Of a DNA stretch of 38,917 bases, positions 1 to 38,917 are shown piece after piece. The translations under genes and the position numbers were made by a program. Under the pieces are notes generated by a model. That model worked only from the letters and a program-made list of their open reading frames with translations, was not told the DNA's origin and made no database searches. Source of the stretch: a virus; IMG/VR virus record IMGVR_UViG_3300031918_000072, positions 1-38,917 of that record, one strand, 5' to 3'. Positions within the stretch are counted from its first letter, which is position 1. Every line of letters starts with the position of its first letter.

Positions 1-144
1 TTGCATGTTGTCTTTCCTCTGTATAGAGAATATGCTTATTATGCTCTATATGAAGGAGTTATACTTTTCCTCTCTCTTCAAATTCCCTGAAAATAATGAA
101 CTTGATTATTTTTCAGCATAATATGGCTAAATAAAAATAATTAT
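1..144 (+). other. Upstream edge, possible 3' end of an unresolved gene
   Basis: Two overlapping + strand frames are open from the window edge: one ends at the TGA at 88-90 and the other at the TAA at 119-121. Either could be the C-terminus of a gene that begins outside the window. Neither contains a motif I recognise, so I do not choose between them. Both stops lie in or just after the hairpin at 87-116, which fits the end of a transcription unit. Confidence 0.3.
87..116 (+). terminator. AT-rich hairpin at end of upstream unit
   Basis: CTGAAAATAAT (87-97) pairs with ATTATTTTTCAG (105-116) with one bulged base and a 7-base loop. It lies about 50 bases upstream of the -7 box at 168-175. The stem is AT-rich and there is no clean U-tract after it, so termination efficiency is uncertain. 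Confidence 0.4.
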
Positions 145-175
145 TTTGGTTATTTTTAAATATGTTATATCTTTG
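145..175 (+). promoter_or_regulatory. Bacteroidota-type promoter P1
   Basis: TTTG (145-148), 19 bases, then TATCTTTG (168-175) is an exact match to the known Bacteroidota consensus TTTG-N19-21-TAnnTTTG. It overlaps an upstream in-frame ATG at 162 and so moves the real start of the first gene to 198. The flanking sequence TTGGTTAT and TGTTATAT recurs with identical spacing in P3 near 10,121. Confidence 0.75.
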
Positions 176-197
176 TGTACATAAAACCAACTACATT

Positions 198-683
198 ATG
201 GGACTATTAAAAGAAGAACCGAGCCTTTTGTATATGTATGAATATATAAAGGTAGATAAAACAAAAATTAAAACACCAAAGGTTGTTTTAAGAAAAGATG
301 ATGTCACACATAGATTAGAAGAAAGTGAGGAATGGAATATTGGTGATATGATTTACACAACAGATACTTCTATGGATAAAAGGTATTATAAATTTGTAGC
401 AACATGTAGGAGGGCCTTTATTGGAGATATGCAGGAAAGATTAGATAAGGCGTATCAATGTAATAATATGGAAAGGTATGCTAAAGCAGATAGAAATCTA
501 CCACTTACTTATGCTAAAGTGACATTATTACCTATAAAACGAAGTTATACTTTAAGAGGGTTTTGGACTTATATAACTTCTTTTTTTAAAAAGAAAGAGA
601 TACATGATTTCTATCTGGAGGATCTTCTATTTAATAAGGAGAATGAACCAAGAGTATTTTTTAATAAGAAAGACGATATATAA
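198..683 (+). CDS. Hypothetical protein, first gene after P1
   Basis: This encodes a 161-residue protein that I do not recognise. It is basic and lysine-rich, with no signal peptide, membrane segment or Cys motif. An aromatic, basic stretch (WTYITSFFKKK) lies near residues 121-131. I chose ATG 198 rather than the in-frame ATG at 162 because the latter sits inside the -7 region of P1, whereas 198 is preceded directly by the leader AAAACCAACTACATT found at several other starts here. It is the first gene of a run of small genes leading to the terminase. Function is unknown. Confidence 0.6.
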   Translation: MGLLKEEPSLLYMYEYIKVDKTKIKTPKVVLRKDDVTHRLEESEEWNIGDMIYTTDTSMDKRYYKFVATCRRAFIGDMQERLDKAYQCNNMERYAKADRNLPLTYAKVTLLPIKRSYTLRGFWTYITSFFKKKEIHDFYLEDLLFNKENEPRVFFNKKDDI

Positions 684-693
684 AAACTACATC

Positions 694-1167
694 ATGAAAA
701 AGTATAAATTCAAAATTGGACAGGAGGTCTATCTTTGGGGAAGCTCTTATGCTAATGAAATGTGGGTAAGAATTGTAAAAAGAAAAACAGAGAATGGTCA
801 GAATTATTATAGAGTTAGTAATTTTAATCATAGAACATCAGAGTTTATTCATGAAGATATTATACATGGTCTTCCCAGAGAACAAGAGGAAGTGTGTTCT
901 AAAAATGGATGTGAATTAGTAGAAGAGATGTTAGAACAAAATATTGATGTTTATACTGGATCTGATGAAGATATTGAGAAAGAGATAAAGGAGTTAGATA
1001 AGTTGATTATAGAAAAGAATATAGAAATAGAAGTGGTAAATTCTATATTTAAAGAAGCAGTTGAGAAATTAAAACATGAGCAAAACAGTTATATCTACAG
1101 GAAAGCTTGTTTGCTTAATGATGAAGCTACGATAAAAGAAACATTGCTTGATGCAATTATTGATTAA
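694..1167 (+). CDS. Hypothetical protein, SH3-like N-terminus plus coiled coil
   Basis: This encodes 157 residues. The N-terminal ~45 residues (KFKIGQEVYLW ... YYRV) look like a small SH3/Tudor-like beta-barrel. Residues ~85-130 are Glu/Lys/Ile-rich and probably form a coiled coil. I placed the start at ATG 694, which is preceded by AAAACTACATC. An in-frame ATG at 604 would overlap the previous gene by about 80 bases and lacks that leader. No enzymatic motif is visible. The barrel assignment is inferred from the pattern alone. Confidence 0.6.
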   Translation: MKKYKFKIGQEVYLWGSSYANEMWVRIVKRKTENGQNYYRVSNFNHRTSEFIHEDIIHGLPREQEEVCSKNGCELVEEMLEQNIDVYTGSDEDIEKEIKELDKLIIEKNIEIEVVNSIFKEAVEKLKHEQNSYIYRKACLLNDEATIKETLLDAIID

Positions 1168-1176
1168 AACCAACAT

Positions 1177-1527
1177 ATGAAAACTACATTTCAGAGAATG
1201 TCTTATAAGGAGCCTTCTAATTTTGATATTGCTCAGAGGTATTATGCTCTTCTTTCCACATTGAATGATTTGCGCCTCACAGAAAGAGAAATACAGCTTG
1301 TTGCTTTTACAGCCATACATGGGAACATTAGCTATGATGTGAATAGAAAAGAATTCTGTGCTACATTTAAGACAAGTCCTCCTACAATAAACAACATTAT
1401 TTCAAGGCTCAAGAAGTTGAATGTGTTTATAAAGGACTCTGGAAAGATAAAGGTGAACCCACAAATTCTTATTCCTTTTGATGGAAATATAAGAATGGAG
1501 ATTAATTTAATACATGCTGGAGAATGA
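1177..1527 (+). CDS. Winged-helix-like putative DNA-binding protein
   Basis: This encodes a 116-residue protein. From residue ~36 it reads as a helix-turn-helix/winged-helix: a TEREIQLVAF helix, a turn, then a putative recognition helix around SPPTINNIISRLKKL, followed by a beta-wing (IKDSGKIKVNPQIL). This resembles MarR/replication-initiator-type wHTH folds. The start at 1177 follows AAAACCAACAT. Its 3' end overlaps the start of a 45-residue ORF by 4 bases (ATGA). Likely roles are transcriptional control of the late region or a DNA-packaging accessory function; neither is proven by the sequence. Confidence 0.55.
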   Translation: MKTTFQRMSYKEPSNFDIAQRYYALLSTLNDLRLTEREIQLVAFTAIHGNISYDVNRKEFCATFKTSPPTINNIISRLKKLNVFIKDSGKIKVNPQILIPFDGNIRMEINLIHAGE

Positions 1528-1661
1528 AGAAGAAAGCCATCATAAAAGAGTATATTGATATGCAATGGTGCTCAAGTTGTAAACCCTGGTTTATAGTATG
1601 TGATGATGATTGTCCAATTGGATGTAAACCCAAAAATAAGAAGGATGCAAAAACCAGTTAA
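1524..1661 (+). CDS. Small Cys-rich protein (45 aa)
   Basis: A short ORF starts at the ATGA overlap with the previous gene and ends inside the start of the zincin gene. The product is 45 residues with five cysteines arranged C-x2-C, then C, then C-x3-C, between basic ends, which suggests metal binding. The 4-base overlap upstream and 17-base overlap downstream fit the packing style of this operon. No family is recognised, and coding status rests on the overlaps and Cys pattern only. Confidence 0.4.
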   Translation: MKKKAIIKEYIDMQWCSSCKPWFIVCDDDCPIGCKPKNKKDAKTS

Positions 1662-2055
1662 AATACATGAATTCCATCCAGAGATTTATCCATTTAGATT
1701 ATGGGTGGTAATTACAGAAAATGGAGAAGCTCTTAAAGAAAGATTTGTTTATCATGGTGATGCAGGTGAAATAGATACCTCTACCCTTTCAAAAAATGAG
1801 GCACTTACATATAGAGTAAGACAAAGAGAATATCCAAGATATAAAGGATGCTTAATTGTTTTTTCTGAAAAGAAGTGGATGTCTATTAAAACTATTGCAC
1901 ATGAAGCTACACATGCAGCTAGATGGTTTTGGGAATACCTGGGAGAATCACCAACAGGAGAAGAAGCTGATGCTTATTTAGTGGGATGGATTGCTCAATG
2001 TATTGATGAAGTTAAACATTTTAAAACCAACAAATATGAAACTACAGAAGGTTGA
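1645..2055 (+). CDS. Small zincin-like metallopeptidase (HExxH)
   Basis: This encodes 136 residues if it starts at ATG 1645; an earlier in-frame ATG at 1600 would add 15 residues inside the Cys-rich ORF. HEATH at residues 86-90 is a classic HExxH zinc site, with the catalytic Glu at 87. Glu106/Glu107, about 16-17 residues after the second His, are candidates for the third ligand. The following AYLVGWIAQ helix is typical of small phage/ImmA-like zincins. Possible roles are virion-protein maturation, lysis or peptide cleavage. Its place in the packaging-proximal block makes a morphogenesis role plausible, but that is inference. Similar small zincins occur in other Bacteroidota phages as far as I recall. 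Confidence 0.65.
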   Translation: MQKPVKIHEFHPEIYPFRLWVVITENGEALKERFVYHGDAGEIDTSTLSKNEALTYRVRQREYPRYKGCLIVFSEKKWMSIKTIAHEATHAARWFWEYLGESPTGEEADAYLVGWIAQCIDEVKHFKTNKYETTEG

Positions 2056-2239
2056 AGCAGTACAGGATGAAAGTTCACATTGGTATGTTATTCCTGCAGA
2101 TATGAGTAATGAGTTTTCAGTTCTTCATAATAAAGCAACTGATGAAGATTATGATGCTCAGGAGGAATTCATAGAGAAGTTTGATCAATATAGAACAGGA
2201 GGAGATTTAAACAACATTCAACTTTATGCTGAACTATAA
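2036..2239 (+). CDS. Conserved small phage protein (67 aa)
   Basis: This encodes 67 acidic residues with an N-terminal pattern (SSHWYVIPADMSNEF) that I associate with small conserved proteins of Bacteroidota phages. Function is unknown. The start at ATG 2036 overlaps the 3' end of the zincin gene by 20 bases and is preceded by AAAACCAACAAAT, which is why I prefer it to the upstream in-frame ATG at 1991. The stop TAA overlaps the next ATG (TAATG), so translation is probably coupled. Confidence 0.55.
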   Translation: MKLQKVEAVQDESSHWYVIPADMSNEFSVLHNKATDEDYDAQEEFIEKFDQYRTGGDLNNIQLYAEL

Positions 2240-2589
2240 TGGATAATAAGCCAGACACAATGTCCATGAAGGATTGGTTAATAAGAAATATGTCTACAAA
2301 GATGAATATTCCTGAGAGGATTATTGAAGCTGTTATTAACCATCAGATGAATTCTGCAAGGAGTGCCCTTGATACATGCAATAGTTTGGAGTTTGGTGGA
2401 TGGGGAAAATTCTATTTCAATCAGAACAAGGCTAAATATAAAATGATAAAGCTGGAGAAGCAGAAGGCACAATGGGAAAAAACTTTAAATGGAGAGAAAA
2501 CTACAGAAAGATATAAGAAGTCCCTGGAATTTAAGATAGGAATAATTACACAACAGATAAATGAATTAAAGCCAAAACTAAATGATTGA
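2239..2589 (+). CDS. Conserved hypothetical upstream of terminase
   Basis: This encodes 116 basic residues. A central motif (LEFGGWGKFYFNQNKA) resembles a recurring "E-x-G-x-GKF" motif in small head-proximal proteins of Bacteroidota phages. The C-terminal half is Lys/Glu-rich and probably helical. It begins at a TAATG junction and overlaps the following gene by 8 bases. There is no enzymatic signature. A role in packaging or connector assembly is only a guess from position. Confidence 0.55.
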   Translation: MDNKPDTMSMKDWLIRNMSTKMNIPERIIEAVINHQMNSARSALDTCNSLEFGGWGKFYFNQNKAKYKMIKLEKQKAQWEKTLNGEKTTERYKKSLEFKIGIITQQINELKPKLND

Positions 2590-2890
2590 TTTTGAGAAGA
2601 TTTATGAAGGGTGGCGTAATCATTTATTTCCACCTGCATATCTGAAGGAGATAATAAAGAAGGTATCTGATGAGAGACTTCTTATATGTTCAACATGTGA
2701 ACATAATTCTAAGTTTCATAAAACCTTCAGGCCAGATGAACATTGTACAATATGTGAATGCACATTAATAGCAAAGACAAAATGCCTTTCCTCAGAATGC
2801 CCTGATGAACCCCCAAGATGGGAGGCAGTGGTTAGTGAGGAAGAGGAAGAAATAATGACAGGAGATGAAGAAGAATTCCCCCCAGGTTAG
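2582..2890 (+). CDS. Zn-ribbon protein
   Basis: This encodes 102 residues. From residue ~36 it carries C-x2-C, a basic linker, C-x2-C, and a further Cys pair in TKCLSSECP, giving one or two zinc ribbons. The C-terminus is strongly acidic (EEEEE and GDEEE). I associate this "CSTCEHNS ... HCTICECTL ... CP" layout with conserved small proteins of crAss-like phages. It overlaps its neighbours on both sides. Likely a zinc-stabilised adaptor or nucleic-acid-binding protein; function unknown. Confidence 0.6.
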   Translation: MIDFEKIYEGWRNHLFPPAYLKEIIKKVSDERLLICSTCEHNSKFHKTFRPDEHCTICECTLIAKTKCLSSECPDEPPRWEAVVSEEEEEIMTGDEEEFPPG

Positions 2891-3110
2891 ATTGAAGAAG
2901 ATTCCTTTGGAAATTCTTATAGATACTCTCATGGATTTATACATGGGAGGTGTGGAATATATTGACATTATGGGAACACCTCATCCAAAGAATGATATTA
3001 TTAATATTATTGTCAGGGATGAATATATAAATGATGTTGAAGAAGAGAATGAAGAAGAATATAATAACACTCCCTTATCTGATGAAACCTTAAATCAACT
3101 TATCATATGA
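2865..3110 (+). CDS. Hypothetical protein (81 aa)
   Basis: This encodes 81 residues: a basic N-terminus (residues 1-20), a hydrophobic core, then a Glu/Asn-rich tail. It overlaps the Zn-ribbon gene by 26 bases and the next ATG by 4 bases (ATGA). I recognise no family. Good codon continuity and the overlaps support a real gene in a translationally coupled run. Confidence 0.5.
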   Translation: MKKNSPQVRLKKIPLEILIDTLMDLYMGGVEYIDIMGTPHPKNDIINIIVRDEYINDVEEENEEEYNNTPLSDETLNQLII

Positions 3111-3397
3111 AAACAGCCTGTCATTACACCAGCGTTCTTAGAATTCTTGAAAGACTACACAACAAGCACCCAAAGTATCCTATAGGGAGGCACCTTGCTA
3201 CAGCATTGGATGGATATGGAGATGTGTTTCTTTTAACAGACCAGGAAGTATATCATGCCTTAAAAGAATACACTGCAGAACTGGAGAGTGATATTCCTCA
3301 TGAGGAAGAAGAGCTTGATAAAATTCTCAAAGAAGGAATGCATTTACAAATGATGTTTACAGATGAATTATTGAATGAGCGTGAATTTGATGAATAA
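3107..3397 (+). CDS. Conserved hypothetical protein (96 aa)
   Basis: This encodes a 96-residue, mostly helical, acidic protein. The N-terminal part (LERLHNKHPKYPIGRHLATAL) and DVFLLTDQE match my memory of small conserved proteins beside the terminase in Bacteroidota phages, with no assigned function. It starts by a 4-base ATGA overlap with the previous gene and ends 7 bases before the next ATG. Coding confidence is good; function is unknown. Confidence 0.55.
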   Translation: MKTACHYTSVLRILERLHNKHPKYPIGRHLATALDGYGDVFLLTDQEVYHALKEYTAELESDIPHEEEELDKILKEGMHLQMMFTDELLNEREFDE

Positions 3398-3404
3398 CTA
3401 AATT

Positions 3405-3743
3405 ATGGCAAAGACAGTTAATAAGACTACCTATATCAATACAGAACTTGAATGGGCAGAAGAACAACTACAATCATGGAAGGAGTATATAGATACACAT
3501 CCCCTTCATACTATGACTGATAGGATGGAATGGAAGGTAATGGCTAATGGTGGTACATTACCAATAATAATCGCATCAATCGAAGCCCAGGGAAAATTTA
3601 TACAAGAGACAATGAAGAATTATTTGGCCCTTCTAGAGGTAGTAGATAATTTAAGGAGTAAGGAAGAAACTAAAATAGAGGTGAGAGGAAAAGCAAAGTT
3701 AGGTACACAGGCACAGCAGTTTTTAGATAACAGGAATAAATGA
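3405..3743 (+). CDS. Small terminase subunit candidate
   Basis: This encodes 112 residues, predicted mainly helical (WAEEQLQSWKEYI ... IIASIEAQGKFIQETMKNYL ... LEVVDNLRSKEE) with a basic tail. It lies immediately upstream of the large terminase and overlaps it by 4 bases (ATGA), the usual place of a small terminase subunit. Length and helical character fit a small oligomerising DNA-recognition protein. I see no clear helix-turn-helix, so the call rests on position and size. The leader AATAACTAAATT precedes the start. Confidence 0.4.
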   Translation: MAKTVNKTTYINTELEWAEEQLQSWKEYIDTHPLHTMTDRMEWKVMANGGTLPIIIASIEAQGKFIQETMKNYLALLEVVDNLRSKEETKIEVRGKAKLGTQAQQFLDNRNK

Positions 3744-5764
3744 AAGGAGTACAGAATATAGATTATAAGGATTGGTATATTAATCAGAAACGTATTCCCG
3801 ATATTACTTCTGATGAATATAGTGATTTTTTTAATTATCATAAAGACTTGTGCCTGAATGGGGCTATGATGAATGGAACATTTATTAATCCGTTCTTGTA
3901 TTTCCATTTAAACTTTTGGCATACAGAGGTAGATATATTGGATGATAGAGGAAGAATCAATCAGAAATATGCATGTCCTTATTTAAGGGATAATGAATGG
4001 GTAGTTACAAATGAAATTGAAAGAGCTCATCAGGAGAAGAAGGGATTGGTTATAGGAGGTATAAGACGTTTAGCAAAATCTGTAATCGAAGCTTCGTACA
4101 TAGGATGGGGGGCCACATTTGATGAAAACTCACAGAATGTAATTGCCGGGCTTAATTCTCCAGATATAAAACTGATAACAGATAAACTAGATAAGGGGCT
4201 TAACTTTCTTCCTGAAGCATGGAGGTGGCAGAGAGTTGAGGATAATTGGAAGAATCAGGTTACATTAGGTATAAAGACAAAGATTGGAGAGAGGATACCC
4301 TTCTCTCAAATCCTTATAAGGAACTTAGCTGATGGTGTAAATGAAGAAGCTATTGCTGGTACCAAACCAAGGAAACTTATCATTGATGAAGGAGGTAAAG
4401 GAAGTTTTCTCAGAGCATTACAGGCTGCTATTCCTGGCTTCACTACACCCTTTGGTTGGACATGTTCTCCTATTATTACATTTACAGGAGGAGACATGAC
4501 TAAGTTCATGGATGCAAAGAGTTTAATGTTTGATGTGGACAACTACAATTTTCTCACATACAAGAATGAGAAAGATGAGAAGAGAGTACATGGATTGTTT
4601 ATGTCCTTTAAATATAGGATGGAATCCAAGGATGTATCTACACTTGGACATTTTCTTGATAAACCTGCAGACAGTCCTTTACATAAGGTACCTATGTGGA
4701 TATCCAATGAAGAGAAAGCTTTAAAAATTACAAATGATAATCTTGAAAGATTAAAGAGAGCTGGAGACAGGGTTGCTTATTTAAAGGAGAAGATGTATTA
4801 TCCTATAGAGGTAGATGATATTTTCTCCAATGAGGACACAAACATCTTTGATATTGAAGCATGTAAGAGACAGAAATCTAAACTACTTGCGAATGAAAAA
4901 ACAGGAACTCCTGTTATATTATATGAAGAAGATGGAAAGGTAAAACATGAATTTACAGACAAACTTCCTATTTCAAACTTTCCTTTAAAACCTACAGATA
5001 ATAAAGATGCTCCTATTGTAATATGGGATTTTCCTTCAGAAGCTCCTCCTTACGGACTTTATACAGCAGGTGTTGATAGCTATAGACAGGGACAGGCTAG
5101 ATATAGTGAATCTCTTGGCACTGTATACATCTATAAAAGGATGCATAGTATCCTTGAAGATAAATACCAGGATATGTTTGTAGCTTCTTATGCTGCAAGA
5201 CCTGATAAAAAAGATAAGTGGGAAGAGCAGGCAAGACTCCTTATTAAATACTATAATGCAAGAACACTTGTTGAAAATGATGAAATCTCCTTTATAGACT
5301 ATATGGTATCTAAAGGAGATGCACGTTACCTGGAAAAACAACCAGAGTGGATAAAAGAGATTGTTCCTAATACAACAGTAAGTAGGGAATATGGACTACA
5401 TAGATCAGCTGAGAAAATAAGAAACTTCCTTCATACCTCTTATAAGAAATATTTGGAAGAAATATATTATATAGAAAAGGATGAGGAGGGTAATGTTATA
5501 AAACAAGTAATAGGAGTGAATAAGATATTAGATCCTATGCTTCTGGAGGAGACTATACAATATAATGAAACAGACAACTTTGACAGGATTATAGCTGCAG
5601 AACTTGCTATTGTACAGGCCATGAAGATGGATAGTATAATAGGAAGAATACAAGGAGGAGATGATGCAAGAATAAAATCCCTCTATATAAAAAGGAATAA
5701 GCAAACTCTCTTTGCTGAATCAAGAGGAATGTTTAATAAGCCTAAACGAAAATTATTTAACTAA
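3740..5764 (+). CDS. terL: Terminase large subunit
   Basis: This encodes 674 residues, the packaging motor ATPase plus headful nuclease that pumps DNA through the portal. ATPase domain: the Walker A variant GGIRRLAKS at residues 106-114, the Walker B KLIIDEGG at 212-219 (catalytic acidic pair DE at 216-217) and a coupling-type FTGGD at 248-252. C-terminal RNase H-like nuclease: AGVD (D446), LVEND (E512, D514) and a late acidic site near FDRIIA (D615). Size and arrangement agree with crAss-like TerL. No intron or truncation is visible. The stop TAA overlaps the ATG of an HNH/AP2 gene (TAATG). Confidence 0.93.
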   Translation: MKGVQNIDYKDWYINQKRIPDITSDEYSDFFNYHKDLCLNGAMMNGTFINPFLYFHLNFWHTEVDILDDRGRINQKYACPYLRDNEWVVTNEIERAHQEKKGLVIGGIRRLAKSVIEASYIGWGATFDENSQNVIAGLNSPDIKLITDKLDKGLNFLPEAWRWQRVEDNWKNQVTLGIKTKIGERIPFSQILIRNLADGVNEEAIAGTKPRKLIIDEGGKGSFLRALQAAIPGFTTPFGWTCSPIITFTGGDMTKFMDAKSLMFDVDNYNFLTYKNEKDEKRVHGLFMSFKYRMESKDVSTLGHFLDKPADSPLHKVPMWISNEEKALKITNDNLERLKRAGDRVAYLKEKMYYPIEVDDIFSNEDTNIFDIEACKRQKSKLLANEKTGTPVILYEEDGKVKHEFTDKLPISNFPLKPTDNKDAPIVIWDFPSEAPPYGLYTAGVDSYRQGQARYSESLGTVYIYKRMHSILEDKYQDMFVASYAARPDKKDKWEEQARLLIKYYNARTLVENDEISFIDYMVSKGDARYLEKQPEWIKEIVPNTTVSREYGLHRSAEKIRNFLHTSYKKYLEEIYYIEKDEEGNVIKQVIGVNKILDPMLLEETIQYNETDNFDRIIAAELAIVQAMKMDSIIGRIQGGDDARIKSLYIKRNKQTLFAESRGMFNKPKRKLFN

Positions 5765-6357
5765 TGGAAAAGACAACACTTGGAAGAGGAAAATATATAA
5801 GAAAGAATAAAACTTGGAACGTTGGTATAATAGGAGAAGGTATTTATGTTTCAAGAATAAATTCTATACGAACAAAAGAATATGTTGCATGGGATGCAAT
5901 GTTACAAAGATGTTATGATGATAAACTTCATAAGAGACACCCTTCTTATAAGGACTGTACTGTATGTGAAGAATGGTTAAACTTTCAAAATTTTGCTAAA
6001 TGGTTTAATGATAATAATATAGATGGATGTCAGTTAGATAAAGATTTACTTATAAAAGGAAATAAAATTTATAGTCCAGAAACTTGTTGTTTTATTCCTC
6101 AGGAAGTGAATTTATCACTTATAAAACCTACAAAGAAAGGAAAATATCCATTGGGTGTTCATAAACATTGTAATAAATTTGCTGTAAATATTAAAGAAAA
6201 TAAAATATCTAAATATATAGGTATTTTTTCAACAATATTAGAAGCAGAGAACTGTTATAAACAGGAAAAAGAAAAACAATTAAGATGTTTAGCAATAAAA
6301 CACAAAGATAGAATTTCAAATAATACATATAATGCACTGTTAAATTATAAAATATAA
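5764..6357 (+). CDS. HNH-type homing endonuclease with AP2-like domain
   Basis: This encodes 197 residues. The first ~115 show the phage "W-x-M-x-x-RC ... P-x-Y-x-x-C-x-V ... LDKD ... YSPE-x-C-x-F-P" pattern (RC at 49-50, LDKD at 91-94, YSPETCCF at 103-110), an HNH-like nuclease arrangement. Residues ~129-172 (GVHKHCNKFA ... KYIGIFSTILEAENCY) form an AP2-like DNA-binding domain. It is a freestanding mobile gene inserted between terminase and portal without disturbing either; the TAATG junction makes its translation depend on terL. Such enzymes cut a recognition site in competitor genomes and spread by repair. Confidence 0.8.
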   Translation: MEKTTLGRGKYIRKNKTWNVGIIGEGIYVSRINSIRTKEYVAWDAMLQRCYDDKLHKRHPSYKDCTVCEEWLNFQNFAKWFNDNNIDGCQLDKDLLIKGNKIYSPETCCFIPQEVNLSLIKPTKKGKYPLGVHKHCNKFAVNIKENKISKYIGIFSTILEAENCYKQEKEKQLRCLAIKHKDRISNNTYNALLNYKI

Positions 6358-6363
6358 CTAGCC

Positions 6364-8955
6364 ATGATAATTAGGTATACCAAAGACGCTACCATACGAT
6401 ATAGTTATCTGAATATCTTCCCCGATCAATTCAAAACTGAAAAGGAAAAACAGGATGAGAGTTGGGTAAAGAATACCATGGACTATTTTGCGAATAGGGC
6501 ATATGCTGAATATATCAAGAACAGGAATGGTTTTGTAAAGAACTATGATTTGGTGAAAGGTATATTAAGAAGTGAAGACTTCTATCAAGAACCTGATGTA
6601 AAATCCTTTACAGATATTCTTACAGCAGACCTTGATCTTCCTTCGTATGTAAAGCATTATTCTATTATTACTACACCTCTTAATGAACTTATAGGAGAAA
6701 TATCTAAGAGACCAGATACATATAGAATAAAAGCGTTTGATGATGATAGCAGAGCTGAAGAACTGGAATACAGGACAGAAATGCTTCAGGAATATATTCT
6801 CCAACAGGCTAAGCAGAAAATTCTTGCTAAAGCAGGAATGGAAGGAGAGGATTTGGATGAAGACACTCTCAATCAAAGAACAATGGAAGATGTCAAAGAG
6901 GATATTGATAGTTATACTTCTGTTGCTGAAAAATGGGGAAATCATGTTCTTACATGTATAAAAGCAGAATTCAATTTAAAGGAAAAGAGTGAAGATGCTG
7001 CAAGAGATTTATTAATTGCAGCAAGAGAGTTCTATCATATCTATGAGGACAATTCAAAACTTGGATATAATATAGAAGTGGTAAATCCAAAGAATGAGTG
7101 GCATCTTACAACACCTGACAGAAAATATACCTCTGATCCCTCAGGAAGGGTACAGAGTGTATATGCAGGTGGGACTGTTCAGGTAATGGAACTTTCAGAA
7201 ATCATAGAAACTATTCCTGATCTTACCAAGGAAGAGATAGATCATTTGAGAAGCTCTCTACAGGATTATGGACTTATTAATGTTAGGGAATCTAATTTAG
7301 GAAACTCAAATGTAACTCCTGGTCAGGAATCTATTCAATATGATACATTTGATCCTCTTGTTCTCCAGACAAGAATGATGATAGAGAGTGAGATGAAGGA
7401 GAATAATGATGGACTTAAAGACTTTCTTGGCCTTACCTCTAATGTTTCTTCCTTTGGCTACAAGTATGTTGTTGTAAAAGGATATTGGATAAGCAAGAAG
7501 AAAATAGGAAAGGTTACATGGATAGATGAATTAGGAAACCTACAAACAGACCTTGTAGATGAGAATTATATTTCCAAGACTATTCCTACACAGCAATCAT
7601 TAGAATGGGGATGGATTAATGAATGGTATTATGGGGATAAGATTGGACCAGATATTTATCACATGAAGCCTTTTAAACTTCTTAACTATTATCCTATCAT
7701 AGGAATGCTCCATGAATTAAAGAACACAGAGGCTCGCTCCTTAGTTGATTTAATGAAACCTTTCCAGGTACTATATAATATATGTATGAATCAGCTTTAT
7801 AGACTTCTTGAAAAGGAAATTGGTAATGTTGCTTCTATTAATATACGCAGGGTACCAAAACTAAAGGATGGAGATGATCAGGATGCTTTGGATGTATGGG
7901 AAATGGAAGCAAGGGAAAGAGGTATTATATTTGATGATGATAGTCCTGAGAATACAAAAGCTCCTGTAAGTAATCAGACAGTAGCAAAGAACATAGATCT
8001 AACAAGAACTAATGAAATCCAATCACGTTATAACCTAGCCCTACAATTAAAGAATGAATGTTGGGAGCTTATAGGAATGTCAAAACAAAGACTTGGCTCT
8101 ATAGCAGCTTCTGAAACAGCAACAGGAACACAGGCAGCTATTTCACAAAGTTATTCACAGACAGAACCTCTCTTTGTAGCACATGAGTATGTACTTGGTC
8201 AGCTATACCAGGCAATTATTGATGCTTCCTTATATGTAGAAAGCAATAAGCCAGTGAGTACTCTCTCTTACATTACATCAGAAGGAGAAGCAGCCTTTGT
8301 ACAGGTGAATGGCAATGACCTCAAATTTCGTGATTTGCATGTCTTCCCAACCAACAGACCAGAGGATACACAAATGTTTAATGAATTAAGACAATTGTCT
8401 CAGGCTGTTATACAGAATGGTGGAACTCTCTATGATGTGATAGAACTGTATTCCACAAAATCAATGAGGGCAATGAAGAAAACCTTCAAAGATCTTAGAG
8501 ATAGATTGCAAGAGCAGCAACAACAGGCACAGGATTTGAAACAGAGAGAACTTGATCAACAGCAACAACAGGCACAAGATCAATTACAACAAGCAGAACA
8601 ACAGCATCAGGAGGATGTAGCTAATGAGAACTATCAGAAAGAATTAGATAGAATTTCCAAAAAGGAAATAGCTATTATACAGGCAACAGGATTTGGAAAG
8701 GTGCAGAGTGAAGATACTAATGCAAATAATGTTCCTGACGTTCTTGAGGTAAGTAGGCTTGCTGGTGAACAAACAAAAGCCGCAAAAGATTATCAATTAA
8801 AAATGGCAGACATACAATCAAAAAATACTGTAGCTTTGCAGAAATTACAAGTGGAAAGAGAAAAGCTACAGGTTGATCGTGATAACCAAAAAAATGATCT
8901 CCAAATCGCTCGTGAGAATAGTAAAAACAGAAGTAGTAAATCAAAATCAAAATAA
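6364..8955 (+). CDS. Portal protein
   Basis: This encodes 863 residues. It forms the dodecameric ring at one capsid vertex through which DNA is packaged and ejected. Position after terL, length, and patterns such as KPFQVLYNICMNQLYRL and GTQAAISQSYSQTEPLF match crAss-like portals. Residues ~715-770 are Gln-rich and coiled coil, followed by a long charged helical tail ending in a Ser/Lys-rich segment. This extended C-terminal coiled coil is usual for crAss-like portals and may reach into the capsid. Four bases and a GCC separate it from the HNH gene upstream. No separate promoter is evident. Confidence 0.88.
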   Translation: MIIRYTKDATIRYSYLNIFPDQFKTEKEKQDESWVKNTMDYFANRAYAEYIKNRNGFVKNYDLVKGILRSEDFYQEPDVKSFTDILTADLDLPSYVKHYSIITTPLNELIGEISKRPDTYRIKAFDDDSRAEELEYRTEMLQEYILQQAKQKILAKAGMEGEDLDEDTLNQRTMEDVKEDIDSYTSVAEKWGNHVLTCIKAEFNLKEKSEDAARDLLIAAREFYHIYEDNSKLGYNIEVVNPKNEWHLTTPDRKYTSDPSGRVQSVYAGGTVQVMELSEIIETIPDLTKEEIDHLRSSLQDYGLINVRESNLGNSNVTPGQESIQYDTFDPLVLQTRMMIESEMKENNDGLKDFLGLTSNVSSFGYKYVVVKGYWISKKKIGKVTWIDELGNLQTDLVDENYISKTIPTQQSLEWGWINEWYYGDKIGPDIYHMKPFKLLNYYPIIGMLHELKNTEARSLVDLMKPFQVLYNICMNQLYRLLEKEIGNVASINIRRVPKLKDGDDQDALDVWEMEARERGIIFDDDSPENTKAPVSNQTVAKNIDLTRTNEIQSRYNLALQLKNECWELIGMSKQRLGSIAASETATGTQAAISQSYSQTEPLFVAHEYVLGQLYQAIIDASLYVESNKPVSTLSYITSEGEAAFVQVNGNDLKFRDLHVFPTNRPEDTQMFNELRQLSQAVIQNGGTLYDVIELYSTKSMRAMKKTFKDLRDRLQEQQQQAQDLKQRELDQQQQQAQDQLQQAEQQHQEDVANENYQKELDRISKKEIAIIQATGFGKVQSEDTNANNVPDVLEVSRLAGEQTKAAKDYQLKMADIQSKNTVALQKLQVEREKLQVDRDNQKNDLQIARENSKNRSSKSKSK

Positions 8956-8977
8956 CAAGTACTAATAAATAGAAATC

Positions 8978-10045
8978 ATGAGCAAAGATTGGATTAACAT
9001 TGATCAGGTTAAACACATTAAACCTAAGACAAAACGTATTCTATTTATCCTGAAGAATAGAATCTATCAGAAGGAGTATTCACAATCCTATGGATTACAT
9101 AATTCTGCAGATATGGTTGCTGATTATCTGGAGAAAAGTGGAAACATATGTAAGGTAGTTACTGTTATTGATGGTAATTTTATTGATGCAGAGGTGCATA
9201 AGTTTAAACCTGACATTGTAATTATTGAAGCATTATGGGTAACAGGTAAAAAGCTTGAAGAATTAATTAATATCAAGCAATATAAGAACATACATTGGGT
9301 AATACGTGTACATAGTAATGTTGGATTTCTAGCTGTTGAATCAAGAGCTTATAAATACATCAATGAATACATGGAACTAAATAGAAAGAACATTATTATA
9401 TCCTTTAATAATAAGGAGTTTAATGAAATTATGTCTTCTATATATTCATACCAATTTGAGTATCTTCCAAATATTGTTAGGAATACTCAACTAGAAGATA
9501 ATCATGCAGATCATGATTCAGAAATATTAAATATTGGATGCTTTGGCTCTCCAAGGATACTAAAGAATCAATTATTTCAGGCTACCTGTGCTATTTTTGC
9601 AGCTAATAAAATGGAGAAGGTTCTTCACTTTCATATTAATGGAGATATTCACAATCCAAGTAATCCGGTAATACACAATCTAAAGGAACTATTTATTGGA
9701 AATCCTAAACATAAATTAATTATACATGGATGGTTAGAGCATAATAGGTTTGAACATCTGATTAAAAAGATGCATTTAGGACTTCAGGTATCCTTTACAG
9801 AAAGTTTTAATATTGTGGTGGCAGATTTTGTTGTTAACAAGGTACCCATTGTTGTAGGAAAAACAATTGATTGGATGCCTAATGTAGCATTTGCTTCTGA
9901 GGTAGATTTTGATGATCTAACAAACAAGATTATTTTTGTATGTCATAACCATCATGGTAGAAAACTTCTAATTGAATTAAGTGAACATGCTCTTTTAAAA
10001 TTTAATCAGGAATCAAAGAAACTCTGGAATACGTTTCTAAAATAA
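8978..10045 (+). CDS. GT-B fold glycosyltransferase-like protein
   Basis: This encodes 355 residues. The N-terminal Rossmann-like half starts with KRILFILKN (residues 20-28) and has the usual "HNSADMVADYL" helix. The C-terminal half has NIGCFGSPR (185-193), LIIHGWLEHNRF (247-258) and SFTESFNIVVADFVVNKVPIVV (272-293), the donor-binding region of GT4-like enzymes. Here the E-x7-E pair is E275-x7-D283, a conservative variant. It probably transfers a nucleotide-sugar-derived sugar in the cytoplasm. An enzyme gene between portal and scaffold is unusual; co-expression with virion genes suggests that the substrate is a virion protein or host surface sugar. It is the last gene before P3. Confidence 0.7.
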   Translation: MSKDWINIDQVKHIKPKTKRILFILKNRIYQKEYSQSYGLHNSADMVADYLEKSGNICKVVTVIDGNFIDAEVHKFKPDIVIIEALWVTGKKLEELINIKQYKNIHWVIRVHSNVGFLAVESRAYKYINEYMELNRKNIIISFNNKEFNEIMSSIYSYQFEYLPNIVRNTQLEDNHADHDSEILNIGCFGSPRILKNQLFQATCAIFAANKMEKVLHFHINGDIHNPSNPVIHNLKELFIGNPKHKLIIHGWLEHNRFEHLIKKMHLGLQVSFTESFNIVVADFVVNKVPIVVGKTIDWMPNVAFASEVDFDDLTNKIIFVCHNHHGRKLLIELSEHALLKFNQESKKLWNTFLK

Positions 10046-10098
10046 CATAATTCATGAAAATAATCAATTTGGTTAAATGCCATATTATGCAAGAAATG

Positions 10099-10114
10099 AA
10101 CTAACTTCTTAGTT
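10099..10114 (+). promoter_or_regulatory. Small inverted repeat upstream of P3
   Basis: AACTAA-CTTC-TTAGTT is a perfect 6-bp inverted repeat with a 4-base loop, 30 bases upstream of the P3 -7 box. It has no U-tract, so it may be an operator or weak hairpin rather than a terminator. Confidence 0.35.
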
Positions 10115-10120
10115 GGCACT

Positions 10121-10151
10121 ATTGGTTATAATCAAAATTGTTATATTTTTA
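10121..10151 (+). promoter_or_regulatory. Promoter P3 for scaffold/capsid genes
   Basis: ATTG (10,121-10,124), 19 bases, TATTTTTA (10,144-10,151) is a degenerate Bacteroidota promoter. TTGGTTAT and TGTTATAT(T)TTT align with P1 at exactly the same spacing (18 bases from TTGG to GTTATAT). It lies in a 138-base intergenic region and is followed by the leader TTAACTACATTAT before the scaffold ATG, like P1. Confidence 0.5.
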
Positions 10152-10183
10152 CTCTACGAACAAATTTTAATTAACTACATTAT

Positions 10184-11419
10184 ATGGCTGAGAATTTGGA
10201 TAGTCCTTCATTTACCTTTGGTATTCAGGACACTATGGAAATGGGAATGGGAAATGCAGAGCTTATTAATGATCTGCTTGCACCTGAAACAGCATCTGGA
10301 AATCCAGAAGATGTTACACCTATTATTAAAGAGGTAACAGAAGAAGATCCTCTTAAAACAGATAAACCTGCAAAGGGAAAAGAGATTGTTCAGAAGTTAG
10401 AGGGAGAAGAAGAAACTCCTCAGGATGTCATACATAATTTCTTAGGAGATGATGATGACAATGAGGAACAAGTTATTCCTGCAGATAGTAAGAAGGAAAA
10501 AACAGATGATGAACAGGAAGAAGAAAAACCAACTTCCACATTTACATCTCTAACTAATGACCTTCTAAAACTTGGTGTATTCACTACAGAGGAAGGAGAA
10601 ACAGAAACTCCTATTAGTACACCTGAGGAATTCCTTGAGAGGTTTAACCAGGAAAAGGAAAAAGGAGTAGTAGAAAGACTTAATAATTTCATTGCTCAAT
10701 TTGGAGAAGACTATCAGGATGCATTCACAGCCATATTTGTAAAAGGAGTAAATCCAAAAGAATACTTTGGTATATATAACAACATTGTAGATTTTACGAA
10801 TTTAGATCTAACACAGGAAGACAATCAAATAGCTGTTATAAGGAAAACTCTCTCTGATCAGGGAATGGAAGCTGAAGATATAACAACAGAAATTGAAAGA
10901 CTTAAGAACTATGGAGATCTGGAAGCTGTAAGTGGAAAATATCATAAGGTGTTGGTTAAGAAGGAAGCTTCTAAACTTGCTCAGAAGGAAACAGAATCCC
11001 AAAGAGAATTAGAACAAAAAGCAGCTATAAAGAACCAATACATACAAAATGTAAATACAATCCTTCAGGAAAAATTGAAGGCCAAAGAGTTTGATGGTAT
11101 CCCTATCAATCCAAAATTAGCAAACGAACTACAAGAATTTCTGCTGTTAGACAAGTGGAAGACTCCTTCCGGAGAAACACTCACTGATTTTGATCGTGCT
11201 ATTCTGGATATGAAGAGACCTGAGAATCATGCAATGAAAGTGAAGGTGGCATTATTACTCAAAATTTTAGAAAAAGATCCTACATTGTCTACTATTCAGC
11301 GAACAGGAGTCAGTAAAAAATCTACTGAACTCTTTAGTGAACTAGCAAGGCAGAAATCTGTAACTAAAATAAGTAATAATAGTAATTCACAATCCAGTAC
11401 ATGGAGCTCACTTAAATAA
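10184..11419 (+). CDS. Capsid scaffold-like protein
   Basis: This encodes 411 residues, directly before the major capsid gene. The N-terminal ~150 residues are highly acidic and low complexity (GDDDDNEEQ, DDEQEEEKP). The rest is helical and charged (KLAQKETESQRELEQKAA), with a Ser/Asn-rich basic C-terminus, as in scaffolding or internal head proteins. Such proteins guide capsid assembly and are removed before DNA packaging. Start ATG 10,184 follows promoter P3 and the AACTACATTAT leader. No protease fold is visible within it. Assignment is by position and composition. Confidence 0.65.
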   Translation: MAENLDSPSFTFGIQDTMEMGMGNAELINDLLAPETASGNPEDVTPIIKEVTEEDPLKTDKPAKGKEIVQKLEGEEETPQDVIHNFLGDDDDNEEQVIPADSKKEKTDDEQEEEKPTSTFTSLTNDLLKLGVFTTEEGETETPISTPEEFLERFNQEKEKGVVERLNNFIAQFGEDYQDAFTAIFVKGVNPKEYFGIYNNIVDFTNLDLTQEDNQIAVIRKTLSDQGMEAEDITTEIERLKNYGDLEAVSGKYHKVLVKKEASKLAQKETESQRELEQKAAIKNQYIQNVNTILQEKLKAKEFDGIPINPKLANELQEFLLLDKWKTPSGETLTDFDRAILDMKRPENHAMKVKVALLLKILEKDPTLSTIQRTGVSKKSTELFSELARQKSVTKISNNSNSQSSTWSSLK

Positions 11420-11441
11420 TAACAATTAACTAAAAACAAAA

Positions 11442-13004
11442 ATGGCACTTCAAACTATTCCGGGATTAACTGGTTTTACCTATGCTCGTGTGGCCTCTAT
11501 GGACAAACGTGCTGTAGGGAAACTCACAGATGCAAATCACTTGGAATCATTTCACAGTACAGAACCTGCAGATTATGACAAAAAAATCATAAGCCTGTAT
11601 ACACAAAGTTCTTTGTATAGTAATGATTTCCTTGACATGATTAACAAAAGCACACCTTATTATATAGACAATAATTCGGATGCTTGGAAATGGAAAATTC
11701 AGGTTCCCTACAAATTCCCTAAAATCATTGATATTCCCACAGGACTTGTAGGAACAGTCAATGCAACTAAAATAGGTATTGATGGACAGGAATTCCAGGT
11801 TGTATTAGATACCAATGAATTCTCCAAAAATGCAATTGTATCTGTAGGATCTCGTCAATATGGTCCTCGCTGGTATGTTGTAAAAGATCCTATGCCTTGG
11901 AATGCAGGATGGCTTTATTCATTCACACTTGTTACTGACAATCCTACAGTGGATTTTGTTAGTTCAACATTCTTTCAGGTAGGTATTGAATTAGAATTGG
12001 TTGATGCAGCTATTGGTGAATTTGATGAAGACCTCTTAGGACTTCCTCGCTTGGGTGAAGAGATTGTAATGTTTGAATCTCTTGGTTCAGGATATGGTTT
12101 TGAACATAAAATCACAGCATGGGCAGATGATAAAATGATGAGAGATGCTGCTGGCAGACCTCTTGATATTCTTGTATATGCTCCTCAGCGCAGGAATCAG
12201 CTTCCTCTTACAAGGAATGATATTAAATGGGAACCATTTATTGAATTCTGGATGCGTAAAGCAATGCTTGAGCTGAAGGTGAAAAGGATGATTTGGTCAA
12301 AACCTGGCACTGTTAAAACAAATGGCAGCAAGCAGGAAGTAAAACGTACATCAGCTGGTGTATATCACAGGATGCGTAATAATGGAAACCTTGTACAATA
12401 TAACAGGGGAGAATTCTCAGCTAATCTTCTTCGTTCAGTATTTGGAGATTTATTCTACAGGCGTGTTGATGTAAAAGACCGCCATGTCAAACTCTATACT
12501 AATGAAGCAGGATTTGATGTAGCAGGACAAGCTTTCAAACAGGATGCTTTAAATTCAGGCTTGACATTCATGGCAGATAGTGGAAATCGGTATCTGCAGG
12601 GTGAAGGACAACATATTGTTTACAATTTTGCCTTTGACTCTATAGTAACTCGTGAAACAGGTCAGGTAGAACTTATCCATCTGAAGGAACTAGATCTACC
12701 ACAGAGTAATCTTGAGTTTGGACAGAACAAAAAATCTACACCTGTATTTATGGTATTTGATGTATCACCAATGAGTGATGGATCAATGATCAATAATATG
12801 CGTGAGGTAAGAATGCAGGGAGCTCCTTCAATGACATGGGGATATATAGATGGTCGTAGACACCACTTAGGATTTGCAAAATCACAGGGAATGTCCTCAG
12901 CTACTAAATTCCCAGGATATGAACTCTGGATGCAGGATAGGTGTGATGTATTTATTGAAGACCTTTCCCGTACAGTGTTAATTGAAGAAATGCCACAACT
13001 ATAG
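11442..13004 (+). CDS. Major capsid protein
   Basis: This encodes 520 residues, about the size of crAss-like major capsid proteins, which adopt the HK97 fold. It opens with MALQTIPGLTGFTYARVASMDKR and contains the long central segments (LGEEIVMFESLGSG, EFWMRKAMLELKVKRMIW) and the YLQGEGQHIVYNF region that I associate with this family. The gene follows the scaffold gene, with an A-rich leader (ACTAAAAACAAAA) before ATG and no Shine-Dalgarno. An HNH endonuclease gene follows 2 bases after its stop. No intron is apparent. Confidence 0.88.
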   Translation: MALQTIPGLTGFTYARVASMDKRAVGKLTDANHLESFHSTEPADYDKKIISLYTQSSLYSNDFLDMINKSTPYYIDNNSDAWKWKIQVPYKFPKIIDIPTGLVGTVNATKIGIDGQEFQVVLDTNEFSKNAIVSVGSRQYGPRWYVVKDPMPWNAGWLYSFTLVTDNPTVDFVSSTFFQVGIELELVDAAIGEFDEDLLGLPRLGEEIVMFESLGSGYGFEHKITAWADDKMMRDAAGRPLDILVYAPQRRNQLPLTRNDIKWEPFIEFWMRKAMLELKVKRMIWSKPGTVKTNGSKQEVKRTSAGVYHRMRNNGNLVQYNRGEFSANLLRSVFGDLFYRRVDVKDRHVKLYTNEAGFDVAGQAFKQDALNSGLTFMADSGNRYLQGEGQHIVYNFAFDSIVTRETGQVELIHLKELDLPQSNLEFGQNKKSTPVFMVFDVSPMSDGSMINNMREVRMQGAPSMTWGYIDGRRHHLGFAKSQGMSSATKFPGYELWMQDRCDVFIEDLSRTVLIEEMPQL

Positions 13005-13006
13005 GA

Positions 13007-13504
13007 ATGAAGGAATATATAATAAGATATTGTGAGCATTGTGGTAAAGAGTTAACTACTAAAACTGGAAAACAAATACAAAGACGTAAAAGATTTTGTA
13101 GCCAAAAATGTCATGATACAGTTAGATATTCCTATGCATGTAAAACTCAGAAAGAGTTCAAAGAGAAATCTGGACTAAATAAATATACTCTAAGAGGAAT
13201 TCAAAAGAAACTAGAATTAATTGAACTTTTTGGAGGAAAATGTGAAAAATGTGGATATGATAAAAACATAGCAGCTTTCGACTTTCATCATATATATCCT
13301 TATGAAAAGAATTTTGAAGTAAAAATTCAGATTCTAAAATCAAAAACAGATGATGAAATATTAAATGAAGCAATGAAATGTATGTTATTATGTTCAAATT
13401 GTCATAGAGATTTACATAGTCCTTATATGAATATCACTCATGTTAAAAAGGTGCTAGAGTTAGAAAAAATTAAAAATGGCAAAATTAAAAACTTGGGTGT
13501 TTAA
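13007..13504 (+). CDS. HNH endonuclease behind the capsid gene
   Basis: This encodes 165 residues. An N-terminal zinc finger (C9, C12, C31, C35) is followed by a classic HNH domain: GGKCEKCG (C79, C82), FHHIYP (His94-His95) and LLCSNCHRDLH (C129, C132, H133, H137). It is a freestanding homing-type nuclease that starts 2 bases after the capsid stop and lies between the capsid gene and the hairpin at 13,530, so it may be read through from capsid mRNA. It could also be a packaging-associated HNH protein, as in some phages, but the presence of three other HNH genes favours mobile origin. Confidence 0.85.
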   Translation: MKEYIIRYCEHCGKELTTKTGKQIQRRKRFCSQKCHDTVRYSYACKTQKEFKEKSGLNKYTLRGIQKKLELIELFGGKCEKCGYDKNIAAFDFHHIYPYEKNFEVKIQILKSKTDDEILNEAMKCMLLCSNCHRDLHSPYMNITHVKKVLELEKIKNGKIKNLGV

Positions 13505-13529
13505 ATTATAATAAATAAATATTGAGAAC

Positions 13530-13553
13530 CCTCCCTATATAAAAATAGGGAGG
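13530..13553 (+). promoter_or_regulatory. Perfect 9-bp hairpin between HNH and connector genes
   Basis: CCTCCCTAT (13,530-13,538), a 6-base ATAAAA loop and ATAGGGAGG (13,545-13,553) form a perfect stem with the only strongly G/C-rich strand pair nearby. No U-tract follows (TAACTC), so it may be an RNA-processing or mRNA-stabilising hairpin or an inefficient terminator after the capsid transcript. Confidence 0.6.
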
Positions 13554-13577
13554 TAACTCATTCAAAATCAACTACAT

Positions 13578-14546
13578 ATGGGTAAAATTGGCAAGATTTC
13601 TGTGATCAGGCGTGAATATAATACAGCTGGTCAACAAACAATGGAAGGTGGATTAGCACAAAGAGGAATGACAAGAGTACCAGGTACTGGTGTCTTCAAG
13701 TATCCTTATAAGGAAATGGATGGTAAATACAGAACAGGGTTAGATCCTGATGCTGCTTATCTGAAAAGAATACAAGATCCTTTAGAGAAAGAGTTAGAGA
13801 CTAAGCGGATTAAAGATTTAAAGAAAAGATTACAGGAAAGTCTTGGAGATATTGACTTGGGGCCACGCTCATCTTTCTGGAATTATGGACTTTCCACATC
13901 TACAGAAGATCAGTTGCATGTACAACCAGTTAAATTAATGGATGGAGATAATTTCTTTGATCTCTCTGTTCCTTTTCAAGAACTTGCTTTTTCATGGCTT
14001 AGGGTACATCCTACTATTTCTTCCAGTTATAGGGCATGGGAATTAGGAGAATATCCTGCAGATACACAATTCTATGTAGCAGATGATGAAATTGAAAATC
14101 AAATTGTCTTTAAGAAGAAACAAATTATCAATAAAGCAATTGCTAAATTTGATAGTATGTCTCCTGAAAAGAAGAAGAAAGTTGCAAGACTTTTAGGACT
14201 TCCGGTTACAGATGATACAAGGGAAGAGGTAGTATATAACTTAGTAGATAATGTTCTTAAACAGACAGAATTCAAAGAGGGAAAATATAAAGGACTTTCT
14301 ACAGTGGATATATTTACACGGTTTGCAGACATGGAAGAAAATTTGCTCAGTGTAAAAGATTTAGTAAAACAGGCTCTTCAGCATTCCATTTATAGAACTT
14401 ATCCAAATGGTAAGATATATGAAGGGGATTATGAGATAGCCAGTGATGAGGATGATTTAATTAAATTCCTTATTGATGAAGAACATCAAATGGATTTACT
14501 TACTCTTGAACAGAAATTGAAAGGTAAGAAAATAGCAGCATTATGA
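13578..14546 (+). CDS. Conserved capsid-proximal virion protein
   Basis: This encodes 322 residues. The N-terminus is basic and Gly-rich (GKIGKISVIRREYNTAGQQTMEGG). The C-terminal ~130 residues are a charged helical domain (SPEKKKKVARLLGLP ... LTLEQKLKGKK). It follows the capsid and HNH genes and overlaps the next gene by 4 bases (ATGA), as expected for a capsid-portal joint or connector component. I recall similar proteins in this slot of crAss-like genomes but cannot assign it to a named ring. The start at 13,578 is preceded by AAAATCAACTACAT. Confidence 0.55.
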   Translation: MGKIGKISVIRREYNTAGQQTMEGGLAQRGMTRVPGTGVFKYPYKEMDGKYRTGLDPDAAYLKRIQDPLEKELETKRIKDLKKRLQESLGDIDLGPRSSFWNYGLSTSTEDQLHVQPVKLMDGDNFFDLSVPFQELAFSWLRVHPTISSSYRAWELGEYPADTQFYVADDEIENQIVFKKKQIINKAIAKFDSMSPEKKKKVARLLGLPVTDDTREEVVYNLVDNVLKQTEFKEGKYKGLSTVDIFTRFADMEENLLSVKDLVKQALQHSIYRTYPNGKIYEGDYEIASDEDDLIKFLIDEEHQMDLLTLEQKLKGKKIAAL

Positions 14547-15274
14547 TCCCTGTAGACAGCTTATTATATAAGATAGATCAAAAACTAAATAAACTATCAA
14601 CTAATGAGCATCAGCAGATACAGCTTGAGGATAAAATCTTAGCTTTAAATGAAGCCCAACTAAAACTGATTAAACAAAAAGTTGATGGTATAAGCATTGT
14701 GAGTGGAATGGGTTTTGATGCTTTTAAAAAAAGGTATGAAGACCTGCAGAGTTTGGTTGAAAATTACATTGATCACCCTCTTGTTCCACAATTACATGAT
14801 GCTAACCTGAATCAATGGATAGTTAATATTCATTCCTTGGAGCCAGATTATATGTTTTATATAGATTCATATGTTTTGGCAGACAAAGGAAGATGTAAAG
14901 ACAGAATTATATGGATTAACCAGGATTTGGCTAAACATGGTGATCTGTCACTCCTCTTGAAGAATGAACATTATAAACCTTCCTTTGAGTATCAGGAAAC
15001 CTTCAATATCATCTCCTCAGATGAGATGTCCATTTTTACAGATGGAACCTTCACACCAACTAAAGTGTATATTATGTATCTCAGGTATCCTGTCTATATA
15101 GATAAAGCAGGATATAAGAAATTTGATGGTACAGATAGCACAGATGTAGATTGTGAATTTGAAACTTATCTGGAGGATGAATTGCTTGATTTAGCGGTAC
15201 AGTCTCTTGCTATGTATACAGAGAATGCATCTGCAGTACAAAATGCACAATTCCGAATACAAACTAACGAATAA
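14543..15274 (+). CDS. Conserved head-tail connector-type protein
   Basis: This encodes 243 residues. The first ~60 are a coiled coil (SLLYKIDQKLNKL ... ILALNEAQLKLIKQK). The body includes RYPVYIDKAGYKKFDGT and STDVDCEFETYLEDELLDLAV, a pattern I associate with connector/ring proteins in this position of crAss-like genomes. The arrangement "strand ... DVDCE ... helix" resembles head-completion proteins. It starts by a 4-base ATGA overlap with the upstream virion gene, which supports shared assembly. Confidence 0.55.
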   Translation: MIPVDSLLYKIDQKLNKLSTNEHQQIQLEDKILALNEAQLKLIKQKVDGISIVSGMGFDAFKKRYEDLQSLVENYIDHPLVPQLHDANLNQWIVNIHSLEPDYMFYIDSYVLADKGRCKDRIIWINQDLAKHGDLSLLLKNEHYKPSFEYQETFNIISSDEMSIFTDGTFTPTKVYIMYLRYPVYIDKAGYKKFDGTDSTDVDCEFETYLEDELLDLAVQSLAMYTENASAVQNAQFRIQTNE

Positions 15275-15300
15275 TTACTAACAATTAAACACAAAACAAA

Positions 15301-16506
15301 ATGGCAGATTTTTCATTGACCACAGTTTTTGTAGTGCCTAGTAGCTTCACTGCTTTAGCTAGTACTGGATCCACACAAAACCTAACACCTGGTCAGCTTG
15401 GTATTTTTGATCCTAATTATGCTGTAGACAATACTCCTGCAGACAAGGCTTATTTCTACATTGCACAAGGAAGGACTAACAATTATCTTGAGGGTAGCAA
15501 ACGCTCAGATAAAATTAAGGGAGCAGGAATACCTTTAACGGGTAATGCTCAAACAGTTTATCCTAATCATTCAAATGTAACAGAATGGTATAAAGTTACA
15601 GGATGTCCTCAATCAACTAATCAAATAGTTGAAATAGATGATTGGCATGCAAAATGTGGTGATGTTATCACTATTACCCTTCGTGCTCACAGTTCCTATA
15701 TTGATACATTATATTTCAATGGTCTTACACGTAGTGTCACTGTTGTAGCTCCTTGCTGTGATTGTGGTGATGATCCTTGTGATGATGTTGATGTTGATGC
15801 ATTGATTGACAATGCTATGGAGCAACTTACAGGATATCATGTATCCTCAGGAGTTATCAATTGGGCAAGTCCTCTTTCAGAATATGGTCCTACAGGTATT
15901 AATCCTGATCATATTATGCTGAATACATTCTTCACATTCTCAAAATCAGGAAGTGGAGCTTCAGCTAAACTGGTTATTACAGGGAAAGCACTTACATCCT
16001 ATGGTGTTCCTTGTGATATTGCAGCCTTCCCATTTGAATATGATAGGATGTGGTTTAGGACATTTGTATATGCAGGACCTGCTACCACTGCTGACTTCAT
16101 TGTAAGTGATGCCTGTAATATTGTTGCTACATCAACTATTACACAAACTTCTAATTATCCTAGTGGAACTTATGCTGAAATCCTTCAGCTGGAAAAGAAC
16201 TACTATAGTTATCAGGTTGGTTTCCTGAAACATCTCTATAGGATGATGGGCTACAACCAGAACTTTGAAAGTTTTGCAGAGCCTGGAGTAAACTACACCA
16301 CTTATTATATCAAGTTCAATGAACTGGATAGGAGTGCTTACAATTGGGGATCTTATGAAACTCAGGATAGTATGGTGATTATTGCTGTACAGACAGGAAG
16401 TGCAATGGCAACAGCTGTTGAGAATGCTCTTGAGGATGCTCTTGGTACTGTTGCTGATAAAAACACATGTATCACTACCACTAGCACAACCACTGCAGGA
16501 ACCTAA
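15301..16506 (+). CDS. Abundant virion protein candidate (auxiliary capsid or tube) with Thr-rich tail
   Basis: This encodes 401 residues. Residues 1-150 are beta-rich. A Cys/Asp-rich hinge (PCCDCGDDPCDDVDVDALID, near residues 150-170) separates them from a second beta-rich domain (FFTFSKSGSGASAKLVITG). The C-terminus ends in a short Thr/Ser tract from residue ~392. It has a long A-rich leader (AAACACAAAACAAA) and is closed by the strongest terminator in the window, suggesting high expression. Its place after the connectors fits an auxiliary capsid or tail-tube-like protein; I cannot decide which from sequence alone. The Thr tail links it to the adhesin cluster. Confidence 0.5.
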   Translation: MADFSLTTVFVVPSSFTALASTGSTQNLTPGQLGIFDPNYAVDNTPADKAYFYIAQGRTNNYLEGSKRSDKIKGAGIPLTGNAQTVYPNHSNVTEWYKVTGCPQSTNQIVEIDDWHAKCGDVITITLRAHSSYIDTLYFNGLTRSVTVVAPCCDCGDDPCDDVDVDALIDNAMEQLTGYHVSSGVINWASPLSEYGPTGINPDHIMLNTFFTFSKSGSGASAKLVITGKALTSYGVPCDIAAFPFEYDRMWFRTFVYAGPATTADFIVSDACNIVATSTITQTSNYPSGTYAEILQLEKNYYSYQVGFLKHLYRMMGYNQNFESFAEPGVNYTTYYIKFNELDRSAYNWGSYETQDSMVIIAVQTGSAMATAVENALEDALGTVADKNTCITTTSTTTAGT

Positions 16507-16526
16507 TTTTAACTAATTGTAAATCT

Positions 16527-16574
16527 GAGCCAAAGGACAAAGGATAAAATTCCAAAAATCCTTTGGCTCTTTTT
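16527..16574 (+). terminator. Strong intrinsic terminator after capsid block
   Basis: GAGCCAAAGGA (16,527-16,537) pairs perfectly over 11 bp with TCCTTTGGCTC (16,559-16,569), followed by TTTTT (16,570-16,574) and a T-rich stretch. It divides the capsid block from the fibre block; the next ATG is at 16,586 and no clear promoter lies between, so downstream genes probably rely on read-through. Confidence 0.85.
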
Positions 16575-16585
16575 ATTTAAACAAT

Positions 16586-17137
16586 ATGGCAGACATACTA
16601 AATATAGTAATAGTTCCTACGTATGATGTAAATACGTTAGCAGTGGTAGATGCTTCAGTGTATGCTGATCCTGGAATTATTATAAGTCCTTATTTAAGAA
16701 TAAATGTTCCTGGGTTTAACACGGTTGATATACCCTTTACAATACAATCAACTAATATCCTTAATTCTACATCCTTAGGAATAACAACATCAGGGAATGA
16801 AGAACCACTTCCTGATGGTACCTATTGTGTCACATATGTAATAAACTTTGTAGAACAATTATCAAAAACCTTTCTCAGGGTAGATAAATTACAGGAGAAG
16901 TTTGATGAAGCTTTTATGCAACTTGATATGATGGAATGTGATAGGGCTATTAAAGCACAATCAAAGATAGAATTGAATACAATATATTTCTTCATACAGG
17001 GGGCTATAGCATCATCCAATAATTGTGCCACAGTACAATCAGAAACTCTATATATACGTGCAAATGCAATGCTTGAAACATTCATTAATAAGGATTGCGG
17101 ATGTACAGGAACCAATTTTGTAATAAATTTCCAATAA
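16586..17137 (+). CDS. Conserved phage virion protein (183 aa)
   Basis: This encodes 183 residues: a beta-sandwich-like N-terminal ~95 residues (TIQSTNILNSTSLGITTSG ... LPDGTYCVTYVI), then a helical C-terminal part with ECDRAIKAQSKIELNTIYFFIQGA. The order "IN-P-GF ... N-ILNS..LGI ... LPDG.Y ... D.MECD" is one I associate with a conserved family in Bacteroidota phages just before a Cys-rich mini-gene and an ~90-residue protein, as here. Likely an adaptor between head/tail and fibres; this role is inferred from context. Confidence 0.55.
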   Translation: MADILNIVIVPTYDVNTLAVVDASVYADPGIIISPYLRINVPGFNTVDIPFTIQSTNILNSTSLGITTSGNEEPLPDGTYCVTYVINFVEQLSKTFLRVDKLQEKFDEAFMQLDMMECDRAIKAQSKIELNTIYFFIQGAIASSNNCATVQSETLYIRANAMLETFINKDCGCTGTNFVINFQ

Positions 17138-17157
17138 ACCAACTAAAAATTAATTCA

Positions 17158-17280
17158 ATGAAATGCAAATCATGTGGTAAGTCTGTAGGCTGTGGGTGTA
17201 ATTTGGATGCTAATGGACTTTGTTCTTCATGCAGACCAAAACCAGTAACTCCTCTTCCAACACCAATAATTCATCCATAA
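17158..17280 (+). CDS. Cys-rich mini-protein (40 aa)
   Basis: This encodes 40 residues with C-x2-C, C-x-C and C-x2-C pairs (CKSCGK, GCGC, CSSC) and a Pro-rich tail, so a small zinc- or disulfide-stabilised knuckle. The leader AAACCAACTAAAAATTAATTCA before ATG 17,158 decides the start; an in-frame ATG at 17,095 lies in the previous gene. I recall similar 40-60-residue Cys-rich genes at this place in other Bacteroidota phages. Function unknown. Confidence 0.6.
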   Translation: MKCKSCGKSVGCGCNLDANGLCSSCRPKPVTPLPTPIIHP

Positions 17281-17281
17281 T

Positions 17282-17551
17282 ATGTTAAATCCAAGAATAA
17301 TAGATGGGTGTTCATCATGTGATGATATTCTGACGTTGATTGATGAAATAGATTGCAAGGTAGCTAAGCTATCAGGCAGTTTATATAACAATTTAGTATT
17401 TATGCTGAATAAACCTATTCCTGCAAGTGTCTTTATAGATCTTCTGACATACAAGAGGATATTGCAGTATAAATATGTTAACAGTAATTACGCAAGTGAT
17501 TACACAATTTCTCAGATTTCAAGTAAAATTCATACACTAAAATATAAATAA
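17282..17551 (+). CDS. Conserved small structural protein (89 aa)
   Basis: This encodes 89 residues, predicted helical, with two N-terminal Cys (CSSCD) and the segment LVFMLNKPIPASVFIDLLTYKRILQYKY, a pattern I associate with a conserved small protein next to the 183-residue virion gene in crAss-like phages. It begins one base after the previous stop. Its stop overlaps the next ATG (TAATG). Probably a virion or assembly component; role not known. Confidence 0.55.
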   Translation: MLNPRIIDGCSSCDDILTLIDEIDCKVAKLSGSLYNNLVFMLNKPIPASVFIDLLTYKRILQYKYVNSNYASDYTISQISSKIHTLKYK

Positions 17552-18150
17552 TGGCAAGATCGTTTAAATATCATACTGAGGAAGAAAAAAGAATTGGTAG
17601 AAATCTTATGCAAAGAATGCGAAGGTTAAAGAATGCAGAAAAAGTTAAACAGTATAATAAAGAATGGATCATTAAAAATAAAGAGAGATATGATGCATAC
17701 ATGAAAGAATACAGTATAAAAAAGAGAGAACATAAAAGTATATATAATAAAGAGTGGGTAAAAAATAATAGAGATAAGAAAAGAGAAACTCACAGATTAG
17801 GACAAAGAAGAAGAAGACAAGATGAAACTTATAATTTTTATTGTCATATAAGATCATTTATATTAGCTTCTTTTAAAAGAAACAAAAGAAACATTACTAA
17901 AACTTTAAAGTCTGAAATAATATTAGGATGCACATTAGATAAATTTAGAGTTTATGTTTTATCTAAGTGCCCAGAAGGAACAACATTAAAAGATTTTGGT
18001 AGATATGGTTATCATATAGATCATATTATTCCAATCTCTACTGCAAATACAAAAGAGGAAGTGATAAAATTATGTCATTACACAAATCTGCAACCTCTTT
18101 GGTGTACAGAGAACTTAGCAAAATCAAATAAAATTATAGAATATGTCTAA
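17551..18150 (+). CDS. HNH homing endonuclease with basic coiled N-terminus
   Basis: This encodes 199 residues. The N-terminal ~95 are extremely basic with repeated aromatic-Lys units (YNKEW, YMKEY, YNKEW) that probably bind DNA. The C-terminal HNH core has YHIDHIIP (H155, D157, H158), HYTNLQPLW (N179) and ENLAKSNKI (N188, K191). It is wedged between the 89-residue gene (TAATG junction) and the collar-fibre gene, whose ATG at 18,143 lies inside its last codons. Insertion has therefore kept both neighbours translatable. A mobile selfish gene is the most likely identity. Confidence 0.82.
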   Translation: MARSFKYHTEEEKRIGRNLMQRMRRLKNAEKVKQYNKEWIIKNKERYDAYMKEYSIKKREHKSIYNKEWVKNNRDKKRETHRLGQRRRRQDETYNFYCHIRSFILASFKRNKRNITKTLKSEIILGCTLDKFRVYVLSKCPEGTTLKDFGRYGYHIDHIIPISTANTKEEVIKLCHYTNLQPLWCTENLAKSNKIIEYV

Positions 18151-19258
18151 CTGTAATAACTGCTTCGGTGGTTGTGTAGAAACAACCTCAGATCAATGTG
18201 TAAAATATACAGGACTGCCAATAGCATTCCTTGATATAGAAACAGGAGACCCTCTCTCTGTTATAGAGGATAAAATCTTTATCTATCTAACAACAGTATT
18301 GGATGGTACAGGTATAGTGCCAGATGTTGATTTGGGACTCTGTACACTACTTACTGATAGTCTCCCTGCTACACCTACCATTACATTAAATCAGTTGCTT
18401 ACAGCTCTTGCTACAGCCCTATGTGCTTTACAAACACAAGTAACAGCTGTAGATGCTGCTATAACAACAATTGAGCAGGAATGTGTAACAGATTGTCTGG
18501 ATGGTGTAACAATAGAATCTGATACACATGATGTGCTTCAGGCTGTAATTGTTAAATTGTGCACAGCAGTAACAGATTTAGAAAATCTTACAGCTGATGT
18601 AGAAACCAATTATGAGAAGAAAGTTGATTTGAATAATGATATTGCTGCATATCTGGCAGGAACAACATCTACCAAAATGTACAATAAAATGGTTCCATAT
18701 TCACCTATTCCTTATTATGGACCATTAGTTAATTATCCTACAACAAGTGATGGGTTTGTAACAGGTATAGGATTTGGAGCATGGGAGAAAGTATATTTAT
18801 GTAATGGAGATCATGGTACTCCTGATTTAAGGGGACTTGCTGTTGTTGGTGCAATCACTGATATGGGAGGTGGAGTTCTTGAATCAAATGTTTTAGGACT
18901 TACATACACATTAGATGATGTAATAGGTGAATCTACTGTAAAACTTGATGATACTACATTACCCTCACATAAACATACAGCTACAGCAACTGATGCAGGA
19001 CACACTCATTTTGTAATTAAAAATAATACTGATAATACTTATAACTTAGTATCAGCAAGTAATACTCTTAAAACTGAAAGTTATGCAGATGCTGCATATG
19101 CTTATACATTAAGAGGAGTAGCAGGGCCTGCTGATGTAGGATTATCAAGTAGTGGGCAGGCTAATGTATCAGTAGCAGTTAATAATTTTGGAGGAAGTGG
19201 ATATCATGAAAATACTTCTCCTGCAAGAGTGCTTTACTATATAATGTACAAACCATAA
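18143..19258 (+). CDS. Fibre protein with tail-collar-like C-terminal domain
   Basis: This encodes 371 residues. The N-terminal ~50 (SNCNNCFGGC ... QCVKYTGLPIAFLDIETGDPLS) look like a virion-anchoring module that I recall from other Bacteroidota phage fibres. Residues ~85-165 are helical and possibly trimeric. The C-terminal ~170 have the phage tail-collar pattern: NGDHGTPDLRGLAVVG near 222-237, LPSHKHTATATDAGHTH from ~273, and a closing ENTSPARVLYYIMYKP. Likely a head or tail fibre in host contact. It overlaps the HNH stop by 8 bases and is the first of three consecutive fibre-type genes before the terminator at 20,713. Confidence 0.72.
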   Translation: MSNCNNCFGGCVETTSDQCVKYTGLPIAFLDIETGDPLSVIEDKIFIYLTTVLDGTGIVPDVDLGLCTLLTDSLPATPTITLNQLLTALATALCALQTQVTAVDAAITTIEQECVTDCLDGVTIESDTHDVLQAVIVKLCTAVTDLENLTADVETNYEKKVDLNNDIAAYLAGTTSTKMYNKMVPYSPIPYYGPLVNYPTTSDGFVTGIGFGAWEKVYLCNGDHGTPDLRGLAVVGAITDMGGGVLESNVLGLTYTLDDVIGESTVKLDDTTLPSHKHTATATDAGHTHFVIKNNTDNTYNLVSASNTLKTESYADAAYAYTLRGVAGPADVGLSSSGQANVSVAVNNFGGSGYHENTSPARVLYYIMYKP

Positions 19259-19259
19259 T

Positions 19260-20093
19260 ATGGGAATTGAAGGTCCTTATCCCTGTGAGTGGTATTTCCT
19301 GCCATTAAATCCTGCTTGTAGCACAACTTCTTCTACCAGCACTACTACAACTCTTATCCCTGTAGTTACCTGTCTGAATTACCTAATGTATGTTTATCCG
19401 GATGCTGAACCTGCTACATTAGAATTTGAGAACTGCGATAATACAGAATCCTCTATTATCATTGTATACCCAGGAGTAACAGCTTCCTTCTGTGCAAAGA
19501 TAGGGACAGTACACATAACAGGACATGCACAAATAAGTGTAATAGGAGTATGTCCTACAACAACATCAACAACAAGCACTACATCTTTAACCACTACTAC
19601 ATCAACTACAGGAATTCCTACAACTACAACTACCAGTACAACTGAAGAAGAAATTACAACCACAACAACAACATTATGTTATAGACCAGAAGGGTTAAGT
19701 AATACATACATGCTATATTATTTAAGTGGTGACGATCTTGTACCACCGGGATATCATTTCTTTGGAGATAGTCCTTGGATAGATGTCTGTACATTATGGC
19801 AGGACTTTGTTACAATAGGAGTTATTACTGGACATCAGCTTGGGGCAGGAGCTTTTCCCATACAATATAATATAATAGAAATAGGACAATATATGTATAA
19901 AAACTTTGGATTAATATATCCTAATTCATGTGAGACAATTCAGGATGGAACATATATAGCTTCCTCAACTGTACAAGCAACTGAAATACAAGAGTTAACC
20001 GAAGTAGCAATTGTAACAATAGTGTCAGGATATATTACAAGTATAAATACATGTTATGCACCAACAACTACCACCACTACCACAATTATTTAA
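19260..20093 (+). CDS. Thr-tract modular adhesin-like protein (277 aa)
   Basis: This encodes 277 residues built as short folded modules separated by Thr/Ser tracts: a short N-terminus, tract (codons at 19,320-19,352), a Cys-containing beta domain (TCLNYLMYVYPDAEPATLEF ... HVTGHAQISVIGVC type), tracts at 19,557-19,673 broken by GIP and EEEI, a second domain (YRPEGLSNTYMLYYLSGD ...), and a bare tail of seven Thr followed by two Ile at the stop. The second module resembles one in the 1136-residue protein (VRPARLTTFYLITGYRS). It starts one base after the collar-fibre stop. Probably a virion surface or fibre accessory protein; no enzyme motif. Confidence 0.6.
   Translation: MGIEGPYPCEWYFLPLNPACSTTSSTSTTTTLIPVVTCLNYLMYVYPDAEPATLEFENCDNTESSIIIVYPGVTASFCAKIGTVHITGHAQISVIGVCPTTTSTTSTTSLTTTTSTTGIPTTTTTSTTEEEITTTTTTLCYRPEGLSNTYMLYYLSGDDLVPPGYHFFGDSPWIDVCTLWQDFVTIGVITGHQLGAGAFPIQYNIIEIGQYMYKNFGLIYPNSCETIQDGTYIASSTVQATEIQELTEVAIVTIVSGYITSINTCYAPTTTTTTTII
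19557..19673 (+). repeat. Interrupted Thr-codon tract
   Basis: Thr/Ser codons broken by GIP and by an acidic EEEI. It joins two small domains of the 277-residue adhesin-like protein. A shorter tract lies at 19,320-19,352 and a C-terminal one at 20,064-20,084. Confidence 0.75.
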
Positions 20094-20105
20094 AACCAAC
20101 ATCCA

Positions 20106-20666
20106 ATGATAACCGTACTAATAACATTAACAGTAGCAGGAGCTGATACAGGCCCTACATTTGATTTATTTTCAGATGTGGATGGTTATCTCTCTGCATT
20201 TGAAACAGAGGTTCCTAAGGCTTCTCTGTTAGCAGGATATACAGCTGTTGTAGTTCCTAATGGTACAGAAACAATAAAGATAGTGGCACACAATGGTGTA
20301 TGTCAGCACACATTATCTCTTTCTATTACCACTACTACCACAAGTACAAGTACTTCTACATCTACTTCAACCACAACTTCTACTACCACAGAATATCCTG
20401 GTCCATTTGAATATTATACAGTACAGGGATATATATGTGATGGAGCAACTTGTACAACTAATGGTGATATAGGAAGAATTGCTAATTATCCAATTGGCAC
20501 AGGACTTACAATAGGTAATTTTTATGCTGATACAGAAGCTCATCATATACCTTTCTACATTTTTGAAATACTCTCCATTCCTGTAGATCAAACATCTCCA
20601 GGATGGATAGTTAATTTTGGTAGTGCAGCTGGAACAGCAAGTTGTGATGGTTATTGCAATGCATAA
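20106..20666 (+). CDS. Thr-tract modular adhesin-like protein (186 aa)
   Basis: This encodes 186 residues: an N-terminal beta-sandwich-like domain of ~73 residues (ITVLITLTVAGADTGPTFDLF ... CQHTLSLS), a 21-codon Thr/Ser tract (20,328-20,390) ending in EYPG, and a C-terminal domain of ~90 residues with five Cys (CDGATCTT ... CDGYCNA). The domain-tract-domain plan matches the neighbouring adhesins. The leader AAAACCAACATCCA precedes ATG 20,106. It is the last gene before the terminator at 20,713. Function inferred as surface attachment or decoration. Confidence 0.58.
   Translation: MITVLITLTVAGADTGPTFDLFSDVDGYLSAFETEVPKASLLAGYTAVVVPNGTETIKIVAHNGVCQHTLSLSITTTTTSTSTSTSTSTTTSTTTEYPGPFEYYTVQGYICDGATCTTNGDIGRIANYPIGTGLTIGNFYADTEAHHIPFYIFEILSIPVDQTSPGWIVNFGSAAGTASCDGYCNA
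20328..20390 (+). repeat. Thr/Ser-codon tract
   Basis: 21 codons with a T-S alternating core, ending in EYPG, between the two domains of the 186-residue protein. Confidence 0.75.
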
Positions 20667-20712
20667 TGATAAAAAGATTCAACTTTTGTTGGCTTTAGTT
20701 GGACTCTTTTTG

Positions 20713-20744
20713 CTGCCAGGGAACTAAAAATCTCTGGCAGTTTT
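20713..20744 (+). terminator. Intrinsic terminator after fibre block
   Basis: CTGCCAGGGA (20,713-20,722) pairs with TCTCTGGCAG (20,731-20,740) over 10 bp with one G-U pair and an 8-base loop, followed by TTTTG. It ends the collar-fibre/adhesin transcript. Confidence 0.75.
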
Positions 20745-20749
20745 GCTAA

Positions 20750-20772
20750 ACTCTAATTAAGTTCATTAGAGT
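20750..20772 (+). repeat. Inverted repeat CTCTAAT-N7-ATTAGAG, copy 1
   Basis: ACTCTAAT (20,750-20,757), 7-base spacer, ATTAGAGT (20,765-20,772): a perfect 8-bp palindrome. A near-identical element occurs at 38,379-38,401. Both lie between the end of one block and the next promoter, so it may be an operator or a promoter-insulating hairpin. Confidence 0.6.
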
Positions 20773-20797
20773 GAATAACGAGATTGATTAATTTTAT

Positions 20798-20829
20798 TTT
20801 GAAAATCCAAAAGAATAGTTATATCTTTA
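20798..20829 (+). promoter_or_regulatory. Promoter P2 for tail genes
   Basis: TTTG (20,798-20,801), 20 bases, TATCTTTA (20,822-20,829), one mismatch from the Bacteroidota consensus. GTTATATCTTT is shared with P1. It lies between a terminator and the first tail-ring gene, 25 bases before ATG 20,855. Confidence 0.65.
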
Positions 20830-20854
20830 CAACACCTTAAGCAAACTTAATAAA

Positions 20855-21601
20855 ATGTCAATATTACGCAAATTAGTTTCTGATATTCGTGGTATGCATA
20901 AATTAATAAGTACTGATGGGCTTATTACAGACCGCATAATAGCTTCGGAAATTAGAAATAATACCCTACTCCTTGTGAAAAGGGAAACAAACCTCAGAAA
21001 ATTATGGAGTACAGATAGCATTTTTACCACAATATCTTGTTTGGAAATGATTGAGGTGCCTATTTCAGAGTGTTGTGAGTATGTAGATCCCTGTTCAATA
21101 GCGAGAAGTAAATATAAACTCCCTAGGATTGCTGAAGGAAACTATCAGTATGTTATTCAGGGAGTTTATTCAATTAATATAATGAGTGGAAAAGGAAAGA
21201 AATTGAAAGAGATAAGTATCAACAGGTATGTAAACCTCTTAAAACTTCCCTTTGTAAAGAATGAAGAATACTTTTGGATTGCTAATGATTATCTGTATGT
21301 TACTAATCCAATGGTAAAAGCTGTTAGAATGGCAGCTTTCTTTGAAGAAGATATTCCAAATGAATTAATGTATCCTGATTGTAATTGTGGTCCAACAAAG
21401 GTAACAGATGAAGATTGGTGTAAGAATCCTCTGGATAAAGAGTTTGCTCTTCCAGGTTATCTTGAGAAACAAGTATTAGAGCTTACCTCTCAGAAACTAA
21501 TGTCTACCTACTTTATGTTGAAGCAAGATTTGACTGAGAATAACAACGATGATGAGATACCACTTGGAAGACCTTCTACATCAAGAGGAAAAACCAACTA
21601 A
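20855..21601 (+). CDS. Conserved tail/ring protein (248 aa)
   Basis: This encodes 248 residues. It has a helical N-terminus (LRKLVSDIRGMHKLI), a central CCEYVDPC Cys cluster near residue 75, then a beta-rich body (YQYVIQGVYSINIM ... WIANDYLYVTNP) with a second Cys cluster (DCNCGP) and a low-complexity tail. I recall this pattern as a conserved structural protein of crAss-like phages just upstream of the IHF-like and tail-tube genes, probably one of the stacked tail rings; which ring I cannot say. It is the first gene after P2. Confidence 0.6.
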   Translation: MSILRKLVSDIRGMHKLISTDGLITDRIIASEIRNNTLLLVKRETNLRKLWSTDSIFTTISCLEMIEVPISECCEYVDPCSIARSKYKLPRIAEGNYQYVIQGVYSINIMSGKGKKLKEISINRYVNLLKLPFVKNEEYFWIANDYLYVTNPMVKAVRMAAFFEEDIPNELMYPDCNCGPTKVTDEDWCKNPLDKEFALPGYLEKQVLELTSQKLMSTYFMLKQDLTENNNDDEIPLGRPSTSRGKTN

Positions 21602-21610
21602 AACTATATC

Positions 21611-22123
21611 GTGAGAAGACACATTGATTGGCGAAGCTCTAGTAAGCAGAACTATGAAGAGTTTTGTGACAAGCATCCAAGCATAAAACTTACATTTGAT
21701 GAATGGCGTTCTATAATCTACACCTTTAATGAATCATTTAAGGAGTATATTTTAGAGACAGGTGAGAAAGCTAAATTCCCCTTTGGATTTGGGGAATTTT
21801 CTATTAATAAGAAGAAGCGAAAGAAGGTAATGCTTATCCCAAAAAGAATTAATGGTGAGATGAAAGAAGTAGAATTCATAAACCTTGCAATAGATTGGCC
21901 TAAGACAAGAGAAAAACACAAACTCATATATAATTTCAATTTCCATACAGAAGGATATTTCTTTGGATGGATGTGGTTCAAAAATACAGCAAGAATAAAG
22001 TTCTCAGAAATGTGGTATTTTAAACCCTCAAGAGCAACATCAAGACTTCTTGCCCATTACATAAAAATAAATCCTAAGTACCAGCAAATCTATCATGAAT
22101 GGAAGGGTTATAATGAAAAATAA
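21611..22123 (+). CDS. IHF/HU-like structural-module protein, GTG start
   Basis: This encodes 170 residues. Residues ~30-75 (LTFDEWRSIIYTFNESFKEYILETG-x-KAKFPFGFGEFSINKKKRK) resemble the "helix, G-x-P-G-x-G-x-F" core of HU/IHF-like proteins. An IHF-like gene is part of the conserved structural block of crAss-like phages next to the tail-tube gene, matching this position. The C-terminal ~100 residues are rich in Trp, Phe and Lys. The start is GTG 21,611, preceded by AAAAACCAACTAAAACTATATC; no ATG lies in frame nearby. It may have been recruited as a tail-ring component rather than acting in DNA bending. Confidence 0.5.
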   Translation: MRRHIDWRSSSKQNYEEFCDKHPSIKLTFDEWRSIIYTFNESFKEYILETGEKAKFPFGFGEFSINKKKRKKVMLIPKRINGEMKEVEFINLAIDWPKTREKHKLIYNFNFHTEGYFFGWMWFKNTARIKFSEMWYFKPSRATSRLLAHYIKINPKYQQIYHEWKGYNEK

Positions 22124-22134
22124 ATAAAAACACC

Positions 22135-23082
22135 ATGTCATACTATTTCAAATACAACTTTATTAGTCCGGAGGGAATTTTTGCTACCGTTCAAGAGGAA
22201 TTGAAGGCATATTATGATACAGGAGCTGTAGATTCCCTACTCTTTCCACTCTATCTTAATAAGTGTCTCAATAAATTAGGGAAAGCAACTTATTCCATAG
22301 CTAATGATATTCTCTATATAGAGGATTTTCAGGCAAGGCTTCCTGATAATTTCTATGGTGTAAGGGAAGCATGGATGTGTACAGAGATAGATGGTTATCC
22401 ATATCAGACAGCTAATTCATTTTATTCACAGGCAGCATCAGCCACCACTATTCAGATTGCTCCTATGATAATGAATGGAATATCATGCAATAATCCTGAA
22501 TGTACAAATGGATGTCCTGAATGTATGCCTACAATTGTACAGGCTGTATATAAGACTAATAATGAAATAGCAAGAAGCTATACAAGACATTATCTTCTTA
22601 AGCCAGGAAATATTTCTGTAAGACAGCAATGTGATGTAGATTATATAGATGATTGGCAGAGATTTGCACAACAAGTTCCTTATTCTTCAACCTATGACTC
22701 CTTTGATATAAGGGATAATAAGTTTGTTACCAATTTCAGAACAGGTGTTGTTAATTTAGTTTTCTATGCTACAGATTATGATGAAAGTCAGAATCAGCTT
22801 ATTCCTGATAATTTTCGCATAAAAGAGTACATTGAACACTTTCTTAAATATAAATGCTTTGAAACACTTACTAATCAGACTAATGATGAGACTTTTAATC
22901 AGCTTCAGCAAAAGATGATGTATTATAAGCAACTCTCTGATGAAGCATATATAATGGCTGAGCTGGAAATCAAAAAACAGACACCATGGCAGAAGCAACA
23001 GAGGATTAAACAAAGCTTATCAAGACATAGGAGATATGAATTGCCTGAAGGAAGAGTAAATAAGTGGCATAGAAATAATTAA
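22135..23082 (+). CDS. Tail tubular protein, P22 gp4-like slot
   Basis: This encodes 315 residues. An N-terminal helical domain (ATVQEELKAYYDTGAVDSLLFPLYLNKCLNKLGKA) and ARLPDNFYGVREAWMC fit the P22 gp4/T7 gp11-like head-tail adaptor family found in crAss-like phages directly before the large tail stabilisation gene, as here. A Cys-rich insertion (CNNPECTNGCPECMP) around residue 122-136 may bind zinc. A basic C-terminus (QKQQRIKQSLSRHRRYELPEGRVNKW) probably contacts DNA or the ring above. The domain assignment is from pattern and order. Confidence 0.65.
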   Translation: MSYYFKYNFISPEGIFATVQEELKAYYDTGAVDSLLFPLYLNKCLNKLGKATYSIANDILYIEDFQARLPDNFYGVREAWMCTEIDGYPYQTANSFYSQAASATTIQIAPMIMNGISCNNPECTNGCPECMPTIVQAVYKTNNEIARSYTRHYLLKPGNISVRQQCDVDYIDDWQRFAQQVPYSSTYDSFDIRDNKFVTNFRTGVVNLVFYATDYDESQNQLIPDNFRIKEYIEHFLKYKCFETLTNQTNDETFNQLQQKMMYYKQLSDEAYIMAELEIKKQTPWQKQQRIKQSLSRHRRYELPEGRVNKWHRNN

Positions 23083-23087
23083 TACAA

Positions 23088-26000
23088 ATGGCTGAACAGG
23101 AAGAAGGAAACATTAAACAGCATATTGGTACAGCCAATGTTGGTTTGAATATGGATAATAGTCCTTCACAAATGCGTCAAGGACAATGGAGCTATAGTCT
23201 TAATGCTAATGTAGAAAACTTTGATGCTAACACGTTGAGCATTCAAAATGAGGCTGGTAATGAGCCCTGCATTCAAATTCCTGAAGGATTTGTATCAATA
23301 GGAAATCATTTTATCAACGAACAAACCAAATACATATTCTTTATTACTAATCCTTCCTCAGGAGATAGTCAAATAGGATATATGGAGAATAACGATTGTA
23401 TTTTTCATGTTCTAGTTGATGCTGTATGTTTGAATTTCAATATTAATTATCCTATACATAAATGCGTACATAAAATAACCAATTGCAGTACAGAAATATA
23501 TTGGACAGATGGTTATAATCCAAGGAGATATTTGGATATTGATAATATTCCATACACGCTTGAATATGGAAGTCAATTATGTAATCCTGGTTATTCCGCT
23601 AATGTTGATTGCAATCAATTAAAAATACAACCTGATTTCTCTATTCCACAAATAGAAGTTATTGATGTTACCAATACAGGAAATATTATATCAGGAACAT
23701 ACCAATTTGCTGTACAATATTCTGATGCTGCAGCTAATGCTTATACAGCCTATTATTCTGTTACCAATCCTACACCTATTGCTGATATATCTCTTGTTAG
23801 TCCTAATTTCAATACACCTGTAGGAAAGTCAATTGTTATTGATATTACCAACCTGGATATAACAGGACAATTTCAATGGTTTAATATAGCTGTTATAAAA
23901 ACTATCAATGCTATTACCTCTGTAGAATTAATAGGAACCTATTTTATTGACAGAGCTGATAAACAAATTACATATACAGGACAAACTGTAGATAATATTC
24001 GTTTATCAATCAATGATATATTTGAGAAGTTTCCTTATTATGATATAGCACAAGATATTACAGTAGCAAGAGATATTCTTATATGGGATCAATTGAGTTC
24101 TATTGATAGGATAAACTATCAGCAGATATGGAATAAGGTAAAATTGGAATGGGAAACATGGAGAATCCCTGATACAGAAAACTATGCTGATGAACTTAAT
24201 GCTACAAACCTGAGAAGTTATTTAAGGGATGAGGTATATGCTATTGAAGGACAATTCCTCCTGAGGAATGGAAAAGAAACTGATAGTTTTCATATTCCTG
24301 CAAGAGAAATCTCTGTTGGTGAAAGTTTAATGCCAGATGTAGATAATACCAATCCTGATTTTATAGGAGATGGTACAAGTGCCCCATATTGGAAAATATA
24401 TAATACAGCCAGTGTTACAGGGTATTCACCAGGATACTCTCCTTCTCCCACATATAAAGGCCCATATCAATATGGAGAGTTCGCATATTGGGAATCTTTA
24501 GAAGAATATCCCTGCAACACTGATGTATGGGGAGATCTTGCTGGACAGAAGATAAGACATCATAAATTCCCTGATGTACTTGTTAGCCCTATAATGGAGA
24601 CCAAGCTCTTCACTACAGTTGATAACATGGTGATGGGTAATGATGCTGTATTCCCTATAGGTATACGAATAAACACTTCACACATACAATCCCTTATTAA
24701 TTCTTCCAACCTTACACAGGAACAGAAAGATGAAATAATTGGGTTCAAAATATTAAGAGGAGATAGAAATAGTAATAAATCCATTATTGCTAAGGGAATA
24801 CTAAGAAATGTAAATAAATATGAAAAAGAAGGAAATGAATATTATTTTCCTAATTATCCATACAATGATTTAAGAGAAGATCCTTTTCTTAATCAGACTA
24901 ATAATGCATTCTCACAGGAGTGTGAAGCTTTTGAAATAAATATCACAGCACTGAAATATGATAGTATTACTAATAGTACCTATGCTGAAATAGAATATAC
25001 AGATTGTAACACAAATAAGGTAGGCAAGAAGAGATACACATCAATACCTTCAGAATTAGATATTATCTGTTCAATAGTTAAACCTACAATAACTTTTGGT
25101 GAGGGAACAGTAGCTTATCAGAATTATGATACATATGTAATATCATCAGAAGGATTGTGTCCCAAGTGGACAGCTACTTATAATGATAGAACTTATGGTA
25201 TAATAGAAACTGAATGCAGAGGATATTTAGCTCCTGATAGAATACATACTATACAAGTTGTATTGGGAACTGAAGTAAAATGTATAGATAATTGTGAGCC
25301 TGGATTTCCATATGAAGGATGTAAAGCTAATACATCTTTTAGAGGGAGTCACATTATTCCTTCTACATGTACTACTCCTGAATCAATTTCTGCTCCTACA
25401 GATGCATATAGACAAGTATTTAATTCTCCTGAAACATCTTTTGGACAACCATTTCTTGGTAATATACTAAAACTTGAAAGCGTTATATATGGAAAGGGAA
25501 AAGCTCATTTCAAAGAAGTAAAGGATAATGCCAAATATAGACTAGTTACAAAAGAAGCACAAGAAGATGCATTAGATAGTTCTGCTGCACTTGGAGGAAT
25601 GACTAAGGATTTTGATACACAGGCTATGTTTGCTGCTTATCAGGCATATTTGACTATCTATATCAATGGAATTACAAGAAAGAATTATGCTTATTCCTTT
25701 AATTCTATAGCTGACTATAACTATTCCAATGCTGTTCCTAATGATATAGGAGTTAAACAGCGTACTTTAGATGTAGCAAAATATCTAATTCCAGCTGTTG
25801 TTTCAATGGATGGAGATGATGTGAATAATTGGGAGAGGGAATCTTCTGTATATTTAAAGACAATTGGTTCTGATGGTACTATTGATCCTTTACCGTTTCC
25901 TGATAAAAGTCCTCAGATGCTAAATGGATTAAATCCAATTATAGAGGATAAATCTAGGTTTACTATTTCAGAAGCAGGAAATTGTGGAGCTCCTGAAGCA

Positions 26001-27767
26001 CAGGAAGATATTAATGTTGTAAGTTATTATGCTTCCCTAAAGAATATATTTGAGAATCAATGGGGACAGATATATTCCTATACAACTATTGATACGGGAT
26101 TCCAAAGAATATTTACTACATCCTCAGGATATGAAACAGTTTTTGGTGGAGACACATTCATCAGTAGGTTTGCATTTAAAACCAAGCTTCCTTTTTTTAT
26201 TGATAACAGGGTTAAAGCTCCTGATGATAGTGACATATTTTATGATGAAATAGGTAATGTAGCCTATCCAAAATACTGGCATTCCTCAAGAAGTATACTT
26301 GCTGATTATAATGTACCTCCAGGAACATCAAATAGTTCTCCAGGTATACTTACAAACATTATATCATATAAAGCACATAATTTTGATTGCCCTGATAATA
26401 CAGGAGTGATTACAACAGGTACTACAACTACCTATTATGGTACTACTACCACCACAACAACAAGTTTAATCAAGGGAACAGTTACTGAAGGAAATTCAGA
26501 ACGTACATATTATGATGGTTATTTCTACCTATTTGCTTATGGTGTGCCTAGTTTCTATTGTGAGAGTAGTTATAATACAGATCTTCGTCAGGCATTCAAT
26601 AATAGAGAAGGAGATTTTTGGCCCCATGTTACAAATAGCATTCCTGATGATTGGGTGCAGGAGAGTTTTGTAAGTATAGCTAATGATAATACCTATAATT
26701 ATAATACTACCTATTCAAAACAAAATAAGGAAAATTTCTTTAGTCATTTACCTCCTGATTGGAAAAGTAAAATATGCTTTACACAATATCCATTCAGAGC
26801 AATATATTCAGATCCTCAAACAGCAGATAGTGATAACAGGATAAATGCATGGAGAAATTATAAAGCTCTTTCCTATTTTGATTTTCCACAGAATTATGGA
26901 CAACTGTGTTCTTTGGATGGAATAGAGAATAGGGCTATACTTGCAAGGTTTGAGAATAAGACATTAATGTATGATAAACTCCTTACGATTGATACAAGCA
27001 ATCCACAGGCTGCATACATGGGAAACTCAAGATTGTTCTCTGAATCCCCTCCTATTGATTTTGCAGACACAGATTTAGGATATGTAGGTTCACAGAATAA
27101 AATGCTCCTCAAGATACCAAATGGACAAATTAGTGTAGATGCTAAGAGAGGACAGGTGTTTTTAATATCAGGAACACAAGCTACAGATTTATCAGGATTT
27201 GGTTCAGGAATGAATAGGTTCTTTACAGATCATACAGCATTTGAAATCTTGAGATATTTCCCTGAAGCAGATACAGACAATCATTTTAATGGAATAGGCT
27301 TACATGGTGTATATGATAGCAAATATGACAGGATAATATTAACAAAGCTAGATTATGTACCAATAAGGGATGATATAATGTATGATCCTATTACAAAGGA
27401 GTTTTACATAGAAGAAAAGATACCAATAACAATAACAACATGTGACTTAAGTGGCGAAGCTGTGCTTATTACTACTACAACTACATCTTCAACAACATCT
27501 ACAACATCTACTACCACTACAGCAATTCTCACTACTCACTGGGTTGGTTCAGGGGTTTATTGTGTTCCTTTCTATATAGATGAAACGCCTATAGGTAATA
27601 CTGGATATGCAGCCTTTGCTACATTAATAGAAGTATATGATAATACAGGACTTCCTACAGGAAACATTAAGGATAATACAATAGGTGATTCTGATTATAT
27701 TTCTCCTGTATTAGATGTTGAAGCATGTCCTCCATATACTACCACTACCACTACAATAGTAATATAA
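23088..27767 (+). CDS. Giant tail stabilisation/nozzle protein with Thr-tract tail modules
   Basis: This encodes 1559 residues. The N-terminal part (GTANVGLNMDNSPSQMRQGQWSYSLNANVENFDANTLSIQNE) is the start I associate with the P22 gp10/T7 gp12-like tail stabilisation protein of crAss-like phages. These large beta-rich proteins form the distal tube of the short tail. An internal Thr tract lies at 26,412-26,465 (residues ~1109-1126). After a conserved C-terminal core come a Thr/Ser tract (27,471-27,521), a ~70-residue beta module, and a final tract of six Thr followed by IVI. The C-terminal extension therefore carries the same module-linker plan as the downstream adhesins, probably surface-exposed. 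Confidence 0.7.
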   Translation: MAEQEEGNIKQHIGTANVGLNMDNSPSQMRQGQWSYSLNANVENFDANTLSIQNEAGNEPCIQIPEGFVSIGNHFINEQTKYIFFITNPSSGDSQIGYMENNDCIFHVLVDAVCLNFNINYPIHKCVHKITNCSTEIYWTDGYNPRRYLDIDNIPYTLEYGSQLCNPGYSANVDCNQLKIQPDFSIPQIEVIDVTNTGNIISGTYQFAVQYSDAAANAYTAYYSVTNPTPIADISLVSPNFNTPVGKSIVIDITNLDITGQFQWFNIAVIKTINAITSVELIGTYFIDRADKQITYTGQTVDNIRLSINDIFEKFPYYDIAQDITVARDILIWDQLSSIDRINYQQIWNKVKLEWETWRIPDTENYADELNATNLRSYLRDEVYAIEGQFLLRNGKETDSFHIPAREISVGESLMPDVDNTNPDFIGDGTSAPYWKIYNTASVTGYSPGYSPSPTYKGPYQYGEFAYWESLEEYPCNTDVWGDLAGQKIRHHKFPDVLVSPIMETKLFTTVDNMVMGNDAVFPIGIRINTSHIQSLINSSNLTQEQKDEIIGFKILRGDRNSNKSIIAKGILRNVNKYEKEGNEYYFPNYPYNDLREDPFLNQTNNAFSQECEAFEINITALKYDSITNSTYAEIEYTDCNTNKVGKKRYTSIPSELDIICSIVKPTITFGEGTVAYQNYDTYVISSEGLCPKWTATYNDRTYGIIETECRGYLAPDRIHTIQVVLGTEVKCIDNCEPGFPYEGCKANTSFRGSHIIPSTCTTPESISAPTDAYRQVFNSPETSFGQPFLGNILKLESVIYGKGKAHFKEVKDNAKYRLVTKEAQEDALDSSAALGGMTKDFDTQAMFAAYQAYLTIYINGITRKNYAYSFNSIADYNYSNAVPNDIGVKQRTLDVAKYLIPAVVSMDGDDVNNWERESSVYLKTIGSDGTIDPLPFPDKSPQMLNGLNPIIEDKSRFTISEAGNCGAPEAQEDINVVSYYASLKNIFENQWGQIYSYTTIDTGFQRIFTTSSGYETVFGGDTFISRFAFKTKLPFFIDNRVKAPDDSDIFYDEIGNVAYPKYWHSSRSILADYNVPPGTSNSSPGILTNIISYKAHNFDCPDNTGVITTGTTTTYYGTTTTTTTSLIKGTVTEGNSERTYYDGYFYLFAYGVPSFYCESSYNTDLRQAFNNREGDFWPHVTNSIPDDWVQESFVSIANDNTYNYNTTYSKQNKENFFSHLPPDWKSKICFTQYPFRAIYSDPQTADSDNRINAWRNYKALSYFDFPQNYGQLCSLDGIENRAILARFENKTLMYDKLLTIDTSNPQAAYMGNSRLFSESPPIDFADTDLGYVGSQNKMLLKIPNGQISVDAKRGQVFLISGTQATDLSGFGSGMNRFFTDHTAFEILRYFPEADTDNHFNGIGLHGVYDSKYDRIILTKLDYVPIRDDIMYDPITKEFYIEEKIPITITTCDLSGEAVLITTTTTSSTTSTTSTTTTAILTTHWVGSGVYCVPFYIDETPIGNTGYAAFATLIEVYDNTGLPTGNIKDNTIGDSDYISPVLDVEACPPYTTTTTTIVI
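27471..27521 (+). repeat. Thr/Ser-codon tract in nozzle C-terminus
   Basis: 17 Thr/Ser codons joining the conserved tail core to a ~70-residue terminal module, which itself ends in another Thr tract (27,738-27,755) at the C-terminus. Confidence 0.75.
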
Positions 27768-27768
27768 A

Positions 27769-30700
27769 ATGACAGAGCAAACAGAATATATAGTCAGAAA
27801 GGTTATTTCCTTAAAGGATACAGAGTATTTCTGTAACAGATCCTGGACTATATCATTTAATATGAATACAAAGAGCTGGATATCATTCCATAGCTATTTA
27901 CCTAATTGGTATATGGCTGAAAACAACTTTTTCTATTCAGGAATCAATGATTGCTGTGCTGATTTTGATTTTATTGCAGGAACATTAATACCAAATCCAT
28001 CTACCACATCTACAACTAGTACAACATCTACCACATTATTCCCTCCAAGTACCACTACAACAACCTCCACTACTTATTTAATTAATGATTGTACATTAGA
28101 TGGAACAGCAGAGATTGTTCCTACACCTATTACTACCACTACAACATCTACTACTGTATGTGTAAGACCTGCAAGACTTACTACATTTTATTTAATTACT
28201 GGATATAGGTCTATTGATCCTGCGTATACATATATATCAACCTCTTCTGCAGAAGAAGCTTGTTATGCAAGAACATTTGTTACTTCTCACATTAATGATG
28301 AAAATATTGTTCCTACATATATAATAGCAGAAGCATCAAGTTTGGTATTAGGACAGTATATATATCTGTACAATGGAACAACAGATTGTGAATGTGTACC
28401 TGATGGTTGGTATTTTGATAGTGATATTCTTTCCAATCCTGATATTATCCATATAGAGAATTGCATAATAACAGAAACTACAGACTGTTTACCTTCTACA
28501 ACTACAACTACTACCACTGCTACACCAACAACTACAACAACTACTACCACTGGTGAAACTACGACAACTACCACCACTACCCTTGCACCAATAAATTGTG
28601 GAATACAGGTAAATGAAGATTTACAAGAAAGTTACGTGCATACACAAATAGTATTATTAGGTACTGACACAGGAATAACCTATTTCAATTATAATTCATA
28701 CAGTATTCCTGACAGGTTTATTGTTAGATGGGATGGAAATATTGTAATAGATACAGGTTATGTAGGGAATGCTATTTATGATTTTGGAGGAATTAACAGG
28801 GGAGCATTTAATTATGCACTTCTTGGACTTGTTGATCCAATTACCTCTAATACATATCCTGATATTATTACTTATCCTGATGACGGCTACCCAAGAGTCT
28901 CTTCTATATCTATAGGAGCAACAACCTTTGATAAAACAGCAGCAAGTCCTTCAGAGACATATGTAGAAATTTATTCTTCCATTACATCTACAGAATGGAG
29001 TTTTATGTTGAATTGTCCAGGAATTACAACCACTTCTACAACATCAACTACATCTACTACCTCAACTTCTACAAGCACCTCCACTACAACATCAACAACC
29101 ACAGCATTAATATGTACTCTTGAACTTGAAATAATTGATCCTTCTCCAGCTACTACAACTACTACAACTACAACACAATTTCCTGGATTTATAACTACAT
29201 GGAAAACAGATAATTTAAGTATAGGATCGTCTACCGATCATCAAATTAGTTTGCCATTAGTTATTACAGGTACTTATGATTTTATTGTTGATTGGGGGGA
29301 TGGTTCAACAGATCATATAACTGCATGGAATCAAGTTGAAAAAACCCACACCTATTCGGGTATAGGAACATATGCTATTCAAATAAGTGGAGATATATCA
29401 CATATAAGTTTTAACAATACTGGGGATAAACTTAAACTTGTGTCAATAGATCAATGGGGAAATATTGTTTGGGATTCTATGTTTTCCGCATTCTTTGGAT
29501 GTGAAAACATGGTTGCTAATTATACGGATATTCCTAATACGAGCAATGTTACCACAATGTTTCATATGTTTATTGGATGCTCCTTATTCGATGCACCTAT
29601 AAACTTTGATACAAGCAATGTCACAGACATGGGTGGAATGTTCATGTGGTGTACATCATTTAATTCTCCATTAACTATTGATGTAAGTAAAGTAACATCT
29701 ATGTTGGGAATGTTTGATAGCGCAACATCGTTTAATCAAACTATCAATTTCAATACCACATCAGCCTTGCTGATATTAACGAGAACATTCCAAAGTACTG
29801 CACTAAACTCTCCTGTAACATTTAGCGATACCAGTGGTGTTACCGATATGTCAACAATGTTTAATGGATGTACTATATTCAATCAAACTCTGACATTAGA
29901 TACAAGTTCTGTTGTAACTATGAACGCAATGTTTAAAAATTGTCATGCGTTAAATTCAATACTTACATTTAATGATACATCAAAGGTTACAGATTTTGGT
30001 TCGATGTTTTATGGATGTACAATATTTAATAAAGCAATAAATTTTAATACAAGTAGTGCGCTTGATTTTTCATATATGTTTGCTTTATGTAGTACATTTA
30101 ATTCTGTTGTAACATTTAGTGATACAACTAAAGTTACAACTATGGCAGGAATGTTTGATAGCTGTCTTGCACTCAATGAAACAATATCATTTGATTGTTC
30201 ATCAGTATTAGATACAAGTGGTATGTTTAGGTATTGTAGTATGTTAAACTCTGCAATAACACTCATAAATACAAACAATGTTGTCAACATGTCAGCTATG
30301 TTTATGTATGCTACTTCATTTAATCAAGATGTAACATTGGATACATCTGCAGTAACAGATATGAGTACAATGTTTAGAAATTGTATCACTTATAATTCTA
30401 CAATTACATTTAACAATGTATCAAAAGTTACTACATTTTATCAAATGTTATGGGCATGTTCAAACTTCAACAAAGCAATAACATGGAGTGTGAATGCTGC
30501 CCTTGATTTAAGATATATGTTTGCTTTATGTTCTAAATTAAATTCTGCAATTATACTTACAAATACGAATAAAGTAACATCCATGTTAGGAATGTTTAAT
30601 GGATGTAATATATTTAATCAATCGGTTAATTTTGATTGCTCTGCTGTTTTATCATTAAATACAATGTTTACGCAATGTTATAAATTAAACTCTATCATAA

Positions 30701-31179
30701 CATTGACAAATACAAATAAGGTTACAGATTTTAGCAATATGTTTGCTAATTGTATTGCATTTAATCAACCTTTAACTTTAGATACAAGTGCTGCCACAAA
30801 CATGAGTTCTATGTTTACCAATTGCACAGTATTTAATTCTACATTAGCATTTAATGATGTAAGTAAGGTTACAAATATGGGAAGTATGTTTTATTTTGCT
30901 AGAGACTTTGATCAATCTATAGCTGGATTCATTATAATAGCAGTAACTGATATGACAAATATGTTTTATGGTAATACTACATTATCCACTACAAACTATG
31001 ATGCAACATTGATAGCTTGGTCTGAATTAGTTGTACATAATACGGTTTCATTTCATGCTGGAATAGCAAAATATTCAGCAGGAGTAGCTGCAACAGCAAG
31101 AGGAATATTAACAGGAACTTATGGTTGGAATATAATTGATGGAGGAGTACAAACAACAACTACAACCACAACATTATAA
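27769..31179 (+). CDS. Modular adhesin: Thr tracts, PKD-like domain, BspA/DUF285 solenoid
   Basis: This encodes 1136 residues. Order: a ~75-residue N-terminal domain; Thr/Ser tracts alternating with small beta modules up to residue ~470; a PKD-like domain (~480-545; VDWGDGSTD ... HTYSGIGTYAIQISG); then ~20 tandem 24/25-residue repeats (593-1069) with consensus V-T-x-M-x-x-MF-x-x-C-x-x-FN-x-x-I-x-F-D-T-S, the BspA-type/DUF285 solenoid known from bacterial surface proteins; then a closing domain and a tail of seven Thr plus Leu. It begins one base after the nozzle gene and ends at a TAATG junction. Likely a receptor-binding or adhesion fibre. Confidence 0.72.
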   Translation: MTEQTEYIVRKVISLKDTEYFCNRSWTISFNMNTKSWISFHSYLPNWYMAENNFFYSGINDCCADFDFIAGTLIPNPSTTSTTSTTSTTLFPPSTTTTTSTTYLINDCTLDGTAEIVPTPITTTTTSTTVCVRPARLTTFYLITGYRSIDPAYTYISTSSAEEACYARTFVTSHINDENIVPTYIIAEASSLVLGQYIYLYNGTTDCECVPDGWYFDSDILSNPDIIHIENCIITETTDCLPSTTTTTTTATPTTTTTTTTGETTTTTTTTLAPINCGIQVNEDLQESYVHTQIVLLGTDTGITYFNYNSYSIPDRFIVRWDGNIVIDTGYVGNAIYDFGGINRGAFNYALLGLVDPITSNTYPDIITYPDDGYPRVSSISIGATTFDKTAASPSETYVEIYSSITSTEWSFMLNCPGITTTSTTSTTSTTSTSTSTSTTTSTTTALICTLELEIIDPSPATTTTTTTTQFPGFITTWKTDNLSIGSSTDHQISLPLVITGTYDFIVDWGDGSTDHITAWNQVEKTHTYSGIGTYAIQISGDISHISFNNTGDKLKLVSIDQWGNIVWDSMFSAFFGCENMVANYTDIPNTSNVTTMFHMFIGCSLFDAPINFDTSNVTDMGGMFMWCTSFNSPLTIDVSKVTSMLGMFDSATSFNQTINFNTTSALLILTRTFQSTALNSPVTFSDTSGVTDMSTMFNGCTIFNQTLTLDTSSVVTMNAMFKNCHALNSILTFNDTSKVTDFGSMFYGCTIFNKAINFNTSSALDFSYMFALCSTFNSVVTFSDTTKVTTMAGMFDSCLALNETISFDCSSVLDTSGMFRYCSMLNSAITLINTNNVVNMSAMFMYATSFNQDVTLDTSAVTDMSTMFRNCITYNSTITFNNVSKVTTFYQMLWACSNFNKAITWSVNAALDLRYMFALCSKLNSAIILTNTNKVTSMLGMFNGCNIFNQSVNFDCSAVLSLNTMFTQCYKLNSIITLTNTNKVTDFSNMFANCIAFNQPLTLDTSAATNMSSMFTNCTVFNSTLAFNDVSKVTNMGSMFYFARDFDQSIAGFIIIAVTDMTNMFYGNTTLSTTNYDATLIAWSELVVHNTVSFHAGIAKYSAGVAATARGILTGTYGWNIIDGGVQTTTTTTTL
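28000..28155 (+). repeat. Cluster of three short Thr/Ser-codon tracts
   Basis: Tracts at 28,000-28,035, 28,048-28,074 and 28,132-28,155 are separated by LFPP and by a 19-residue segment. They follow the N-terminal domain of the 1136-residue adhesin. Confidence 0.7.
28498..28581 (+). repeat. Thr-codon tract
   Basis: About 28 codons, nearly all Thr, interrupted by ATP and GE. Codons are a mixture of ACA, ACT and ACC with one ACG at 28,561. It separates two folded modules of the 1136-residue protein. Confidence 0.8.
29026..29103 (+). repeat. Thr/Ser-codon tract
   Basis: 26 consecutive Thr/Ser codons (T-T-S pattern) before a short beta module. A second Thr tract at 29,152-29,175 ends in QFPG ahead of the PKD-like domain. 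Confidence 0.8.
29545..30975 (+). repeat. DUF285/BspA-type protein repeat array
   Basis: About 20 tandem repeats of alternating 24 and 25 codons. Odd units carry "KVT-x-M ... MF ... C ... FN ... F-D-T-S"; even units carry "S-A-L-D ... MF-x-x-C ... LNS ... TF-x-D-T-S". DNA identity between units is low enough to need translation to see the repeat, so it is not a recent expansion. CpG is frequent in the first half and scarce in the second. Confidence 0.8.
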
Positions 31180-31388
31180 TGCCTAGTATTACTATAAATA
31201 TAATAGCTGGATATCCTCCCTATATAGTAACTATAGAGCCAGGGGGGACAGTTATTATATTTGATGATGCAGGACTTAAAATAATAAATGATGTACCTGT
31301 AGGAGATTATATAATAACAGTAACAGATAGTATAAATTGTTATGATGATGCTTCTGTCACCCTTACATCAACAACAACAATATTATGA
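31179..31388 (+). CDS. Single SprB-like module with Thr tail (69 aa)
   Basis: This encodes 69 residues: one SprB-repeat-like beta domain (PPYIVTIEPGG ... IINDVPVGDYIITVTDSINCYDDASVTL) plus a short Thr tail ending TTTIL. The "P-Y ... L-x-x-G-x-Y-x-x-x-V-x-D-x-x-x-C" pattern is that of the SprB repeat of Bacteroidota adhesins. The start is a TAATG overlap with the 1136-residue gene, and the stop overlaps the next ATG (ATGA). It looks like a detached module, paralogous to the N-terminus of the next protein, from duplication or a broken fusion. Confidence 0.6.
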   Translation: MPSITINIIAGYPPYIVTIEPGGTVIIFDDAGLKIINDVPVGDYIITVTDSINCYDDASVTLTSTTTIL

Positions 31389-33985
31389 ATGTAACATTTA
31401 ATATAATTGACGGAGTAGCTCCATATGTAGTTTCATTGAACTATGGACTATATGAATATGTCTATCTGACAAGCGGTATTAAAACCATTACAGGACTACC
31501 TGCCGGAGATTATATTATGACTATTGAAGACAGTATTGGATGTATAACCACTGCATCCTTTACTCTATCTGAAGAAACAACAACCACTACTACATCTATA
31601 ACAACACTATCTCCCACTACATCTTCTACAACAACTACATCCACCACAACATTAGCTCCTACAACATCAACAACCACTACAACACATATACCTACAACAT
31701 CTACAACAACATCATCTACATCTTCTTCCACAACATCTACAACTACTAGTATACCAACCACTACCACATCTACTACATTATTACCTACTACATCCACAAC
31801 AACAACATCTTCCATTCCTACAACTACTACCACCACATCTTCTTCTACCACTGCTATACCAACAACAACTACCACTACCTCTAATATACCTACATCAACT
31901 ACCACTTCTTCTACATCAACATCTATTCCTACCACTACAACAACAAGTACAACATCTGTTCCAACTACTACCACTACTACCACTCACTTACCAACAACAA
32001 CTACAACAACTACTATTCAACCTACTACCACATCTACAACATCTACCAGTACAAGCACATCAACCTCTAGCACAACAACAACTACCACAACAGTTGCTCC
32101 TCTTGATTTTGATATAAGCTTCTCCTGTGAAGTTACAATAATTGTATCAGGAAATAATGCAAGAGGAGGAACAGGTGGATATCAATTTGGAACAACAATA
32201 TTTACATCTCAGGCAGCTGCATTAGCAAACACAAATTGGGTAACAACAAGTAATGTTGGTTATAATGTTGGAACAACTAATGGAACCTATTGGATAATAT
32301 TAAGAGATAGTTCAAATGTGAAAAAGACAAAGAGTATTACAACAAATTGTGTAATTACAACTACCACTACAAGTAGTACATCCACAAGCACCACTTCTAC
32401 ATCTACATCAACTACACATCTTCCTACTACAACTACTACAAGTACAACACAAATTCCACCTACAACTACCACCACAACTACACAAACAACAATAGCTCCT
32501 GGTGCTTTATATTACATAGCAACAACAGGGAATGATAGTACAGGAAATGGAACATATGGAAATCCATGGAAAACTCTTTCTTATGCATGTGCCCATGTAA
32601 GTATAGCAGGAAGTACTATTCATGTAAAAGCAGGAATCTATACAGAAACACAACAATGTAATTTAGCAGTAGGAGTAAATATTATTGGTGAAGGAGTGGA
32701 AAATACATTTATACATGGATCATTATCAAACTCATGGACACTATATCTTTATTCATCTTCTGTGACAAATGGAAACCAATCAATATCAAATATTGCTTTC
32801 GATGGTGATCTTACCGGATATGGAGCAATTGGAAGCTATCGTAGGAATAATGTGTTAATTCATGATTGTTCGTTCTCTGATTTTGTTACTATGGGTGTTT
32901 ATTTTGGTAATACTACACCGACAACTTCATTTGCTTCCGGGTGTAAATTTTATAATAATACACTTTCCAATTGCGCTGCATATGATGCTAATGGTTCAAG
33001 GGGAAATTTGAATATTTTTGGGTATTCCGGGTTCTTGTGCTATAATAATACGATGACACTTCCTAAGCGTGGTACTACTCCTGCCGGATTTGGAATTAAA
33101 ACAAATTATACTCAAGGATTGCAGATTTACAATAATACTATTATCATTAATGACAATGATGATGGTGCAGTTTGGTCTTTTGCTGTGGAGTTATGGAATA
33201 CAAGTGATGGGTGTGATATTTACTCAAATACGTTTAGAGGTGCTGTGGATTTTGCAGGGGATTACACCAAAAAGGGAAATTCGTCTTACAGTGTCAGGTT
33301 TAGAAATAATATTGTAGGTCATACTACATTGCAAGCTGTTGCTCGTAAGGGTATTTTGTTAGAATGTGAGGCGGAAACCTTAAGTGATTTTTACATTTAT
33401 GATAATGAGTTCAAAAACTTACAATCTGGAATAAGCATATATACATTAGCAGCTTCAAAATATAACAATATTTATATTTACAGGAATACATTCAATACCA
33501 TTGGAGCGACTATAAACAATTATTGGGGAAACTGTATTAACGGTTCAGGAAATGCGGGATTCACGTTAAATAACCTGTATATATGGAATAATACAATGGT
33601 TTCAAACAGGGGAACGAATTATCTGAGTGCAATCATGCTTAATTGCAGGGGAACGGTAACGAATGTATACATTAAAAATAATATCATAAAAGACTTTGGA
33701 ACCACTTATTTAACATCTAATACAACCGCAGAAGGGACAATTGATAATGTTTACATTCAACACAATGATGTTTATGGGTGTGGGGCAAGCAATGAGCCTG
33801 TTTGGGGTGCAGTAACTCCTACCAATATCACAAAGGATAATATTTTAAAAGTAGATCCTAAACTGGTTTCTACTTCTGATTTTCATTTACAATCAAGTTC
33901 TCCTTGCATAAATGCAGGAGTTGATGTTGGACTACCTTATACTGGAAGTGCACCTGATTTAGGATATGCTGAATACACACCATAA
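31385..33985 (+). CDS. Mucin-like linker adhesin with C-terminal right-handed beta-helix
   Basis: This encodes 866 residues. Residues 1-62 are an SprB-like domain (APYVVSLNYG ... GLPAGDYIMTIEDSIGC). Residues ~65-236 form a Thr/Ser tract punctuated by hydrophobic-Pro pairs. Residues ~238-324 are a second small beta domain. A further tract spans ~325-369. Residues ~375-866 are a right-handed parallel beta-helix beginning YYIATTGNDSTGNGTYGNPWKTLSYA (DUF1565-like) with the usual INAGVDVG closing pattern. Beta-helices of this kind form receptor-binding or polysaccharide-degrading tailspikes. No catalytic triad can be placed from sequence alone. The beta-helix DNA is unusually CpG-rich. Confidence 0.75.
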   Translation: MNVTFNIIDGVAPYVVSLNYGLYEYVYLTSGIKTITGLPAGDYIMTIEDSIGCITTASFTLSEETTTTTTSITTLSPTTSSTTTTSTTTLAPTTSTTTTTHIPTTSTTTSSTSSSTTSTTTSIPTTTTSTTLLPTTSTTTTSSIPTTTTTTSSSTTAIPTTTTTTSNIPTSTTTSSTSTSIPTTTTTSTTSVPTTTTTTTHLPTTTTTTTIQPTTTSTTSTSTSTSTSSTTTTTTTVAPLDFDISFSCEVTIIVSGNNARGGTGGYQFGTTIFTSQAAALANTNWVTTSNVGYNVGTTNGTYWIILRDSSNVKKTKSITTNCVITTTTTSSTSTSTTSTSTSTTHLPTTTTTSTTQIPPTTTTTTTQTTIAPGALYYIATTGNDSTGNGTYGNPWKTLSYACAHVSIAGSTIHVKAGIYTETQQCNLAVGVNIIGEGVENTFIHGSLSNSWTLYLYSSSVTNGNQSISNIAFDGDLTGYGAIGSYRRNNVLIHDCSFSDFVTMGVYFGNTTPTTSFASGCKFYNNTLSNCAAYDANGSRGNLNIFGYSGFLCYNNTMTLPKRGTTPAGFGIKTNYTQGLQIYNNTIIINDNDDGAVWSFAVELWNTSDGCDIYSNTFRGAVDFAGDYTKKGNSSYSVRFRNNIVGHTTLQAVARKGILLECEAETLSDFYIYDNEFKNLQSGISIYTLAASKYNNIYIYRNTFNTIGATINNYWGNCINGSGNAGFTLNNLYIWNNTMVSNRGTNYLSAIMLNCRGTVTNVYIKNNIIKDFGTTYLTSNTTAEGTIDNVYIQHNDVYGCGASNEPVWGAVTPTNITKDNILKVDPKLVSTSDFHLQSSSPCINAGVDVGLPYTGSAPDLGYAEYTP
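31577..32092 (+). repeat. Long PTS (mucin-like) codon tract
   Basis: 172 codons of Thr and Ser broken only by pairs such as LAP, HIP, SIP, LLP, AIP, NIP, SVP, HLP, IQP and VAP, typically every 10-15 residues with longer unpunctuated intervals. Codons ACA, ACT and ACC are mixed without a long uniform microsatellite. Confidence 0.9.
32357..32491 (+). repeat. Second PTS-like codon tract
   Basis: 45 codons of Thr/Ser with HLP and QIPP punctuation, joining the small beta domain to the beta-helix of the 866-residue protein. Confidence 0.85.
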
Positions 33986-33996
33986 TATAAACAGAA

Positions 33997-34860
33997 ATGT
34001 CAAAGGTTATATCAATAAAGTTAACAAGGATAGGTACTAATATAGGGCCATTCACCATCTATGACCAGCATAGAAATATTATTGCTGAAAATGTTATAAC
34101 TAAAGATTTAGTTGAGGGTATAACATATATTGTAAATGATGATATCATTACTGTTACATTATCTTCTACAGGAAAGTGTGCTATTGAAAAGACTATGCCT
34201 GTTACAGAAATAACCAAGAATGAATATTTCAATACAGAAACAGAGGTGGTTAATTCTTCCTGTGTATGGATGCATATGAAGAACCCTGAAATCAATAATA
34301 GTTTTTATGGAAAGACAGAACCATATGTTATAGAATATATTTTCTCTAGTCCTAATACCGAAATTATACAATCATTGAGCGATTATAGTCGTGTGTACAA
34401 GTACACTAAGGATCCTCATGGTGTATCAAATGAACCTAGTAAAATAGAATTAGATGATGTTTATTTTGATAAGGCTATAGTTTATAATGACCAGCAATGT
34501 TCTGGTGTGTTAAACCTTGTTGCTAAGCCAAAACATAACCTGAAAGCTTATAATCTCTATCCCATCTATAGGAGTGACAGTAAAGATATACTTTATGTTA
34601 AGTCAGGAAATGAATATAAATTTAATGGATTCTATGATGTAGTGAAAGATAAGTCTCAATTTCTCTTTATTAGAACATGTGAACCCCTTTCTGTAGACAA
34701 AACCATCCATCAGGAAAACATGACCTACACTAATAAATCATTTGCTAAAGCACCAATTAGAAGTAAATTTGTGAAACTCAGATTGACATTAGACAGTAGA
34801 TCAGATATTCACGTAGTTTCACAATTTATCATAAGTAGTAATATGATGAGTTATAAATAA
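33997..34860 (+). CDS. Conserved tail protein (287 aa)
   Basis: This encodes 287 residues with no Thr tract, unlike the preceding adhesins. The segment FDKAIVYNDQQCSGVLNLVAKPKHNL (~160-185) followed by YNLYPIYRSD, ILYVKSGNEYKFNGFYDVV and a C-terminal KLRLTLD matches my memory of a conserved domain at the C-terminal side of crAss-like tail proteins, usually part of larger tail polypeptides. Here it is a separate gene, 11 bases after the beta-helix adhesin. Its conservation suggests a fixed tail-hub or muzzle role beside the variable adhesins. Confidence 0.58.
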   Translation: MSKVISIKLTRIGTNIGPFTIYDQHRNIIAENVITKDLVEGITYIVNDDIITVTLSSTGKCAIEKTMPVTEITKNEYFNTETEVVNSSCVWMHMKNPEINNSFYGKTEPYVIEYIFSSPNTEIIQSLSDYSRVYKYTKDPHGVSNEPSKIELDDVYFDKAIVYNDQQCSGVLNLVAKPKHNLKAYNLYPIYRSDSKDILYVKSGNEYKFNGFYDVVKDKSQFLFIRTCEPLSVDKTIHQENMTYTNKSFAKAPIRSKFVKLRLTLDSRSDIHVVSQFIISSNMMSYK

Positions 34861-34879
34861 ATTAGAAAAGATAGAAGTA

Positions 34880-35524
34880 ATGAAAAGAATAGATTATAAA
34901 AATGGAGATAAGATTGGAACATGTATATATCTACATGAAGAAGTTTCTGATTTTTATCCTAAAACAAAAAGTATGCATAGACGAGCATTATTTTTATGCT
35001 CTTGTGGAAAAGAATTTATAGATCGTATAGATAGATTAAAAAGAGGTGAAGCTATATCCTGTGGATGCATAAGAGACATTAAGATTAAACAACAAGGACT
35101 TAAAAATGTAACTCATAATAAATCTTATCATCCTATTTTTTCAGTATGGGCTGGAATAATTGATCGCTGTAAAGATCCTACTAATATAGGTTATCATTTA
35201 TATGGAGGAAGAGGAATAAAACTATGTGATAGTTGGCACAATCCCTCAAATTTTATAGAAGATATGTATCCAACATATATAAAAGGATTAGAAATAGATA
35301 GAATAGACAACAATGGAAATTATGAGCCAGGAAATTGTAGATGGGTAACTAGAAAAGAAAATTGTAACAATAGAAGATCTAATAGAATAATTGAGTATAA
35401 AAATGAGAAAAATACTATATCTCAATGGTCAGAAAAATTAGATATTCCTTATTGGAGACTACAACATAGACTTCAGATTATGAAAGTTGATGATGCGTTT
35501 ACTTATTGTATAAATTATAGGTAA
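34880..35524 (+). CDS. HNH/AP2-family homing endonuclease
   Basis: This encodes 214 residues. An N-terminal zinc ribbon (C40-S-C42, C61-G-C63) precedes a typical phage HNH core: W90 ... DRC, YGGRGIKLCDSW (108-119), LEIDRIDNNGNYEPGNCRW (137-155) and NCNNRRSN. The C-terminal ~45 residues (ISQWSEKLDIPYWRLQHRL) look like a helix-turn-helix recognition module (NUMOD-like). It sits between two virion genes and its stop overlaps the next ATG (TAATG). It is one of four nuclease genes in the window and belongs to a family distinct from the one after the capsid gene. Confidence 0.85.
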   Translation: MKRIDYKNGDKIGTCIYLHEEVSDFYPKTKSMHRRALFLCSCGKEFIDRIDRLKRGEAISCGCIRDIKIKQQGLKNVTHNKSYHPIFSVWAGIIDRCKDPTNIGYHLYGGRGIKLCDSWHNPSNFIEDMYPTYIKGLEIDRIDNNGNYEPGNCRWVTRKENCNNRRSNRIIEYKNEKNTISQWSEKLDIPYWRLQHRLQIMKVDDAFTYCINYR

Positions 35525-35925
35525 TGAAAAAGTGGCTTGAAAAATATTCTCTTGGTGGAGAAATAATGAATGTAGCAAATGAAGAAAATCCTATTGCTGC
35601 ATCAGGAGGAAATATAATAAAAGATAACAATGGATATAGAGATCCAAAGAATTGGGGACATCCTGTTGAGATAAATAGTTCTCATATTACAATGAATGAT
35701 GATAGTATACCATATAGGGCTATAAGGGCTACAGATGAGCTAGGAAACACACAAATTATACCAAAGGGTTATGATGCTATATTCCCTGGAAAACATGTTA
35801 GAGAGCTTCCAATTGCCCTTAATGGGATAAGTCAAGAAAGTGATAGAAATGGAAGTCAACTTGGTCAACTTACTGATTTTAGTAATAAACAAAATAAAGC
35901 CAATTGGCTGAATAAATACAAATGA
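35524..35925 (+). CDS. Small cargo-type virion protein (133 aa)
   Basis: This encodes 133 residues beginning KKWLEKYSLGGE and ending ANWLNKYK: the same W-L-x-K-Y motif at both ends. I associate this motif, usually followed by Gly-Gly, with internal or cargo proteins of crAss-like phages. The middle (WGHPVEINSSHITMNDDSIPYRAI ... IFPGKHVRELPI) is a small beta-rich domain. It begins at a TAATG junction with the HNH gene and ends 3 bases before the 818-residue cargo-type gene, so the two are probably partners. Confidence 0.55.
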   Translation: MKKWLEKYSLGGEIMNVANEENPIAASGGNIIKDNNGYRDPKNWGHPVEINSSHITMNDDSIPYRAIRATDELGNTQIIPKGYDAIFPGKHVRELPIALNGISQESDRNGSQLGQLTDFSNKQNKANWLNKYK

Positions 35926-35928
35926 GCC

Positions 35929-38385
35929 ATGAAACAGAAAACATTAAAACAACAAATGCTAGAATTATCAGGTCTTAAAGAAAAGGACTTTTATAATGTC
36001 TATGATACAGAGGAGAAATTCATGGCAAAATTTGGTAAGCAAATAAAAAAATTGCAATGGGGAGCTGCTGTAAATGCTGCTAATCAAGGAATAGATCAGA
36101 AGTATAAATTTAATGTAAATAATTATAATCAGCCTCAGCAGTTTGATGAGAATGAATATAATACAGCATCAGCTAATGCTCATACATATGCAAAGAATAA
36201 TGGACAGGATGATATAGATGTAAATGCTCCTGGTCAATATGCTTTACCTGCAGGACTACAGCAATCACAGCAAACAAAAGTTAATTGGGCACAGGGAGTT
36301 CCTGTATTATCAGGGATTGTAAGAGCAGGGCAAGCTTTACATGATGAAAAACTTGCAATGCAGAAAGCTCAACAATGGGAAGGTGTAAGTGATGTAGCAT
36401 TGAAAGCTTCACAAACACAGGATGTTGATTTAAACAGGATGAATAAACAAATGATGTGGAGACCAGAAGATAATATAACCTCTGGAAATGAATTATTCCC
36501 AATTAATGGAACAGGAACAAATATTCTTGCTGCTAAAAAGGGAGGAAAGATTCCTAAAGCACAATGGGGACAAATGTTACAGGGACTTGGAGGAGCTAAA
36601 GCAATTGGTGGCTCTGGAAAATTCATGCAGGGATTTAATCAATTTGCAGGAGCTGGTGGTGTTGATACAATCAGCAAGGGAATATCCTCATTAACAGGAG
36701 AGAATGCAGGAGGTGATATGGGTGGAACTGTAGGAGGAACTATTGGAAGTATATGGGGACCTGTAGGACAAGCAATTGGGCAAATAGGAGGTCAACTTAT
36801 TGGAACAGCAATAGACAGGAGACCAGCTAAAATAAAAGCAGCTAATAATGAAACCTATTCACACATTAATCAAATGGCTTTTGGACAGGGAATGAAAGGT
36901 TTACAACAACAAAATAATTCCTTTATGAGAACAGGTGGAAACATAAGACAGAATAATATTCCTGATTTACAATTGTATGATGGAGGAATAGAACAAGTAT
37001 CTCCTAATACAATTAAATTTACAGGAGAATCTCATGTTAATGGAGGACAGGATATTACTTATGGAGGAAATCCTGTAGAAGTGGAAGGAAATGAATATGC
37101 TTCTGAAATGCCTGATACAAAAACAGGAGAAGATAATTTGGTAGTATTCGGCAACCTTGTTAATCCTCTCACCAATAGGAAATTCAAAAAAGATGCTGGA
37201 GAATTGGCAAAGGCAGAAGCCAAACAAACTAATGTTACCAAGAAAGCCACAGAAAAAATAGGAGCAATGGATATAAGCACACCACACGATAAACTTGCTT
37301 TCACATCATTAAAACTAATGAACCTGGGAGCAAACATGAAACTCAAAGCACTGGCTGATGAAAAAGCTACATTGGCTGCTATGCAGGGAGCTATTAATGA
37401 TACAGCAGAACAATATTCTCTTGATGCTGATAATTTGGCAAAAGGAAATATTAAGAAAGCTAAATATGGAACTTCTATAAAAGCAGATAAAGGAAAAACC
37501 TTAGCTGAATTATTTCCTAATAGGAATAAGGTAAAAATTGATGATAGTCAAGTGGGGGATATACGAGAACTTCCTGAAGATCAATCTTCATACAGAGGAA
37601 CAACAACTGACCAATCTACACTAAATCCATGGATAACAGGAATAAATGCTATGCTCCCTTTGATTAGACCAAGTGATGAAGAGCAATTAGATCCTCAGCA
37701 ACTGGCAGGAGAAATGTATGCTCTTTCCACAAATCAATTAGAGCCTGTACAAGCACAAACTTATAAGCCACAATTAGCTACTCCTTATGATATCTCTCTG
37801 CAGGACATGAGAAATGAAAATACAGCTGCTACAAGAGCTGCTCAACAGCAAATGGGATATAATCCTGCTGCTCAGGCAATGATAGCTGCACAGCAATATG
37901 GAGCTAACCAGAAAATAGGGGCAGAAGAATTTAGAATGAATCAGGCTCAAAAGGATAAAGTGTATGGAGAGAATAGGAATACATTGAATGATGCCCAATT
38001 AAAGAATCTTCAAATGTATGATCAGCAATATCAGAGACAAGCAGAAGCTAAGAGCAACACAAAATCTCTTACACAAGCTGCTCTTAATTCTATTAGTGAT
38101 AAATTTATGAAGAACAAATTGGAAAACAGAACACTTGCTATTGATGAAAATCTGTATAATTATAGATTTGACAGGAGAGGAAGAGCTTGGAACTGGAATC
38201 CTCTTGCTCAATTCAATACACAAGGAATGTCACAAAACCCTCCTGCTATTACAAATCTTGCTGAAGGAAGAGAACCTTTATATAAAAAGGGTAAGAATGG
38301 AGAATTTGAACTGGTAGATATTACAACAGTACCAAGAACAAAGAAAACTAATGGGGGAATTGTAAGAGCAATCAAAAATCTCTAA
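35929..38385 (+). CDS. Internal (cargo/ejection) protein candidate, Gly-rich hydrophobic core
   Basis: This encodes 818 residues. Residues ~218-300 are Gly/Ala-rich and amphipathic (GGTVGGTIGSIWGPVGQAIG), like membrane-interacting segments of ejected phage proteins. A basic-aromatic motif recurs: KKLQWG (40-45), PKAQWG (209-214), KKAKYG (~508-513). Residues ~340-400 (SPNTIKFTGESHVNGGQDITYGG ... VEVEGNE) match a domain I recall in crAss-like cargo proteins. The C-terminal third is Gln/Ala-rich and helical, ending TNGGIVRAIKNL. Likely carried in the capsid and released at infection. The stop codon lies inside the hairpin at 38,379. Confidence 0.6.
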   Translation: MKQKTLKQQMLELSGLKEKDFYNVYDTEEKFMAKFGKQIKKLQWGAAVNAANQGIDQKYKFNVNNYNQPQQFDENEYNTASANAHTYAKNNGQDDIDVNAPGQYALPAGLQQSQQTKVNWAQGVPVLSGIVRAGQALHDEKLAMQKAQQWEGVSDVALKASQTQDVDLNRMNKQMMWRPEDNITSGNELFPINGTGTNILAAKKGGKIPKAQWGQMLQGLGGAKAIGGSGKFMQGFNQFAGAGGVDTISKGISSLTGENAGGDMGGTVGGTIGSIWGPVGQAIGQIGGQLIGTAIDRRPAKIKAANNETYSHINQMAFGQGMKGLQQQNNSFMRTGGNIRQNNIPDLQLYDGGIEQVSPNTIKFTGESHVNGGQDITYGGNPVEVEGNEYASEMPDTKTGEDNLVVFGNLVNPLTNRKFKKDAGELAKAEAKQTNVTKKATEKIGAMDISTPHDKLAFTSLKLMNLGANMKLKALADEKATLAAMQGAINDTAEQYSLDADNLAKGNIKKAKYGTSIKADKGKTLAELFPNRNKVKIDDSQVGDIRELPEDQSSYRGTTTDQSTLNPWITGINAMLPLIRPSDEEQLDPQQLAGEMYALSTNQLEPVQAQTYKPQLATPYDISLQDMRNENTAATRAAQQQMGYNPAAQAMIAAQQYGANQKIGAEEFRMNQAQKDKVYGENRNTLNDAQLKNLQMYDQQYQRQAEAKSNTKSLTQAALNSISDKFMKNKLENRTLAIDENLYNYRFDRRGRAWNWNPLAQFNTQGMSQNPPAITNLAEGREPLYKKGKNGEFELVDITTVPRTKKTNGGIVRAIKNL

Positions 38386-38401
38386 TCAATTTCATTAGAG
38401 A
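38379..38401 (+). repeat. Inverted repeat CTCTAAT-N7-ATTAGAG, copy 2
   Basis: TCTCTAAT (38,379-38,386), 7-base spacer, ATTAGAGA (38,394-38,401). It shares CTCTAA, the spacer ending TTC and ATTAGAG with copy 1 at 20,750-20,772. It overlaps the stop codon of the 818-residue gene and precedes promoter P4. Confidence 0.6.
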
Positions 38402-38413
38402 CAAATTCCTGAA

Positions 38414-38446
38414 TTGTTAGGATAATAACTAAATTGATTACATTTG
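38414..38446 (+). promoter_or_regulatory. Promoter P4 for next cargo gene
   Basis: A TTG at 38,414-38,416 and an exact TAnnTTTG box TACATTTG (38,439-38,446), spaced 21-22 bases, in the 79-base gap before ATG 38,465. The -33 element is weak. ATTGATTA just upstream of the box is also seen upstream of P2. A TATAAT at 38,453-38,458 is probably incidental. Confidence 0.45.
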
Positions 38447-38464
38447 TATTAATATAATAAAGCT

Positions 38465-38917
38465 ATGTCGAGTTGGTCAGATAAGTTGCAACCTTTTACT
38501 CCCTACGTATCACAGTTGCCAGTAGAATCCATGGTATCTGTAGGAATGAAAATTCAGGAGGATTATGATAAAGGTGTACAGAAAATTCAATCCTCTATTG
38601 ATAATATAGCTGGATTGGATATAATGAGAGATGTGGATAAGGGTTATCTGCAGAGCAAACTTGATGCTCTTGGAAATAATCTGAAGGGTGTAGCAGCTGC
38701 TGATTTCTCCAATAGCCAATTGACAAATAGTGTTGCTGGAATGGCTAGTCAGATTGGGAAAGATAATATTATTCGTAATGCTGTTTATTCCACACAGGTA
38801 GTAAGGAAAGGTCAGAAGGATTTAGAAATAGCCAAACAGGAAGGTAAATCATCTGTACAGAATGAGGATTGGTGGAATACACAGGTGGGAAGTTATTTAG
38901 GAAATAAGGATTTGAAT
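38465..38917 (+). CDS. Cargo-type protein, 5' part (cut by window end)
   Basis: 151 codons are visible and open to the end of the window. The N-terminus SSWSDKLQPFTPYVSQLP, then KIQEDYDKGVQKIQSSID and KGYLQSKLDALGNNLKGVAAADFSN, matches my memory of the start of very large internal proteins of crAss-like phages. The visible part is helical with no enzyme motif yet. It is preceded by the repeated hairpin and promoter P4, so it starts a separate transcript after the 818-residue gene. Full length and domains are unknown here. Confidence 0.65.
   Translation, partial: MSSWSDKLQPFTPYVSQLPVESMVSVGMKIQEDYDKGVQKIQSSIDNIAGLDIMRDVDKGYLQSKLDALGNNLKGVAAADFSNSQLTNSVAGMASQIGKDNIIRNAVYSTQVVRKGQKDLEIAKQEGKSSVQNEDWWNTQVGSYLGNKDLN

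Follow-up and report, generated by a model that had tools for sequence, protein, structure and literature searches.

Set-length poly-threonine tags in phage structural modules as candidate acceptors of a phage-encoded virion glycosylation system

In the structural module of a crAss-like phage, we document a 172-residue threonine/serine tract that links domains of an 866-aa protein and belongs to a broad family of poly-threonine linkers and tags that obey a length rule, are constrained at the peptide level and are genomically linked to a protein family, phrog_4417, with a predicted glycosyltransferase fold. We consider it likely that poly-threonine serves as an acceptor tag for O-glycosylation of the virion by phage-encoded enzymes, a modification that phrog_4417 would start and a variable cassette of nearby enzymes would elongate and cap. 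Given that such tags lie beside the gene for a predicted sugar-attaching enzyme across unrelated phages, the virus analyzed here probably sugar-coats its own particle.

The threonine/serine tract and its genomic context

The stretch of DNA analyzed here (the window) is a 38.9-kb fragment that encompasses the structural module of a crAss-like phage: the gene at 11442–13004 encodes the Crassvirus major capsid protein (PF23898, E = 2.7e-21), which assigns the phage to the Crassvirales, and other genes match portal and terminase PHROGs. Judging from the known hosts of Crassvirales, which are Bacteroidota (PMC10172136), the host of this phage is probably a Bacteroidota bacterium. The tract gene is preceded by the muzzle gene, a gene of 1136 aa and one of 69 aa, in this order, and adjacent genes overlap or lie a few bases apart. 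The features of the window are as follows (T7 and T6 denote runs of seven and six threonines).

16474–16494, + strand: C-terminal TTTSTTT tag of gene 15301–16506; the tag recurs on orthologues
20064–20084, + strand: C-terminal T7 tag (CYAPTTTTTTTII-stop) of gene 19260–20093
20106–20666, + strand: 186-aa gene with an N-terminal domain of ~74 aa (MITVLITLTVAGADTGP), a Thr/Ser tract (20328–20390) and a variable domain
23088–27767, + strand: homologue of the muzzle (tail-tip) protein, 1559 aa; homology to relatives stops at ~residue 1445, beside an inserted Thr/Ser tract
27471–27521, + strand: Thr/Ser tract inserted at the boundary of the muzzle core
27738–27755, + strand: C-terminal T6 tag (TTTTTTIVI-stop) of the muzzle gene
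27769–31179, + strand: 1136-aa protein that starts with the detached terminal part of the muzzle core (EYFCNRSWTISFN...), followed by Thr tracts, a domain common to the muzzles of other phages and DUF285 repeats
31153–31173, + strand: C-terminal T7 tag (TTTTTTTL-stop) of gene 27769–31179
31179–31388, + strand: 69-aa protein with the same N-terminal domain as the 866-aa gene and a short Thr tag at its end (TSTTTIL-stop); overlaps the following gene by 4 nt
31385–33985, + strand: 866-aa gene bearing the tract (P0001), an ORF
31385–31576, + strand: N-terminal domain of the 866-aa gene, ~64 aa, paralogue of the entire upstream gene 31179–31388 (42% identity, E = 6e-12)
31577–32092, + strand: Thr/Ser tract with xxP punctuation, 172 residues; interdomain linker, predicted O-glycosylation acceptor
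32093–32359, + strand: portable domain of ~89 aa that separates the two tracts; in other phages, T7 or Thr-Pro linkers flank its homologues
32357–32491, + strand: second Thr/Ser tract of the 866-aa protein
32495–33982, + strand: C-terminal head of the 866-aa protein, all-beta in a low-confidence model

The tract is in frame with the ORF and corresponds to residues 65–236 of the 866-aa protein. It consists of 104 Thr, 36 Ser, 12 Pro, 8 Ile, 5 Leu, 2 Ala and 2 His residues and one each of Asn, Val and Gln, such that Thr and Ser account for 140 of the 172 positions against a background of 11% in the remaining genes of the window (binomial P(≥140 of 172) ~1e-101). All 12 prolines occur in the context xxP-T-(T/S), the triplets being LSP, LAP, HIP, SIP, LLP, SIP, AIP, NIP, SIP, SVP, HLP and IQP, with VAP immediately after the end of the tract; the spacing between prolines is 10–21 residues, mostly 10–15. 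An earlier note on this DNA had described a mucin-like Thr/Ser domain with hydrophobic-Pro punctuation, placed between two domains of an adhesin, and the domain, its composition, its punctuation and its position as an interdomain linker are all borne out. The Thr codons of the tract (ACA.56, ACT.27, ACC.17, ACG 0) follow the same usage as the remaining genome, so that the tract is no simple DNA microsatellite. An antisense ORF (31510–31983) is a Val-rich mirror of the tract and need not be a gene.

The domains that the note had placed on either side fared differently. By eye, the N-terminal domain of the 866-aa protein is SprB-like, as had been proposed, but neither this domain nor its paralogue at 31179–31388 matches any Pfam family at E ≤ 1, the SprB repeat model included. 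The proposed beta-helix head is unconfirmed: the C-terminal region has no Pfam match, no PDB sequence match, no relatives in viral contigs and no tblastn match, and the AF2 model built from its single sequence is all-beta with a pLDDT of only 38.8. The complete ORF has no tblastn match either, and no near DNA matches were found in phage records. The protein is a putative adhesin solely by virtue of synteny with the muzzle gene.

At least five other genes in the window (starting at 15301, 19260, 20106, 23088 and 27769) contain Thr/Ser tracts or C-terminal Thr tags, and a weaker tag is found in the gene at 31179. The tagged ends are TTTSTTT-AGT (15301), T7-II (19260), T6-IVI (23088) and T7-L (27769). 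The ~74-aa domain at 20106–20340 (MITVLITLTVAGADTGP), homologues of which precede Thr tracts in 120 fetched loci, is perhaps a virion anchor. Approximately nine DUF285 repeats are located downstream of the Thr tracts in gene 27769–31179.

Set-length tags and modularity in related phages

Most of the 80 related loci that we fetched by homology to the muzzle (a protein so named in csAssE-Sib) contain Thr/Ser tracts, some of them linkers and others C-terminal tags on genes that are unrelated, a frequent form of the tag being C-P-TTTTTTT followed by 0–3 residues and the stop. The pure-Thr runs bounded by residues other than Thr and Ser peak sharply at seven (15 runs of length four, 15 of five, 7 of six, 161 of seven, 37 of eight and 3 of nine). 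A second set of loci, fetched by the C-P-T7 DNA pattern and hence biased by the run selected for, yields 23, 141, 31 and 4 runs of six, seven, eight and nine threonines, respectively, and when the selected runs are excluded, the mode is still seven (67 runs of six, 190 of seven and 27 of eight). Shuffling of residues within tracts gives 38 expected T7 runs compared with 150 observed, and the Pro-to-Pro distance in tracts peaks at 10, that is, T7 plus xxP.

The 254–256 T7 runs are encoded by 214 distinct DNA sequences, and the identity of adjacent codons within the runs is random (540 vs 545 ± 17 in shuffles). The combination of a set length with scrambled synonymous codons points to selection on the peptide; an origin by DNA-level repeats or slippage was rejected on account of this scrambling. 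The reversed pattern, used as a control, is nearly absent. Across 257 Gb of cellular genomes, the CP-T7 pattern has only 87 scattered matches and never takes the C-terminal form, which eliminates a general cellular linker. Thus, what had been presented as one odd domain in one adhesin is a real domain, but the pattern is far wider, a family of short tags of set length that is spread over many virion-module proteins and is accompanied by a dedicated predicted glycosyltransferase.

Near residue 1445 of the muzzle, the relatives have no insert, a Thr tract, a tract with a domain, or a Thr tag where the gene is split. In the window, the next segment of the muzzle (EYFCNRSWTISFN...) opens the following gene; this conserved end of the muzzle core, a single chain with the remainder in most relatives, is cut off and belongs to the next gene, a Thr tag marking the break, at 27769–27990 and in loci L033 and L074. 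The 89-aa domain that follows the tract is also found in other phages, some of which flank it with T7 and others with Thr-Pro linkers; linkers of the TPTNTPTPT type surround it in phages with a second lineage of the enzyme described below (L663, L695). Given that portable domains are bounded by tracts, the tracts at least link swappable parts. Tag-free crAss-like phages were identified as well, namely two relatives (G003, G005) and the isolates Lbo-JY46, phi17:2 and csAssE-Sib. In the open-licence literature, we found no paper on poly-Thr tags in phage virions.

A predicted glycosyltransferase linked to the tags

Large T7-rich records often contain a small GT2 glycosyltransferase of a conserved family (A1), and T7 is present in 25 of the 32 records that carry this family compared with 1 of 28 random records. 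The family is missing, however, from three T7-rich genomes (G007, G010 and G023), which disqualified it as a universal enzyme and led us to phrog_4417. A Pfam scan of 38 proteins of G007 identified GT6 and an FkbM methyltransferase; as universal partners both were rejected, the former being found only in G007 and the latter only in G007, G022 and G024. Comparison of gene neighborhoods revealed a conserved ORF of 338 aa that adjoins Thr-tagged genes in G007 and three other genomes and corresponds to phrog_4417 (PHROGs v4, ‘unknown function’).

Two lineages of this putative glycosyltransferase match phrog_4417 (E = 1e-55 and 4e-70). The AF2 model has a pLDDT of 93.6, and its best PDB matches all have the GT-A fold (glycogenin, Z = 14.3; LgtC, 13.8; GlyE, 12.9; Foldseek E = 6e-7), whereas no Pfam or NCBIfam family is matched at a useful E-value and a supposed likeness to plant hydroxyproline/serine glycosyltransferases found no Pfam support. 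The DxD motif is retained without exception by 32 close and 15 distant members. Given the modeled fold and this motif, we predict with confidence that phrog_4417, whose PHROGs entry assigns no function, is a GT-A glycosyltransferase, with the Thr tag as its putative partner. Enzymes of the GT8/GT6 type (glycogenin, LgtC, GlyE, BoGT6a) share the predicted fold and DxD with phrog_4417 at an identity of only ~10%, and because these nearest structural matches act on varied acceptors, the fold does not prove a protein acceptor.

In 77 of 80 loci fetched by phrog_4417, a T7 run is located on the same strand within 3 kb (median 168 nt), and the 313 T7 matches around these loci are all on the same strand, with none on the opposite one; the 80 loci share descent (≥65% identity), such that nominal p-values overstate their independence. 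Among 28 random phage records, none contains phrog_4417 and one contains T7. All six muzzle-selected T7-positive records of at least 80 kb that were searched (G001, G006, G007, G009, G010, G016) encode phrog_4417 compared with none of the five tag-free phages (Fisher p = 0.002). Searches for phrog_4417 were negative in T7-bearing records G002, G004 and G011 (60–66 kb fragments), G017, G019, G021 and G022. Neither glycosyltransferase family is present within the 38.9-kb window, itself a fragment, and we infer that phrog_4417 is encoded in the missing part of this phage genome.

At one site, the genes that come next vary among tagged crAss-like phages and include GT11 with GT2 and a methyltransferase, a GT32-like enzyme with GT2, GT6 with FkbM, a Fringe-like glycosyltransferase, and GT2 with a MUCI70-like glycosyltransferase. 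In G024 (L333:5764–8620), a Thr-rich gene, GT2 and phrog_4417 succeed one another, a few bases apart. For 44 proteins of the tag-free relative G003, no glycosyltransferase is found among the best 25 of 45 Pfam families.

A second lineage and unrelated cultured phages

Around members of the second phrog_4417 lineage (B; 34% identity), Thr runs peak at six rather than seven (76 vs 30 runs). The linkage in this lineage is looser: a same-strand run of at least five threonines is present in 75 of 80 loci and lies within 3 kb in 39 of 80, and opposite-strand runs occur. Two Thr-rich jumbo phages of 277 and 323 kb (G019, G022; L713, L698–L712) have poly-Thr runs without phrog_4417, and their run lengths show no peak.

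In GenBank phages, phrog_4417 is found in 74 records, mostly from phages of Lactobacillus, Enterococcus, Staphylococcus and Lactococcus but also of Chryseobacterium and Arcanobacterium. Of 12 cultured-phage loci, chosen for diversity before their tails were inspected, 10 satisfy a strict rule for phrog_4417 beside Thr-tagged virion proteins, compared with 1 of 80 random loci. The tagged neighbors are major capsid, tail and other structural proteins: the major tail protein beside phrog_4417 carries poly-Thr in phiFL1A, the major capsid protein of 4995_1 contains T6-KP-T7-QA, PLE3 and Bacchae have T7-VKP and T5STTT-VKP arrays, a head protein of R9.1 contains T7-SHV, and in 1706, SA2, RQ1, TPWB06 and MA9V-3 the neighbor gene has a poly-Thr tract or tail. 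Two cases are indirect, with a Thr array in another frame in Planchet and TT-VKP/VAP repeats in SAC12B. In several unrelated phages, the phrog_4417 gene starts 0–16 nt past the Thr-tagged structural genes.

Proposed mechanism and alternative explanations

We propose that the tract is an extended poly-Thr tag or linker, with seven threonines plus a three-residue xxP spacer as the basic unit, and that such units join swappable domains and cap virion-module proteins at the C-terminus. In the host cytoplasm, during phage assembly, each Thr/Ser block would serve as an O-glycosylation acceptor. The phrog_4417 glycosyltransferase would attach the first sugar, and the variable cassette nearby (GT2, GT11, GT6, GT32-like and Fringe-like glycosyltransferases, methyltransferases) would elongate and cap the glycan. 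A spacer modified in this way would be glycosylated, extended and resistant to proteases, and the phage would carry a variable glycan coat on its outside. The earlier suggestion of possible O-glycosylation thus becomes a prediction with strong genomic evidence from relatives and unrelated cultured phages; the action of the enzyme on the tag, the added sugars and the role as a coat are what we infer from it.

Alternatively, the tracts could be unmodified extended spacers that separate adhesive domains, with the glycosyltransferase in the same module for another reason. The tracts do link portable domains and sit at the boundary of the muzzle core, and some Thr-rich jumbo phages lack phrog_4417, but a spacer explains neither the exact length of seven, nor single C-terminal T7 tags with nothing beyond them, nor the linkage to one glycosyltransferase family in unrelated phages, and we regard this explanation as unlikely. 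The exchange of between-tract domains among phages and the splitting and fusion of genes at tracts would also fit mainly DNA-level devices, that is, repeats that promote recombination and domain swapping among virion genes; given that codons are scrambled to the point where long identical DNA is not kept, and that the length rule is a peptide rule, such devices are highly improbable. That the general O-glycosylation of the host modifies the tract is barely conceivable: the host is probably one of the Bacteroidota, in which this periplasmic system recognizes a D-S/T-hydrophobic motif, but the tract contains no Asp, and hence no such motif, and phage virions assemble in the cytoplasm.

The glycosyltransferases might also modify phage DNA or the host surface rather than the virion, their neighborhood with Thr tags being incidental, and phage enzymes that glycosylate DNA or alter host serotype are indeed known, as cited in PMC12619734. 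However, no member of the thymidylate synthase/hydroxymethylase family was detected in 21 tagged genomes, which counts against the usual route of DNA glucosylation and leaves room for other base modifications, and the immediate succession of tagged structural genes and phrog_4417 in several unrelated phages speaks against an incidental neighborhood; we assign little probability to this alternative.

For virion O-glycosylation on poly-Thr tags, the closest known counterpart is the C-terminal virion glycosylation of mycobacteriophages by phage-encoded glycosyltransferases (Freeman et al. 2023, as cited in PMC12619734). As outlined in that citing text, glycans are attached there to the C-termini of capsid and tail-tube proteins; here, by comparison, the enzyme family is phrog_4417, many proteins bear what appears to be the acceptor, a portable poly-Thr tag of set length, the hosts are Bacteroidota and Firmicutes, and the glycans are predicted. 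Mucin/PTS domains resemble the tract in composition (81% Thr/Ser, 7% Pro), punctuated spacing and linker position, but there is no homology, the phage blocks have a set length of seven and also form single C-terminal tags, and glycosylation of the phage tags would be cytoplasmic.

More broadly, we lean toward the view that set-length poly-Thr tags and phrog_4417 form a widespread portable system of virion glyco-tagging in unrelated phages of Bacteroidota, Firmicutes and Actinobacteria, with a counted acceptor (seven residues in one glycosyltransferase lineage, six in another) and a fast-changing glycosyltransferase/methyltransferase cassette that varies the coat between strains. If so, a phage protein family of unknown function acquires a role, a striking low-complexity motif of environmental phages is explained, and the particles of many phages are coated with variable sugars of their own making, with a bearing on adsorption and immune recognition of phages; a short tag and one enzyme could also become a tool to glycosylate proteins in bacteria.

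Additional observations

In Staphylococcus and Arcanobacterium phages (L732:3640–3930, L739:3100–3440, L737:3160–3430), poly-Thr-Pro forms the end of the major tail protein, at CCC-TAA, and arrays of the T7-VAP type continue in the +1 frame; these sites are likely to direct a programmed +1 frameshift that would put long Thr arrays on some copies of the protein. The capsid gene of Enterococcus phage Planchet (L736:3230–3420) ends near C CCA AAA, with a Thr-rich array in another frame, and a –1 frameshift is likely there. In the window, the region at 17551–18150 resembles an HNH endonuclease by eye (YHIDHIIPIS...LQPLWCTENLAKSNK).
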